Positions 1-61,106 of a DNA stretch of 61,106 nt are shown here, in pieces (the first letter of the stretch is position 1; each line of letters starts with the position of its first letter). The notes under the pieces are model-generated. The model ran no database searches and was not told the origin of the DNA. It saw nothing but the letters and a program-made list of their open reading frames with translations. The DNA is taken from assembly GCA_030041385.1 (NCBI GenBank), contig JASHNY010000078.1, forward strand, positions 1-61,106, given 5' to 3'. Source of the stretch: Alphaproteobacteria bacterium. Its GTDB lineage: Bacteria; Pseudomonadota; Alphaproteobacteria; ATCC43930; CGMCC-115725. Both the position numbers and the translations under genes were made by a program.

Positions 1-1017
1 TCGGTCGACAAGGTCGCGGCGGTGTTCGGGTGCTGGACCTCGGTGTCGCGCAAATCGGTGTTGCCGGTATTCGAGCAGCTCGACGGCATCCTGTTGTATC
101 CGGTCCAGTACGAAGGCCAGGAATGCAGCCGCAACGTGTTCTACACCGGCGCGGCGCCGAACCAGCAGGCGATCCCGGCGGTCGATTACCTGATGAACCA
201 GGTCAACGTGAAGCGCTGGGTGCTGGAAGGAACTGACTACGTCTACCCGCGCACCACCAACAAAATCCTCGAAGCATACCTCAAGGACGTGCTGAAGGTC
301 GCGCCCGAAGACATCATGATCAATTACACGCCGTTCGGCTTCTCCGACTGGCAGACCGAAGTGTCGAAGATCTAGGCTTTCGGTTCGGCCGGCAAGAAGA
401 CGGCGGTGGTGTCCACGATCAACGGCGATGCCAACGTTCCGTTCTACAAGGAGCTCGGCAACCAGGGCATCAAGGCGACCGACATTCCGGTGGTCGCGTT
501 CAGCGTCGGCGAGCAGGAATTGGCCGGCATCGACACCAAGCCGCTGATCGGCCATCTCGCGGCGTGGAACTATTTCCAGAGCGTCGATACCCCCGCCAAC
601 AAGGAAGTCGTGGCCGCGTTCAAGAAGTTCGCCAACAACGACAAACGCGTCTTCAACGACCCGATGGAGGCGCATTACATCGGCTTCAACATGTGGGTGA
701 AGGCCGTCGAAAAGGCCGGCACCACCGAGCACAACGCGGTCATCGACGCGATGGTCGGGGTGGCCCACCCCAACCTGTCCGGCGATTACGCGACGATGAT
801 GCCCAACCATCACCTGACCAAGCCGGTACTGATCGGCGAGGTGCAGGGCAACGGGATGTTCAACGTCGTGTGGCAGACGCCGGGCCTCGTCGTCGCCCAG
901 CCGTGGTCGCCCTATCTGCCCGAAAGCAAGCACCTGATCGGCGATTGGCTGCCGCCGATGTCGTGCGGCAATTACGACGTCGTCGCCGGCAAATGCCTCG
1001 GCAACCACAAGGCCTAG
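1..1017 (+). pseudogene. urtA: UrtA urea-binding protein, 5' partial, interrupted by in-frame TAG
   Basis: Periplasmic urea-binding component of the Urt ABC importer. The N-terminus and signal peptide lie left of the window. Frame 1 is open from base 1 ([20 protein letters not shown]), passes the UrtA-typical STINGDANVPFYKELGN segment and ends at TAG 1015-1017. An in-frame TAG at 373-375 splits it between EVSKI and AFGSAGKKT. UrtA relatives carry a sense residue there, usually Lys, one base away (AAG to TAG). The frame and the UrtA similarity continue on both sides without a gap, so this is a nonsense change and not a frameshift. TAG is an ordinary stop in neighbouring genes (urtE, infC, rplT, glmU), which argues against recoding. 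The gene is either inactive here or a base is wrong. It is the first gene of urtABCDE. Confidence 0.9.
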
Positions 1018-1048
1018 GCGAAACCCGGCGGGTGGAAATGATGCGTCC

Positions 1049-1151
1049 TTCGAGACGCCCGCTGCGCAGGCTCGTCAGGATGAGGGCCGTTTCTCGTGCC
1101 GTCGACAATGGACCTCATGGTGAGGAGCGGTGCGCAGCACCGCGTCTCGAA
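1049..1151. repeat. Palindromic intergenic repeat between urtA and urtB
   Basis: Arms TTCGAGACGC (1049-1058) and GCGTCTCGAA (1142-1151) pair perfectly. Inner segments also pair: GCTGCGCA with TGCGCAGC, and the GATGAGG region with CCTCATGG. The whole unit can fold into one long imperfect hairpin of about 100 nt. Units of this kind are common between genes in alphaproteobacterial genomes. It ends 6 nt before the urtB start and may modulate downstream expression. Confidence 0.75.
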
Positions 1152-1157
1152 CCACGC

Positions 1158-2795
1158 ATGACGCCGATGCAGTCGAAAATCGCCGCAGGGGGACGCTGCC
1201 TTCGATCGTGCGGCCTGGTGCTGGCGCTGCTGCTTGCGGCGGCGCTGGCGTGGCCGGCGCCGGCCCGCGCCGATCCGTTCGCCGCCATCGCTGCGACCAA
1301 TTTCGACGCGGTGGCAGACGGCGTGCGGGCGCTCGCGGTCTCCGGCAATCCGCGCGCCGCGGCGGTCATCGCCGCGTTGCGCGACGGCCGCCTCTACGCC
1401 TGGCGCTGGCCGCGGCCGGATGCGCCGCTGTTCATCCGCACCGATAGCGGCTTCGCCGACGCCCGCACCGGCGCCAAGGTGAGCGCACCGCCGCCGCTGA
1501 ATTTGCGCCGCGTCATCGTCAACGATTCGGTGCGCGCCGCGATCGAGACCGCGGAAGGTGCGCTCGACCTGTTTTCGCCGCAACCGGCGGCGCGGCGCCG
1601 CGCCGCCGAGGCGCTCTACCAGTCGGCCGCGCCCGGCGCGCTGCCGCTGATCGAGCGGGCCCTGGCGAAGGAGCGGGACGCCGGCGTCGCCCGCGTGTTG
1701 CGCGAGGCCAAGGCCGCGACCCTGCTGAAATCGGGCTCGGGCGACATCCCAGCGCGGCTTGCCGCGGTGGCCGAGCTGGCGGCGCGCGCCGATCTGTCGG
1801 CCCGCAGCCTGCTTGCCTCGCTGCAAGGACAGCCGCCCACGGTCGCCAGCGCCATCAGCGCGGCGATCGCCACGATCGATCGCCGCCTCGAGCTCTGGGG
1901 CCTGCTCGAAAATGTCTATTACGGCATCAGCCTCGGCGCGGTCCTGCTGCTGGCCGCTTCGGGGCTGGCGATCACCTTCGGGGTCATGGGCGTCATCAAT
2001 ATGGCGCATGGCGAGATGGTCATGGTTGGCGCCTACACGACCTTCGTCGTCCAGCAATTGATCGCCGCCTTTGCCCCGGCGCTGACCGAGCTGGGCCTGT
2101 TGTTCGCGATACCGGCGGCGTTTGTCGTCGCCGGCCTGCTCGGCATGGCGATCGAGCGGACATTGATCCGGTTTCTCTATGGCCGACCGCTCGAGACCCT
2201 GCTCGCCACCTGGGGATTGAGCCTCATCCTGCAGCAGGCGGTGCGCAGCATTTTCGGCCCGACCAACCAGAACGTGACCTCGCCCGATTGGATGAGCGGC
2301 GCGGTGAGCCTCGGCGGGCTGACGCTGACCGTGAACCGGCTGTGGATCATCGCCTTTGCGATACTGGTGCTCGCCGCATTGATGGCGGTGCTGCGCTGGG
2401 GCGGGCTCGGGCGCAACATCCGCGCGGTGATGCAGAACCGGCGCATGGCGGCGGCGATGGGCATCCGCACCCCGTGGATCGACGCGCTGACCTTCGGCCT
2501 CGGCTCCGGCATTGCCGGGATCGCCGGGGTGGCGCTGTCGCAGATCGACAATGTCAGCCCCAATCTCGGGCAGAACTACATCATCGACAGCTTCCTCGTC
2601 GTCGTGGTCGGCGGCGTCGGCAATCTGTGGGGGACGCTGTTCGGCGCGATGCTGCTCGGCGTCGTCGACAAGTTCGTCGAGCCATTCGAAGGGGCGGTAT
2701 TGGCCAAGATCATCGTGCTCGTGTTCCTGATCCTGTTCATCCAGCGCCGGCCGGGCGGCATGTTCCCGCTCAAGGGGCGGGCGGCGGAGGCATGA
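1158..2795 (+). CDS. urtB: Urea ABC transporter permease UrtB
   Basis: Inner-membrane permease of the urea importer, 545 aa, the normal size for UrtB with its long periplasmic N-terminal part. Residues 1-38 look like a signal peptide (hydrophobic LVLALLLAAALAWP then ARA-D). About residues 40-245 are Ala-rich and helical, resembling HEAT repeats. The C-terminal 300 residues are a LivH-type permease, with NMAHGEMVMVGAY near its start and VVVVGGVGNLWGT late. ATG 1158 is chosen because it directly precedes the signal peptide; upstream sequence is repeat. The stop overlaps the urtC start by 4 nt (ATGA), so the two are translationally coupled. Confidence 0.93.
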   Translation: MTPMQSKIAAGGRCLRSCGLVLALLLAAALAWPAPARADPFAAIAATNFDAVADGVRALAVSGNPRAAAVIAALRDGRLYAWRWPRPDAPLFIRTDSGFADARTGAKVSAPPPLNLRRVIVNDSVRAAIETAEGALDLFSPQPAARRRAAEALYQSAAPGALPLIERALAKERDAGVARVLREAKAATLLKSGSGDIPARLAAVAELAARADLSARSLLASLQGQPPTVASAISAAIATIDRRLELWGLLENVYYGISLGAVLLLAASGLAITFGVMGVINMAHGEMVMVGAYTTFVVQQLIAAFAPALTELGLLFAIPAAFVVAGLLGMAIERTLIRFLYGRPLETLLATWGLSLILQQAVRSIFGPTNQNVTSPDWMSGAVSLGGLTLTVNRLWIIAFAILVLAALMAVLRWGGLGRNIRAVMQNRRMAAAMGIRTPWIDALTFGLGSGIAGIAGVALSQIDNVSPNLGQNYIIDSFLVVVVGGVGNLWGTLFGAMLLGVVDKFVEPFEGAVLAKIIVLVFLILFIQRRPGGMFPLKGRAAEA

Positions 2796-3919
2796 TGCGC
2801 GCCGACCGATTGACGATCGCGACGCTTGCCTGCGTGCTCGGCGGGGCGGCGCTGCTCGCCGCGCTCAACCTGCTGACCCCGGCGGGGAGCGCGGTGCATG
2901 TGCCCAGCTTCGTGATCTCGCTGGTCGGCAAGTATCTGTGCTACGCGATCCTGGCTGTGGCGATCGACCTGGTATGGGGCTATGCCGGCATCCTGACGCT
3001 TGGCCACGCCGCGTTCTTCGCCCTCGGCGGCTACGCCATGGGCATGTACCTGATGCGCGAGATCGGCGCCCGCGGCGTCTATGCCAACCCGGTGCTGCCC
3101 GATTTCATGGTGTTCATCGGCTGGAACAAATTGCCCTGGTACTGGTACGGGTTCGACCATTTCTGGTTTGCGCTGGCGATGGTGGCGCTGGTGCCGGGCG
3201 TATTGGCCTGGGTGTTCGGCTGGTTCGCCTTCCGCTCGCGCGTTTCCGGCGTCTATCTGTCGATCATCACCCAGGCGCTGACCTATGCGCTGATGCTCGC
3301 CTTCTTTCGCAACGACATGGGCTTTGGCGGCAATAACGGGATGACCGATTTCAAGGACATCGCCGGCTTCCCGCTGAACCGCGAAACCACCTCGGTCGGG
3401 CTGATGCTGATTACCGCCGCGGTGCTCGCCACCGCCTTCGTGCTGGCGCGGGCGGCCATGCGCACGCGTTTCGGCAAGGTCTTGGTGGCGATCCGCGACG
3501 CCGAGGCGCGCACGCGCTTTCTCGGCTACCGCCCGGAAGCGTACAAATTGGCGGTGTGGGTGGCCTCCGCCGTCATCGCCGGGATCGGCGGTGCGCTTTA
3601 CGTGCCGCAGGTCGGCATCATCAACCCGTCGGAATTCGCCCCCGGCAACTCGATCGAGGCGGTGATCTGGGTCGCGGTCGGCGGCCGCGCCACATTGGCC
3701 GGCGCGATCCTCGGCGCGGTCCTGGTCAATCTGGGCAAGACCTGGTTTACGAGCGCGCTCCCCGAATTGTGGCTGTTCGCGATCGGCCTTCTGTTCATCC
3801 TGGTCACCGTGTTCCTGCCCCGCGGCATCATCGGCCTGGTCGCTGGCCGCGGCGCCGCCGCCCTGCCCGAGCACGAGCCGGCCGCGGCAAATTCCGCGGC
3901 GCGCGAGGCAACCGGATGA
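2792..3919 (+). CDS. urtC: Urea ABC transporter permease UrtC
   Basis: Second membrane permease of the urea importer, LivM type, 375 aa, pairing with UrtB to form the channel. It shows several hydrophobic segments, the LivM-type AGILTLGHAAFFALGGYAMG motif and the late GGRATLAGAILGA segment. The ATGATG start overlaps the urtB stop, and the stop overlaps the urtD start by 4 nt (ATGA). The tight overlaps place urtBCD on one transcript. Confidence 0.93.
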   Translation: MMRADRLTIATLACVLGGAALLAALNLLTPAGSAVHVPSFVISLVGKYLCYAILAVAIDLVWGYAGILTLGHAAFFALGGYAMGMYLMREIGARGVYANPVLPDFMVFIGWNKLPWYWYGFDHFWFALAMVALVPGVLAWVFGWFAFRSRVSGVYLSIITQALTYALMLAFFRNDMGFGGNNGMTDFKDIAGFPLNRETTSVGLMLITAAVLATAFVLARAAMRTRFGKVLVAIRDAEARTRFLGYRPEAYKLAVWVASAVIAGIGGALYVPQVGIINPSEFAPGNSIEAVIWVAVGGRATLAGAILGAVLVNLGKTWFTSALPELWLFAIGLLFILVTVFLPRGIIGLVAGRGAAALPEHEPAAANSAAREATG

Positions 3920-4659
3920 TCGACGGGACCATCCTCTATCTCGACGGCGTCACCGTTTCGTTCGACGGGTTCAAGGCGCTCAATTCGCTGTCCCTGGTAT
4001 TGGAACCGGGGGAATTGCGTGCGGTGATCGGCCCCAACGGCGCCGGCAAGACCACGATGATGGACGTGATTACCGGCAAGACGCGGCCCGATGCCGGCGA
4101 CGTGTTCTTTCGCGGCGACCACGATCTGACCCGGCTCGACGAGGCGGCGATCGCCAATCTCGGCATCGGCCGCAAGTTTCAGCGCCCGACCGTATTCGAA
4201 CATCTGAGCGTGCGCGAAAACCTCGAATTGTCGCTGGCCGGCAGCCGCAGCACCTGGCACGCGCTGTTTTCGCGCCAGCAGGCGGCGCAGCGCGAGGCGA
4301 TTGGCGCGACATTGCAGCGCATCGGCCTCGGCGAGCGCGCGGCGCAGCCGGCCGGCGCGCTGAGCCACGGCCAGAAGCAGTGGCTCGAGATCGGCATGCT
4401 GCTGATCCATGACCGCACCCTGCTGCTGCTCGACGAGCCGGTCGCCGGCATGACCGACCGCGAAACCGAAGAGACCGCGGCGCTGATCCTCGACCTCGCA
4501 CGCGATCGCTCGATCATCGTCGTCGAGCACGACATGGCTTTCGTGCGCAGCCTCGGCGCCCGGGTGACGGTGCTGCACGAGGGCGCGGTATTGGCCGAAG
4601 GCTCGATCGAGCACGTGCAGAACCACCCGCGCGTCATCGAAGTGTATCTCGGGCGCTGA
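3916..4659 (+). CDS. urtD: Urea ABC transporter ATP-binding protein UrtD
   Basis: ATPase subunit (LivG type) of the urea importer, 247 aa, cytoplasmic. Walker A is GPNGAGKT (residues 39-46). The ABC signature is the variant LSHGQKQWLEIGM, and Walker B is LLLLDEPVAGM followed by the switch His in VEHDM. UrtD proteins typically carry SHGQKQ in place of LSGGQ, which supports urea over amino acid specificity. It is coupled to urtC by a 4-nt overlap; a palindromic repeat separates it from urtE. Confidence 0.94.
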   Translation: MIDGTILYLDGVTVSFDGFKALNSLSLVLEPGELRAVIGPNGAGKTTMMDVITGKTRPDAGDVFFRGDHDLTRLDEAAIANLGIGRKFQRPTVFEHLSVRENLELSLAGSRSTWHALFSRQQAAQREAIGATLQRIGLGERAAQPAGALSHGQKQWLEIGMLLIHDRTLLLLDEPVAGMTDRETEETAALILDLARDRSIIVVEHDMAFVRSLGARVTVLHEGAVLAEGSIEHVQNHPRVIEVYLGR

Positions 4660-4663
4660 GCAT

Positions 4664-4751
4664 GTCATTGCGAGGAGGCGCAGCCGACGAAGCAATCTCG
4701 AGGGGACGAGATTCGGCCGGCCCGAGATTGCTTCGCTGCGGTCGCAATGAC
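4664..4751. repeat. Palindromic repeat between urtD and urtE
   Basis: The left arm begins GTCATTGCGAGGAGGCGCAG (4664) and runs to AGCAATCTCG at 4700. The right arm runs from CGAGATTGCTTCGCTGCG (4723) to CGCAATGAC (4751) and is its near-complete reverse complement. This is the widespread 'TCATTGCGAG ... GAAGCAATC' intergenic palindrome. It lies inside an otherwise tightly packed operon and could act as an mRNA-stabilising hairpin or partial terminator that sets urtE level. Confidence 0.8.
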
Positions 4752-4775
4752 CGCAAAACAGCGGTGGGTTAGGCG

Positions 4776-5471
4776 ATGCTCGAAGTCGACGGGGTCGATC
4801 TCTATTACGGCGCGAGCCACGCGCTGCGCCGGGTCAGCCTTGCCGCGAAGACGGGCGAGGTCACCTGCGTGCTCGGCCGCAACGGCGTCGGCAAGACCAG
4901 CCTGCTGCGCGCGATCTTTGGCCTGCAGCCGATCCGCGCCGGCCAGATCCGCTGGAACGGGAAGGCCATCGCCGGCCTGCCGCCGCACGAGCGGGCGCGC
5001 GCCGGCCTGGCGCTGGTGCCGCAGGGCCGCGAGATTTTTCCGCGCCTGTCGGTGCGGGAGAACCTCGAAACCGGCTTCGCGATCCTGCCGCGCCGCCTGC
5101 GCCATATCCCGGACGAGATTTTCGAGCTGTTCCCGGTGCTGAAGGATATGCTCGGCCGGCGCGGCGGCGATCTGTCGGGCGGCCAGCAGCAGCAATTGGC
5201 AATTGCCCGCGCGCTGGTGATGCGGCCGGGCCTGTTGATCCTCGACGAGCCGACCGAAGGCATCCAGCCCTCGATCATCAAGGATATCGGCCGCGTCATC
5301 GCCCATCTCGCGGCGCGCGGCGACATGGCGATCCTGCTGGTCGAGCAGTATTTCGACTTTGCCCGCGACCTCGCCGCCGCCTATGTCGTCCTCGAACGCG
5401 GCGAAGTGGTATTGTCCGGCCGCGCCGGCGAGATGGACGAGACCGCGGTGCGCAGCTATCTGACCGTGTAG
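4776..5471 (+). CDS. urtE: Urea ABC transporter ATP-binding protein UrtE
   Basis: Second ATPase (LivF type) of the urea importer, 231 aa, the usual size. Walker A is GRNGVGKT (34-41), Q-loop in VPQGREIFPRL, signature LSGGQQQQLAIARAL, Walker B LLILDEPTEGIQPS, and switch His replaced by Gln in LLVEQYFDFA, as is usual in LivF/UrtE. The ATG follows the palindromic repeat by 24 nt. It is convergent with the response regulator, with 13 nt between the stops, and is the last urt gene. No urease genes are in the window. Confidence 0.94.
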   Translation: MLEVDGVDLYYGASHALRRVSLAAKTGEVTCVLGRNGVGKTSLLRAIFGLQPIRAGQIRWNGKAIAGLPPHERARAGLALVPQGREIFPRLSVRENLETGFAILPRRLRHIPDEIFELFPVLKDMLGRRGGDLSGGQQQQLAIARALVMRPGLLILDEPTEGIQPSIIKDIGRVIAHLAARGDMAILLVEQYFDFARDLAAAYVVLERGEVVLSGRAGEMDETAVRSYLTV

Positions 5472-5484
5472 GCCCGCCGCCGGC

Positions 5485-6204
5485 TCAGCCGGGCTCGACC
5501 GGCGGGGCGAAGATGTAGCCGCCGCCGCGCACGGTCTTGATCAGGGTCGGGTTTTGCGGATCGTCCTCGATCTTGCGGCGGAGCCGCCCGACCTGTACGT
5601 CGATCGTGCGGTCGAACGGGCCGGCCTCGCGGTTGCGCGCCAGGTCGAGAAGCCGGTCGCGCGACAACACCTGGTTGGCGTTGTTGACGAAGGCAGCAAG
5701 CAGGTCGAACTCGCCGGTGGTCAGCCGTACCTCGTCGCCGGATGGGGCGGTAAGCGCCCGGCTCGACAGGTCGAGCTCCCACCCCGCAAAGCGCACGCGC
5801 GAGCGCACCGACAGCGACCGCTCGCCGCCGGGCGACTGGATGCGGCGCAACACGCTTTTGACCCGGGCCAGCAATTCGCGCAGGTTGAACGGCTTAGGCA
5901 GATAGTCGTCGGCCCCCATTTCGAGGCCGATGATGCGGTCGACGAGATCGCCGCGGCCCGTCAGGATCACGATCCCGACCTGGGACTCGCTGCGCAACGC
6001 CCGGGCCAGCGCCAGCCCGTCTTCGCCCGGCAGCATCAGATCGAGAATGACGAGATCGACCGGCGTCTGCGCCAGCAGGCGCCGCATGTCGTCGCCGTTG
6101 CGCGCCGTCGAGACCCGGTAGCCCTCGCCGGTCAGATATTCCTGGACAACGTCGCAGATCTCGGGCTGATCGTCGACGATCAGAATATGGCCGTTATCGC
6201 TCAA
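5485..6204 (-). CDS. OmpR-family response regulator
   Basis: Two-component transcription factor, 239 aa. The receiver domain (about 5-118) has the acidic pair D11/D12, phospho-acceptor D55 in LVILDLMLPG and K104 in LPKPF. The winged-helix DNA-binding domain (about 135-235) has the OmpR signatures LTTGEFDLLAAF and FDRTIDVQVGRLRRKIEDDP. No histidine kinase is adjacent, so its partner is unknown. Its 5' region (6205-6419, 215 nt) is shared with the divergent ECF sigma gene, and the two could be regulated together, though that is only inferred from layout. It converges on urtE. Confidence 0.92.
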   Translation of the reverse strand: MSDNGHILIVDDQPEICDVVQEYLTGEGYRVSTARNGDDMRRLLAQTPVDLVILDLMLPGEDGLALARALRSESQVGIVILTGRGDLVDRIIGLEMGADDYLPKPFNLRELLARVKSVLRRIQSPGGERSLSVRSRVRFAGWELDLSSRALTAPSGDEVRLTTGEFDLLAAFVNNANQVLSRDRLLDLARNREAGPFDRTIDVQVGRLRRKIEDDPQNPTLIKTVRGGGYIFAPPVEPG

Positions 6205-6419
6205 GCCAGGGAACCCTTGCCCACCGCGGCGGCTCCGCTACACTGTGTCCGTCGCTGCGGAGCCTTGCCAGATGGAACGTGCTGCGCGCCACACATGGTT
6301 ACACTTTCTTACACAAAACCGCTTCCGCTGCCATCATCGGTTTAAGCGCGGCGACTAGGCTCCTTGTTGTACGGACTCATCCCCGAAAGGACGGGACCGT
6401 TCGCTGAGAGGAGTTCCTT

Positions 6420-7091
6420 ATGGACGATTTGTACCGGAAAATCGAAGCGGAAATACCGCGGCTGCGGCGGTATGCGCGCGCGCTCTGCCGCGATGTCGCG
6501 ACCGCGGACGATCTCGTCCAGGATTGTCTCGCGCGGGCGCTCGCCAAGTTGCACCTGTGGCAGGAAGGCACCGACCTGCGCGCCTGGCTGTTCACGATTC
6601 TGCACAACCAGCATGTCAACCGCATCCGCCGCGCGGTGCGCGAAGGCGCCGCGGTCGAGCTTAGCGAAAACGAACCCTCGCTGACCCAGGCGCCGCGGCA
6701 GGACCGGCGGCTGGAATTGCGCGACCTCGACTGTGCGCTGTCGCGCCTGCCGGAAGAGCAGCGCTCGGTCATCCTCCTGGTCGGGCTCGAGGGCATGCGC
6801 TACGAAGACGTGGCCGAAGTGCTGGCGGTGCCGGTCGGCACCGTGCGCTCGCGCCTGTCGCGCGGGCGCGAAGCGCTGCGCCACCTGATCGGCACCGTTC
6901 CCGACCGCCGGGCCGAGCACGTCATGGCCGAGGTCTGCGCGCTGCGCCGCAAGCATGACGGGTTCGCCGGCGAAGCGCGGCCCGGCCAGCGTCGCCCGCC
7001 GGCGCACCGCGCCGCGATCCGCACCGGCAAGCGGGTGTCGCCGGTGCGTCGCCGCCGGCACGAACCGGAACGCGCCGCCGCGCGCGGATGA
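6420..7091 (+). CDS. ECF-type RNA polymerase sigma factor with basic C-terminal tail
   Basis: Sigma-70 family factor of the extracytoplasmic-function type, 223 aa. Region 2 spans about 5-75 (LRRYARALCRDVATADDLVQ ... LRAWLFTILHN). Region 4 spans about 105-155 (LSRLPEEQRSVILLVGLEGM ... VPVGTVRSRLSRGREALRHL). The group resembles alphaproteobacterial EcfG/RpoE-like factors, but no NepR, PhyR or other anti-sigma gene is adjacent. Residues after about 170 form an Arg/Pro-rich basic tail that is longer than usual and may be disordered or a drifted extension. The start follows GAGAGGAGTTCCTT, a good ribosome-binding site. Confidence 0.9.
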   Translation: MDDLYRKIEAEIPRLRRYARALCRDVATADDLVQDCLARALAKLHLWQEGTDLRAWLFTILHNQHVNRIRRAVREGAAVELSENEPSLTQAPRQDRRLELRDLDCALSRLPEEQRSVILLVGLEGMRYEDVAEVLAVPVGTVRSRLSRGREALRHLIGTVPDRRAEHVMAEVCALRRKHDGFAGEARPGQRRPPAHRAAIRTGKRVSPVRRRRHEPERAAARG

Positions 7092-7116
7092 TCCGGATTG
7101 CGGCGGCTTTGTGATT

Positions 7117-7419
7117 TTATGGCCGCCGCACAGAGTCGCCTGCCGCCTTCCTTCCCCGGAAATCCGTCCGGGGAAGGCGCCGCGGGCAGGCGATTTTCCT
7201 GCTATCGATGAGCTGAAACGCGCCGTTCCAGGCGCGCGACAAATCCACCGCCGCCAGCGCCTCGACACCCGGCCGGCCGAAATCGTCGCTATCGACATAG
7301 CGGAACGGGTACGGGCCGCGGTGCAGTTCGCGCACTACCCGTTCGAGCGTGGCGACATGGCGCTTGATCGGTGCGCCGAAGCTGCAATTGCCGACGACGG
7401 CAAGGTCGAGGCTCATCAT
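7117..7419 (-). pseudogene. Remnant of a GH15-family glucoamylase/trehalase gene
   Basis: About 100 codons overlapping the otsB stop (ATGATGA). It begins MSLDLAVVGNCSFGA, like the N-terminus of GH15 glucoamylase/trehalase-like proteins found beside otsBA. It then jumps to ATLERVVRELHRG and FRYVDSDDFGRP, which resemble the C-terminal catalytic part, then to VEALAAV and LSRAWNGAF, which resemble the last residues of the family. Normal members are about 600 aa, so most of the protein has been removed by deletions that kept the reading frame. The tail after AWNGAF (to 7117) is probably read-through. The family match is from memory of its signatures; a profile search would confirm it. The product is unlikely to be an active hydrolase. 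Confidence 0.6.
7151..7176 (-). terminator. Perfect hairpin at the 3' end of the trehalose operon
   Basis: CTTCCCCGGA (7151-7160) and TCCGGGGAAG (7167-7176) form a 10-bp stem with a 6-nt loop at the distal end of otsA-otsB-GH15 remnant. No T-run follows on either strand, so intrinsic termination is uncertain; it may be a 3'-end stabilising or Rho-assisted hairpin. Confidence 0.4.
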
Positions 7420-8174
7420 CGCCGGCTGCCGCGCGCCAGCCACGCGATCACCTCGGCCACGCCGGGCAGGCGATAGCGCGCCGCCGAGACCCCGGGCCCG
7501 ACCTTGACCGAGACGCCATCCATGCTGTCGACCCGGGCGAACCCGTCCTCGTCGGTGGCGTCGTCGCCGACGAATATCGGCACCCGGCCGCGGAACGGCG
7601 CCTCGCCGGCGAGGTCGGCGATGGCATGGCCCTTGCCGACCGACGCGGGAACCAGCTCGATGACCTTGTTGCCGTCGATCGCGCGCAGCCCGCCGCCGCT
7701 CGCGACGACGGCATCCCGCGTTGCATCTCGGCACGCCGCCGCCAGATGCGGCGCGTTGCGATAGTGCAAGGCGACGCTGCCGCCCTTGTCCTCCAGCATG
7801 GCCCCCGGGTGGCAGGCCGCGAAGCGGGCGAGCGCGTCAAGGCTCGGCTGCATCGCTGCCTCGGCGGCGCGGCGGCTGAGGCGGCCGTCGGCATGACGGA
7901 TTTCGAGCCCGTGCTGGCCGGCCATCGGGGCGGTAAACGGCGCCAGCAGCCGCAGCAGGTCGACGATCCGCCGGCCGCTGACCACCGCGACGGCACCGCC
8001 GAGCCGATCGGACAGGGCGGCCAGCATATCGGGCAGACCCGGCGTCACGTGCACCTGGTCGGGGGTCGGGGCCAGCCCGACGAGGGTCCCGTCGAAATCG
8101 AGGAACAGCGCATCGTCGGGCGTCAGCGGCGGCGGCCGGCGGATTGCGCCGGCGGCCTTATCGCGGTCGGACAT
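7416..8174 (-). CDS. otsB: Trehalose-6-phosphate phosphatase OtsB
   Basis: HAD-superfamily phosphatase that releases trehalose from trehalose 6-phosphate, 252 aa. The nucleophile motif LDFDGT (D26, D28) is near the N-terminus, VVSGR is the Thr/Ser motif II region, K in GNKVIEL is motif III, and FVGDDATDEDGF is the Mg-binding motif IV typical of OtsB. It starts 3 nt after otsA and its stop overlaps the start of the GH15 remnant. Role: last step of osmoprotectant trehalose synthesis. Confidence 0.95.
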   Translation of the reverse strand: MSDRDKAAGAIRRPPPLTPDDALFLDFDGTLVGLAPTPDQVHVTPGLPDMLAALSDRLGGAVAVVSGRRIVDLLRLLAPFTAPMAGQHGLEIRHADGRLSRRAAEAAMQPSLDALARFAACHPGAMLEDKGGSVALHYRNAPHLAAACRDATRDAVVASGGGLRAIDGNKVIELVPASVGKGHAIADLAGEAPFRGRVPIFVGDDATDEDGFARVDSMDGVSVKVGPGVSAARYRLPGVAEVIAWLARGSRR

Positions 8175-8177
8175 CGG

Positions 8178-9596
8178 CTAATGCCAGGCAGCGTACTCGG
8201 ACACGATCGGACGGGCGGCGACCGACGATGCGCCGAAGGCTTCGAGCGCGCGCAGGAAGGAGGTCCACCAGGCGTGGACATCGTGCACCTCCAACTGCGC
8301 CATCATCGCGGCATGGCGCTCGCGGCGCTCTTCGAGCGGCATCGCCAATGCCCGGTCGAGCGCGTCGGCAACCTGGTCGACATCGAACGGATTGACGATC
8401 AGTGCCGTCTCCAATTCGCGTGCCGCCCCGGCAAAGCGCGACAGGATCAATACGCCGGGATCCTCGGTGTCCTGGCTGGCGACAAATTCCTTGGCAACGA
8501 GGTTCATGCCGTCGCGCAGCGGCGTGACCATGCCGATGCGGCTGGCGCGGTAAAAGCCGAACAGGGTGTCCTGGCGAAAGCGGCGGTTCAGATAGCGCAC
8601 CGGGATCATGTCGGGCTCGCCGAAACGGCCGTTGATGCGCCCGGCCCAGGAATCGAGCTCGGCGCGGATCTGCTGGTATTCCGGCACATCCTCGCGGCTC
8701 GGCGAGGCGATCTGCAGCATCACCATCGCGCGGCGATGCTGCGGCCGGGTTTCGAGCAGCCGGTCGATCGCGGCCAAGCGTCGGACCAGCCCCTTGGTGT
8801 AGTCGAGCCGATCGACGCCGATGATCAGCTTGCGCCCGGACAGGCTGTTGCGCAGCCGTGCGGCGACGCCGGTGCCGGCAGTGCGCACGGCATGGGCAGC
8901 GACCGCCCGCGTATCGACGCTGATCGGAAAATAGGCGGCCTGCACCTGTTGGCCGAAGGCATGGGCAGCCCCGTCGGCGCTGATCAGCCCATCGGCCTCG
9001 CGCACGACATAATCGGCAAAGGCCTGCAGGTCGCGATCGGTCTGGAAGCCGACCAGGTCGTAGGAAAACAGCGCCCGCACCAGGGCCTCGTGCACCGGCA
9101 GCGTGGTCAGCACGTCGGGCCCCGGAAACGGGATGTGCAGGAAGAAGCCGAGCCGGTTGCCCACCCCGAGCCGGCGCAGGGCGGCGCCGAGCGGGATCAG
9201 ATGGTAGTCGTGGATCCACACCGTATCGTCGGGGGAAAGCACCGCCGCCAGGCGTTCGGCAAACAGGTCGTTGACCCGGCGATAGGCGGCCCAGGCGTCG
9301 CGGTCGTATTCGGCCAGGTTGACCCGGTAGTGAAAGAGCGGCCACAGCACGCGGTTGGAAAAGCCCAGATAATAGCCGTCGAAATCCTCGCGCCGGACAT
9401 CGAGCAGCAGCCGGGTCAGCGCCCCTTCGACCTCGGTGCGCACCGGCCCGGGATCGCCTTCGGTGACCGCCCCGCTCCACCCGAACCACATCGCCTCGCG
9501 CCGGTGCAGCGCCGCACGGATCGCCGTCGCCAGCCCACCTTCGTCGGCTCGCAGCGACGAGGCGACCCGGTTCGATACGATCACCAAACGCTCCAT
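8178..9596 (-). CDS. otsA: Trehalose-6-phosphate synthase OtsA
   Basis: GT20 glycosyltransferase joining UDP-glucose and glucose 6-phosphate, 472 aa, close to the normal size. Seen: N-terminal [30 protein letters not shown] with the catalytic-site Lys, and [11 protein letters not shown] near the nucleotide site. I start at 9596 ([11 protein letters not shown]) because GAGGGG lies 6 nt upstream; the in-frame ATG at 9602 sits on that site. First gene of the trehalose operon. The 220 nt upstream is shared with the divergent macrodomain gene. Confidence 0.95.
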
Positions 9597-9816
9597 GTTC
9601 ATCCCCTCGACCCGTCCCCTTGCCAAACGTGCTGCAGGCCGGCTTTAGCGCCGATTTTTTTGCTTCGCTGCGGGCCCCGCACGGCCCGGTAACCCAAGCG
9701 GTTGAACGCCGGCCTTCGGGTCCGGGTTCCCGCCGGCCGGCGCGATGCTGGGCGTGCCGGCCGCTCGGCGCTATGATCGCGCACCCGCCGGCACCAACTC
9801 CAGGCATAGGCCCGGC

Positions 9817-10338
9817 ATGTCTGCCGCTCTGCACGCGCGCATCCGAGTCGAGCTTAACGATATCACCCGGCTCGCTGTCGATGCCATCGTCAATGCCGCC
9901 AATTCGTCACTGCTCGGCGGCGGCGGGGTCGATGGCGCGATCCACCGCGCGGCCGGCCCCGAACTGCTCGCCGAATGCCGCACGCTCGGCGGCTGCCCGC
10001 CGGGCGAGGCCCGGCTGACGCGCGGCTATCGCCTGCCCGCGCGCCATGTGATCCACACCGTCGGCCCGGTGTGGCACGGCGGCCGCCGCGGCGAAGCCGC
10101 GATCCTCGCCGCCTGCTACCGCGCCTGCCTGGAGATCGCCGGAAGGGAGGTATTCCGCACCATCGCCTTCCCGGCGATCGCCACCGGCATCTACGGCTTT
10201 CCGCGCGGGGCGGCCGCCCGCATCGCGGTCGGCACGGTGCGCGAGCACCTGGCCGCCTTCGCGGTACCGGAGACGGTCATCTTCGTTTCGTTCGACACGG
10301 CGACGCGGGAAGCCTACCAGGCCGCCCTCGGCATCTGA
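9817..10338 (+). CDS. Macrodomain protein (O-acetyl-ADP-ribose deacetylase type)
   Basis: Single MacroD/YmdB-type macrodomain, 173 aa, predicted to bind ADP-ribose and hydrolyse O-acetyl-ADP-ribose or ADP-ribosyl esters. Motif [19 protein letters not shown] (about 22-40) carries the catalytic Asn and the Gly-rich ADP-ribose loop. [10 protein letters not shown] and [14 protein letters not shown] follow, the second being the phosphate-binding loop. The start is ATG 9817, where family N-termini begin; earlier in-frame sequence has no domain. Convergent with the DUF4169 gene. Confidence 0.92.
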
Positions 10339-10358
10339 GCGGATCGCCGCCCCGGCGC

Positions 10359-10538
10359 CTATTCCGGGTCGAGCCGCTTGCCGTCGAGTTCCCGCGACAG
10401 GCGGCGCCGCTCGCTTTCGGCCTGCCGCCGATCGCTGTTGCTGCGTCCGTGCAGGGCGCGGTTGGCGGCGGCGCGCTCCGCCGCCTCCTGCCGCCGCCGG
10501 CCTTTGCGCACGCGGTTCAGATTGACGATATCGGCCAC
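10359..10538 (-). CDS. DUF4169 family small basic protein
   Basis: A 59-aa protein starting at GTG (10538) 6 nt after a textbook AGGAGGA ribosome-binding site. The sequence begins ADIVNLNRVRKGRRR and ends SRELDGKRLDPE, followed by TAG. It is highly charged, helical and Ala/Arg-rich, matching DUF4169, a short alphaproteobacterial family of unknown function. It overlaps the end of the upstream ribbon-helix-helix gene by 22 nt, and the two are usually neighbours, often near fumC. No function is assigned. Confidence 0.85.
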   Translation of the reverse strand: MADIVNLNRVRKGRRRQEAAERAAANRALHGRSNSDRRQAESERRRLSRELDGKRLDPE

Positions 10539-10789
10539 GAGGTTCCTCCTTCAACCGCTTCGCCGCCGCCCAGCTCGCCGCGCCGGGCGCTGGCCAGCAC
10601 AAAGAGGCGAATCGCGCTCGACAGATTGCCGCTGCGGCGGCCGTCGATCGCCGCCACCAGCGCCGGCACCGACATGCCGCGCCGACGGGCGAGTTCGCCG
10701 AGCGCCTGCCAGAACGCCGGTTCCAGCGAGATGCTGGTCGCGTGACCGGCGATCCGCAACGAGCGCTTCCTGACGCCGCCGGCGAGCAT
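10517..10789 (-). CDS. Ribbon-helix-helix domain protein
   Basis: A 90-aa protein with KRSLRIAGHATSISLEPAFW at residues 7-26, then LGELARRRGMSVPALVAAID and SGNLSSAIRLFVLASA. This is the pattern of the RHH_4 family of predicted DNA-binding proteins linked to DUF4169. Residues 7-25 would form the beta-ribbon and the rest the two helices. ATG 10789 is chosen because upstream codons show no conservation-like pattern. Possibly a DNA-binding regulator; target unknown. Co-transcribed with the DUF4169 gene. Confidence 0.85.
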   Translation of the reverse strand: MLAGGVRKRSLRIAGHATSISLEPAFWQALGELARRRGMSVPALVAAIDGRRSGNLSSAIRLFVLASARRGELGGGEAVEGGTSWPISSI

Positions 10790-11000
10790 CGTATTACGAT
10801 TGGCGCCGGCGCGCCCGGTTGCAAGCCCGACCGATCCGGCAGTTGCACGCGGCGCCGACGGATTGCTTGAAATCGCTTCGCCAATCCGCAAGGATCGGGC
10901 GGCAAATGGGGGAGGCAGGCGGGTTGCCCGCGGACCGCGCAAGGCAGGGGTAGAAAAGTTGCCCGGTTCGTGGAGTAACGCTATTGATTGGCAAGGCTAA

Positions 11001-12107
<1,107 letters not shown>

Positions 12108-12221
12108 GGGTTTTTGCTGGACCTGTTCGGGGGGTCGGGGACGGACGGGGGTCATGAACGGGAGCGCTGTCATCCGGCCCGCGCGCGCGGGCATCCGAAC
12201 GGCTGACGTAGAGGGCGCGCA

Positions 12222-13118
12222 GTGATCCGGTTGTCGCCGCAGTTGCGCACCGCGATCCAGCGCACCACGGTGCCGGTGCTGATCCTGTTGTCGGCCGTGG
12301 TGATCGTGCTCGGCAAGGCCGACCGGATGATCTTCGACTCGCTGCGCGCGGCGACCGCCGACAGCGTCGCGCCGACGCTGGAGGCGCTGGCGGGGCCGCT
12401 CGCGGCGGTCGGCGACGCCGTCGGCAGCGTGCGCGGCTTTATCGGCACCTACGCGGAAAACCACCGCCTCGTACAGGAGAACCAGCGCCTCCTGGCGTGG
12501 CAGCAGACGGCGCTCAACCTCGCCGCTGAAAACCGGAAATTGCGCGGCCTCGTCAAGGCCGTACCGGAGCGGGCGGTGTCCTATGTGACGGCGCGGGTGA
12601 TCGCCAATTCGGGCGGCGCCTATGTGCGCACCGTGATGATCGACGCCGGCATCAACCAGCACTTGGCGCGCGGCCAGGCGGCGATTACCGGCGAAGGGCT
12701 GGTGGGGCGGCTGACGCAGGTTGCCGCCCGGGCGTCGCAGGTATTGTTGATCACCGACCTCAACTCGCGGATCCCGGTCGTCATCGACAGCTCGCACACA
12801 AACGCCGTGCTCGCCGGCGACAATTCCGAGCGGCCGCGGCTGATCTATCTGTCGAATGCGGATGCGGTAAAGGTCGGCGACCGCGTCGTCACCTCGGGCA
12901 TCGGCGGCGTGTTTCCGCCGGGTCTGCCGGTCGGGATCGTCTCGGCGATCGATGCCGGCGGACCGCGGGTCGAGCCGTTCGTCGAATTGTCGCAGCTCGG
13001 CTACGTGATGATCGTCGATTACGGCCTGTCCGCGGGCCTGCCCCAGCCGATCCCCTTTACCGCGCGCAGGGCGCGGCGCGGCGCGCACCGGGCCGCAGCC
13101 GACGTCGCCGCACCCTGA
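12222..13118 (+). CDS. mreC: Rod shape-determining protein MreC
   Basis: Bitopic inner-membrane protein linking MreB to the periplasmic elongation machinery, 298 aa. One transmembrane helix (about 14-32), a coiled-coil region (about 75-110, AENHRLVQENQRLLAWQQ), then the periplasmic beta-barrel part with VIANSGGAYVRTVMIDAG, GLVGRLTQV and VVTSGIGGVFPPGLPVG. GTG start with GAGGG upstream. A basic, Arg-rich C-terminal tail follows. Between mreB and mreC are 114 nt without a gene. Confidence 0.94.
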   Translation: MIRLSPQLRTAIQRTTVPVLILLSAVVIVLGKADRMIFDSLRAATADSVAPTLEALAGPLAAVGDAVGSVRGFIGTYAENHRLVQENQRLLAWQQTALNLAAENRKLRGLVKAVPERAVSYVTARVIANSGGAYVRTVMIDAGINQHLARGQAAITGEGLVGRLTQVAARASQVLLITDLNSRIPVVIDSSHTNAVLAGDNSERPRLIYLSNADAVKVGDRVVTSGIGGVFPPGLPVGIVSAIDAGGPRVEPFVELSQLGYVMIVDYGLSAGLPQPIPFTARRARRGAHRAAADVAAP

Positions 13119-13134
13119 CAGAGGCGGGCGGCGG

Positions 13135-13665
13135 ATGGCGCTCAAGGTTTTCGATACGCCGGCGCTGCCCCGGGTCAATGGCGGCATCGCCCGCCTGCTG
13201 CCGATAGCGACGACGGCGCTGGCGGCGCTGATCTCGATTCTGCCGCTGAAAATCCCCGGCTATGCCGCATTGACCCCGGCGTTCACATTGATGGCGGCCT
13301 ATCACTGGACGATCTATCGCCCCGACCTGTTGCCGCCGCTGGCGCTGTTCGCGCTGGGCGTGGCCGAGGATCTGGTGGTCGGCGCGCCGGTCGGCGTCAC
13401 CGCCCTGCTGCTGCTGCTCGTCTACAGCGTGGTGCTGAGCTATCGCCGCTATTTCGTCAACCGCACGTTTCCGTTTGTGTGGAGCGGGTTTACGATCCTG
13501 ACCATGAGCGCGATGCTGGGTCTGTGGGCGGTGTACAGCATGCTCGACCTGACCCTGCTCAGCATCCGCAACACGATTTTTCGCGGCGTGCTAACGATCG
13601 CGATCTTTCCGGTGGCGAGCTTCCTGCTGGGCCGGACCCAGCGGGCGATGATGGGTGCGGGCTGA
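13135..13665 (+). CDS. mreD: Rod shape-determining protein MreD
   Basis: Polytopic membrane protein of the elongasome, 176 aa, with about five hydrophobic segments: LLPIATTALAALISILPL, LLPPLALFALGVAEDLVVG, VTALLLLLVYSVVLSY, ILTMSAMLGLWAVYSMLDL and VLTIAIFPVASFLLG. The GVAEDLVVGAPVGVTALLLL stretch is typical of MreD (DLL.G.PLG). It starts 16 nt after mreC and lies between mreC and mrdA, the canonical order. Confidence 0.92.
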   Translation: MALKVFDTPALPRVNGGIARLLPIATTALAALISILPLKIPGYAALTPAFTLMAAYHWTIYRPDLLPPLALFALGVAEDLVVGAPVGVTALLLLLVYSVVLSYRRYFVNRTFPFVWSGFTILTMSAMLGLWAVYSMLDLTLLSIRNTIFRGVLTIAIFPVASFLLGRTQRAMMGAG

Positions 13666-13691
13666 CCGCGATGGGTTAGCCGGGGCAGGGC

Positions 13692-15605
13692 GTGGCACGC
13701 GAAACCCAGCGACAGAAACTCCTGACCCGGCGTGCAGCGCTGATTGCCGGCGGCCAAGCGCTTCTGTGCGCCGCGCTGGTCGGCCGCCTCTACGAATTGC
13801 AGGTCGTCGAGAAGGACCGCTACACCGTCCTCTCCAACGAAAACCGGATCAACCTGCGCCTGCTGGTGCCGCCGCGCGGCCGCATCTTCGACCGCTTCAA
13901 CGTCGCGCTCGCCGACAACCATCAGAACTACCGCGTCGTCATCGTGCCGGAGCAGACCTCGAGCCTCGCGGCGACGCTCGACGCGCTCGGCACCTTGATC
14001 GCGCTGACCGACGCCGACCACCGGCGCGTCCTGCGCGAAGCCCGGTTTCGCCACCCCTTCATCCCGGTCGAGGTGCGCAACAATCTGAGCTGGGACGAAA
14101 TGGCGCGGATCGAGGTGGCGATCCCGGAACTGCCCGGCGTTTCGATCGAGCAGGGCCTGCTGCGATACTACCCGTTCGGCGCCAATGCCTCGCATGTGCT
14201 GGGCTATGTCGCCGCCGTGTCGGACAAGGATTTGAACGGCGACCCGCTGCTCGAGCTGCCGGATTTCCGCATCGGCAAGGCCGGGATCGAAAAATCCCAG
14301 GACCTCAAATTGCGCGGCACCGCGGGCACCAGCCAGGTCGAGATCAACGCTTACGGCCGCGTCGTGCGGGAACTGGCCCGTGTCGAGGGGCAGCCCGGCG
14401 AGGATGTGGTCGCCTCGCTCGACATGGCGACCCAGAATTTCGCCATGCAGCGCTGCGCCGCGCACCAGTCGGTATCGAGCGTGGTGCTCGACGCGGCGAC
14501 GGGCGACGTGCTCGCGCTGGTGTCGAGCCCGAGCTTCGACCCGATGCTGTTTTCGACCGGGCTCAGCCAGGCGGTGTGGCATCAATTGTCGACCGACCCG
14601 CGCCATCCGCTGACCAACAAGGCCACCGCCGGCCTCTACCCGCCCGGCTCGACCTTCAAGCCGATGACCGCGATGGCCGCGCTCGAAAGCGGCGCGATCA
14701 CCGCCGACACGGTGATCAACTGCCCCGGCTACCTGAAACTGGGCGACGCCACCTTCCACTGCTGGCGCAAGGGCGGCCACGGCCCGCTGCGCGTGCACGA
14801 CGCGATCGAGCAATCCTGCGACGTGTTCTTCTACGAGACCGCGCGGCGCACCGGCATCGACCGCATCGCCGCAATGGCGCGCCGCTTCGGCTTCGGCCGT
14901 CCGCTCGGCCTCGACATTCCGGGTGAGCGCGGCGGGCTGATCCCGACGCGCGAATGGAAGCTGGCAGCGACCGGCCGGCCGTGGGAGCCGGGCGAGACGC
15001 TGATCGCCGGGATCGGCCAGGGCTCGGTTCTGGTGACCCCGCTGCAATTGACGACGATGGTGGCACGGCTCGTCACCGGCCGGGCGGTGGTGCCGCATCT
15101 GGTGCGCGCGAACGGGCTGATGCCGGAAGGCGGCGACCCGGACCCGCCGGTCTTTGCCCGGCTCGGGGTATCGGGCGAGGCGCTGGAGATCGTCATCGGC
15201 GGCATGGAGGCGGTGGTCAACAACCCGCACGGCACCGCCTATGCCGAGCGCATCACCGATCCCGATTTCGCAATGGGCGGCAAGTCCGGCACCTCCCAGG
15301 TGCGCCGCATCACCGAATACGAGCGCGAGCACGGGCTCCTGAAGCCGCAGGACGTCCCGTGGAAGGACCGCGAACACGCGCTGTTCGTCGCGTTCGCCCC
15401 GATCAGCGCGCCGCGCTATGTCTGCGGCGTCGTGGTCGAGCATGGCGGCGGCGGCTCCGACGTGGCGGCGCCGCTGGTGCGCGACATCCTTTACGAGGTG
15501 CAGCAGCGCGACCCGGGCCGGCGCCTGCCGCAGCCCCAGAAGGTGGCGCAGCAGAGCCCCGGCACCTCCCCGCCCGCGCCGCCGGCCAGGCCCAGCCCCG
15601 GCTGA
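13692..15605 (+). CDS. mrdA: Penicillin-binding protein 2 (elongation transpeptidase)
   Basis: Class B PBP that cross-links peptidoglycan during elongation, 637 aa. One N-terminal membrane anchor (about 13-33), a PBP dimer domain with PPRGRIFDRFNVALADN (60-76), then the transpeptidase domain. The active-site nucleophile is S320 in PPGSTFKP (SxxK), followed by SCD in the SxN position and KSGTSQ as the KTG motif. GTG start. A Pro-rich tail ends the protein. rodA follows 3 nt later, so PBP2 and its glycosyltransferase partner are co-translated. Confidence 0.95.
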   Translation: MARETQRQKLLTRRAALIAGGQALLCAALVGRLYELQVVEKDRYTVLSNENRINLRLLVPPRGRIFDRFNVALADNHQNYRVVIVPEQTSSLAATLDALGTLIALTDADHRRVLREARFRHPFIPVEVRNNLSWDEMARIEVAIPELPGVSIEQGLLRYYPFGANASHVLGYVAAVSDKDLNGDPLLELPDFRIGKAGIEKSQDLKLRGTAGTSQVEINAYGRVVRELARVEGQPGEDVVASLDMATQNFAMQRCAAHQSVSSVVLDAATGDVLALVSSPSFDPMLFSTGLSQAVWHQLSTDPRHPLTNKATAGLYPPGSTFKPMTAMAALESGAITADTVINCPGYLKLGDATFHCWRKGGHGPLRVHDAIEQSCDVFFYETARRTGIDRIAAMARRFGFGRPLGLDIPGERGGLIPTREWKLAATGRPWEPGETLIAGIGQGSVLVTPLQLTTMVARLVTGRAVVPHLVRANGLMPEGGDPDPPVFARLGVSGEALEIVIGGMEAVVNNPHGTAYAERITDPDFAMGGKSGTSQVRRITEYEREHGLLKPQDVPWKDREHALFVAFAPISAPRYVCGVVVEHGGGGSDVAAPLVRDILYEVQQRDPGRRLPQPQKVAQQSPGTSPPAPPARPSPG

Positions 15606-15608
15606 GCC

Positions 15609-16763
15609 ATGGCCAGCGTGTTCCCGAACCTGACCCATCGCGAGCTGACGCTCGCCGACAAGTTGCGCGGGATCCGCTGGGACCTGATCGCGCTGATCAC
15701 GGCGATCGCCTGCATTGGCTTTGCCCTCCTGTATTCCGCCGCCAACGGCAATCTGTATCCGTGGTCCGAGCGGCAGATGGTGCGGTTTGCGCTCGCCTTC
15801 GTGCCGATGGTCGCCGTCGCACTGATCGACATCCGCTACTGGTTCCGCGCCGCATACTGGATCTACGGCATATCGCTGGCGCTGATCGTTGCGGTCGATC
15901 TGCGCGGGATCGTCGGCATGGGCGCGCAGCGCTGGATCAATCTCGGGGTGATCGAGCTGCAGCCGTCGGAGATCATGAAGATCGCGCTGGTCCTGGCGCT
16001 GGCCCGCTATTTCCATTCGCGCTCCGGCGACGAAATCCGCCGCTTTTCGACGATCTTCGCGCCGGGCCTGCTGATCGCCGTGCCGGTCGGGCTGGTTTTG
16101 AAACAGCCCGATCTCGGCACCGCGGTGATGCTGGTGGCGAACGGCGCCGCGCTGATGTTTCTCGCCGGGATTCGCCTGTGGATTTTTGCCGCCGGCGCGG
16201 CCGCCGCCGCCGCCGTCGCGCCGCTCGGCTGGTCGATGCTGCGCGGCTACCAGAAGGCCCGGCTCCACACGTTTCTCGACCCCAACACCGACCCGCTCGG
16301 TGCCGGCTATCACATTCTGCAATCCAAGATCGCGCTCGGCTCGGGTGGCCTGTTCGGCAAGGGCTTCCTGATGGGCACCCAGACCCATCTGAGCTTCTTG
16401 CCGGAAAAGCAGACCGACTTCATCTTCACGATCCTCGCCGAGGAATTCGGCCTGGTCGGCGGGCTGACCCTGCTGGCGCTGTACATGGTGGTGACCGGCT
16501 ACGGATTTGCCATCGCGTTGCGCAGCCGCAGTCATTTCGGGCGGTTGCTTGGGCTCGGTCTCGCAACCAACTTCTTTCTCTATGCGTTCATAAATACAGC
16601 GATGGTAATCGGGCTGCTGCCGGTGGTCGGAGTGCCGCTGCCGCTGATTTCCTATGGCGGAACCGCGATGGTTACGGTCATGCTGGGATTTGGGCTGCTG
16701 ATGAACGTCAGCATTCACCGCGATGTACGGATCAGCCGCCTCGGCGAAAGCCAGGTCGGCTGA
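15609..16763 (+). CDS. rodA: Peptidoglycan glycosyltransferase RodA (MrdB)
   Basis: SEDS-family membrane glycosyltransferase polymerising lipid II with PBP2, 384 aa, about ten transmembrane segments. Family features: GAQRWINLGVIELQPSEIMK, the long extracellular loop with DPNTDPLGAGYHILQSKIAL and GTQTHLSFLPEKQTDFIFTI, and the C-terminal PLPLISYGGTAMVTVMLGFG. The catalytic Asp of the family lies in the EKQTDF/ loop region. Last recognised gene of the shape operon. Confidence 0.96.
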   Translation: MASVFPNLTHRELTLADKLRGIRWDLIALITAIACIGFALLYSAANGNLYPWSERQMVRFALAFVPMVAVALIDIRYWFRAAYWIYGISLALIVAVDLRGIVGMGAQRWINLGVIELQPSEIMKIALVLALARYFHSRSGDEIRRFSTIFAPGLLIAVPVGLVLKQPDLGTAVMLVANGAALMFLAGIRLWIFAAGAAAAAAVAPLGWSMLRGYQKARLHTFLDPNTDPLGAGYHILQSKIALGSGGLFGKGFLMGTQTHLSFLPEKQTDFIFTILAEEFGLVGGLTLLALYMVVTGYGFAIALRSRSHFGRLLGLGLATNFFLYAFINTAMVIGLLPVVGVPLPLISYGGTAMVTVMLGFGLLMNVSIHRDVRISRLGESQVG

Positions 16764-16773
16764 GGAGGAGAAT

Positions 16774-17382
16774 ATGGCCGAGCGGAATGCGCCGGAAGCC
16801 GGGCGGCACCTGCACGTGACGGTCCTGCTCGTCGCGTCGCGGCGCGCGCTCGACAACGCGCTCAACGAACTGGGTTTTGCCGAAGACGACGACCGCGTCG
16901 TCGAACATGACGGGCGGCTCGCCTTTCTGACCTGCACGCACGAGGAGGATTGCGACGACCTGTTCGCGCTCGTCGCCGAATTGTCGGCGCGCGGCGAAAG
17001 CTGGGAATTGCAGTCGCGCATCGATACCGAGGCCGGGCGCGCGATCTATCAATCGCTGTCGCGCTACCGCCCGGTCGAGGCGATCGACGCCCCGGTGGAC
17101 GAGGAGACCGAGCCCGAAAGCTCCGAGGCGCCCGCCCACGACGTCGAGACCAGCGAAGGGTTGCAGGCGCTGAAGCGGATTCTGCGCCGGGTCGAGCCGG
17201 CCGACGCCTTCGCGACGATCCGCGCCGGGCGCGACGGGCGGGCGACGGCGCGCATCCTGCGGCGCGGCTCGCGGCGCCTCTTGGCGGCGGCGAGCGCATC
17301 CGACGAGGCGACGTTGCGCGGCGTGCTGCGCGAGATACTGCCGAATGTGATGCTCGACGTAGCGATGAAGCCGCCGAGCTGA
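16774..17382 (+). CDS. Hypothetical acidic protein downstream of rodA
   Basis: A 202-aa protein I do not recognise. ATG 16774 has GAGGAG 6 nt upstream and lies 10 nt after rodA, so it probably belongs to the operon. The first 100 residues are rich in Asp/Glu (FAEDDDRVVEHDGRLAF, THEEDCDDLFALVAEL), residues 105-125 are an acidic linker, and the C-terminal 70 residues are basic and helical (LQALKRILRRVEPADAFATI). No membrane segment or signal peptide. Codon use matches its neighbours, so it looks like a real native gene. Confidence 0.7.
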   Translation: MAERNAPEAGRHLHVTVLLVASRRALDNALNELGFAEDDDRVVEHDGRLAFLTCTHEEDCDDLFALVAELSARGESWELQSRIDTEAGRAIYQSLSRYRPVEAIDAPVDEETEPESSEAPAHDVETSEGLQALKRILRRVEPADAFATIRAGRDGRATARILRRGSRRLLAAASASDEATLRGVLREILPNVMLDVAMKPPS

Positions 17383-17493
17383 AATTCGCCCTATGCGCGC
17401 AGGCCGGACGCTGATCGGGGCTTGCCCGCAGACCGGCTTGGCGCGAAAATTGCGCCGGCCGAAGAGGGGCAGGCCGAGCCGGGGAGAAAGATC

Positions 17494-18723
17494 ATGCTGT
17501 CACGCCGCGCCGTCATCGTCCAGCTGCCCGTCGCGGCGCTGGCCGGAGGTCGTATCGCCCGCGCCTTCGCTGCCGACAAAAGCGTCACGATCGGGATCAG
17601 CCTGCCGCTGACCGGCGCCGACGCCGACGACGCCACGCTGATCAAGGACGGCGCTATGCTGGGGGTCGACGACGCCAAGGACGGCGTCGGCGGCTACAAG
17701 ATCAATGTGACGGTGCTCGACGACGGCACCGCGACGGCCGGCCAGTACGACCCGGCGCAGGCGGCGACGAACGCCCGCAAGATGGTCTCGGACCAGAGCG
17801 TCGTCGCCGCGATCGGCCCGCAGATGAGCGGCTCGGGCAAGGCGATGTCGCCGATCCTCAGCGAAGGCGATTTGGCGACGATCACGCCGAGTTCGACCAA
17901 CCCCGACATCACCAACCCGGCGATGGCCGGCCAGTTCCGGCCGGCGGGCAAGGCGATCTATTTCCGCACGGTGACGACCGACGCCTACCAGGGCCCGAAC
18001 ATGGCGAACTATTTCGCCAAGGTGCTGAAGGTAAAGAAGGTCTATGTTCTCGACGACAGCGGCGCCTATGGCGTCGGCATGGCCAACGCCTTTGCGGCCC
18101 AGGCCAAGGTCGCCGGCATCACGGTTCTGGGCCACGACCAGCTCGATCCGAAAGAGGCCGACTACACAACCGCGCTGACCAAGATCAAGGCGCTCAACCC
18201 CGATGCGATGTACTACGGCGGCGTGGCGCTCGCCGGGGTCAAGCTGGTCAAGCAGTCCTATGACATCCTGCCCAAGATCATCAAGGGCGGCGGCGACGGC
18301 ATGTACAGCTCTTCCGTGCTGAAGGGCGCCGGCTTCCCCGCGGTCGAGGGCTGGTATGCGACGATCGCCGCCCCCTACGTGTTCGATCATCCCGACGTGA
18401 TCGCCTGGGGCAAGCGGTTCCAGGCGAAATACGGGCGCGCGCCATCGGGCTATGCGGTCACCGCCTATGACGGGGTGCTGGTCATTTTCGACGCGATCAA
18501 GCGGGTCGCAGCCTCGGGCAAGCCGGTCACCCGCGATGCCGTGCGCGATGCGATCCAGACCGCCCACGTCAAGACCTTGCAGGGCGAGGTCAGCTTCGAC
18601 CAGAACGGCGACATCCAGAACCGGATCGTCAGCGTGTTCCGCTGCGAAAAGAACGACAAGTATCCGATCGACGATACCTTGCACCAATTCAAATACCTTG
18701 GGGTCGCGCCGCAGACGGTTTGA
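17494..18723 (+). CDS. Branched-chain amino acid type ABC transporter substrate-binding protein
   Basis: Periplasmic type I binding protein (Peripla_BP_6/LivK fold), 409 aa. Signal sequence at 1-28 (SRRAVIVQLPVAALAGG ... FAAD); the twin Arg gives it some Tat character. The mature part starts VTIGISLPLTGADADD, with AAIGPQMSGSGKAMSPI and later FRTVTTDAYQGPNMANY, typical of the ligand cleft. Start ATG 17494 follows GGGGAGAAAG. Substrate cannot be read from sequence: branched-chain amino acids are the family default, but amides or other amino acids are possible. Heads a complete importer cassette. Confidence 0.9.
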   Translation: MLSRRAVIVQLPVAALAGGRIARAFAADKSVTIGISLPLTGADADDATLIKDGAMLGVDDAKDGVGGYKINVTVLDDGTATAGQYDPAQAATNARKMVSDQSVVAAIGPQMSGSGKAMSPILSEGDLATITPSSTNPDITNPAMAGQFRPAGKAIYFRTVTTDAYQGPNMANYFAKVLKVKKVYVLDDSGAYGVGMANAFAAQAKVAGITVLGHDQLDPKEADYTTALTKIKALNPDAMYYGGVALAGVKLVKQSYDILPKIIKGGGDGMYSSSVLKGAGFPAVEGWYATIAAPYVFDHPDVIAWGKRFQAKYGRAPSGYAVTAYDGVLVIFDAIKRVAASGKPVTRDAVRDAIQTAHVKTLQGEVSFDQNGDIQNRIVSVFRCEKNDKYPIDDTLHQFKYLGVAPQTV

Positions 18724-18752
18724 CGGCGGTTATCCGATCGCCGGTCGCACAC

Positions 18753-19682
18753 ATGACTGACCACGCGGTTCTGCTCCAACAGATCATCAACGGCCTCAGC
18801 CTCGGGGCCATGTATGCGTTGCTGGCGATCGGCTTCACGCTGGTCTACGGCATTTTGGAGCTGATCAACTTCGCCCATTTCAACGTGTTCATGGTCGGCT
18901 CGTTTGTCGGCATGTGGGCGTTGGAATTGCTTGGCCTGTCTGGGCAAAGCCGGATTCTGACCGGCCTGCCCTTGTTCGGCGCGCTCGCCTTCGCCTTCAT
19001 CGTCGCGATGCTGGCGTGCGGCGTGCTCGGTGTCGCCATCGAGCGCTTCGCCTTGCGGCCATTGCGAACCGTGTCCGGCACCACCGGCATGATCACGACG
19101 ATCGGGGTGTCGTACATCCTGTTCAACGTGATCCTGTTATGGGCGGGCGCCGACGCCAAGAACTACCCGAACCCGATGCCGGCGATGCATTGGCCCCTCG
19201 GCGGCGCGGTCATCGAGTTGCGCGAATTGCTGATCTGGGGCATCGCGCTGGTATTGATGGTGGGGCTGCACCTGTTCGTCAGCCGTACCCGCCTCGGCAA
19301 GGCGATGCGCGCGACCGCCCAGGACGCCGAGGCGGCGCGGATGATGGGGGTCGATGTCGACCGCGTCGTCGTTACCGCGTTCTTCCTCGGCTCGGCCTTG
19401 GCCGGCGCAGCAGCGCTCATCTTCGGGCTCTACTACAACTACACCAGCTTCCTGATCGGCTATACCGCCGGGCTCAGGGCCTTCACCGCAGCGGTATTGG
19501 GCGGCATCGGCAGCGTTACCGGCGCGATGGTCGGCGGCATCATCATCGGCCTGGTCGAGACGCTGGGCGGGCAATTGATCGCGGTCCGCTGGACCGACGT
19601 GATCATCTTCTCGATCCTGGTGCTGGTGCTGGTGTTCGCGCCCGCCGGCCTGATGGGCCGGGCGGCGCCCACCAAATCCTGA
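18753..19682 (+). CDS. Branched-chain amino acid ABC transporter permease (LivH type)
   Basis: Inner-membrane permease, 309 aa, eight or so hydrophobic segments. LivH signatures: IINGLSLGAMYALLAIGFTL at the N-terminus, LVYGILELINFAHF, and AAVLGGIGSVTGAMVGGIII near the end. ATG 18753 gives the family's usual N-terminus; a TTG at 18720 overlapping the previous stop is possible but adds residues not seen in the family. Works with the fused permease-ATPase downstream. Confidence 0.92.
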   Translation: MTDHAVLLQQIINGLSLGAMYALLAIGFTLVYGILELINFAHFNVFMVGSFVGMWALELLGLSGQSRILTGLPLFGALAFAFIVAMLACGVLGVAIERFALRPLRTVSGTTGMITTIGVSYILFNVILLWAGADAKNYPNPMPAMHWPLGGAVIELRELLIWGIALVLMVGLHLFVSRTRLGKAMRATAQDAEAARMMGVDVDRVVVTAFFLGSALAGAAALIFGLYYNYTSFLIGYTAGLRAFTAAVLGGIGSVTGAMVGGIIIGLVETLGGQLIAVRWTDVIIFSILVLVLVFAPAGLMGRAAPTKS

Positions 19683-19700
19683 GATGGCCCCGGCCGTGAC

Positions 19701-21737
19701 ATGACCGAGCGCGAACGCGGGATGCTCGGCCCATCCTACGCGTGGCTGCGGCAGGCCTCGCCGATCCAGCGGCTGGCGCCGTACGTCAATCCGCGCGTGG
19801 TGATCGCCTGCGTACTGATCGCCGCGCTCGCCTTTCCGCCGATCGTGCGCAACGACGGCGACATCGACGCGGCGGCCAACGCGCTTTCGTTTGCGGCGCT
19901 GGCGCTGGGCCTCAACATCGTCGTCGGGTTCGCCGGGCTGCTGGATCTCGGCTATGCCGCATTTTTCGCGATCGGCGCCTACACCTATGGCGCCCTCGCC
20001 TCGTACCAGATCCAGCCGGCGTGGAGCGGGTTTTGGGAGCCGTTCCGCTGGCTCGACCTGGTCAGCCGCCTGCACCAGGCCGGCGGCGACACCGTGCATT
20101 TCCAGGTGTCGTTCTGGCTGATGCTGCCGATTTCGGCGGCGGTCGCCGCCTTTTTCGGTGTGTTGTTCGGCGCCCCGACCCTGCGCCTCAAGGGCGACTA
20201 CCTTGCCATCGTCACGCTGGGCTTCGGCGAGATCGTGCCGATCGTCGCCCGCAACACACCGGCGATCACCAATGGTGCCGCCGGGCTCAACGGCGTCGCC
20301 GCGCCGCAGCTGTTCGGCTGGAGCTTCGGCATCGATGCAACCCCCTATTACTATGTGGGGGTCGCACTGGTCGCCTTCCTGATCCTGACCAGCACGCGGC
20401 TCAAATTTTCGCGGGTCGGGCGGGCTTGGATGGCGATCCGCGAGGACGAGATCGCCGCCGCGGCGATGGGGGTCAACCGCGTCCGCTTCAAGCTGCTCGC
20501 CTTTGCCATCGGCGCCGCCTTCGCCGGCGCCACCGGCACGCTCTACGTCGCCAAATTGCAAACCGCGACGCCCGAGATGTTCATGTTCCCGGTGTCGGTG
20601 ATGATCCTGGTCATGATCGTCTTCGGCGGCATCGGCAGCGTGTGGGGCGTCGTCGTCGGCGCGGTGATCCTGCAGATCCTGCAATCGTGGTTTCTCGAAG
20701 ACCTGTCGCAATGGCTGCATGCGCTGGGCCGGCTGATCGATGTGGCCTGGCTGCAGCGGGTCGAGCTGGCACCGTCGATCGAACTGATCTTCGGCACCAT
20801 CCTGGTGTTCATGATGCTGTATCGGCGACAGGGGCTGATCCCGGCGGTGCGGGCGATGCCGGCCCTGACCCTCGCCGAACAGACCGCCCATGTCACCCGC
20901 ATCGGCACCGGCGAGATCGCCGCGCCGGCGGGTCTCGGCGACGGCGAGCGCCGCGAAGACCCGAAGCTGCTCGACATCGCCGGTCTGACCGTGCGCTTTG
21001 GCGGGCTCGTCGCGCTGCGCTCGGTGGCGTTGACCGTGCCGGCGCACGGCGTGGTCGCCGTGATCGGCCCCAACGGCTCGGGCAAATCGACGCTGTTCAA
21101 CGCCATGACCGGGCTGGTGCCGGCCGATGCGGGCACGATCCGCTTTGCCGGCGCCGACATTACCCGGCTGCCGCCGCATCGGGTGCTCGAACGCGGCATC
21201 GCCCGCACCTTTCAGAATTTGCGTTTGTTCCCGAGCCTCAGCGTGCTCGAAAACGTAATGATCGGCATGCATGCGCGGCTCCAGACCGGGCCGGTCGGCG
21301 CGCTGCTGCGCCTGCCGGCGACACGGCGCGAAGAGGAGGAGGCGCGCGAGCGGGCGCGCGAAATCCTGCGCCTGTTCGGCAATCGCCTATTGCCGCGCCT
21401 CGACCACGTCGTCTCCAGCCTCAGCTACGCCAATCGCCGCCGGGTCGAGATCGCCCGCGCCCTCGCCGCGCGGCCGCGGCTGCTGTTGCTCGACGAGCCA
21501 ACCGCCGGGATGAACCCGGCCGAAACCCTCGAACTGGCCGAGCAGATCAAGAGCTTCAACCGGATCGGGCTGACCATCGTCCTGATCGAACACAAGCTCG
21601 ACGTGGTCGTAAACCTGGCCGAGCGGGTCGTCGTGCTCGACCACGGCGAGAAGATCGCCGAGGGCACGCCCGACGCGGTGCGGCGGGACGACGAGGTGGT
21701 CCGCGCCTATCTCGGCCGGAGTGCGGCGGTTGCCTGA
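19701..21737 (+). CDS. Fused LivM-type permease and LivG-type ATPase
   Basis: A 678-aa fusion of two transporter subunits normally encoded separately. Residues 1 to about 390 are a LivM permease (VGFAGLLDLGYAAFFAIGAY, YLAIVTLGFGEIVPIVARN, VFGGIGSVWGVVVGAVIL). After a linker, about 420-678 form a LivG ATPase with GPNGSGKST near residue 456, signature LSYANRRRVEIARAL (LSYAN in place of LSGGQ) and LLLLDEPTAGMNPAE. The frame is continuous, with no sign of a joining error. Such fusions occur in some proteobacterial cassettes. The gene overlaps livF by 17 nt. Confidence 0.9.
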   Translation: MTERERGMLGPSYAWLRQASPIQRLAPYVNPRVVIACVLIAALAFPPIVRNDGDIDAAANALSFAALALGLNIVVGFAGLLDLGYAAFFAIGAYTYGALASYQIQPAWSGFWEPFRWLDLVSRLHQAGGDTVHFQVSFWLMLPISAAVAAFFGVLFGAPTLRLKGDYLAIVTLGFGEIVPIVARNTPAITNGAAGLNGVAAPQLFGWSFGIDATPYYYVGVALVAFLILTSTRLKFSRVGRAWMAIREDEIAAAAMGVNRVRFKLLAFAIGAAFAGATGTLYVAKLQTATPEMFMFPVSVMILVMIVFGGIGSVWGVVVGAVILQILQSWFLEDLSQWLHALGRLIDVAWLQRVELAPSIELIFGTILVFMMLYRRQGLIPAVRAMPALTLAEQTAHVTRIGTGEIAAPAGLGDGERREDPKLLDIAGLTVRFGGLVALRSVALTVPAHGVVAVIGPNGSGKSTLFNAMTGLVPADAGTIRFAGADITRLPPHRVLERGIARTFQNLRLFPSLSVLENVMIGMHARLQTGPVGALLRLPATRREEEEARERAREILRLFGNRLLPRLDHVVSSLSYANRRRVEIARALAARPRLLLLDEPTAGMNPAETLELAEQIKSFNRIGLTIVLIEHKLDVVVNLAERVVVLDHGEKIAEGTPDAVRRDDEVVRAYLGRSAAVA

Positions 21738-22473
21738 GCCGCGGGCGGGCGCGCCGCTGCTCGAATTTCGCGGCGTCGATACGCATTATGGCGACCTCCA
21801 CGTCTTGAAATCGGTCGATTACCGCATCGACGACGGCGAAATCGTCTGCCTGCTCGGCGGCAACGCCTCGGGCAAATCGACGACGATGAAGGCGATCATG
21901 GGAGTGGTCGTGCCGAGCGCCGGCGAGGTGCTGTATGAAGGGCGCTCATTGCGCGGGGTCAGCGTCGCCGAACGGGTGCGGCGCGGCATCGCCCCGGTGC
22001 TGGAGGCGCGCCGGCTGTTCCCGCGCATGACCGTATTCGAGAACCTTGAAATGGGCGCCTATACGCGCACCCGCGGCGCCGATTTCGACGCCGATCTCGA
22101 CCGCGTGTTCGACCTGTTTCCGCGCGTCAAGGAGCGGCTCAAGCAGCTCGCCGGCACCTTGTCGGGCGGCGAACAGCAGATGGTCGCGATCGGCCGCGCG
22201 CTGATGGCGCGCCCGCGCCTGTTGTGCATGGACGAGCCGTCGATGGGGTTGGCGCCGGTCTTTGTCGAGCAGGTGTTCGACATCGTGCAGACGATCAACC
22301 GCCAGGGCACGACGATTTTCATGGTCGAGCAGAACGCCAACATGGCGCTGTCGATTGCCCACCGCGCCTATGTCTTGCAGACCGGCCAGGTGGTGCTCAG
22401 CGGCGCTGCCGACGAACTGCGCCGGAACGAGATGATCCGCAGCGCCTATCTCGGCGAGATGCAGGTCGAATGA
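21721..22473 (+). CDS. Branched-chain amino acid ABC transporter ATP-binding protein (LivF type)
   Basis: ATPase subunit, 250 aa. Walker A GGNASGKST (46-54), where the usual LivF sequence is GRNGAGKT; signature LSGGEQQMVAIGRAL; Walker B LLCMDEPSMGLAP; MVEQNANMALSIA closes the core. The GTG start at 21721 lies inside the last codons of the fused gene, giving a 17-nt overlap; the first 12 residues are poorly supported and initiation could be slightly later. Last gene of the cassette. Confidence 0.9.
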   Translation: MRRLPEPRAGAPLLEFRGVDTHYGDLHVLKSVDYRIDDGEIVCLLGGNASGKSTTMKAIMGVVVPSAGEVLYEGRSLRGVSVAERVRRGIAPVLEARRLFPRMTVFENLEMGAYTRTRGADFDADLDRVFDLFPRVKERLKQLAGTLSGGEQQMVAIGRALMARPRLLCMDEPSMGLAPVFVEQVFDIVQTINRQGTTIFMVEQNANMALSIAHRAYVLQTGQVVLSGAADELRRNEMIRSAYLGEMQVE

Positions 22474-22665
22474 CCGGGTTTCGCCGCGCCGACACGCGAT
22501 CGAGCAGGAGGGCGGCGCGTCTTGCGCCGGAGCGACGGTTCCGCTCGGTCGGGCCGCAGGCGAAGACCATCCGATCCGCACGATAGGGCGCTAAAAGGGT
22601 TTTTTCACGCTATCCTGCGCGCGACGGCGCCAAGCCTGGGCCGGAGCGCGGCGAAGGATGCCGTC

Positions 22666-24021
22666 GTGGGCGATTTTCTCCACAAGGTCCCGGTGGACGA
22701 CTGGGCACACCGGCTCGGCGCCTATCTCGGATCGCGACAAACCCTCGAATCGGTGGCGATCCAGCTCGCGGTGATTGTCGCGATGATCGCGCTGTGCCTC
22801 GGCCTCCGCCTGCTGACCCGGCCGTGGACCCGCCGCCTGGTCAGGACGATCCAGCAACGCTTTCCGAACTGGTACTTCGCGGTCCTGTTCGACCGCGACG
22901 CCCCGCTGTTCTACGCCTGGCTGCTGCTCGCGGTCGCGGCGCGGGCCGGCGCCGGGTTCGGCGGGGATTGGCGGCTGGTCGCGGCTGCCGCCGATGTCGC
23001 GGCGCTGTGGCTGGTATTGCGGATATCGACGCTGGTCCTGCGCGACGCGCTGGTCGGGCGCGCCGTCGCCACCATCGCCTGGGCGATTTTTGCGCTCGAC
23101 CTGCTCGGCTTGCTGCAGCCGACCGAAAAGGCGCTCGACGCGCTGGCATTGACCGTCGGCAACTTGCGCCTGTCGGTTCTGCTGATCGCCAAGGCGGCGA
23201 TCGTGATCGCCGTCCTGCTGTGGGCCGCAACGGCGCTGGCACGGGTGATCAGTAGCCGGCTTCAGCGCGTCGCCGGGCTCAGCCCGTCGGTCCGGGTGTT
23301 GACCGCCAACCTGATCCGGATCGCCCTGGTCCTTGTTGCGCTGGCGATCGGGCTCAACACGGTCGGCATCGACCTGACCGCCTTTACCGTGTTCAGCGGT
23401 GCGATCGGCGTCGGCATCGGTTTCGGGTTGCAGAAGATCGTGTCGAATTTCGTCAGCGGGATCATTCTGCTGATGGAGCGCTCGATAAAGCCGGGCGACG
23501 TGATCGAGGTCGGCAACACCTTCGGTCATGTCGTCTCGCTGGCCGCGCGCTACACCTCCGTGCTCGGCCGCGACGGCAAGGAGTATCTGATCCCCAACGA
23601 GAACCTGATTACGAACCAGGTGATCAACTGGTCGTATTCGAACCCGCTGGTGCGTATCGACGCCGAGTTCGGCGTCGCCTATGCCAGCGATCTGCGGCAG
23701 GTGCGCAGGCTGGCGGTCGAGGCGGCCGAGCAGGCGACCCGCGTGCTCGCCACGCCGAAGCCGGTGTGCCACATCACCGGGTTCGGGGACAGCGCCGTCA
23801 ACCTCGTGGTGCGCTTCTGGATCGGCGACCCGGTGGAGGGCGTCACCAATATCAAGGGCGAGGTCTATCTCGCCCTGTGGGAGGCGTTTCGCGAGCACGG
23901 CGTCGAATTGCCGTTTCCGCAGCGCGAGCTTCATCTCCGCTCGGTGCCGCCCGCGCTCGCCGACAACGCGCGCCCCCCGCCCCCTTCCCGCAAGCGAGGC
24001 AAAAGCCTGCCCCGGACCTGA
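22666..24021 (+). CDS. MscS-family mechanosensitive ion channel
   Basis: Membrane channel releasing solutes on hypo-osmotic shock, 451 aa, larger than E. coli MscS because of extra N-terminal helices (about six hydrophobic segments). The pore-lining helix and beta domain are clear: GIGVGIGFGLQKIVSNFVSG, then LLMERSIKPGDVIEVGN and YLIPNENLITNQVINWSYS. A basic Pro-rich tail ends it. GTG 22666 is chosen with AAGGA 8 nt upstream; the open frame reaches back to 22522 but that part is low-complexity. The 190 nt after livF hold no other gene. Confidence 0.9.
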   Translation: MGDFLHKVPVDDWAHRLGAYLGSRQTLESVAIQLAVIVAMIALCLGLRLLTRPWTRRLVRTIQQRFPNWYFAVLFDRDAPLFYAWLLLAVAARAGAGFGGDWRLVAAAADVAALWLVLRISTLVLRDALVGRAVATIAWAIFALDLLGLLQPTEKALDALALTVGNLRLSVLLIAKAAIVIAVLLWAATALARVISSRLQRVAGLSPSVRVLTANLIRIALVLVALAIGLNTVGIDLTAFTVFSGAIGVGIGFGLQKIVSNFVSGIILLMERSIKPGDVIEVGNTFGHVVSLAARYTSVLGRDGKEYLIPNENLITNQVINWSYSNPLVRIDAEFGVAYASDLRQVRRLAVEAAEQATRVLATPKPVCHITGFGDSAVNLVVRFWIGDPVEGVTNIKGEVYLALWEAFREHGVELPFPQRELHLRSVPPALADNARPPPPSRKRGKSLPRT

Positions 24022-24141
24022 TCCGCCCGCGCCCACGGGGTTGGGCCGACAAGGTGATTTCTTTGGCGATCCGGCAGAAACCGCCGCCGCGGTTTGCGTG
24101 CGGCGGCTCGGGATCGGCGGTTATTTCACCCGCGCAGCCGA

Positions 24142-24216
24142 TGGTGGGCGCGGCTGGGATTGAACCAGCGACCCCACCCGTGTGAAGGGTGTGCTCTCCC
24201 GCTGAGCTACGCGCCC
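24142..24216 (-). tRNA. tRNA-Val (anticodon CAC)
   Basis: The cloverleaf is complete on the minus strand: acceptor GGGCGCG pairs with CGCGCCC, D arm GCTC/GAGC, anticodon stem CACCC/GGGTG with loop TTCACAC (anticodon CAC, reading GUG), and T arm GCTGG-TTCAATC-CCAGC. Discriminator A and a genomically encoded CCA follow. 75 nt including CCA. No integrase or target-site repeat is seen beside it. Confidence 0.95.
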
Positions 24217-24281
24217 GGCCCGTCGTCGATCGCCGGCGGCGGCATTTAGGAAGCGCCCGGAAACCCTGTCAAGAGCCGCTG

Positions 24282-24950
24282 CTACGGCCCGAGCCCCAGC
24301 GATTGGAGCGCCGCAGGCAGTTCGTCGAAACGTGCGAGCACCCGCGCGGCGCCAAGGCTCGCCGGGTCGGTGCGGGCATAGCCATAGCCCATCAACACCA
24401 GCACGAGGCCGGCGGCATGCGCGGCGGCGGCGTCATTCTCGCTGTCGCCGATCATCGCGGCCCGGCCCGGTTCGCCGCCGAGCGTATCGATCAAGCCCAG
24501 CAGATGGCCGGGATCGGGCTTTCTGACCGGAAAACGGTCACCGCCGGCAATCCCGTCGAACAGCGGCGCCAGACCGAGGTCGCGCACCATGACCTCGCTC
24601 GCGCGCTGCAATTTGTTGGTGCAGATCGCCGTGCGGTAGCCGCGCCGGCGCAGCAGGGCGAGGGTTTCAGCGACGGCGGGGTAGGGCCGGGTCGCACGGG
24701 TCGCGTTGGCCTCGTAATGGGCGATGTAGTGCGGCATCGCCGCCGCCGCTTCCGCTTGCGTTCCGCCGCGGGCGGCAAAGCCGCGCGCGACCAGTGTCGG
24801 TACGCCATCGCCGATCATCGGCCGCACCTCGTCTGGCGATAACGGCGGATATCCGTGCGCGCGCAAGACTTCGTTAAGCGAGGCGCATAAATCTGGCACG
24901 CTGTCGACCAGCGTGCCGTCGAGATCGAAGAGCAATAGAAAGCTGGACAT
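24282..24950 (-). CDS. gph: Phosphoglycolate phosphatase (HAD family)
   Basis: HAD-like hydrolase predicted to dephosphorylate 2-phosphoglycolate, 222 aa. Nucleophile D9 and D11 in LLFDLDGTLVDS, cap domain (about 20-80) with PMIGDGVPTLV, motif II ICTNK, motif III Lys in VRKPDPGH, motif IV MIGDSENDAAAAHAAG. It is divergent from glmU, an arrangement often seen in this class. Substrate assignment rests on the family only; other small phosphate esters are possible. Confidence 0.88.
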   Translation of the reverse strand: MSSFLLLFDLDGTLVDSVPDLCASLNEVLRAHGYPPLSPDEVRPMIGDGVPTLVARGFAARGGTQAEAAAAMPHYIAHYEANATRATRPYPAVAETLALLRRRGYRTAICTNKLQRASEVMVRDLGLAPLFDGIAGGDRFPVRKPDPGHLLGLIDTLGGEPGRAAMIGDSENDAAAAHAAGLVLVLMGYGYARTDPASLGAARVLARFDELPAALQSLGLGP

Positions 24951-25064
24951 GATGACCTACTGTGCAATGAGGCCGTCACATTCGGCAACAATCTGTGCTT
25001 TGGCACGCGGACGGGGCTGTGCGATTCTGCCGCCCGTCTGCATTTCGTGCGCAGCGAGAAGCCG

Positions 25065-26441
25065 ATGAACGAGCCCCGTTTCGCCGCGATCGTCCTTGCC
25101 GCCGGCGAGGGCACGAGAATGCGCTCCTCGACCCCGAAGGTGCTGCACGAGGTTGCCGGGCGGGCGATGATCGCGCATGTGCTCGCCGCCTTGCGCCCGC
25201 TCGAGCCGGCCGAAACCGTGGTCGTGCTCGGGCGCGGGATGGAGCCGGTGGCACGCGCCATCGCCGGCGAGAACCCGGCGGCCCAGATCGCCACGCAGGA
25301 CCCGCCGCGCGGCACCGGCGACGCGGTTCGCGCCGCCGGCGCCCTGCTCGCCCCGCTGCTCGCCGCCGACCCGGAAATCGGCGACATCGTCGTTCTGTTC
25401 GGCGACACGCCGCTGTTGCAGCCTGAGACGATATCCGCGCTGATTGCGGCGCGCCGGCGCCGCCCGGCGGCGACGCTCGCGGTGGCCGGCATGCGGCCGG
25501 CCGATCCCGGCCCTTACGGGCGGCTCATCGGCGACGGCGCGGGCGGCGTCGCCCGCATCGTCGAGGCCAGGGATGCGACTCCCGAGGAACTGGCGATCCC
25601 GCTGTGCAACGGCGGCATCATGGCGATCGACGCGCGGCACGCGTTCGATCTCGTCGCCCGGCTCGGCAACGGCAACGCCAAGGGCGAATTCTACCTGACC
25701 GACATCGTCGGCATCGCCCGCAGCCTGGGCATGTCATGCCGGCTTGCCGAACTGCCGGCCGAGGAACTGGTCGGGGTCAACACCCGCGCCGAGCTTGCCG
25801 CCGCCGAAGCGGTCATGCAGACCCGGCTGCGGCGCCGGGCGATGGCGGCGGGGGCGACGCTGATCGCACCCGAGACCGTGTTCCTGTCGGCCGACACGGT
25901 GCTGGGGCGCGATGTCGTGGTCGAGCCCAACGTGATCTTTGGCCGCGACGTGACCGTCGCGGACGGCGCCCGCATCTGCGGGTTCACGCACATGCACGGG
26001 GCGCGGATCGGCCCGGACGCGATCGTCGGGCCGTTTGCCCGGCTGCGGCCCGGCGCGGTGCTCGAAGAACGGGTGCATGTCGGCAATTTCGTCGAGATCA
26101 AGGCGGCGCGGCTCGGCGTCGGGGCCAAGGCCAACCACCTTTCCTATCTCGGCGACAGCGATGTCGGCGCCGGCACCAATATCGGCGCCGGCACGATCAC
26201 CTGCAATTACGACGGTTTCGGCAAGTATCGAACCAGCATCGGCGAAGGCGCCTTTATCGGATCGAACACGGCGCTGGTCGCGCCGGTATCGGTTGGCGAC
26301 GGCGCGATCGTCGCCGCCGGCAGCGTCATCACCCGCGACGTTGCCGCCGATGCCTTTGCGATCGCACGCGGCAATCAGGCGGACAAGCCGGGCCGGGCCG
26401 CCGAGATGCGGGAAAAGCTGCGGCGGAACAGCAAGCGGTAG
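25065..26441 (+). CDS. glmU: Bifunctional GlmU (GlcNAc-1-P uridyltransferase / GlcN-1-P acetyltransferase)
   Basis: Makes UDP-GlcNAc for peptidoglycan and lipid A, 458 aa. The N-terminal pyrophosphorylase domain has LAAGEGTRM (11-19) and Lys in TPKVLHEVAG, plus QDPPRGTGDAV and CNGGIMAID. The C-terminal left-handed beta-helix (from about 255) has the hexapeptide repeats and the acetyltransferase residues in NFVEIKAARLG, ANHLSYLGD and NYDGFGKYRT. ATG 25065 with GAGAAG upstream is preferred over the in-frame GTG at 25047. Followed by glmS, whose product feeds the same pathway. Confidence 0.96.
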   Translation: MNEPRFAAIVLAAGEGTRMRSSTPKVLHEVAGRAMIAHVLAALRPLEPAETVVVLGRGMEPVARAIAGENPAAQIATQDPPRGTGDAVRAAGALLAPLLAADPEIGDIVVLFGDTPLLQPETISALIAARRRRPAATLAVAGMRPADPGPYGRLIGDGAGGVARIVEARDATPEELAIPLCNGGIMAIDARHAFDLVARLGNGNAKGEFYLTDIVGIARSLGMSCRLAELPAEELVGVNTRAELAAAEAVMQTRLRRRAMAAGATLIAPETVFLSADTVLGRDVVVEPNVIFGRDVTVADGARICGFTHMHGARIGPDAIVGPFARLRPGAVLEERVHVGNFVEIKAARLGVGAKANHLSYLGDSDVGAGTNIGAGTITCNYDGFGKYRTSIGEGAFIGSNTALVAPVSVGDGAIVAAGSVITRDVAADAFAIARGNQADKPGRAAEMREKLRRNSKR

Positions 26442-26514
26442 CGGGATCGCGAACCCGCGTTTCGTCGTTCCCGCCAGGGCGGGCCACTCAAGCAACGGCA
26501 AAGGAAGCACGCTG

Positions 26515-28338
26515 ATGTGCGGAATTGTCGGCATCATCTCGAAAACCGGGGCCGCCGGCGAACTGGTCGCCGGATTGCGCCGGCTCGAATATCGCGGCTA
26601 CGATTCAGCCGGGATCGCGACCCTGGTCGACGGCCGCATCGAGCGGCGCCGCGCCGAAGGCAAGCTCGACAACCTCGTCGCCCGGCTCGAACGCGAGCCG
26701 GCGCCGGGCACGATCGGCATCGGCCACACGCGCTGGGCGACGCACGGCAACCCGACCGAGCTCAATGCGCATCCGATCGCCACCGACCGGGTCGCGGTCG
26801 TGCATAACGGCATCATCGAGAATTTCCAGGAATTGCGCCGCGAGCTGACCGCGCTCGGCTACCGGTTCCACACCCAGACCGACACTGAGGCGGCGGCGGT
26901 GCTGGCGACCCATCATCTGGCGCAGGGCCTCACCCCGGTGCAGGCGGTGGCAAAGACGCTCGAACGGCTCGAAGGCGTCTTCGCCCTCGTCTTCCTGTTC
27001 GCCGGCGAGCACGATCTGCTGATCTGCGCCCGCCGCTGCGCGCCGCTGGCGATCGGCTATGGCGACGGCGAGATGTTCGTCGGCTCCGACGCGCTGGCGC
27101 TCGCACCCCTGACCCGCCGCATCACCTATCTCGAAGAAGGCGACTGGGCGGTCGTTACCTCGCGCGCGGTCGAGATTTTCGACGCCACCGGCGCGCCGGT
27201 CGAGCGCCGCATCTACGAAACCGCGCATTCGGGGGCGCTGATCGGCAAGGGCAATTACCGCCATTTCATGCAGAAGGAGATTTTCGAGCAGCCCGCGGTC
27301 ATCGGCGACACGCTGCACGCGCTGATCAACCCGGCGACGCGCAGCGTGCACCTGCCCGACCTGCCGTGGGCGCTCGGCGATCTCGGGCGGCTGACGATCA
27401 TCGCCTGCGGCACCTCATGGCATGCCGGGCTCGTCGCCAAGTACTGGCTCGAACGCATCGCCCGCATCCCGGTCGAAGTCGATATCGCCTCCGAATTCCG
27501 CTATCGCGCCCCGGCGATGGCGCGCGACGGTGCCGCGATCTTCATTTCGCAATCCGGCGAAACTGCCGACACGCTGGCGGCGTTGCGCTATTGCCGCACC
27601 CAGGGGCAGAAGATCATCGCCGTCGTCAACCAGCCGGAAAGCTCGATCGCCCGCGAGGCCGATTTCGTCCTGCCGACCTTGGCCGGGCCCGAGATCGGCG
27701 TCGCCTCGACCAAGGCCTTCACGACCCAGCTTGCGGTGCTGGCGGCGTTGACCGTGTCGTTGGCGCGGGCGCGCGGCACGATCGACGCCGCTGCCGAGGC
27801 GGTGCTGGCCGGGCAGCTCGCCGAGATCCCGTCGCGCGCCAGCGAGGTATTGAACCACGACCAGCGCCTGCAGGAGATCGCGGCCGAAATCGCGCTCGCC
27901 CGCGACGTGCTCTATCTCGGCCGCGGCGGCTCCTTTCCGCTCGCCCTCGAAGGCGCACTGAAGCTCAAGGAGATTTCGTACATTCACGCCGAGGGCTATG
28001 CCGCCGGCGAGATGAAGCATGGGCCGATCGCCCTGATCGACGACAACGTGCCGGTCATCGTGTTGGCGCCGCCCGACGATCTGTTCGAGAAGACGTTGTC
28101 GAATGTCGAAGAGGTCATGGCCCGCGGTGGCCGCGTCGTGATGATCTCCGACGCTGCCGGGGTCGCCCGCCTCGACGGCCGCCTGTCCTACGGCATCGCC
28201 ATCCCCAATTGCGCGCCGTTCGTCGCGCCGCTGCTCTACGCGATCCCGGTGCAGCTCCTCGCTTACCACACCGCGGTCCTCAAAGGCACCGATGTCGACC
28301 AGCCCCGCAATTTGGCCAAGAGCGTGACGGTGGAGTAG
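26515..28338 (+). CDS. glmS: Glutamine--fructose-6-phosphate aminotransferase GlmS
   Basis: Makes glucosamine 6-phosphate, the first step to UDP-GlcNAc, 607 aa. MCGIVGI exposes the catalytic Cys after Met removal. The glutaminase domain includes GHTRWATHG and HNGIIENF. Two SIS sugar-isomerase domains follow (ACGTSWHAG, SQSGETADTL, STKAFTTQL, EISYIHAEGYAAGEMKHGPI), ending AKSVTVE as usual. AAGGAAG precedes the start by 8 nt. No glmS ribozyme-like element was seen in the 73-nt gap after glmU. Confidence 0.97.
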   Translation: MCGIVGIISKTGAAGELVAGLRRLEYRGYDSAGIATLVDGRIERRRAEGKLDNLVARLEREPAPGTIGIGHTRWATHGNPTELNAHPIATDRVAVVHNGIIENFQELRRELTALGYRFHTQTDTEAAAVLATHHLAQGLTPVQAVAKTLERLEGVFALVFLFAGEHDLLICARRCAPLAIGYGDGEMFVGSDALALAPLTRRITYLEEGDWAVVTSRAVEIFDATGAPVERRIYETAHSGALIGKGNYRHFMQKEIFEQPAVIGDTLHALINPATRSVHLPDLPWALGDLGRLTIIACGTSWHAGLVAKYWLERIARIPVEVDIASEFRYRAPAMARDGAAIFISQSGETADTLAALRYCRTQGQKIIAVVNQPESSIAREADFVLPTLAGPEIGVASTKAFTTQLAVLAALTVSLARARGTIDAAAEAVLAGQLAEIPSRASEVLNHDQRLQEIAAEIALARDVLYLGRGGSFPLALEGALKLKEISYIHAEGYAAGEMKHGPIALIDDNVPVIVLAPPDDLFEKTLSNVEEVMARGGRVVMISDAAGVARLDGRLSYGIAIPNCAPFVAPLLYAIPVQLLAYHTAVLKGTDVDQPRNLAKSVTVE

Positions 28339-28528
28339 ATCAAAACCGTCGCCTACTGCCGGGGGCAGGGCCGGAAGCCATCAACACGGTCGGCGAAAAG
28401 CGAAGGCTCAGCCGTGCCGCGCGGCGATGCCGCGCCCGGGAATGACACCCCGATCAGCGGTCTGAGCTCGAATTTTCAAAATGGATACTGCTCGATGCCG
28501 CACGGGCGACGGCGACCAGAGCAGCAGC

Positions 28529-30085
28529 TCACCCAAACGCTGGTGGCCGCGGCTTCTGCGCGAAATCGAGCCCGTCGAGCAGGTTGTAGGCGCGGGCGTC
28601 GCGCTGTTGCAGCGGCTTGAGCGCGAACCGCGCCTCGATCAGGGCCAGTACCGAGGTGGTGTCGGCGATCTTGTGGTCGATATAGCCGCGCCGCGCCCAC
28701 GGGCCGATCAGCAGCGCCGGGATGCGGGTGCCGCAGCCATAGGCGTCGGGCTGCGGCGGCGCGACGTGGTCCCAGAACCCGCCGCCCTCGTCATAGGTGA
28801 CGACGACGAGGCTCCGGCCCCACAGGCGGCTGTTGCCGAGCGCTTTCAGCAGGAACATGACCCAGTCCTCGCCCCAGCGCGGCGCCGAATTGGCCGGGTG
28901 CTCGTCGCGGCCGCCCGTCGCCTTGATGAACGACACGCGCGGCAGCCGGCCGGTCTTGAGGTCGTCAAAGAAATCGGCGGCGTCGCGGATGTGGCCGGCC
29001 TTAACGTTGGCAAACCAGCTCGGGTAGTACTGGAACGGGTTGTGGTGCGACAGGTAATGCTCGGGATTGTCGACGACGACCGAGCCGTCGCCCGGGCCGA
29101 ACGCCGTCTTCATCGCCCAGGGCTTTACCGTGTTCCAGCCCTCATTATACCACGCCCAGGGCAGCGTCGCCGCGTTGAGCCGGTCGCCGATATTCGGATA
29201 GGTCTGTTCCTCCGGCGGCGGGGACAGATCGAGCGAGCCCATGAACGTCTCGGTGGGCCCATTCACCGGCGCCAGGTCGTTGATCATGATGCCGTATTTG
29301 TCGTAGGGCCGGTCGAACACCGGCGGGTCGAGGCTGCCGACCTTGGCCGGCGCCACCTTCGCCGATTGCGCCGAGCGCGCCGCCGCCAAATACAGCGCGT
29401 TGCCGGTCGAGCCGCCCGACATGGCCTGAAAGAAATGGTCGAACAACACGTATTCGTCGGCCAGGTGGTGATAGAAGGGCAGGTCGGCGCGCGTATAGAA
29501 GCCGAGCACGGCGCCGGACGGGGTCGATTCGGCCATCATCATCTCGGCCGGGTCCCGGCCCGGACCCTGGTCGAAAAACACATGCTTGCCGGGCAAGGCC
29601 AGCGCGACGAAGCGGTCCATCTTGCCGCCATGCACCTGGGCGTACATGCGGAAGAAATGGTGCATCGGGTCCCATTTCACGTTGTCGCCGGGCGGGATGT
29701 ACGGCGCCAGCGGGAACGGCCGGTTCTGCAACAGCGCGCCGGCAAACCCGGGGATGTCATACGGCACCGGCAGGTACGGGTAGGGCACGCCGGCCGGGTT
29801 CCTCTGCAAGCCGGTGAACCGGGCAGCGACCTTTCCATCGCGGTCCAAAAGCCCGGCAACCTCGCCGCCGTGCGCCGGCCGGTATGCACCGAAATAATGG
29901 TCGAAGCTGCGATTCTCCTGAAAAATCACGATCACGTGGTCGATCCTGTCGCGCAGACCCTGGAGATCGGGCGCGGCCGGCGCCGCCTGCGATTGCGCGG
30001 CAAGGCACGGGGCAAGCAGGGCCGCGCCCCCGGCCAGCGCGACGGATTTGAGAAAGCGCCGGCGGCTCTGCCTGAGAATCGTCAT
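28529..30085 (-). CDS. Tat-exported phosphoesterase (phospholipase C / acid phosphatase AcpA family)
   Basis: Secreted phosphoesterase, 518 aa. Tat signal SRRRFLK (7-13) followed by a hydrophobic stretch VALAGGAALLAPCLA. The phosphoesterase-family motif QENRSFDHYFG (56-66) is followed by SGGSTGNALY near the middle and TYDEGGGFWDHV with the second set of metal/phosphate ligands. The start is MTILRQSRRRF; more upstream codons would bury the signal. Substrate unclear: phosphatidylcholine-type lipids or phosphomonoesters. It converges on glmS; the 190 nt between them contain a GC-rich stem (GCGCGGC/GCCGCGC) but no gene. Confidence 0.88.
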   Translation of the reverse strand: MTILRQSRRRFLKSVALAGGAALLAPCLAAQSQAAPAAPDLQGLRDRIDHVIVIFQENRSFDHYFGAYRPAHGGEVAGLLDRDGKVAARFTGLQRNPAGVPYPYLPVPYDIPGFAGALLQNRPFPLAPYIPPGDNVKWDPMHHFFRMYAQVHGGKMDRFVALALPGKHVFFDQGPGRDPAEMMMAESTPSGAVLGFYTRADLPFYHHLADEYVLFDHFFQAMSGGSTGNALYLAAARSAQSAKVAPAKVGSLDPPVFDRPYDKYGIMINDLAPVNGPTETFMGSLDLSPPPEEQTYPNIGDRLNAATLPWAWYNEGWNTVKPWAMKTAFGPGDGSVVVDNPEHYLSHHNPFQYYPSWFANVKAGHIRDAADFFDDLKTGRLPRVSFIKATGGRDEHPANSAPRWGEDWVMFLLKALGNSRLWGRSLVVVTYDEGGGFWDHVAPPQPDAYGCGTRIPALLIGPWARRGYIDHKIADTTSVLALIEARFALKPLQQRDARAYNLLDGLDFAQKPRPPAFG

Positions 30086-30196
30086 CGTCGTGTCCTTTCC
30101 CCCGTCCCCTCGCCGGTTTCCCGCGCGATCTATCGCGACAATATTGCAACGCGATGACAATTCTACGGGACCGCGAGCGGATGCGCAGGCGGCGCC

Positions 30197-30559
30197 TCAC
30201 GACCGCCGCGGCGGCACCAGCCAGAACAATCCCAGCGTGTAGCCGAACACGGCGACATAAAACAGCGCAAATACCCAGAGCGGCAGTTTCCAGTAGACCA
30301 ACCAGTTGACCCACCCCACGATCAGCGGTAGCGGCCGGGTTGCGGCGCCGGCCAATTCGCTTTGCCACAGCGTCAGGATGCAGGCGCGGCCCGCCACGGC
30401 CTGCACCGCGACCGCCGCTAGCGATAAGAGATGCAGCACCCGCCACCACCGGATGCGCACGAAACGCCAGCCGCAAGCCGCGCCAACCGGGACCGCGACG
30501 AGGCCGAACACATTGAACAGAATGACCACGAGATGCGCCGCGAGGACGAGTTCGGCCAT
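30197..30559 (-). CDS. DUF2784 family membrane protein
   Basis: A 120-aa protein with about three or four hydrophobic segments: LVLAAHLVVILFNVFGLVAV, VLHLLSLAAVAVQAVAG, and VFALFYVAVFGYTLGLFWLV. The pattern of Ala-His near the N-terminus, RACILTLWQSEL in the middle and a final helix matches DUF2784, a family of unknown function. No strong ribosome-binding site; the start at 30559 gives the usual N-terminus, and an upstream TTG at 30583 is an alternative. Confidence 0.8.
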   Translation of the reverse strand: MAELVLAAHLVVILFNVFGLVAVPVGAACGWRFVRIRWWRVLHLLSLAAVAVQAVAGRACILTLWQSELAGAATRPLPLIVGWVNWLVYWKLPLWVFALFYVAVFGYTLGLFWLVPPRRS

Positions 30560-30590
30560 CGTCACGTCGGGCAATCCGGTCAAAGGCTTA

Positions 30591-30618
30591 TTGACTTAGC
30601 AGCTACCTTAGCTAGAAT
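30591..30618 (+). promoter_or_regulatory. Sigma-70-like promoter and operator of the toxin-antitoxin pair
   Basis: TTGACT (30591-30596), 16-nt spacer, TAGAAT (30613-30618), 22 nt before the antitoxin ATG. The spacer contains the palindrome TAGCAGCTA (30597-30605) and then TAGCTA (30610-30615), with TTAGC repeated 14 nt apart. These are plausible binding sites for the Phd-type antitoxin, which would autoregulate. Seen directly; the regulatory role is inferred from how phd/yefM operons work. Confidence 0.6.
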
Positions 30619-30640
30619 AACGCGCTCCCTCGAGGTCGCT

Positions 30641-30874
30641 ATGAGCGAAATGATATCGATCCATGCCGCCAAGACTCATCTGTCGCGGCTCATCGCGCGG
30701 GTCGAGGCGGGAGAGGAGATCGTCATCGCCCGCGGCCACACGCCGGTCGCACGGCTGGTGCCGATGGCGCCGGTGCCGCGCCGCGTGTTCGGCGCCTTGC
30801 GCGACCGGATCGCACTCGGGCCGCAATTCTTTGAGCCCCTGCCGGCCGACGAATTGACGCTCTGGGGCCAATAG
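30641..30874 (+). CDS. Phd/YefM-type antitoxin
   Basis: A 77-aa antitoxin. The N-terminal Phd/YefM DNA-binding fold is visible as MISIHAAKTHLSRLIARVEA then EEIVIARGHTPVARLVPM. The C-terminal tail (FGALRDRIALGPQFFEPLPA) would wrap around and inhibit the PIN toxin. It ends 3 nt before vapC. Probably labile and autorepressing, as is known for the family. Confidence 0.9.
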   Translation: MSEMISIHAAKTHLSRLIARVEAGEEIVIARGHTPVARLVPMAPVPRRVFGALRDRIALGPQFFEPLPADELTLWGQ

Positions 30875-30877
30875 GCG

Positions 30878-31264
30878 ATGCGGCTATTGATCGACACTCA
30901 CCCGCTCGTCTGGTGGCTGGTCGGGGACGAGGCGCTGTCGCCGAAAGCGCGCGAGGCGATCGCAGACCCCGCCAACCAGGTTTTCGTCAGCGCCGTATCA
31001 GCGCTGGAGATCGCCACCAAGCATCGCATCGGGCGGCTGCCGGAAGCCGCGTTCCTGACCGGCGACGCCGCCGCGATCATCGCCGGGCAGGGCTTTACCG
31101 AATTGCCGCTCTCGTTGCGCGACGCGCAGGTTGCCGGCGCCCTGCCGGCGCTGCATCGCGACCCGTTTGACCGCGTGCTCGTCGCCCAGGCGCTGGTATC
31201 CGACCTGTCGATCGTGTCGGACGACGCGATCTTCGACACTTACGGCGTCACCCGCCTGTGGTGA
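30878..31264 (+). CDS. vapC: PIN-domain toxin (VapC type)
   Basis: A 128-aa PIN-domain ribonuclease. Acidic metal ligands are in place: D6 in LLIDTHPLVWWL, E in SAVSALEIATKHRIG, D in HRDPFDRVLVAQA and D in IVSDDAIF. VapC enzymes cleave tRNA or rRNA and stop translation when the antitoxin is lost; the RNA target here is unknown. Pairing with a Phd-type antitoxin in place of AbrB-type VapB is common. Codon use matches the chromosome, so the module looks resident. Confidence 0.92.
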   Translation: MRLLIDTHPLVWWLVGDEALSPKAREAIADPANQVFVSAVSALEIATKHRIGRLPEAAFLTGDAAAIIAGQGFTELPLSLRDAQVAGALPALHRDPFDRVLVAQALVSDLSIVSDDAIFDTYGVTRLW

Positions 31265-31278
31265 CCGCGGCGGCCGGT

Positions 31279-32658
31279 TCAGCCGAACCGACCGGCGATA
31301 TGGCCATAGAGAGCGCGCAGGGTCTGCGCCTCGGCGCCTTCGGGGCGGCCCGGCCGGGCGCGCGTGTTCCACGCCATCACGTCGAGATGCGCCCAGGGAA
31401 TGCCCGGCGCGACGAATTCCTGCAGGTACAGCGCGGCGGTGATCGCCCCGCCATGCGGCCCCTCGGAGACGTTGTTGATGTCGGCAATCTTGCTGTCGAG
31501 GTTTCGCCGGTAGGGCCGCCATAGCGGCATCCGCCACAGCGGGTCGTCCGCGGCGGCCCCGGCGGCGACAAGCACGGCGGCCAGGGCGTCATCGTTGCAG
31601 AACAGCGCCGGAAGCTCGGGGCCGAGCGCGACCCGCGCGGCGCCCGTCAGGGTGGCGATGTCGACGAGCAATGCCGGGGTTTCGCTCGCCGCCTCGGCCA
31701 GCCCGTCGCACAGGATCAGCCGCCCCTCCGCGTCGGTATTGCCGATTTCGACGCTGATCCCCTTGCGCGTGCGCACGATGTCGCGCGGGCGCATCGCATT
31801 GCCGGCGACCGAATTCTCGACGCAGGGCAGCAGCACGCGCAGGCGGACGTTCAGCCTGGCCGCCATGATCGCCTGGCCGAGCGCGAGCACGATCGCCGCG
31901 CCCGCCATGTCCTTTTTCATGTTGAGCATGCCCGAGGCCGGCTTCAGGTCGAGTCCGCCCGAATCGAAGCAGACGCCCTTGCCGACCAGCGTCACCTTGG
32001 GCGCCCGTTCGTCGCCCCAGGCGATGTCGACGAGGCGCGGCGGCCGGTCGCTGGCGCGCCCCACCAGGTGGATCGTCGGATAGTTCTCGCGCAACAGCTC
32101 GTCGCCGACGACGACGCGATAGCGCGCGCCGGCGGCCTCGGCGACCCGCGCCGCCGCGGCGGCCAGCTCTTCCGGCCCCATGTCGGAAGCCGGCGTGGAA
32201 ATCAGGTCGCGGGCGAGAAACACCGCCGCAGCGAGCCGCTCGACGAGGCCGCGATCGGCACCGTCGGGCCAGACCAGCCGTGCGGCGCCCGGCTTCTTTT
32301 TTTCCTGATAGCGGGTGAAGGCGTAGGTGCCGAGCGCCCAGCCGAGCGCGATCTGGCCGGCATCGCCGCCTTCGGGCACGGCGGAGAGCCGGTAATTGCC
32401 GGCCGGCAGAGACTCCGACAGGCCGGCGAGCACCCACATCGCCGCCTCGTCGCCGCCGCTGCCGACGAGAACCCCGGCAAGCCCGCCTTCTTTGCCCGGC
32501 AACAGCGCGAATTTTCCCGGCTCGGCGGCAAAGCCGATCGCCGCCGCCCAGTCGCGCTGCCATGCCGGCGCCTGCTCGCGCCATTGGGCCAAGCCGTCCT
32601 TGGTCAGGGCGACGATCGGCACCGCGCCGTCGCCGCCATCGATCAGTGAGAAGCCCAT
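31279..32658 (-). CDS. M17 leucyl aminopeptidase family protein
   Basis: Cytosolic di-metal aminopeptidase, 459 aa. The C-terminal catalytic domain has the M17 metal and active-site motifs: VGKGVCFDSGGLDLKP (Lys and Asp), KKDMAGAA, the signature NTDAEGRL, and the later ALLVDIATLTGAA. The N-terminal part is shorter and more divergent than in PepA. Converges on vapC with 14 nt between, and is divergent from the GST gene. Confidence 0.92.
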   Translation of the reverse strand: MGFSLIDGGDGAVPIVALTKDGLAQWREQAPAWQRDWAAAIGFAAEPGKFALLPGKEGGLAGVLVGSGGDEAAMWVLAGLSESLPAGNYRLSAVPEGGDAGQIALGWALGTYAFTRYQEKKKPGAARLVWPDGADRGLVERLAAAVFLARDLISTPASDMGPEELAAAAARVAEAAGARYRVVVGDELLRENYPTIHLVGRASDRPPRLVDIAWGDERAPKVTLVGKGVCFDSGGLDLKPASGMLNMKKDMAGAAIVLALGQAIMAARLNVRLRVLLPCVENSVAGNAMRPRDIVRTRKGISVEIGNTDAEGRLILCDGLAEAASETPALLVDIATLTGAARVALGPELPALFCNDDALAAVLVAAGAAADDPLWRMPLWRPYRRNLDSKIADINNVSEGPHGGAITAALYLQEFVAPGIPWAHLDVMAWNTRARPGRPEGAEAQTLRALYGHIAGRFG

Positions 32659-32749
32659 CGCCTGCCTCGCCTCGCGCCGTCACCGGCGACATTGCGCCGC
32701 CCCGTCGGTGCCGTCACAGTAGCGGGTCACCGGTAGGGGCAAAAGATTC

Positions 32750-33403
32750 ATGGCCGATCTGACGATCATTCTCGGCAACAAGAATTATTCGTCGTGGTCG
32801 TTGCGGGCGTGGCTGGCGGCGCGGCAGGCCGGGATCGCCTTCGACGAGATCGTGATCCCGCTGTACCGGCCGGAAAGCCGGGAGAAGATCCTCGCGCATT
32901 CGCCGTCGGGAAAGGTGCCGGCCCTGCGCCATGGCGCCGCCCAGGTGTGGGAAAGCCTGGCGATCTGCGAGTACCTCGCCGAGACCTTTCCCGAGGCAGC
33001 GCTGTGGCCGCGGGACGCGGCGGCGCGGGCGGCGGCGCGCGCGGTCAGCACCGAGATGCATGCCGGGTTTCTGCCGTTGCGCCGGCACCTGCCGATGAAT
33101 TTGCGCCGGGCAATCGCCGCGCGCCAGATTCCCGGCGAGGTCGAGGCCGATATCAACCGGATCTGTGCGATCTGGCGCGATTGCCGCGCCCGGTTCGGCG
33201 CCAAGGGACCATTCCTGTTCGGCGGCTTCACGATCGCCGACGCGATGTATGCGCCGGTCGCGACCCGGTTTCACACCTATGCGGTCGCGCTCGACCGCGT
33301 GTGCGAGGCCTATGGCCAGGCGATCATGACCTTGCCGGCGATGCAGGAATGGATCGAAGCCGCCCACGCCGAACCCTGGGTGGTGGAGAATTTCGAGGTC
33401 TGA
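32750..33403 (+). CDS. Glutathione S-transferase family protein
   Basis: A 217-aa cytosolic GST. The N-terminal thioredoxin-like domain has LGNKNYSSWSLRAWLAARQA (9-28) with the likely catalytic Ser in YSSWS, SPSGKVPAL with the cis-Pro, and VWESLAICEYLAE with the glutathione-binding Glu-Ser pair. The all-helical C-terminal domain includes FLFGGFTIADAMYAPVATRF. Substrate unknown. Convergent with the alpha/beta hydrolase gene. Confidence 0.92.
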   Translation: MADLTIILGNKNYSSWSLRAWLAARQAGIAFDEIVIPLYRPESREKILAHSPSGKVPALRHGAAQVWESLAICEYLAETFPEAALWPRDAAARAAARAVSTEMHAGFLPLRRHLPMNLRRAIAARQIPGEVEADINRICAIWRDCRARFGAKGPFLFGGFTIADAMYAPVATRFHTYAVALDRVCEAYGQAIMTLPAMQEWIEAAHAEPWVVENFEV

Positions 33404-33405
33404 AC

Positions 33406-33450
33406 CCGAAATTCGTTTTAAGCCTTATCCCGACATACGGCGAATTTCGG
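33406..33450. terminator. Inverted repeat between convergent GST and hydrolase genes
   Basis: CCGAAATTCG (33406-33415) and CGAATTTCGG (33441-33450) are perfect 10-bp arms with a 25-nt loop. They straddle the convergent stops, the right arm lying inside the last codons of the hydrolase gene. A TTTTAAGC stretch follows the left arm. Possibly a shared bidirectional terminator. Confidence 0.45.
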
Positions 33451-34252
33451 ATTCGGCACACGAGGCGCCGATCAGCGCATCCAGCGTCTGTGCCAGAAGC
33501 GCCAGGTCCCGATCGCGCGACAGGCGATGGTCGCCGTCCTTGACCAGGGTCACGGTGACATCGCCGCCGGCCAGCCGCTCGGCGATCGCAAGGCTCCGCT
33601 GCCACGGTACCGAGGCGTCGCCCATCCCGTGCAATAGCCGCACCGGCCGCATGACCGGGATCGGTGCGCGCAACACCAGGTGGCGGCGCCCGTCTTCGAT
33701 CAGCGCGGCGGTGTAGAGATAACCTGCGGGGTCGTATTGCGAAGCCAATACCACCCGGCCGGTTTGCGACAATTCCTGTCGCTGCGCCGCGTCTAGCCGG
33801 GGCCACAGCAGGTCCTCGGTGAAATCGGGGGCGGCAGCGATGCCAATGAGAGCGTGGATGCGAGCCGGGCGCGCCAGCGCCGCCAGCAGCATGATCCATC
33901 CGCCCATGCTGGAGCCGACGAGGATCTGCGGCCCGGCGGTCAGCGAATCGATCACGGCGACCGCGTCGTCGGTCCAGCGCCCGATCGTGCCGGCAGCGAA
34001 ATCGCCGCTCGATGCGCCATGCCCGAAATAGTCGAAGCGCACATAGGCGTGCCCGCGCCGGCGGCAATAATCTTCGAGAAACAGGGCCTTGGTGCCGGTC
34101 ATGTCGGAGCGGAAGCCGGCGAGGAAAACCACGCCGGGCGCCGCGCCGGCAACCGCCCGGTAGGCGATTGTCGCGCCGTCCGGGCATGCTAGAATCGGCG
34201 TGGCCGCTCGCGCCGGAGGTGGAGACGCCGGTTCGGTGTCGGGCGCGGGCAT
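33425..34252 (-). CDS. Alpha/beta hydrolase
   Basis: A 275-aa serine hydrolase of the alpha/beta fold. The oxyanion loop region is VVFLAGFRSDMTGTKA, the nucleophile elbow GSSMGG places Ser at about 114, and the catalytic His is in KDGDHRLSRDRD near the C-terminus; the acid is likely in HGMGDASVPW. Resembles short-chain esterase/palmitoyl-thioesterase (ABHD10-like) proteins. Substrate unknown. Divergent from the GT4 gene with 21 nt between the starts. Confidence 0.88.
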   Translation of the reverse strand: MPAPDTEPASPPPARAATPILACPDGATIAYRAVAGAAPGVVFLAGFRSDMTGTKALFLEDYCRRRGHAYVRFDYFGHGASSGDFAAGTIGRWTDDAVAVIDSLTAGPQILVGSSMGGWIMLLAALARPARIHALIGIAAAPDFTEDLLWPRLDAAQRQELSQTGRVVLASQYDPAGYLYTAALIEDGRRHLVLRAPIPVMRPVRLLHGMGDASVPWQRSLAIAERLAGGDVTVTLVKDGDHRLSRDRDLALLAQTLDALIGASCAESEIRRMSG

Positions 34253-34273
34253 CGGGAATCTTGCGGCAGCGGA

Positions 34274-35494
34274 ATGGCGAACGACGATATCATTGGCGCG
34301 CCGCCGGCAAAAGGCCGGCCGCCCGCCGTGCTGCAGGTGATCCCGAGCCTGATTACCGGCGGGGTCGAGCGCGGCACCATCGATCTTGCCCGGGCACTGG
34401 TCGCGGCCGGCTGGTCTGCCGTCGTCGCCTCCGCCGGCGGCCCGTTGGAGCGCGAATTGGCCCGAACCGGCGCCACCCACGTGCAATTGCCGCTGGCCTC
34501 GAAGAACCCGTTGACGATTCGACGCAATGTCCGCGCCCTCGCCGAAATCGTGCGCCACCACCGCATCGACATCATCCACGCGCGCAGCCGGGCTCCGGCC
34601 TGGAGCGCGTGGCCGGCGGCCCAGGTGACGCGGCGCCGCTTCGTCACGACGTTCCACAACGCCTATCCGAACGACCTGCCGTTCAAGCAGCGCTACAACG
34701 CGGTAATGGCGCGCGGCGAACGGGTTATCGCGATCTCGGAATTCGTCGCCGAACACGTCGCGCAAACGTACGGCGTCGGCGCCGACCGGCTGCGCGTGAT
34801 CCCGCGCGGCGTCGACCTCGCCGTGTTCGATCCGGCCAAGGTTACCGGCGACCGCGTCGTCGCCCTGGCAACGTATTGGCGCATCCCCGACGGCGCCGCG
34901 GTGGTGATGCTGCCGGGCCGCCTGACGCGCTGGAAGGGCGGGCTCGACCTGATCGAGGCGATTGCGCGCCTCGCACGGCGCGACCTGTGCTGCGTCTTTG
35001 TCGGTGCCGAGCAGCGCGGCGGCTTTCGCAGCGAGCTGGAAGCCGCGATCGAACGGCACGGGCTGACCGGCCTGTTTCGCATCGTCGAGGATTGCCGCGA
35101 CATGCCGGCCGCGTATGCGCTGGCCGATGTGGTCGTCTCGGCCTCGACCGATCCCGAAGGGTTCGGCCGCATCATCGTCGAGGCGCAGGCGATGGGGCGC
35201 CCGGTCGTCGCCACCGACCATGGCGGCGCCCGCGAGACCATCGTGGCCGGCTCGACCGGCTGGCTGGTGCCGCCGCGCGACCCCGATGCGCTGGCCGCGG
35301 CAATCGCCGAGGCGCTGGCGCTGACCCCGGGGCAGCGTGGCGCGCTCGGCCGGCGCGGGCGCGCACATGTCGCCGCGCATTTCACCCGCGAGGCGATGTG
35401 CGCCCGCACGATCGACGTCTACGAAGAGCTGCTGTTTCCCGCCGCACCTGCAGCGACCGCCTGGCACGGCGAGAGGATGGCGATCTCGGCCTAA
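34274..35494 (+). CDS. GT4-family glycosyltransferase
   Basis: GT-B fold retaining glycosyltransferase, 406 aa. The N-terminal acceptor domain starts VLQVIPSLITGGVERGTIDL. The C-terminal donor domain has VVMLPGRLTRWKGGLDLIEA and the EX7E motif within DPEGFGRIIVEAQAMGRPVV. Such enzymes build lipopolysaccharide core or capsule. It precedes a GT9 gene, so the two probably act on the same glycan, which is inference from position. Confidence 0.9.
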   Translation: MANDDIIGAPPAKGRPPAVLQVIPSLITGGVERGTIDLARALVAAGWSAVVASAGGPLERELARTGATHVQLPLASKNPLTIRRNVRALAEIVRHHRIDIIHARSRAPAWSAWPAAQVTRRRFVTTFHNAYPNDLPFKQRYNAVMARGERVIAISEFVAEHVAQTYGVGADRLRVIPRGVDLAVFDPAKVTGDRVVALATYWRIPDGAAVVMLPGRLTRWKGGLDLIEAIARLARRDLCCVFVGAEQRGGFRSELEAAIERHGLTGLFRIVEDCRDMPAAYALADVVVSASTDPEGFGRIIVEAQAMGRPVVATDHGGARETIVAGSTGWLVPPRDPDALAAAIAEALALTPGQRGALGRRGRAHVAAHFTREAMCARTIDVYEELLFPAAPAATAWHGERMAISA

Positions 35495-35527
35495 CCGAAA
35501 TTGACATGACGGTTGCGCGGGGCCAAA

Positions 35528-35554
35528 TCTACCCTCAATTCCTGTCAGGGTAGA
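35528..35554. repeat. Inverted repeat between the two glycosyltransferase genes
   Basis: TCTACCCT (35528-35535) and AGGGTAGA (35547-35554) are perfect arms around an 11-nt loop. A TTGACA hexamer lies upstream at 35501-35506 but I see no good -10 at proper spacing. The repeat could be an operator or a weak terminator in the 86-nt gap. Confidence 0.4.
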
Positions 35555-35580
35555 TCGCCGGTTATTTCGTAACGGCAGAC

Positions 35581-36513
35581 GTGGCGGCACCCCAAAAGAT
35601 CCTCGTCATCAAGCTCAGCGCGCTCGGCGATTTCGTGCAGGCCATGGGGGCGGCGGCGGCGATCCGCGCGTTTCACGGCAGCGCGGCGATCACGCTGCTG
35701 ACCACCGCGCCCTACCTCGAACTGGCCCGCCGGGCGCCCTATTTCGACGAGGTATGGGTCGACGAGCGGCCGCGCTGGTACGAGCCGGGCGCCATCCTGC
35801 GGCTGCGCCGCCGATTGCGCGCCGGCGGGTTCGACCGCGTCTACGATCTGCAGACCAGATTGCGCAGCGGCCTCTATTTCCGGCTGATGCGCGATGGCGA
35901 CCGCCCCGAGTGGTCGGGCATCGCCGCCGGCGCCTCGCACCCCCACCGCAACCCCGCGCGCAACCGCATGCACACGCTCGACCGCCAGGACGAGCAGCTG
36001 CGCCTGGCCGGCATTCCCGGCCCGGTACCGCTGCCCGACTTGTCGTGGGCCGCGACCGACATCGCCCGATTCGCTCTGCCGCCCGGCTACGTGCTGCTGA
36101 TCCCCGGCGGCGCCGCCCACCGGCTGAAGAAGCGCTGGCCGGCCGAGCGTTACGCCGGGCTGGCCGCCCGCATCGCTGCCGCCGGCCTGACCCCGGTCGT
36201 CATCGGCGGCGGCGGCGAGGGCCCGCTCGGGCGGATCATCGCCGCCGCGGCCCCGGCGGTGCGCGACCTGACCGGCGCCACCGGGTTCGGCGACATCGTC
36301 GCGCTGGGCCGTGGCGCGCGGCGCGCAATCGGCAACGATACCGGGCCGATGCACCTCGCGGTGGCGGGCGGCGCCCCGGCGACCGTGCTCTATTCCGCAG
36401 CCTCCGATCCGCGTCTCACCGCACCGCGCGGAGCCGACGTGGCGATATTGCAGCGGCCCGACCTCGCCGAACTCGACATCGACGCAGTTGCCGCCACGCT
36501 GGGGTTAAGCTAA
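35581..36513 (+). CDS. GT9-family glycosyltransferase (heptosyltransferase-like)
   Basis: A 310-aa heptosyltransferase-like enzyme, GTG start. Family features: ILVIKLSALGDFVQAM with the acidic residue of the acceptor site, VYDLQTRLRSGLYFRL, LLIPGGAAHRLKKRWPAERY in the donor domain, and GNDTGPMHLAVAGGAP, the hallmark of GT9. Likely adds heptose or a similar sugar to lipopolysaccharide core on the cytoplasmic face. thrS starts 21 nt later. Confidence 0.9.
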   Translation: MAAPQKILVIKLSALGDFVQAMGAAAAIRAFHGSAAITLLTTAPYLELARRAPYFDEVWVDERPRWYEPGAILRLRRRLRAGGFDRVYDLQTRLRSGLYFRLMRDGDRPEWSGIAAGASHPHRNPARNRMHTLDRQDEQLRLAGIPGPVPLPDLSWAATDIARFALPPGYVLLIPGGAAHRLKKRWPAERYAGLAARIAAAGLTPVVIGGGGEGPLGRIIAAAAPAVRDLTGATGFGDIVALGRGARRAIGNDTGPMHLAVAGGAPATVLYSAASDPRLTAPRGADVAILQRPDLAELDIDAVAATLGLS

Positions 36514-36534
36514 GCCGTTCGGATGGAGCGCACC

Positions 36535-38457
36535 ATGCCGGTTACGATCACCCTGCCCGACGGCTCGCGCCGCGAATTCGCCGCGCCGGTGTCGGGCGCC
36601 GACATCGCCGCCGCGATCGGGCCCGGCCTTGCCAAGGCCGTGGTGGCGATCCGGCTCGACGGCACGCTGCGCGACCTCGCGACCCGCATCGACCGCGACG
36701 CCGCGGTCGCGATCGTCACCCGCGACACGCCGGAGGCGCTGCAGATATTGCGCCATGACGCCGCCCATGTGATGGCCGAGGCGGTCAAGGAATTGTACCC
36801 GGAGACCGAGGTCACCTTCGGCCCGGCGACCGAGACCGGCTTCTATTACGATTTCGCCCGCGATACGCCGTTTACGCCCGAGGATTTGGCGGCGATCGAG
36901 GCGCGCATGCGCGAGATCGTCAGGCGCGACGAGACGATCACCCGCGAGGTGTGGGAGCGCGACAAGGCGGTCGCCTTCTTCGCCGGCATCGGCGAGCGCT
37001 ACAAGGCCGAATATATCGGCGAGATCCCGGCGGACGAGGAGATCAGCCTCTACCGCCAGGGCAGTTTCGTCGATCTGTGCGCCGGGCCGCATTTGCCTTC
37101 GACCGGGCATCTCGGCCAGGCCTTCAAATTGATGAACGTGGCCGGCGCCTATTGGCGCGGCGACGCGCGCAACGCGCAATTGCAGCGCATCTACGGCACC
37201 GCCTGGGCCAGCCAGAAGGACCTCGACCAGTACTTGTTCCGGCTCGAAGAGGCCGAGCGCCGCGACCACCGCAAGCTCGGCCGCGAGCTCGAACTCTTCC
37301 ATCTCGGCGAGGAAGCGGTCGGCAGCGTGTTCTGGCACCCGAAGGGCTGGACCCTGTTCCGCATCATCGAGGATTACATGCGCCGCCGGCTCGACGCTGC
37401 CGGCTACCTCGAGGTCAAGGGCCCGCAGCTCCTCGATCGCAGCCTGTGGGAGGCTTCGGGCCACTGGGAGAATTTCCGCGAGAACATGTTCATCGCCGAA
37501 AGCCGCGACGAGCGCGTGCTGGCGGTCAAGCCGATGAACTGCCCCGGGCACGTCTTGATCTTCGGCAATCGTCTGCGGAGCTATCGCGAATTGCCGATGC
37601 GGCTCGCCGAATTCGGCAGCTGCACCCGCAACGAGCCGTCGGGCGCATTGCACGGCATCATGCGGGTGCGCGCCTTCACCCAGGACGACGCGCACATCTT
37701 CTGCACCGAGGACCAGATCACGGCCGAATCGATCGCGTTCTGCCGGCTTTTGCTGTCGGTCTACCGCGATTTCGGCTTTGCCGACGTGGCGATCAAGTTT
37801 GCCGACCGGCCGACCCCGCGCACCGGCAGCGACGCCACCTGGGACCGCGCCGAGCAGAGCCTCAAGGACGCGGTCGCCGCCGCCGGCCTCGCCTATGCGC
37901 TGGCCCCGGGGGAAGGCGCCTTCTATGGGCCGAAGCTCGAATTTCACCTGCGCGATGCCCTCGGCCGCGACTGGCAATGCGGCACGTTGCAGCTCGACTT
38001 CAACATGCCGGAGCGGCTCGGCGTCTCCTATGTCGGCGAGGATGGCGGGCGCCACGTTCCGGTGATGCTGCATCGCGCCATCCTCGGCTCGATGGAGCGC
38101 TTCATCGGCATATTGATCGAGCATTATGCCGGCCGCTTTCCGCTGTGGCTGGCGCCGATGCAGGCGGTCGTCGCCTCGATCACCGAGGATGCCGCCGCAT
38201 ACGCCGAGGCGGTGGCGCAGCAATGCCGCGCGGCGGGGTTGCGCGCCGTCGCCGATATCGGCAACAACAAGATCGGCTACAAGGTTCGCGAGCACAGCCT
38301 GGCAAAGATACCGCTGATGCTGGTGGTCGGCCGCCGCGAGGCCGAAAACCGCACAGTGTCGCTGCGCCGGATCGGCAGCAACGAGCAACATTCACTTGCG
38401 CTTGACGACGCGCTTGCTAGATTGAAAGTAGAGGCGGCTGCGCCAATTCCCCAGTAA
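36535..38457 (+). CDS. thrS: Threonine--tRNA ligase
   Basis: Class II synthetase charging tRNA-Thr, 640 aa, the usual size. TGS domain at 1-62 ([15 protein letters not shown]), editing domain with [17 protein letters not shown] (about 73) and the SxCxGPH-like [11 protein letters not shown]. The catalytic core has [11 protein letters not shown] with the Zn-binding Cys, [20 protein letters not shown] (motif 2) and [19 protein letters not shown] (motif 3); an anticodon domain closes it. ATG 36535 has GGAG 8 nt upstream, better than the ATG at 36523. First gene of the thrS-infC-rpmI-rplT cluster. Confidence 0.97.
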
Positions 38458-38511
38458 CTGTGGGTATGCGGGCAGTCCCCAGACGAGCGCATCAACGAGA
38501 GGAGAGCTTAC

Positions 38512-39048
38512 ATACCCAGGCCACCGATAAACTTCACCCCCGCCCGCGACGGCCCGCGCGTCAACGAGGAGATCGGCGTAATCCGCGTCCGCCTCGTCGA
38601 CGAGAACGGCCAGATGGTGGGGATTGTCGGGCGCAACGAGGCGATCGCGATGGCTGCCGATGCCGGCCTCGACCTCGTGGAGATCGCGCCCAACGCCGAC
38701 CCTCCCGTATGCAAAATCCTCGATTTCGGCAAGTATAAATACGAAGCACAGAAGAAGAAGAACGAGGCGCGCAAAAAGCAAAAGGTCATCGAGGTTAAGG
38801 AAATCAAATTGCGCCCGAGCATCGACGACCATGATTATGACGTCAAGATGCGCAGCATGGCCAAGTTCATCGAAGAGGGTGACAAGGTCAAGGTGACGAT
38901 GCGATTTCGCGGGCGCGAACTGGCGCATCAGGAACTCGGCATGAACGTGCTGATCCGGGTGCGCGACGACCTCGATGCCGTCGCCAAGGTCGAGCAGATG
39001 CCGCGCATGGAGGGGCGGCAGATGACGATGGTGATCTCGCCGAAATAG
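38512..39048 (+). CDS. infC: Translation initiation factor IF-3, apparent AUA start
   Basis: Prevents premature 30S-50S joining and proofreads start codons, 178 aa from the start proposed here. The conserved N-terminal domain ([20 protein letters not shown]) lies upstream of the first in-frame ATG (38614), so that ATG cannot be the start. Between the thrS stop (in this same frame, 38455-38457) and that region there is no ATG, GTG or TTG. AUA at 38512 has an AGGAG sequence at 38500-38504, 7 nt upstream, the ideal spacing; CTG 38458 and ATC 38491 have no such site. Non-AUG starts (AUU in E. coli) are the known basis of infC autoregulation. The C-terminal domain runs from [19 protein letters not shown]. 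Confidence 0.9.
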
Positions 39049-39077
39049 CGCCCGGGCTGCCGCGGCCGTTCTTCACG

Positions 39078-39142
39078 GTCATTGCAAGGAGCGCGGCGAC
39101 CCGGCAACCTCGACGGGCGAAGCACCAGGATCGCTTCGCCCG
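39078..39142. repeat. Degenerate palindromic repeat between infC and ridA
   Basis: Starts GTCATTGCAAGGAGCGCGGC, resembling the left arm of the urtD-urtE repeat, then holds a perfect 10-bp stem CGGGCGAAGC (39114-39123) with GCTTCGCCCG (39133-39142). It looks like a decayed copy of the same element family. Confidence 0.5.
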
Positions 39143-39169
39143 CAACAACATCCCGCACCGGAGGGTCTC

Positions 39170-39562
39170 ATGGCCAAGATCGAGCGCTACGCGGCGAAGG
39201 GCGTGTTCGACCCGCCGAACTACAGCCAGGCGGTCAAGGTTTCGGGCGGCCAGACGATCCTCTATATCGCCGGCCAGGTCGCCTATACCGCCGAGGGCGG
39301 CGTCGCCCATCCCGGCGATTTCAAGGCTCAGGCGCGCGCCGCGCTCGCCGCGCTGAAGGCCCAGGTCGAGGCCGGCGGCGGCACGCTCGCCGACATCGTC
39401 AAGGTCAACACCTACCTGACGGACATGCGCTACCGGGCCGATTATGGCGCGGTGCGCGAAGAGTTTTTCGGCAGGCAGATGCCGCCGCACACGCTCGTCG
39501 CCGTTGCCGCGCTGGCGGCGCCCGAATTCCTGATCGAGATCGAGGCGGTCGCAGTGCTTTAG
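39170..39562 (+). CDS. RidA family protein (enamine/imine deaminase)
   Basis: A 130-aa RidA/YjgF-type protein; family members hydrolyse reactive enamines such as 2-aminoacrylate, usually as trimers. Seen: PPNYSQAVKVSGGQTILYIA, VEAGGGTLADIVKVNTYLTD, and the C-terminal PPHTLVAVAALAAPEFLIEI where a conserved Glu closes the active site. The family's catalytic Arg, usually in a PxRxxV context, appears here as PHTLVAV, so archetypal RidA activity is doubtful. It interrupts the usual infC-rpmI-rplT order. Confidence 0.88.
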   Translation: MAKIERYAAKGVFDPPNYSQAVKVSGGQTILYIAGQVAYTAEGGVAHPGDFKAQARAALAALKAQVEAGGGTLADIVKVNTYLTDMRYRADYGAVREEFFGRQMPPHTLVAVAALAAPEFLIEIEAVAVL

Positions 39563-39733
39563 CGGCGCGGCGCTTCTTCGCATGCTATCGCCGGCGCCGC
39601 GTTCGCGCCTTGCCTTCGCGCGGGCGCATCGCTATAACCCGCGCCTTCAAGCGGCGGCGGGCCGCGCCCCGATCCGGTTTGCGGGGCGCCGGGCATGCCT
39701 TGCCGCCGCAACGCTTCTGCCAAGGACCCCGAA

Positions 39734-39937
39734 ATGCCCAAGCTCAAGACCAAGAGCGGCGCAAAAAAGCGCTTCGGCCGCACCGCGAGCGGCAAGGTGC
39801 AGCGCAATTACGGCTACAAGCGCCACTTGCTGACCAACAAGTCGAAGCAGGGCAAGCGGCTGCGGCGCGGCACGACGACGCTCGAAAAAGGCGACGCCAA
39901 GCTGGTGCTGACCTACATGCCGTATCTGAGGGGCTAG
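39734..39937 (+). CDS. rpmI: Large ribosomal subunit protein bL35
   Basis: Ribosomal protein, 67 aa, the normal length. Starts [20 protein letters not shown] and continues [19 protein letters not shown], characteristic of bL35. ATG 39734 is chosen from the family N-terminus. 4 nt before rplT. Confidence 0.97.
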
Positions 39938-39941
39938 GCCG

Positions 39942-40316
39942 ATGGCTAGAGTGAAGCGCGGGGTCACCGCCCATGCCCGCCACAAAAAGGTGCTGGACCT
40001 GGCCAAGGGCTATCGCGGCCGTGGCAGCACCGCCTATCGCGTCGCCATCGAGAAGGTCGAAAAGGCGCTGCGCTACGCCTATCGCGACCGCCGCAACAAG
40101 AAGCGCGACTTCCGCGGGCTGTGGATCCAGCGCATCAACGCCGGCGCCCGCGAACACGGGCTGACCTATTCGCAGTTCATGTATGGGCTCAAATGCGCCG
40201 GCCTGGAACTCGACCGCAAGGTTCTGTCGGACCTCGCGATCCGCGAGCCGGAGGCGTTCGCAGCGATCGTCGCTACCGCCAAATCGGCGCTGCCCGCGCC
40301 GGCCGCCGCGGCGTAG
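39942..40316 (+). CDS. rplT: Large ribosomal subunit protein bL20
   Basis: Ribosomal assembly protein, 124 aa. [20 protein letters not shown] is the basic N-terminal arm; [20 protein letters not shown] and [20 protein letters not shown] are the conserved globular part. bL20 also represses its own operon in several bacteria; no leader structure was identified here. A short Ala-rich tail ends it. Confidence 0.97.
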
Positions 40317-40397
40317 CGCGATGATCGCCGGTGCACTACGGCGATTTACCGGCGGGCGCCATCGTTAGGCCCCGACCGGACTAGATGCGAGTTGTCG

Positions 40398-40425
40398 AGG
40401 GGCCGCTTCAGGCCCCTTTTGTTTT
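40398..40425 (+). terminator. Rho-independent terminator or attenuator before pheS
   Basis: AGGGGCC, 6-nt loop GCTTCA, GGCCCCT, then TTTGTTTT. It lies 82 nt after rplT and 26 nt before pheS, so it can end the ribosomal-protein transcript or, if pheST transcription starts upstream, act as an attenuator. No Phe-rich leader peptide precedes it. Confidence 0.8.
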
Positions 40426-40450
40426 GCCGTTCGAGGTGCAGGATTTGGGC

Positions 40451-41527
40451 ATGGACGATCCGCAACAACTGAGCGCCGCCGGGCTCGGCGAGGTCATGGC
40501 GGCCGCTTCGCCTGAGGCGCTCGAACAGGTGCGCATCAAGTATCTCGGGCGCCAGGGGCTGGTGACCGGGCTGATGCGCGGGCTTGGCGCGCTGCCGGCC
40601 GATGCGCGCCGCGACGCTGGCGCCAGGCTCAACGCGCTGAAGGATGCGCTGGCCGACGCCGTCGCCGCCCGCGGCGCCGAACTCGCCCGCGCCGCCCGCG
40701 CCGCCCGCCTCGCCGGCGAGCGCGCAGACGTGACCCTGCCGGTGTCGAGCGACCGCGTCGGCCGCATCCACCCGATCAGCCAGACCATCGACGAGATCAT
40801 CGCGATTTTCGGCGAGATGGGCTTTGCCGTCGCCGAAGGCCCGCATATCGAGGACGATTTCTACAATTTCACGGCGCTCAACATCCCGCCCGAGCACCCG
40901 GCGCGGCAGGAGCACGATACGTTCTACCTGCCGGAACGGGCCGACGGCAGCCGGCTGGTGTTGCGCACCCACACCTCGCCGGTGCAGATCCGCACGATGC
41001 GGGCGCAGCCCCCGCCGTTGCGCATCATCGTGCCGGGCCGCACCTTCCGCTGCGATCACGACGCCACGCATTCGCCAATGTTCCATCAGGTCGAAGGGTT
41101 GGTCATCGACCGGACCACCCATATGGGCCATCTGAAGGGCTGCCTGATCGAGTTCTGCCGCGCGTTTTTTGGCATCGAGGACCTGCCGGTACGGTTTCGC
41201 CCGAGCTACTTCCCGTTTACCGAGCCGTCGGCCGAGGTCGATATCGGGTGCTCGCGCAGCGGCGGCGAACTGCGGATCGGTGCGGGGGCGGATTGGCTGG
41301 AAATCCTGGGCTCCGGCATGGTCCACCCGCAGGTTCTGCGCAATTGCGGCATCGACCCCGACGAGTACCAAGGCTTCGCGTTCGGCATGGGGATTGAGCG
41401 GGTGGCGATGCTGAAATACGGCATCCCGGACCTGCGCACCTTTTACGAATCCGATCTGCGCTGGCTGCGGCATTACGGGTTTCTGCCGCTCGACATCCCG
41501 TCGCCGGTGCGCGGGCCGCTGCGATGA
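40451..41527 (+). CDS. pheS: Phenylalanine--tRNA ligase alpha subunit
   Basis: Catalytic subunit of the alpha2beta2 enzyme, 358 aa. N-terminal coiled-coil (tRNA-binding), then the class II core: [31 protein letters not shown] (motif 2), [11 protein letters not shown], and [20 protein letters not shown] (motif 3). ATG 40451 matches the family N-terminus ([11 protein letters not shown]). The stop overlaps the pheT start by 4 nt. Confidence 0.97.
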
Positions 41528-43908
41528 AAACCACCCTGTCCTGGCTGAAAAGCCACCTCGACACCGAGGCGCCGCTGGCGGAATTGGTCGAGCGCCTGGT
41601 CATGCTCGGTCACGATGTCGATTCGGTCGCCGATCGCGGCGCCGCATTGGCGCCGTTCATCACCGCCCGGGTCGTGTCTGCCGAACCGCATCCCAACGCC
41701 GACCGGCTGCGGGTGTGCGTTGTCGATACCGGCAGCGGCGAGGTCCAGGTCGTCTGCGGCGCCCCCAATGCGCGCGCCGGCATGATCGGCGTGTTCGGCC
41801 CGGCCGGGGTGACCATTCCGAAGACCGGCGCGGTGCTGAACGAAAGCACGATCCGCGGCGTCGTCTCGCGCGGCATGCTGATGTCGGGATACGAACTGGC
41901 GCTCAGCGACGACCACGACGGCATCATCGAATTGCCGCCGGACACCCCGGTCGGCGTGCGCTACGCCAGGATTGCCGGGCTCGACGACCCGGTCATCGAT
42001 ATCAAGGTGACGCCGAACCGCGCCGATTGCCTCGGCGTGCGCGGCCTCGCCCGCGACCTCGCGGCATCCGGGCTCGGTGCCTTGAAGCCGCTCGACACCT
42101 CGCCGGTCGGCGGACGGTTTCGTTCGCCGATCGCCCTTCACATCGAGGAACCGGCCGCCTGCCCGCTGTTTCTCGGCCGCCACATCCGCGGACTAAGGAA
42201 CGGACCAAGCCCGGATTGGCTCAAGAACCGGCTCGAATCGATCGGTTTGCGGCCGATTTCGGCGCTCGTCGACATCACCAATTTCCTGACCTACGATCTG
42301 AACCGGCCCTTGCACGTGTTCGATGCCGCCAAGCTAAAGGGCGGGCTTACCGTGCGCTTCGCCCGCGCCGGCGAGCGCCTGGCGGCGCTGAACGGGCGCG
42401 ACTATACGCTCGACCCGGAGATCACCGCGATCGCCGACGGCAACGGGGTGCAGAGCCTTGGCGGGGTCATCGGCGGCGAGCCGACCGGCTGTACCGAGGC
42501 GACGACCGAGGTATTCGTCGAGGCGGCCCTGTTCGACCCGGTGCGCACCGCTGCGACCGGCCGGCGGCTGGAGATCGCCAGCGACGCGCGCTATCGCTTC
42601 GAGCGCGGAGTCGACCCGGATTTTGTCGGACCCGGCCTCGAAATCGCCACCTGGCTAATCCTTGAACTATGCGGCGGCGAGCCGTCGGAGATTGTCGCCG
42701 CCGGCGCCGCACCGGAATGGCGGCGCCATTACGTCCTGCGCGCCGGCCGGATCGCCAGCCTCGGCGGGGCGGACGTGCCGCTCGACGAGGCCGGCACCGT
42801 ACTGGACGCGCTCGGCTTCGCAGTCGAGCGGCGCGGCGGCGATGTGGCGGTGACGCCGCCCTCGTGGCGCGGCGATATCGTCGGCGAAGCCGATCTCGTC
42901 GAGGAGGTATTGCGCGTCAAGGGGTACGACGCGATCCCGGCGGTGCCGCTCGGGCGCGACACGGTGGTATCGCGCCCGGCGATCGACGCCAGGCGCCGCC
43001 GCCTCGAACTGGTGCGGCGCAGCCTCGCGGCGCGCGGGCTTGTGGAGGCGGTCGCGTTCTCATTCGTCTCGGCAAAGGCGGCCGAGGCGTTCGGCGGCGG
43101 CGATGCGCGCCTGCGCCTGGTCAACCCGATCAGCGCCGACCTGGCGGTGATGCGGCCGTCGTTGTTGCCGACGCTGGTCGAGGCGGCGCAGCGCAACGCC
43201 GATCGCGGCGTTGCCGACATCGCCTTGTTCGAGCTGGGGCCGCTCTATCGCGACGATACGCCGGAAGGGCAGGCGACCGCTGCGGCGGGGTTGCGCGCCG
43301 GGCACACCGGGCCCCGCGACTGGCGGGCGAGACCGGGCGCGGTCGACCTGTTCCTGGCCAAGGAGGATGCGCTCGCCGCACTCGCCGCCGCCGGCGCCCC
43401 GGTCGAGGGTGTGCAGACCGCCGCCGACCCGCCGGCCTGGTATCACCCTGGCCGCGCCGGGAGCCTGCGGCTCGGCCCCGCCGTGCTCGGCCATTTCGGC
43501 GAGTTGCATCCCGACCTGCTCGATGCGTTCGGCGTCAACGGCCCGGTGGCCGCGTTCGAGGTGTTCCTCGATGCCGTGCCGGCGCCGCGTTCCGGGCGGG
43601 CGCGGCCGCCGCTGCAGCTCAGCGTGTTCCAGCCGGTCGAGCGCGATTTCGCCTTTATCGTGGATCGCGCCGTTCCGGCCGAGAATTTGCTGCGCGCGGC
43701 CCGCGGGGTCGAGCGCAGGCTCGTCACCGAAATCCGGCTGTTCGACGTCTATGAGGGCGCCGGATTGCCGGACGGGAAAAAATCGCTGGCGATCGCGGTG
43801 ACGCTGCAGCCGCAGGACGCGACCCTGACCGACGCCGAGATCGAGGCGTTTTCGCAGCGCCTCGTCGCCGCGGTCGAGAAGGCTACGGGCGGGGTGTTGA
43901 GAGGGTAG
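41524..43908 (+). CDS. pheT: Phenylalanine--tRNA ligase beta subunit
   Basis: Large subunit, 794 aa. [20 protein letters not shown] opens it; the EMAP-like tRNA-binding domain is at about 39-150 ([33 protein letters not shown]). B3/B4 editing, B5 domain and the catalytic-like core follow ([28 protein letters not shown]), with the C-terminal ferredoxin-like anticodon domain from about 700 ([20 protein letters not shown]). Coupled to pheS by ATGA. Convergent with the cyclase gene; the 56-nt gap holds the palindrome GGTAGCTACC (43917-43926). Confidence 0.97.
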
Positions 43909-43964
43909 ATCGACAAGGTAGCTACCAGGGGCCACCTTTACGCGATGCGTAGCGCTGTAGGACC

Positions 43965-45812
43965 CTATCGCGCGCCGACCACGTTGAAGGCGGCGACTGC
44001 CTGGCTCAACCCCTTGAGCGCCGGAGTGCCGATCTCTTCGAGACTTACGGCGTCCTCGACGGCCGCGGCGACCCGCTGGCTGACCAGGATCTGCCCCGGC
44101 TGCGCCGCGGCGCAAAGCCGGGCGGCGAGGTTGCACACGGTGCCGATCGCCGTGTAGGCCACGCGCTCGGCAAAGCCGATCTGGCCCAGCGTCGCATAGC
44201 CTTGGGCGATGCCGACCCCGAAGCCGAGCGCGTGACCGCGCCGGCGCCATTGTGCCGCCAGCGCGGCCGCGGCATCGCGCATTGCCAGCGCCATCCCGAC
44301 CGCGCGCTCGGCCGGGTTGGGGCACGGGACGGGGTCGTTGAAGAACACCATGATGCCGTCGCCGGAAAACTGGTCGAGCGTGCCTTCGAACTGCGCGACC
44401 AGCGGCCCGAGCGCCGCGTGATACTCGCGCAATACCTCGATCACCTCCTCCGGCTCGGCGGTCTCGGAAAACGCGGTGTACCCGCGGAGGTCGCAAAACA
44501 CGACGACGATCTCGCGGCGATGGCTTTCCAGCATTGTGTCGTCACCTTGCGAGACGACCAATTCGGCGAGCTGCGGCGCGAGGAACTGCTTGAGCCGCCC
44601 GACCCGCCCCAGTTCCTCGACCTGGGCGGCGACCCGCGCTTCAAGACCGCGATTCAGCTCCGCGACCTCGTCGGTGCGCTGGTGCAACTCACCGAGCAGC
44701 CGCGCGTTTTCCATCGCGATCACCGCCTGCGCGGCGAAGTTTTGCAGCAGCGCGACCTGCCGGTCGGTGAACGGCCGGACTTCCTGCCGATAGATGTGAA
44801 TGACGCCGAGCAAGGTGTCGTCTTTGCGCAGCGCCACGGTGAGCACGGTGCGGAACCCGCCGATTTCGACAACGGCGCGGCGCATCGCACTGTCGCCCTG
44901 ATAGAATGGGTCATTGATGACGTCGGCGACTTGCACCACAGCCTCGCCGCCGATGATCCGCGCGTTGATGGTGCCGGGCTCGGGAACGATCTTGCCCTGT
45001 TTGCGAACCCATGCCGAGAAGGCGGGATGACCGCGATCGGCGACGGGAACCAGGCCTTCCCCGTCATGGATCAAGAGATAACCGAAACTGGCCTCGCACA
45101 GGTGCAAGGCCTTGTCGAGCATCGCGTCGAACACCGGCGCGAGATCGCCGGGCGACGAATTAATGACCTGGAGGAGTTCGGCGGTTGCGGTCTGCTGGGC
45201 GAGCGCCTCGCGCGTCTCGGTCAGCAGCCGCGCGTTTTCCATTGCGATCACCGCCTGCGCCGCGAAGTTTTCCAGAAGCGCAATATCTTTGTCCGAAAAG
45301 GGCCGGACTTCCTGGCGATTGCACGAAATCACGCCGAGGAGCCCGCCGTTCTTGCGGAGGGGCAGCAGCAGGTTCGTGCGCACGCCGCCGCGCTCTGCGA
45401 CCGCACGGGCGATCGGATCGTCGATTTTCGTCAGATCGGGGACATGAATGAGGCGTTCGCCGGCGAGAAGTGCTGCTAGACGAGGGTCTTCGGATACGTT
45501 GATGGCCCGCGGCGGCGTTCCTTCTGCCGGCGGCGGATAGCCGAGCATTGCGACGGCGCGAAAGGTCTGGCCGTCGAATAGAAACAATGTGCCGCGTGTC
45601 GCGTCGCACAGCCGATGCGCCTTGTCCAAAATCGCATCGAACACCGGCGCCAGGTCGCCGGGCGACGAATTGATGACCTGCAGTACCTCGGCAGAGGCAG
45701 CCTGCTGGGCGAGCGATTCCGCCAGCGCCGCGTCGCGCTCGGCAAGTTGCCGGCGGAGTGCGGCGATCTCCGCTTCGAGTCGGTCGGCCCTCTCTTTGGC
45801 GAGCCCGCTCAT
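43965..45812 (-). CDS. Class III nucleotide cyclase with tandem GAF domains
   Basis: A 615-aa signalling protein without membrane segments. After an N-terminal coiled coil (1-40) come two GAF domains (about 42-195 and 212-372) that are near copies: AEVLQVINSSPGDLAPVFDA at 41 and AELLQVINSSPGDLAPVFDA at 211, a 170-residue period. A second coiled coil (375-405) leads to the cyclase domain (about 430-605). Metal-binding D441 (VVVFCDLRGYT) and D485 (FSGDGIMVFF), and N561/R565 (NLAARL), are kept. The purine-selecting Lys position is Gln481, as in many relatives, so cAMP versus cGMP cannot be assigned. Divergent from lepA. Confidence 0.9.
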   Translation of the reverse strand: MSGLAKERADRLEAEIAALRRQLAERDAALAESLAQQAASAEVLQVINSSPGDLAPVFDAILDKAHRLCDATRGTLFLFDGQTFRAVAMLGYPPPAEGTPPRAINVSEDPRLAALLAGERLIHVPDLTKIDDPIARAVAERGGVRTNLLLPLRKNGGLLGVISCNRQEVRPFSDKDIALLENFAAQAVIAMENARLLTETREALAQQTATAELLQVINSSPGDLAPVFDAMLDKALHLCEASFGYLLIHDGEGLVPVADRGHPAFSAWVRKQGKIVPEPGTINARIIGGEAVVQVADVINDPFYQGDSAMRRAVVEIGGFRTVLTVALRKDDTLLGVIHIYRQEVRPFTDRQVALLQNFAAQAVIAMENARLLGELHQRTDEVAELNRGLEARVAAQVEELGRVGRLKQFLAPQLAELVVSQGDDTMLESHRREIVVVFCDLRGYTAFSETAEPEEVIEVLREYHAALGPLVAQFEGTLDQFSGDGIMVFFNDPVPCPNPAERAVGMALAMRDAAAALAAQWRRRGHALGFGVGIAQGYATLGQIGFAERVAYTAIGTVCNLAARLCAAAQPGQILVSQRVAAAVEDAVSLEEIGTPALKGLSQAVAAFNVVGAR

Positions 45813-45949
45813 CGGCGCCGGCCCCCTGTCCTTGCCTCGCCAGCCTAGTCGCTGCGAAGCGGTTTGAACACGCGTTGTGCCAATGCCCCGCCTTTCGTTG
45901 ATCCGGCGACCCCGCGCCCCTATGTTCCGGGCGAACTCACCGGGATCGC

Positions 45950-47755
45950 ATGACCACCCCGCTCAGCCATATCCGCAATTTCGCGATCATCGCCCATATC
46001 GACCACGGCAAGTCGACACTCGCCGACCGGCTGATCCAGATGTGCGGCGGACTCGAAGCGCGCGAGATGCGCGAGCAGGTGCTCGACACGATGGCGATCG
46101 AGCGCGAACGCGGCATCACGATCAAGGCGCAGACCGTGCGCCTCAACTACCGCGCCCGCGACGGTGAGGATTACGTCCTCAACCTGATGGACACGCCCGG
46201 CCACGTCGATTTCGCCTATGAGGTCAGCCGCTCATTGGCGGCGTGCGAAGGCTCGCTCTTGGTCGTCGATGCGAGCCAGGGAGTCGAGGCGCAAACGCTT
46301 GCCAATGTCTACCAGGCGATCGCCGCCGGGCACGAGGTTGTGCCGGTGCTGAACAAGATCGATCTGCCCGCGGCCGAGCCCGATCGCGTCAAACAGCAGA
46401 TCGAGGACGTGATTGGGCTCGACGCCGGGGATGCATTGCTGGTTTCGGCCAAGACCGGCGAGGGCGTCGAGGACGTGCTGGAAGCGCTCGTGACCCGCCT
46501 GCCGCCGCCGCAGGGCGACGCAGCAGCGCCGCTCAAGGCGCTGCTCGTCGATAGCTGGTACGATGCCTATCTCGGCGTCGTGATCCTGGTGCGGGTCAAG
46601 GACGGCACGCTCGTCTCCGGCCAGAAAATCCGGCTGATGGCGACCGGTGCCAGCCACGCGGTCGAGCGGGTCGGCGTGTTCACGCCCAAGGGCGTCGCCG
46701 CGCCTTCGCTGGGGCCGGGCGAGATCGGTTTCATCACCGCCGGCATCAAGACCGTCGCCGATTGCCGGGTCGGCGACACGATCACCGACGACCGCCGCCC
46801 GGCCGATGCGCCCCTGCCGGGGTTTCAGCCGGTGCAGCCGGTCGTATTTTGCGGGCTGTTCCCGACCGATTCGGCCGATTACGAGCGATTGCGCGACAGC
46901 CTCGCCAAATTGCGCCTCAACGACGCCAGCTTCGAATACGAGCCGGAAACCTCGGTCGCGCTGGGCTTCGGCTTTCGCTGCGGGTTTCTCGGCCTGTTGC
47001 ACCTCGAAATCATCCAGGAGCGGCTGGAACGCGAATTCGACCTCGACCTCATTACCACCGCGCCGTCGGTCGTCTACCGCGTGCACCTGACCAACGGGCG
47101 CACGCAAATCCTGCACAACCCGACCGACATGCCCGATCCCGTGCGCATCGACCATATCGAGGAGCCGTGGATCAAGGCGACGATCCTGGTGCCCGACGCC
47201 TATCTCGGCCCGATCCTCGCGTTGTGCGAGGAGCGGCGCGGCGTGCAGCAGGACCTGACCTATGCCGGCAGCCGGGCAATACTGGTTTATCGTCTGCCCT
47301 TGAACGAGGTCGTGTTCGATTTCTACGACCGCCTCAAATCGGTCAGCCGCGGCTATGCCAGCCTCGACTACCAGCTCGACGGCTACGCCGAGGGCGACCT
47401 CGTCTTGATGAACATCCTGGTCAACGGCGAGCCGGTCGATGCGCTGTCGATCATCGTGCACCGCAGCCAAGCCGAGCGCCGCGGCCGCGCACTGTGCGAG
47501 CGGTTGAAGGAGCTGATCCCGCGGCAATTGTTTCAGATCGCGATCCAGGCCGCGCTCGGCGGCCGCATCATCGCGCGCGAGACGGTCAAGGCGCTGCGCA
47601 AGGACGTGCTCGCCAAATGCTACGGCGGCGACGTGACCCGCAAAAGAAAGCTCCTCGAAAAGCAGAAGGAGGGGAAAAAGCGGATGCGCCAGTTCGGCCA
47701 GGTCGACATCCCCCAATCCGCCTTCATCGCCGCGCTCAGGATGGGGGATAATTGA
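45950..47755 (+). CDS. lepA: Elongation factor 4 (LepA)
   Basis: Ribosome-associated GTPase, 601 aa, normal size. G1 AHIDHGKST (15-23), G2 in GITIKAQT, G3 DTPGHVDF, G4 NKIDLP. The LepA-specific C-terminal domain follows ([60 protein letters not shown]). Role: translation quality and ribosome biogenesis under stress. Monocistronic by position; divergent from the cyclase. Confidence 0.97.
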
Positions 47756-47781
47756 GGCTGTCGGTTTGGTGGCCGAGGGTC

Positions 47782-47808
47782 TGGATTCCCGCTGGCGCAG
47801 GAATGACG
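47782..47808. repeat. Short palindromic repeat fragment after lepA
   Basis: CTGGATTCCCGCTGGCGCAG followed by GAATGACG: an imperfect ATTCCCGC/GCAGGAAT stem of the common 'GGATTCCCGC ... GGGAATGACG' intergenic type, 27 nt after the lepA stop. Confidence 0.5.
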
Positions 47809-47944
47809 ACAGGGCAGAGCGGCAACCGTTGGGATAACTCGGGGGACGGAATCGGCGGAACCGGCGGCCGGGTGTGGGTAAGGTGCGAATCCGGGGGATA
47901 AGGCTGTGAATAGTGAACTGCGCGGTTTCCTCGGCGGTTTCGGC

Positions 47945-48102
47945 TGGTAAGGTAGGCTCGTCGCACGGTCGACACGGTGAATCTCCCGGCCGTGGCCCGC
48001 ATCGCTCCACTGAGCGGGAGATATGTGAGGGGTAGGGGAGTCCTCACACCGTGCGCGAGCGGGTAGGCCGCCGTGGCAGCGTACCCGCTCATTTTTGTTT
48101 TT
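47945..48102 (+). ncRNA. Candidate structured RNA ending in a strong terminator
   Basis: The 396-nt gap after lepA has no protein-coding pattern that I trust but folds well on the plus strand. An outer stem, CGCACGGT (47962-47969) with ACCGTGCG (48048-48055), encloses two hairpins: ATCTCCCG (47981-47988) with CGGGAGAT (48015-48022), and TGTGAGG (48024-48030) with CCTCACA (48042-48048). This gives a three-way junction. It is followed directly by a 9-bp terminator stem and a T-rich run. I could not match it to tmRNA, SRP RNA, RNase P or a known riboswitch; 6S RNA or a family sRNA cannot be excluded. The 5' end is not defined. Confidence 0.45.
48057..48102 (+). terminator. Rho-independent terminator of the candidate RNA
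   Basis: GAGCGGGTA (48057-48065) pairs perfectly with TACCCGCTC (48082-48090), followed by ATTTTTGTTTTT. The T-run is only on the plus strand, so it does not serve the toxin/immunity operon that arrives from the other side. lepA ends about 300 nt upstream, so it probably terminates a separate transcript. Confidence 0.8.
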
Positions 48103-48151
48103 GGCCCGCATCGTCGCGGGCAACGGGTGCCCACAATCGGTCGGCTTTCTC

Positions 48152-48592
48152 CTACGATGACTCTTCACGTTTGGAAAAAAACCGTACCAAGGGCGTCAGG
48201 TCGCCCGTGTTGCTCGTCGCTGCAAGGCGCGAAAATTCCGTACAAAACTCAGCATCTTTATGCAATAGCTCGCCCAAGGCAAAGGCTGATAAAATATTGT
48301 TATCTTCGATTAATTTAATCAGTACGGGGCGACATGATGATGGATCAAGCTCAAATCCAAACGCTGCAGCATTAAGTCTCACATTCGGATTTTCATCTGT
48401 GATCAAATCAAGAATTTTCTGCGCTGAAGACCGGCCGCGGGCCGCTAGCGTCATGTAACAGGGAGTGATGATCGCGTCGTTGAGCCTATTTGATCCACGC
48501 GGATCGTGCAGAAGTTTTCCCTGCTGTATCGCGGCGTCGCGGAAACGGTCAACCAACTGCTCGTCGCTGAGGAGCTTGAGCTTCTCGTTCAT
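48152..48592 (-). CDS. Probable immunity protein (HEAT-like, DUF2019-type)
   Basis: A 146-aa helical protein: LLSDEQLVDRFRDAAIQQGK, then KILDLITDENPNVRLNAAAF and VLIKLIEDNNILSAFALGEL, which read as HEAT-like repeats, as in DUF2019 proteins. ATG overlaps the upstream toxin stop (TGATG), with AGGGTGA as ribosome-binding site inside the toxin gene, so translation is coupled. Base composition is visibly more AT-rich than the chromosome (48240-48440), suggesting transfer. The last 19 residues (NTGDLTPLVRFFSKREE) resemble part of the toxin. Immunity function is inferred from coupling and fold, not shown. Confidence 0.65.
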   Translation of the reverse strand: MNEKLKLLSDEQLVDRFRDAAIQQGKLLHDPRGSNRLNDAIITPCYMTLAARGRSSAQKILDLITDENPNVRLNAAAFGFELDPSSCRPVLIKLIEDNNILSAFALGELLHKDAEFCTEFSRLAATSNTGDLTPLVRFFSKREESS

Positions 48593-49611
48593 CAGTAGAT
48601 CACCCTGCAAAATCGTAATAAACCCAGACCCACGAGGCGCTGATCCTCCGGCAAGTGGATTTTCACAACGTCTCTTAGGCGAATAGTTCGGCCGCTGCTC
48701 ATGATCCCGGAAATGCAAAAGTGCTTGAGCACCGGCACCTGGACCATGTTGTCCGTATTCTGGATCCAGGTACGAATGCCCTCGGGGCTGGTCAGATCGG
48801 GGCGGAACTGGCCATTCTGTTCGATGATGTGGTGCCATTCGTAGCCGGGCAACGGTCGCCCGAGGTAATTCAGCAGGGCACTATCGCTGTCGAAGCCTTG
48901 TGGCGGGTTCGATGTCTGCAGGTCGCTCAGCGGTCTAGGGCCGTCAAACAGGCTGCGCAGAACGTCGGGAAGATCGTCGACCGTCAATCCGCGATTTTCC
49001 AGATACGCCAAAAGCGGCGTCAGATCGCCTTTGTTGTCCATGAACAGCCGGTAGAGGTTGCGGGCGACGACCCGCATCCCCGGCGAAAGGGTGTAGCCCG
49101 CATCTCGAAGAAGCCCGCCGATATCCGAATTGGCCGCGGGCGGGCGGTAAACGGCGTCGGACGTTGCGGCGCCTACGGGGGTTGATGCCGCGCCGGAGCC
49201 GCCATCCGACGTCCACTCGCCGCCTGCCGGCTCGCCCTTCGGCACGCGCGGCTCCGCGGGATTGAAGCCGGTTTTGACAAAACTCAGCCCTTCAAGCTGC
49301 GTTTCATCAAGTTCGTCGAGCGGAATGTGCAGGCCGTAAATCTGCGCTAGCGCAGTTTGCCCTCGCTCCAGCGCATCCGCGATACGCCGACATTGTCCGA
49401 ACAGCCAGTCGGGATCGCCAAGATCATCAAACAGCAACTGCTGCAAGGCGGCAGCTTCGTAGCGGCCGAGGCTGCGATAGCCTTCCGCTTCGCGCTGCAC
49501 GAGGACGCAGCCGGGGCCGAGCGCCGCGCCCTCGGCATCGACGGCGACGCCGCGGTTTGCCGGCCCTCTTGGGTACAATCTTCGCGTGATGTCGATCATC
49601 GGGGGAGGCAC
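48592..49611 (-). CDS. Putative polymorphic-type nuclease toxin
   Basis: A 339-aa protein in three parts. Residues 1-110 are an alphaproteobacterial N-terminal domain (LGRYEAAALQQLLFDDLGDP, LERGQTALAQIYGLHIPLDE). A spacer has the FNPAEPRVPKGEPAGGEWT motif (116-134), seen in many alphaproteobacterial toxin-like proteins. The C-terminal 90 residues look like a His-Me-finger/HNH-type nuclease: H260-H261 in YEWHHIIEQN, N285 and N288 in IQNTDNMV, H297 in PVLKHF. The start is GTG 49611 or ATG 49599; neither has a clear ribosome-binding site. No secretion or phage genes are adjacent. Function is inferred from motifs. Confidence 0.65.
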   Translation of the reverse strand: MPPPMIDITRRLYPRGPANRGVAVDAEGAALGPGCVLVQREAEGYRSLGRYEAAALQQLLFDDLGDPDWLFGQCRRIADALERGQTALAQIYGLHIPLDELDETQLEGLSFVKTGFNPAEPRVPKGEPAGGEWTSDGGSGAASTPVGAATSDAVYRPPAANSDIGGLLRDAGYTLSPGMRVVARNLYRLFMDNKGDLTPLLAYLENRGLTVDDLPDVLRSLFDGPRPLSDLQTSNPPQGFDSDSALLNYLGRPLPGYEWHHIIEQNGQFRPDLTSPEGIRTWIQNTDNMVQVPVLKHFCISGIMSSGRTIRLRDVVKIHLPEDQRLVGLGLLRFCRVIY

Positions 49612-49779
49612 GGTTTTGGATGAGATTGCCTAGAACATAACAGGAACTTTGTCAACAGAAATAGAGGCACCACCCGGCCGGCCCGATCTTTGGTTGCAGG
49701 CGCCTGCCCTTTTCGCCGCCTCTTTCTGATCTGCCGGGCATTGGCTATCGTTTTCGCCAACGGCAAGGAGGAAACGGGC

Positions 49780-51402
49780 GTGGCCGAGAGCAGCGAGACC
49801 TACGATTTCATCGTCACCGGCGCCGGCTCGGCCGGCTGCGCGGTGGCCGGGCGGCTCAGCGAAAGCGGGCAGTATCGCGTGCTGCTGCTGGAGGCCGGGA
49901 CGAAGGACACCAACCCGTGGATTCACGTCCCGCTCGGCTACACCAAGACCTACACCGACCCGCGGGTCAACTGGATGTTCGACAGCGAGCCGGAAAAGGA
50001 GTTGAACGGCCGCACGCTTTACCAGCCGCGCGGCAAGGTGCTCGGCGGCACCAGCTCGATCAACGGCATGGTCTATATGCGCGGCACCCCGCGCGATTAT
50101 GACGGCTGGCGCCAACGCGGCTGCGAAGGCTGGGATTACGAGTCGGTCCTGCCGTTTTTCAAGAAGGCCGAAGACCAGGAGCGCGGCGCCGACGAGTTTC
50201 ACGGCACCGGCGGCCCGCTGCACGTATCTAACCCGGTGCGCTGCGCCCTCGGCGACGCGATGGTGCGGGCGGCGATCGAGGCCGGCGTACCGGCCAACAA
50301 CGATTTCAACGGCGCCCGCCAGGAAGGCGCCGGCTATTACCAGACCACGACCAGCAACCGCCGGCGCTGGTCGTCGGCCCGCGCCTATCTCGGCGCCGCC
50401 AAGGGCCGGCGCAACCTCGTGGTCGAAACTGAGGCGCACGCGACCCGCGTATTATTCGAGGAGGGCCGCGCCGTCGGGGTCGAATACCGCACCCCGGCGG
50501 GACCGAAGACCGCGCGGGCGCGGCGCGAGATCGTCGTATCGGGCGGGGTCTACGGCTCGCCGCAACTCTTGCAATTATCCGGCGTCGGGCCGGGCGATCT
50601 GTTGCAGCAGCACGGCATCCCGGTGGTCGCCGATTTGGAAGGGGTCGGCAAGCACCTGCACGACCATTTCAACACGTATCTGGTGTGGCGCTGCTCGCAG
50701 AAGGTGACGCTCAACGACCTCGCCGCCAGCCCGTGGATGAAACTGACCTCGGGCGTGCAATACGTCTTGACCCGCTCGGGTCATCTGTCGAATGCCGGGA
50801 TTTATGCCGGCGCCTTCGTCAAAAGCGACCCGCGGCTCGAAGAACCCGATTTGCAGATCAACATGTTCGGCTGGAGCGCCTTCGAGCGCTTGCGCACCGG
50901 CATCAAGCCGCACCCGTTTTCGGCGTTCACCTTGTCGCCGGTGCATCTGCGCCCCGAAGGCCGCGGCACGGTGCGGATCAAAAGCCCCGACCCGATGGCG
51001 CCGCCTTCGATCCGCTTCAACTTTCTCGCCAGCGAATACGATTTCCAGGCGCTGATCTACGGCACCAGATTGAGCCGCAAGATCGCCGCGCAGCCGGCCT
51101 TGCAATCCTATGTCGTCGAGGAGGTGATCCCCGGCCCGGCCTGCGAGACCGACGAGCAGATCCGCGAGGAAATCCGCCTGCGTGGCGTGTCCAACCTGCA
51201 CCCGGTCGGCACCTGCCGCATGGGGCGCGAGCCGGATTCGGTGGTCGACCCGCGCCTCAGGGTGCACGGGCTCAAAGGGCTGCGCGTCGCCGACGCCTCG
51301 ATCATGCCGCAGGTCCCCGGCGGCAACACCAACGCGCCGTCGATCATGATCGGCGAGAAATGCGCCGCGATGATTTTGGCGGACGCGCGGGCGGCAGCCT
51401 AA
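49780..51402 (+). CDS. GMC-family FAD oxidoreductase (choline dehydrogenase-like)
   Basis: Flavin-dependent alcohol oxidoreductase, 540 aa. The FAD-binding [13 protein letters not shown] is near the N-terminus, followed by GMC signature 1 ([19 protein letters not shown]) and signature 2 ([17 protein letters not shown]). The catalytic His is in [11 protein letters not shown], and the C-terminal FAD segment is [17 protein letters not shown] 49780 follows AAGGAGG by 8 nt, which decides the start. The substrate is an unknown primary alcohol; two amidohydrolases downstream suggest a catabolic cluster. Confidence 0.92.
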
Positions 51403-51412
51403 GCAATAACCC

Positions 51413-51440
51413 CGTCATCCCGGCTTTCGCCGGGATGACG
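51413..51440. repeat. Perfect palindromic repeat after the GMC gene
   Basis: CGTCATCCCGGC (51413-51424), loop TTTC, GCCGGGATGACG (51429-51440): 12 bp, no mismatch. This is the common 'CGTCATCCCGGC' intergenic unit and sits 10 nt after the stop, where it could also act as a 3'-end hairpin. Confidence 0.8.
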
Positions 51441-51558
51441 GCCTCGGGGCAACATGCCGCGCCTGCGCATAGCTCATCCCCCGTCCATGCGCCGGTAGCG
51501 GGTGTCGCGCCAGGATAAAGGGCGTAGAGTGGCTGGTGAACCATTGCGGGAGGGCGCC

Positions 51559-52698
51559 ATGCAGTACCGCCGGATTTCGGCTGATTGCCACCTCGATCTG
51601 CCGTGGCTGCCGCCGGATTTGTTCACCTCGCAGGCGACGCGCGAATTGAAAGAGCGCATGCCCTATGTCGAGGACGGCCCGCAGGGACCGCGCTGGACGA
51701 CGAAGGCCGGCGTCAACATGGGAACGCCCTGCGCGGTCGGGTCGGTCGGCGCGCCTTATGTGCCCGGGCAGAACTACCGCGTCGACAAGATGGCGGAGAC
51801 CGGGCTGTACGAAGCCGGCAAGCGCGGCGAGCGCCGCCCCGGTGACCCGCATTTGCGCATCAAGGAGATGGAGAAGGACGGCGTCGATGCCGAGATCATC
51901 TTCGGCATTCTCGGCGTCGCCTCGCGCGTCGAGGACCATGTCGCGGCCAACGAGATGCTGCGCATCTACAATGACTGGCTGAAGGATTTCTGCAGCCATT
52001 ACCCCGATCGCCAGATCGGCCTCGCCTGCCTGCCCTATGGCGATATCGAGGCGGCGGCGAAGGAGGTCTACCGGGTCGCCAAGCTCGGCCTCAAGGGCCT
52101 CGAACTGTCGTGCTCGTGGGACATGGACCCGATGTGGCACCCGTGTTGGGAGCCGCTGTGGAAGGCGGTCAACGACGTGCAGTTGCCGCTGCATTTCCAC
52201 ACTTTCCCGCAGATGCCGCAGCGGGTGCGCAACCAGCTTCCGCCGAACATGCGGCGCCAGGCGCAGTTCACCACGGTCGCCGGGTTCCAGATGAACCTCA
52301 TTCAGATCATCGCCGCGGTGATCGGCGCCGGAGTCTTGGAGCGCTACCCGAACCTCAAGATCGGCTTCGGCGAAAGCGGCATCGGCTGGCTGCCTTACGC
52401 GCTCGACCGCATGGATTTCGAGTTCGAAGACCGCTTTCGCGACCTGATGAAATTGAAGCCGAGCGAATACTGGCGGCGGCAGTGCCGTGCGACGTTCCAG
52501 TTCGACCGCATCGGCCCCAAATTGATCGACGAGATCGGCGTCGAGACGTTGATGTGGGGCTCGGACTATCCGCATCCGGACGGGGTGTGGCCGGAAAGCT
52601 CCAAATACATCGAGGAGCAGTTCGCCGGCCTGCCGGCCGAAACCGTGCACAAGATCACCTGCGAAAACGCCGCCAAGTTTTACGGGCTGGTGAATTGA
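51559..52698 (+). CDS. Amidohydrolase family 2 protein
   Basis: A 379-aa TIM-barrel metal hydrolase or decarboxylase (PF04909 type). ISADCHLDLP is the N-terminal metal region (a variant of DxHxH), GLKGLELSCSWDMDP and LPLHFHTFPQ lie on the barrel strands, FGESGIGWLPYALDRMDFEF and WGSDYPHPDG carry the later His and Asp ligands. ATG 51559 has GGGAGG 6 nt upstream. Relatives include ring-cleavage and ACMSD-like enzymes; the substrate is not assignable. Confidence 0.9.
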   Translation: MQYRRISADCHLDLPWLPPDLFTSQATRELKERMPYVEDGPQGPRWTTKAGVNMGTPCAVGSVGAPYVPGQNYRVDKMAETGLYEAGKRGERRPGDPHLRIKEMEKDGVDAEIIFGILGVASRVEDHVAANEMLRIYNDWLKDFCSHYPDRQIGLACLPYGDIEAAAKEVYRVAKLGLKGLELSCSWDMDPMWHPCWEPLWKAVNDVQLPLHFHTFPQMPQRVRNQLPPNMRRQAQFTTVAGFQMNLIQIIAAVIGAGVLERYPNLKIGFGESGIGWLPYALDRMDFEFEDRFRDLMKLKPSEYWRRQCRATFQFDRIGPKLIDEIGVETLMWGSDYPHPDGVWPESSKYIEEQFAGLPAETVHKITCENAAKFYGLVN

Positions 52699-52715
52699 CG
52701 AGGCCGCCAGGCCTC

Positions 52716-52796
52716 GTCACCCCGGCGAAGGCCGGGGTCCATGCGTGTCGATGCTCGAACGACTGAACCATGGATCCCGGCTTTCGCCGGGATGAC
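52716..52796. repeat. Composite inverted repeat between the two amidohydrolase genes
   Basis: GTCACCCCGGCGAAGGCCGG ... CCATG (52716-52743) and CATGGATCCCGGCTTTCGCC ... ATGAC (52769-52796) are near reverse complements of each other, and each half is itself a hairpin. Same family as the unit at 51413-51440, here as two head-to-head copies separated by 25 nt. Confidence 0.75.
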
Positions 52797-52813
52797 AGGA
52801 AGGAACGGATACG

Positions 52814-54520
52814 ATGCCTTACGACATCCTGATCAAGAACGGCCGCATCGTCGATGGGTCGGGCGGGCCCAGCTATCGCGGCGATGTCGCGGTCAAGGAC
52901 GGCAAGATCGTCGAGATCGGCAAACTGTCCGGCCCGGCGGCGCGCACGGTTGATGCCGGCGGGCGGGTCGTGGCGCCCGGCTTTATCGACAACCATTGCC
53001 ATTACGACGCCCAGGTCACCTGGGACCCGCTATGCTCGTATTCGTGCGACCACGGCGCCACCAGCGTCATCTTCGGCAATTGCTCGCTCAGCCTCGCGCC
53101 GGTGCGCAAGGGCAAAAAGGCGCAGCGCCGCCTCAGCGAATTCCTCTCCTATGTCGAGGCGATCCCGATGGACGTGCTCGACACGCTCGAGATCACCTGG
53201 GAGACGGTGCCCGAATACCTCGACCAGATGGACCGCAACCTCGGCGTCAATGTCGGCAATCTGATCGGCCACACTGCCGTGCGCTATTACGTGATGGGCG
53301 ACGATTGCCAGAAGCGCACCGCCAGCGACGATGAGATCAAGGCGATGCAGGACCTGGTCCGCGACGGCATGAAGGCCGGCGCGCTGGGCCTCAGCGTGTC
53401 GCGCAACCAGGGCCATTTCGACCCGCAAGGCGTGCACATCCCGGCGATCTGGGCCGACGAAAAGGAGATGTTCGCGCTCGGCGACGTGTTGCGCGAACTC
53501 GGCACCGGCCTCATCCAGTCAGGCGGCGGCAACGGCGCCGAGATGAAGGATGCGCTGATGAGCCGCCTTTCCGAGGCGACCGGCCGCGTCGTCGTCTACA
53601 ACAATCTCGGCCAGACGATGCGCCGGCCCGGCCAGTGGCAGAAGCAGATGGAGCAGGTCAACGCCACGACGGCGCGCGGCATCCGCGCCTTCCCGATGTG
53701 CACGCCGAACCGCATCACCGACTATTTCCAGATGCGCAACACCCAGGCCTTCCGCGGCTTGCCGGTGTGGCACCCGATCTGCCTGTCGAGCCCGGAGGAG
53801 CAGCTGAAGGCCTATGCCGACCCCGAGGTGCGCCGGAAATTGCACGAGGAGGCGGTCGAGTTCAAAAACGGGCCGGCGATCGGCATCTGCAGCACCTGGT
53901 GGGACTATATGGTCGTGCAGACCGCGGTTCTCGAAAAGAACAAGTGGATGGAAGGGAAGACCCTCGGTCAAATCGCCAAGGCGCAGAACAAGGGCATCAT
54001 CGACTGCTTCCTCGACCTGGCGATCGAGGAAAACCTGAATACCGAATGGCTGCACGGCGAAAACAACGTCGATGACGATGCGGTTGCGCAGATCCTGACC
54101 TACCCGAACGCCGTGATCGGATTGTCGGATGGCGGCGCCCATGTGCAGTTCCAGAGCGGCTTTGGCTTTTCGACCCGGCTGCTGTCGGAATGGGTGCGCG
54201 ACAAGGGGATCATGAGCCTTGAAACCGCGGTGCGGCGGCTCACCTTCGAATCGGCCTCGATCTTCGGGCTTTACGACCGCGGATTGCTGCGCCCGGGCAT
54301 GGTCGCCGACATCGTGATCTTCGACCCCGACACGGTGAAGCCGCTGCCGCTCGAAGTCGTTCACGACTTCCCGGCCGGCGCCAAGCGGATCAAGGAGCCG
54401 GCACAGGGCATCCACATGACCATCGTCAACGGCCAGGTCCTGCTCGAAGACGGCAAGCACACCGGGGCGTTGCCCGGCCGCGTCTTGCGCAACACCTACT
54501 ACCACGCTCATCACGGCTGA
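52814..54520 (+). CDS. N-acyl-D-amino-acid deacylase family amidohydrolase
   Basis: A 568-aa amidohydrolase (D-aminoacylase/AmdH-3 type). N-terminal beta-sandwich (MPYDILIKNGRIVDGSGGPS), metal site GFIDNHCHYDAQVTWDP, GATSVIFGNCSLSLAPVRKG typical of the family, LIGHTAVRYYVMG, and the catalytic-Asp segment VIGLSDGGAHVQFQ, then the closing beta-sandwich with GMVADIVIFDPDTV. Start ATG follows GGAAGGAACGGATACG. Likely hydrolyses an N-acyl or cyclic amide; natural substrate unknown. Confidence 0.91.
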   Translation: MPYDILIKNGRIVDGSGGPSYRGDVAVKDGKIVEIGKLSGPAARTVDAGGRVVAPGFIDNHCHYDAQVTWDPLCSYSCDHGATSVIFGNCSLSLAPVRKGKKAQRRLSEFLSYVEAIPMDVLDTLEITWETVPEYLDQMDRNLGVNVGNLIGHTAVRYYVMGDDCQKRTASDDEIKAMQDLVRDGMKAGALGLSVSRNQGHFDPQGVHIPAIWADEKEMFALGDVLRELGTGLIQSGGGNGAEMKDALMSRLSEATGRVVVYNNLGQTMRRPGQWQKQMEQVNATTARGIRAFPMCTPNRITDYFQMRNTQAFRGLPVWHPICLSSPEEQLKAYADPEVRRKLHEEAVEFKNGPAIGICSTWWDYMVVQTAVLEKNKWMEGKTLGQIAKAQNKGIIDCFLDLAIEENLNTEWLHGENNVDDDAVAQILTYPNAVIGLSDGGAHVQFQSGFGFSTRLLSEWVRDKGIMSLETAVRRLTFESASIFGLYDRGLLRPGMVADIVIFDPDTVKPLPLEVVHDFPAGAKRIKEPAQGIHMTIVNGQVLLEDGKHTGALPGRVLRNTYYHAHHG

Positions 54521-54543
54521 CCGGCACATCCGGGACGGCATCG

Positions 54544-54573
54544 GACGGGCGGCCTTCGCGCCGCCCGTCTTTT
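54544..54573 (+). terminator. Rho-independent terminator after the deacylase gene
   Basis: GACGGGCGGC (54544-54553), loop CTTCGC, GCCGCCCGTC (54560-54569), then TTTT. A 10-bp perfect GC-rich stem 24 nt after the stop; it closes the GMC-amidohydrolase transcript. Confidence 0.9.
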
Positions 54574-54683
54574 GCGCCGGGGCGCAACCTGCGCGCGCAG
54601 ACCCGGCGATATGGTTAACCGCTCGTCAAGGTTTGTGAACAACCCTGATCGCGGGCGACCGGGCTTGCGATCCGGGGTGAGAC

Positions 54684-56945
54684 ATGGCGAGCGAAGTGTT
54701 CGTTGACGAGAAGTTCGCGGAGTTGGCCGAACGCCGCGGGCCGCCGCCGGAGTTTTCGGCGATGGCCGGACATGACGGAGCCGGCCGACAAGCCCCGTTT
54801 CTGTCGACGGTGATCGCCAGCCGCGGCGACCGTCGGCTTGCGCTGATCGTGGTTGCGCTGTCGGCGTTCGGTTTCCTGGCCGCGATCCCCTACGCGAAGG
54901 TTCCGCTGCTGCCGGTGGCGGCGTTCATCCCCGCCTACGAGGCGGCGCTGTTCCTGTGCGACGCCATCACCGCGGCGATGCTGTTCGGCCAGTTTCGCTG
55001 GTCGCGTTCGCCTGCTGTGCTGGTGCTGGCCGCGGGTTATGTCTACGACGGGTTTCTGACCGCGACCCACGCCTTGACCTTTCCCGGCAGTTTTTCGCCG
55101 ACCGGGCTGCTCGGCGCCGGAATGCAGACCACCGCCTGGCTTTACATGCTGTGGCACGGCGGCTTTCCGCTGTTCATCATCGGCTATGCCATGCTGAATT
55201 CGCGCGAGGCGGCGGGTGCCGCGCCAATTCCGGAGAACAGGTGCGCCGCCGCCATCGGCATCGCCGTTGCCGCGGTCGCCATACTCTCCGCCGGGCTCGC
55301 CGTCCTCGCCGTCAATGCCGATGCCTTGCTGCCGGCAATCATGAGCGGAAACACCGACAAGACGGTATTGCACTACGTGGTGGCGTGCGTGTGGGTCGCG
55401 GGCATGGCGGCGATCGTGGTGTTGTGGCGGCAGAAGCGGCGCACGGTGCTCGATTTGTGGCTGATCGTCGTCGCCTGCGTCTGGGTGTTCGATGTCGCGC
55501 TCAGCAGCGTCTTCGACACGGCACGCTTCGACCTCGGCTTTTATGTCGGCCGGGGCTTCGGGCTGATGGCGGCGAGCTTTGTGCTCGGGGTGCTGCTGAT
55601 CGAGACCGGCGGCCTGAACAGCCGCCTCGCCGCCGCCAAAGCCTTGCTCGACGAATATGCGCGCACGCTCGAAACCCGGGTGCGCGAGCGCACCGCCGAG
55701 CTTGCCCATTCGAACGAGACGCTGGTCGCCGAAACCGCCGAGCGGCGCAAGGCCGAAGCGCAATTGCACCAGGCTCAGAAGATGGAAGCGCTGGGCCAGC
55801 TCACCGGCGGCCTCGCCCACGATTTCAACAACCATCTCGGCATCATCATCGGCAACCTCGACCTGCTCGGCGGCGAGCTGGATGCGAGCCAGAAGGAGCT
55901 GGTCGACGAGGCGCTCGCCGCCGCGCTCAGCGGCGCCGAACTGACCCGCCGGCTGCTCGCCTTCGCCCGCCGCCAGCCACTGCGCCCCGAACCGTTCGAC
56001 GCCAACGACCTGATCACCGAAATCACCAAATTGCTGCGCCGCACGCTCGGCGAGCGGATCGTGGTCAAGCTGACCCTCGACCCGTCCATCCCGCGCGTCG
56101 TCGCCGATGCGGCGCAGCTCGAAGCCGCGATCGCCAACCTTGCCAACAACGCCCGCGACGCGATGCCCGACGGCGGCGCGCTGACGATCACGACCGGGCG
56201 GCGCCATCTCGACGAAGACTACGCCGCCGAGCATGCCGAGGTTTCGCCGGGCGCGTATGTGATGATCGAGGTCAGCGATACCGGCTGCGGCATGGGGCCG
56301 GAAACCCTCGCCCACATGTTTGAGCCGTTCTTTACGACCAAGGAGCCCGGCAAGGGCACCGGGCTCGGGCTCGCGATGGTGTTCGGTTTTTTGAAGCAGT
56401 CGGGCGGTCACATCAACGCCTACAGCGAGCTTGGCAAGGGCACCACGTTCCGCCTGTATCTGCGCCCGGACGAGACTCCCGCCGACAAGGCCGACCGGCA
56501 TGCGGCGACGGCCGAACCGCTCGCCGGCAGTGGCGAGCACATCCTCGTGGTCGAGGACAATGCCCGCCTGCGCCGGGTCTTGGTGCGCCAGCTCGGCGAA
56601 TTGGGCTACCGGGTGACCGAAACCGGGAACGCCGCCGAGGCGGTCGCGGCGTTCGCCCGGCACGCCGATATCGACCTGCTGTTGACTGACATCGTGATGC
56701 CCGGCGAACTCGACGGCTGCGGGCTGGCACGTGCCTTTATCGAGGCGCGGCCGAACGGCAAGGTCATCCTGACCTCGGGCTTCCCCGGCGCCCGGCTCAA
56801 CGATGCCGAAGTAGTCGGCACCAGCCTGCGCCTGCTGATCAAGCCTTATCGCCGCAAGGATCTCGCACAGGCATTGCGCGAGACCTTTGCCGACCCGTCA
56901 CTGCCCGCTATCGCTCCCGAACTGCCGCAGCCGAACGGAAGCTGA
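54684..56945 (+). CDS. Hybrid sensor histidine kinase with MASE4-like membrane sensor
   Basis: A 753-aa membrane kinase. Residues about 50-310 contain seven or eight hydrophobic helices resembling the MASE4 sensor; 318-365 is a coiled coil (RVRERTAELAHSNETLVAET). The H-box is GGLAHDFNNHLGIIIGNLDL with phospho-accepting H379, N-box ANLANNARDAMPDGG, G-boxes VSDTGCGM and GTGLGLAMVFG. A C-terminal receiver (about 618-735) has D669 in LLLTDIVMPGELDG and K in LLIKPYRRKD. No separate output regulator is adjacent. Converges on the DUF2852 gene. Confidence 0.92.
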   Translation: MASEVFVDEKFAELAERRGPPPEFSAMAGHDGAGRQAPFLSTVIASRGDRRLALIVVALSAFGFLAAIPYAKVPLLPVAAFIPAYEAALFLCDAITAAMLFGQFRWSRSPAVLVLAAGYVYDGFLTATHALTFPGSFSPTGLLGAGMQTTAWLYMLWHGGFPLFIIGYAMLNSREAAGAAPIPENRCAAAIGIAVAAVAILSAGLAVLAVNADALLPAIMSGNTDKTVLHYVVACVWVAGMAAIVVLWRQKRRTVLDLWLIVVACVWVFDVALSSVFDTARFDLGFYVGRGFGLMAASFVLGVLLIETGGLNSRLAAAKALLDEYARTLETRVRERTAELAHSNETLVAETAERRKAEAQLHQAQKMEALGQLTGGLAHDFNNHLGIIIGNLDLLGGELDASQKELVDEALAAALSGAELTRRLLAFARRQPLRPEPFDANDLITEITKLLRRTLGERIVVKLTLDPSIPRVVADAAQLEAAIANLANNARDAMPDGGALTITTGRRHLDEDYAAEHAEVSPGAYVMIEVSDTGCGMGPETLAHMFEPFFTTKEPGKGTGLGLAMVFGFLKQSGGHINAYSELGKGTTFRLYLRPDETPADKADRHAATAEPLAGSGEHILVVEDNARLRRVLVRQLGELGYRVTETGNAAEAVAAFARHADIDLLLTDIVMPGELDGCGLARAFIEARPNGKVILTSGFPGARLNDAEVVGTSLRLLIKPYRRKDLAQALRETFADPSLPAIAPELPQPNGS

Positions 56946-56956
56946 GCGCGTGCCGA

Positions 56957-57442
56957 CTATTGCGGGGGAGCGCTCGGCGCCTCCGGGTAATGGCGGCGCT
57001 CGGCCATGAACTGGTCGAACTCGGCCTTGTCCTTGGCATGGCGCAACCGTTCGAGAAACGCCATGAATTCGCGCTGCTCGTCTTCGAGGCGACGCAGCGT
57101 TTCGGCGCGGTATTCGTCGAAAGCATGGTTGCCGCTCGGCCCCGCACGGTAACCGCCTGCCGGAGGCTGCCGATACGCCCCGCGCCAGCGGTCGGCGGCT
57201 TCATCCATTCGATCCGCGCCGTAACGCATGCGCTCCGCGCCGCGCTGGAGACGCTCGATGCCGCGCTGCATGCGGCGCTGCCAGGGGTCGCCGCCGCTAT
57301 GTGTCCAGCATCCCATTCGTCCGCTCCCTACCAGGAATCCCAACATGATCAGGCCGATTGGCCAGAACATGACGAAGCTCAGCACCATCAGGGCGATCCA
57401 GGCCGGCCGTCCAAGGCCGTCGACGTGATCAACCAAGGTCAT
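56957..57442 (-). CDS. DUF2852 family membrane protein
   Basis: A 161-aa protein with one or two N-terminal membrane helices (PAWIALMVLSFVMFWPIGLIMLGFLVG), then a Trp/Arg-rich soluble part and a coiled-coil tail (DEYRAETLRRLEDEQREFMA). This matches DUF2852, an alphaproteobacterial family of unknown function. ATG 57442 is chosen with GAGG 7 nt upstream. Its 5' region carries the same operator as the upstream tetR gene (57453-57473), so the TetR protein probably controls it. Confidence 0.85.
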   Translation of the reverse strand: MTLVDHVDGLGRPAWIALMVLSFVMFWPIGLIMLGFLVGSGRMGCWTHSGGDPWQRRMQRGIERLQRGAERMRYGADRMDEAADRWRGAYRQPPAGGYRAGPSGNHAFDEYRAETLRRLEDEQREFMAFLERLRHAKDKAEFDQFMAERRHYPEAPSAPPQ

Positions 57443-57452
57443 CGTCACGCCT

Positions 57453-57473
57453 CATGTAAATGTTTCTTACATT
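57453..57473. promoter_or_regulatory. TetR operator copy upstream of the DUF2852 gene
   Basis: Half-sites CATGTAA (57453-57459) and TTACATT (57467-57473) around a 7-nt spacer, ending 10 nt before the DUF2852 start. The same ATGTAA-N7-TTACAT arrangement occurs at the tetR start. Sequence match seen directly; binding is inferred. Confidence 0.75.
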
Positions 57474-57519
57474 CACATAGAGCGCCTCCGAGCGCCTGTC
57501 AATCGGGATCGGCTAACCC

Positions 57520-58161
57520 TCAGCGATTGCCGATCAAACCGAGGCCGCGCAGGTAGATCAGCACGGCCGCTTCGAGCAATTCCTCGGCCGGCATCGGCAA
57601 AGCGCGCCGCCCGGCATCGCCGCGGCCGAACAACGAGGCGATGCCGTGCGACAATGCCCAGATATGGAGGCTCATCATCAACGCCGGCGGCCGCTGCTCG
57701 GCCGGCGCGCGCGCGGCGAGCGCCTCTGCGGCGCGGCGCAATACGGCAAAAGCGCGATCGGAGGCCTGGCGCAATCCGGGATCGCTGTCGAGCGCGAGCC
57801 CGGCCTCGAACATCGCCGAGTAATAGGCCGGCTCATCGCGGGCAAAGCTGAGATAGGCGCGGCCGAGATTTTCAAAGGCGGCAAAGGGTTCCGGCCGGCC
57901 GTCGTTCCAGGCCCGCTCCAGATGCGCCTCGAACAATTCGAAACCCCGCCGCGCGACATCGGCAATCAATGCGTCGCGGTCGCGGAAATGCCGATACGGC
58001 GCCGCAGAACTGACCCCCGCCCAGCGCGCAGCATCGGCAAAGGTGAACCCTGCCGGCCCCTTTTGCGCAATCAGATCGAGCGCAGCATCAATCAGCGCCT
58101 CACGCAGATTGCCGTGATGATAGCCGCGCCGCCCGCCCGGCGGCTGTCGCGTCCAGCTCAT
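57520..58161 (-). CDS. TetR-family regulator with WHG-type C-terminal domain
   Basis: A 213-aa repressor. The N-terminal DNA-binding domain starts YHHGNLREALIDAALDLIAQ (14-33), with the HTH at about 38-60 (FTFADAARWAGVSSAAPYRH). The C-terminal ligand domain resembles the WHG family (SLHIWALSHGIASLFGRGD). ATG 58161 is the family start and lies inside the operator palindrome, with no clear Shine-Dalgarno before it, so the mRNA may be leaderless or nearly so. Likely autorepressor that also controls the DUF2852 gene 77 nt downstream. Confidence 0.9.
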   Translation of the reverse strand: MSWTRQPPGGRRGYHHGNLREALIDAALDLIAQKGPAGFTFADAARWAGVSSAAPYRHFRDRDALIADVARRGFELFEAHLERAWNDGRPEPFAAFENLGRAYLSFARDEPAYYSAMFEAGLALDSDPGLRQASDRAFAVLRRAAEALAARAPAEQRPPALMMSLHIWALSHGIASLFGRGDAGRRALPMPAEELLEAAVLIYLRGLGLIGNR

Positions 58162-58179
58162 GTAAAACCATCTTACATG
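58159..58179. promoter_or_regulatory. TetR operator overlapping the tetR start codon
   Basis: CATGTAA (58159-58165), 7-nt spacer, TTACATG (58173-58179): a perfect 7-bp palindrome. On the coding strand its last three bases are the tetR ATG, so bound repressor would sit on the start site. Matches the copy at 57453-57473 in half-site and spacing. Confidence 0.78.
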
Positions 58180-58244
58180 AGCGGCGCGGCAATCGCCGAG
58201 CGCAAACCGCCGGTTGGACGCGCGCGATCGATAAAGTGATTGCT

Positions 58245-58268
58245 TAACTATCGACATCATGATAGTTA
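58245..58268. promoter_or_regulatory. Inverted repeat upstream of arsR-type gene, likely operator
   Basis: TAACTAT (58245-58251) and ATAGTTA (58262-58268) with a 10-nt spacer, 5 nt before the ArsR start; further arms TGATTGCTTAA and GCTTAATCA flank it. Typical place for autoregulation by an ArsR-type repressor; role inferred. Confidence 0.6.
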
Positions 58269-58273
58269 GGCAT

Positions 58274-58630
58274 ATGCTTAATCAAATGCCTGCTCTCGAC
58301 CGTCTGTTTCACGCGCTGGGCGACCCGGCCCGTCGCGCGATGATCGAGCGGCTGAGCCGCGGCCCGGCGCCAGTGACCGAATTGGCGCGGCCCTTGCCGA
58401 TGTCGCTGCCGGCAGCCTTGCAGCATCTCGGCGTGCTGGAGACGGCGGGGCTGGTGCGCTCGGAAAAAATCGGCCGGGTGCGGGTGTGCACGATCGAGCC
58501 GCATGCGCTCAGCCTCGCCGAGCAATGGATCAGCGCGCGGCGCAGCGAGTGGGAGCAGCGGCTCGACCGCCTCGGCGACTATCTCAACACCCTCGACGAC
58601 AAAGGAGACGACGATGGCGCAAACAGGTGA
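58274..58630 (+). CDS. ArsR-family transcriptional regulator
   Basis: A 118-aa winged-helix repressor. MLNQMPALDRLFHALGDPAR is the usual N-terminus of the subgroup paired with SRPBCC proteins; the recognition helix lies in LPMSLPAALQHLGVLETAGL (41-60), wing in VRSEKIGRVRV. It lacks the Cys pairs of metal-sensing ArsR. ATG 58274 is preferred to 58259, which falls inside the operator. It overlaps the AHSA1 gene by 17 nt. Confidence 0.9.
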   Translation: MLNQMPALDRLFHALGDPARRAMIERLSRGPAPVTELARPLPMSLPAALQHLGVLETAGLVRSEKIGRVRVCTIEPHALSLAEQWISARRSEWEQRLDRLGDYLNTLDDKGDDDGANR

Positions 58631-59579
58631 ACCGGGAGGCGACGCCGGTCCTCAGCGGCTGGAGCCGCTCCGGCTGTCGCGCGTCTTCCCGGCACGACGC
58701 GAAACCGTGTTCGCGGCATGGAGCAGCGCGGATCACGTGAAGCGCTGGTTTTGCCCCGAGACCTTTTCGATCCCGCACGCCACGGTGGAGATGCGCGCCG
58801 GCGGCGCTTTCGACATCTGCATGCGCTCGCCTGCCGGCGAAGAACACTGGATCCGCGGCCGGTTTACCGAGGTTTCGCCGCAGCGCCGGCTGGCGATCGA
58901 CATGCGGATCAGCGACAGCGCCGGTACGCCGCTATTCGACGCCCTGACCGAGGTCGAGTTCGCGGAGGCGGACGGCGGGACGCGAATGGACGTGGTGCAA
59001 ACCTACACGCTGATCGACCCGTCGAAGGCATGGATGGTCACGGGCGCACTGGAGGGCTGGCGGTCGACGCTCGACAAGCTGGAACGCGAGGTCGCCCGCA
59101 TGGAGAGTACGCCCGGCGCCGCTGTCCGCTCGGTGGTGCACGCAACCTTCCATCTCGAACGCCGCTACGACGCCCCCGTCGCGCGCGTCTGGCGGGCGCT
59201 TACCGACCCGGCCGCCAAGGCGAAATGGTTTGCCGGCCCACCCGGCAAGTGGACCTTGCTCGAGCGGCACATGGATGTGCGCGCCGGCGGAAGCGAGCGG
59301 CTGAAAGGACGCTGGGACAGCGGCATGGTGACGACCTTCGACGCCGTCTACCACGACGTCGTGCCCGACGAGCGGCTGGTCTACAGCTACGCGATGCACC
59401 TCGACGACCGGAAGATATCGGTCTCTCTCGCCACGCTTGAGTTGAAGCCCGGCGACGGCGCGACCACTCTCTCGGTCACCGAGCAGGGCGCCTTTCTCGA
59501 CGGCTATGACGATGCCGGCGCGCGCGAGCAAGGCACGAGGCAACTGCTTGAGGCGCTTGCGGCCACGATCGAGGCGTAA
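58614..59579 (+). CDS. Tandem AHSA1/SRPBCC-domain protein
   Basis: A 321-aa protein with two AHSA1-type START-like domains fused: about 17-160 (LSRVFPARRETVFAAWSSAD ... GWRSTLDKLEREVARM) and about 172-320 (LERRYDAPVARVWRALTDPA ... EQGTRQLLEALAATIEA). Each alone is a usual one-domain protein that binds hydrophobic ligands. In relatives the partners are normally separate genes behind an ArsR regulator, so this is a fusion. Ligand unknown. Translation is coupled to arsR by the 17-nt overlap. Confidence 0.9.
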   Translation: MAQTGEPGGDAGPQRLEPLRLSRVFPARRETVFAAWSSADHVKRWFCPETFSIPHATVEMRAGGAFDICMRSPAGEEHWIRGRFTEVSPQRRLAIDMRISDSAGTPLFDALTEVEFAEADGGTRMDVVQTYTLIDPSKAWMVTGALEGWRSTLDKLEREVARMESTPGAAVRSVVHATFHLERRYDAPVARVWRALTDPAAKAKWFAGPPGKWTLLERHMDVRAGGSERLKGRWDSGMVTTFDAVYHDVVPDERLVYSYAMHLDDRKISVSLATLELKPGDGATTLSVTEQGAFLDGYDDAGAREQGTRQLLEALAATIEA

Positions 59580-59625
59580 GCCGCGCATCCCGGCGGGATC
59601 GATCCGGCTCCGCCGGGAAGTCCGC

Positions 59626-59655
59626 TTGACGATCGTGTGACAACATGCCGATAAT
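59626..59655 (+). promoter_or_regulatory. Sigma-70-like promoter for thiC
   Basis: TTGACG (59626-59631), 18-nt spacer, GATAAT (59650-59655), about 10 nt before the TPP riboswitch begins. Good match to the housekeeping consensus. The CCCGGCGG/CCGCCGGG stem just upstream (about 59590-59617) may end the preceding operon. Confidence 0.65.
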
Positions 59656-59663
59656 CCGGGCAT

Positions 59664-61106
<1,443 letters not shown>

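Follow-up and report, generated by a model that had tools for sequence, protein, structure and literature searches.

An in-frame amber codon in a urtA gene at a contig end of an alphaproteobacterial assembly

The window analyzed here, i.e., the whole stretch of 61,106 nucleotides, is the entire contig C43 (positions 1 to 61106) of an assembly (G000) that comprises 264 contigs and 4.39 Mb, and that is estimated to be 98.46% complete and 2.57% contaminated. Judged by its nearest named relatives, the source is an uncultured alphaproteobacterium. The contig starts within a urtA gene, with the 5′ end of the gene lying off the contig. Frame 1 of the forward strand reads as 124 sense codons (1 to 372), an amber codon, TAG, at 373 to 375, i.e., 373 bases from the contig end, and a further 213 sense codons (376 to 1014) that are closed by the gene's own TAG terminator at 1015 to 1017. 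When each part was compared with the NCBIfam model for UrtA (TIGR03407), the upstream part matched profile positions 67 to 185 (E = 7.8e-57) and the downstream part matched positions 191 to 361 of 361 (E = 2.6e-64), in that order, and the Pfam family Peripla_BP_5 gave the same picture, with matches at positions 66 to 184 and 188 to 361 of 363. The curated TIGR03407 cut-off of 492.75 bits is not reached as one protein (the parts score 193 and 217 bits), because of the stop in the frame and because the contig does not reach the 5′ end. With the stop masked, a tblastn search aligned the entire stretch over 338 residues with a second urtA copy present in the same assembly. Since both parts fit one UrtA model in order, we regard them as one gene stopped in frame. 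This bears out the initial annotation, which had placed an amber codon in frame inside urtA with the frame intact on both sides; a frameshift, rather than a substitution, is ruled out by the shared frame, and the UrtA matches on both sides of the TAG, together with the sense codon found in relatives, rule out that the TAG falls by chance in a non-coding frame.

To place the amber codon among homologs, we used tblastn against the 105 loci given, all of which matched, and the 103 of these with at least 300 residues were aligned with the window urtA, a set that is partly non-independent in that a single genome listed under two identifiers may have supplied some of the loci. A sense codon occupies this column in each of the 103 aligned relatives, encoding lysine in 100, glutamine in two and alanine in one (AAG in 94, AAA in six, CAG in two and GCC in one), as expected from the earlier claim that TAG stands in place of a sense codon. 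The six nearest relatives all carry AAG, TAG is one base change away from the lysine codon of most relatives, and T is the first base of this codon in none of the 103. Among the 105 aligned stretches, only one (L091) contains a stop, three residues before its end (index 334 of 337), and none is split at the amber position. The stop at 373 to 375 is thus, on these alignments, private to the window urtA among the sequences examined.

The remainder of the urt operon follows on the same strand. Using start codons that we chose for urtB and urtC, we find intact urtB (1158 to 2795; TIGR03409, 413 bits against a cut-off of 250), urtC (2795 to 3919; TIGR03408, 439 bits against 296), urtD (3916 to 4659; TIGR03411, 371 bits against 304 when scanned from 3919), the ATG of which at 3916 overlaps the urtC stop, and urtE (4776 to 5471; TIGR03410, 344 bits against 286), which ends in TAG. 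All four pass the curated cut-offs, in agreement with the view that the other urt genes are undamaged. The description of these genes as tightly coupled applies to urtB-urtC and urtC-urtD, where adjacent genes share a few bases, but not to urtA-urtB and urtD-urtE, which with the chosen starts are separated by gaps of approximately 140 and 116 bases. Both gaps hold inverted repeats, and the two elements are different: one, a member of a dispersed family, occupies 1041 to 1159 on the forward strand, with arms at 1041 to 1058 and 1142 to 1159, and the other is located at 4664 to 4751. Both families recur at many places in their own genome, and part of the 1041 to 1159 element has matches in seven of the eight genus members searched.

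Nine adjacent pairs of open reading frames in the same frame were picked in the window, and urtA is the sole pair shown to be one split gene. In six of the other eight, the members match different families; the pair at 18471 to 19682 and 19683 to 21737 represents two permeases, each with a nearly full-length match to one family; and for the pair at 16705 to 17382 and 17383 to 18723, the first member matched no family. The frame at 19683 to 21737 encodes a branched-chain amino acid permease domain and, after it, an ABC ATPase domain, i.e., a LivM-LivG-like fusion, and lies within a second binding-protein/permease/ATPase cluster at approximately 17.4 to 22.5 kb. A TPP riboswitch (59657 to 59781, 65 bits) is present near the window end. 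In the assembly as a whole, the anticodons Pro ggg (C142 and C223, both genes close to contig ends), Thr ggt (C99 and C128) and Ala ggc (C94 and C237) are each carried by tRNA genes on two contigs, possibly reflecting strain redundancy in the bin.

The second urtA in this assembly is uninterrupted and is located at the end of contig C151 (27661 to 29010). It is 90% identical to the window urtA over 338 residues, and approximately 85% identical in DNA, and its protein matches the solved urea-binding proteins 7s6e, 7s6f and 8hic. Five bases past its stop begins an ATG-led stretch of 30 codons that runs to the contig end and that, from our reading of the last 90 bases by eye, looks like the start of a different urtB. 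Because of the DNA identity of only about 85% and the other sequence downstream, we treat this copy as a different locus rather than as an overlap with C43. No second close urtB is present in the assembly, where the next match after that of the window is 32% identical, and the remainder of the C151 operon was not found in it. A tandem duplication of urtA, in which C151 would lie immediately upstream of C43, is unsupported, since C151 runs on into the apparent start of a different urtB and its last 122 bases have only short, chance-like matches to other contigs (best other E = 0.01). The two contigs have a tetranucleotide correlation of 0.996, so composition does not separate them, and members of the same genus would look alike too; the C151 urtA may therefore represent another locus in the same cell, or its contig may come from a co-existing relative whose sequence is part of the bin. 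In seven other members of the genus, the downstream UrtA part has one match in five and two matches in two; in one of the latter (G003), both matches belong to a single operon present on two contigs that overlap, the common stretch differing at one place as read by eye. Four of the seven hold only a UrtA type that is 62 to 65% identical.

The initial annotation considered that loss of the binding protein alone would be odd. This oddity is weakened by the intact second urtA, provided that C151 comes from the same cell, as well as by the lack of a convincing urease alpha subunit in an assembly that has a urea transporter operon. For the urease alpha model TIGR01792, whose cut-off of 680 bits is exceeded in 3 of 14 control genomes, the best match in the assembly scored 24.8 bits. 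The Pfam family PF00449 gave two weak matches, one of 24 bits over 46 of its 121 positions and one of 22.8 bits over 43; both are listed as reaching the cut-off of 23 bits, the weaker only with its neighbours (23.1). For the match located in the window, the best NCBIfam match of the protein is an amidohydrolase family, below the cut-off of that family, and we read both as probable other amidohydrolases. Urea may thus be consumed through a different route, or else the urt operon may be of little use.

Analysis of substitutions demonstrated that a three-point dN/dS on the branch leading to the window urtA is 0.06 to 0.19 (15 reference pairs), and therefore that selection held over most of the history of this gene. 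The stop must then have arisen very recently, or be an error in the consensus. In a comparison with six close relatives, two synonymous and seven non-synonymous private changes fall upstream to about the stop, and six synonymous and two non-synonymous ones downstream of it; the non-synonymous excess upstream rests on small numbers. In an alignment of 104 UrtA sequences, a further local departure was found at positions 286 to 297 of the forward strand (codons 96 to 99), approximately 75 bases upstream of the amber codon, where a codon is inserted and a glycine otherwise invariant in the alignment is lost. Under the test used, the window urtA is alone among the 104 in this insertion, and the glycine that it lacks is present in all 103 others. 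The insertion and the glycine loss may be harmless, because the solved homologue 8tg1 likewise has one extra residue at the insertion site and because 5 of the other 103 sequences also show two departures at otherwise invariant columns.

We consider it probable that a recent nonsense change struck one urtA allele, and that the stop is a real but ordinary private allele. If so, translation would end at codon 125 of the visible frame, yielding a product that retains the visible N-terminal part but lacks what the last 213 codons encode, and this truncated UrtA should fail as a urea-binding protein. The change would be tolerated through the other, uninterrupted urtA on C151, through little need for urea import, or both. 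This reading supposes that the TAG base is real and that C151 is in the same cell as C43. A real allele gains mild support from the inserted codon with its glycine loss and from the lack of a convincing urease alpha subunit, whereas the absence of decay beyond the two local lesions, the low dN/dS, the six synonymous against two non-synonymous private changes downstream and the lack of a frameshift speak against one. As a member of the UrtABCDE ABC transporter, the gene is recognizable by halves that match TIGR03407 in order and by urtBCDE downstream, above their cut-offs, and it differs in being interrupted by TAG, in missing its 5′ end and in its one inserted codon. An ordinary nonsense-mutation pseudogene, or polymorphic null allele, has one stop in frame while the gene is conserved in other respects. 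The window urtA likewise has a premature stop within a conserved frame; it departs from this class in showing hardly any further decay, and is thus either very young or not real. The case is ordinary, and no new mechanism is needed.

Of the three options that had been offered for the amber codon, recent inactivation, an assembly or sequencing error, and suppression, the first two stand. An error would consist of a single wrong consensus base, or of the base of a minor strain taken as consensus, near the contig end, and we regard it as possible, if somewhat doubtful. Consistent with it are the fragmentation and estimated contamination of the assembly, and the start of the contig inside urtA, where assembly may be confused by the presence of two similar urtA sequences; the start of C43 shares identical stretches of approximately 26 bases with C151, as read by eye. 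The coding frame is also strongly constrained on both sides of the TAG, and only one base has to be wrong for the lysine codon of most relatives to be read as TAG. Against an error, the T occurs in neither the second copy nor the 103 relatives, such that a simple chimera does not yield it, and a chimera with the C151 copy as the source of the T is ruled out. In addition, no broken gene is demonstrated among the other eight same-frame pairs of the window.

Suppression, in which an amber-reading tRNA or a reassigned TAG would allow full-length UrtA, is very unlikely, because release factor 1 is present (prfA on C75, 507 bits against a cut-off of 423), no CUA anticodon occurs among the tRNAs found, and TAG ends other genes. 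The search for an amber suppressor tRNA that the initial annotation had proposed returned none among the 42 tRNA genes found in the assembly, a set that is incomplete in having no Tyr or Ile tRNA, such that a suppressor could sit in a missing piece. TAG ends 14 of the 45 open reading frames picked in the window (the amber itself counted) and 7 of the 36 picked by another tool, shares that are rough since the first picker missed urtB to urtD and the second dropped both urtA parts, urtC and urtD. TAG terminators backed by homology are found in the IF-3 gene (38458 to 39048), in a family 20 glycosyltransferase gene (8178 to 9644, otsA-like), in urtE and in urtA itself. Recoding would be expected to leave TAG rare or absent as a terminator and to be accompanied by loss of release factor 1, and neither is seen here; on these grounds and on the tRNA set, we reject recoding of TAG. 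The likeness to known amber suppression or TAG recoding is confined to an in-frame TAG within a constrained frame, and the sense codon of the aligned relatives argues against it. A conditional amber, at which a suppressor tRNA missing from the assembly, or read-through programmed for this single codon, would set the level of UrtA, and hence urea uptake, is more improbable still. That the two parts are now separate working genes, with the second restarting at the GTG at 406, can be given next to no credence, since the restarted part would presumably lack a signal peptide, both parts are halves of one binding-protein model, and the aligned relatives show no such split.

In the search listings for literature on urtA and on stop codons in assemblies, we found nothing on this subject. 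Our preferred reading, a recent nonsense allele, has little significance beyond annotation. It does counsel caution with a broken gene at a contig end, for which a second copy should be looked for in the same assembly before lost function is claimed, and read support is advisable before such a gene is called a pseudogene. If real, the nonsense allele would mark a lineage that is losing urea import through the urt operon of this window.
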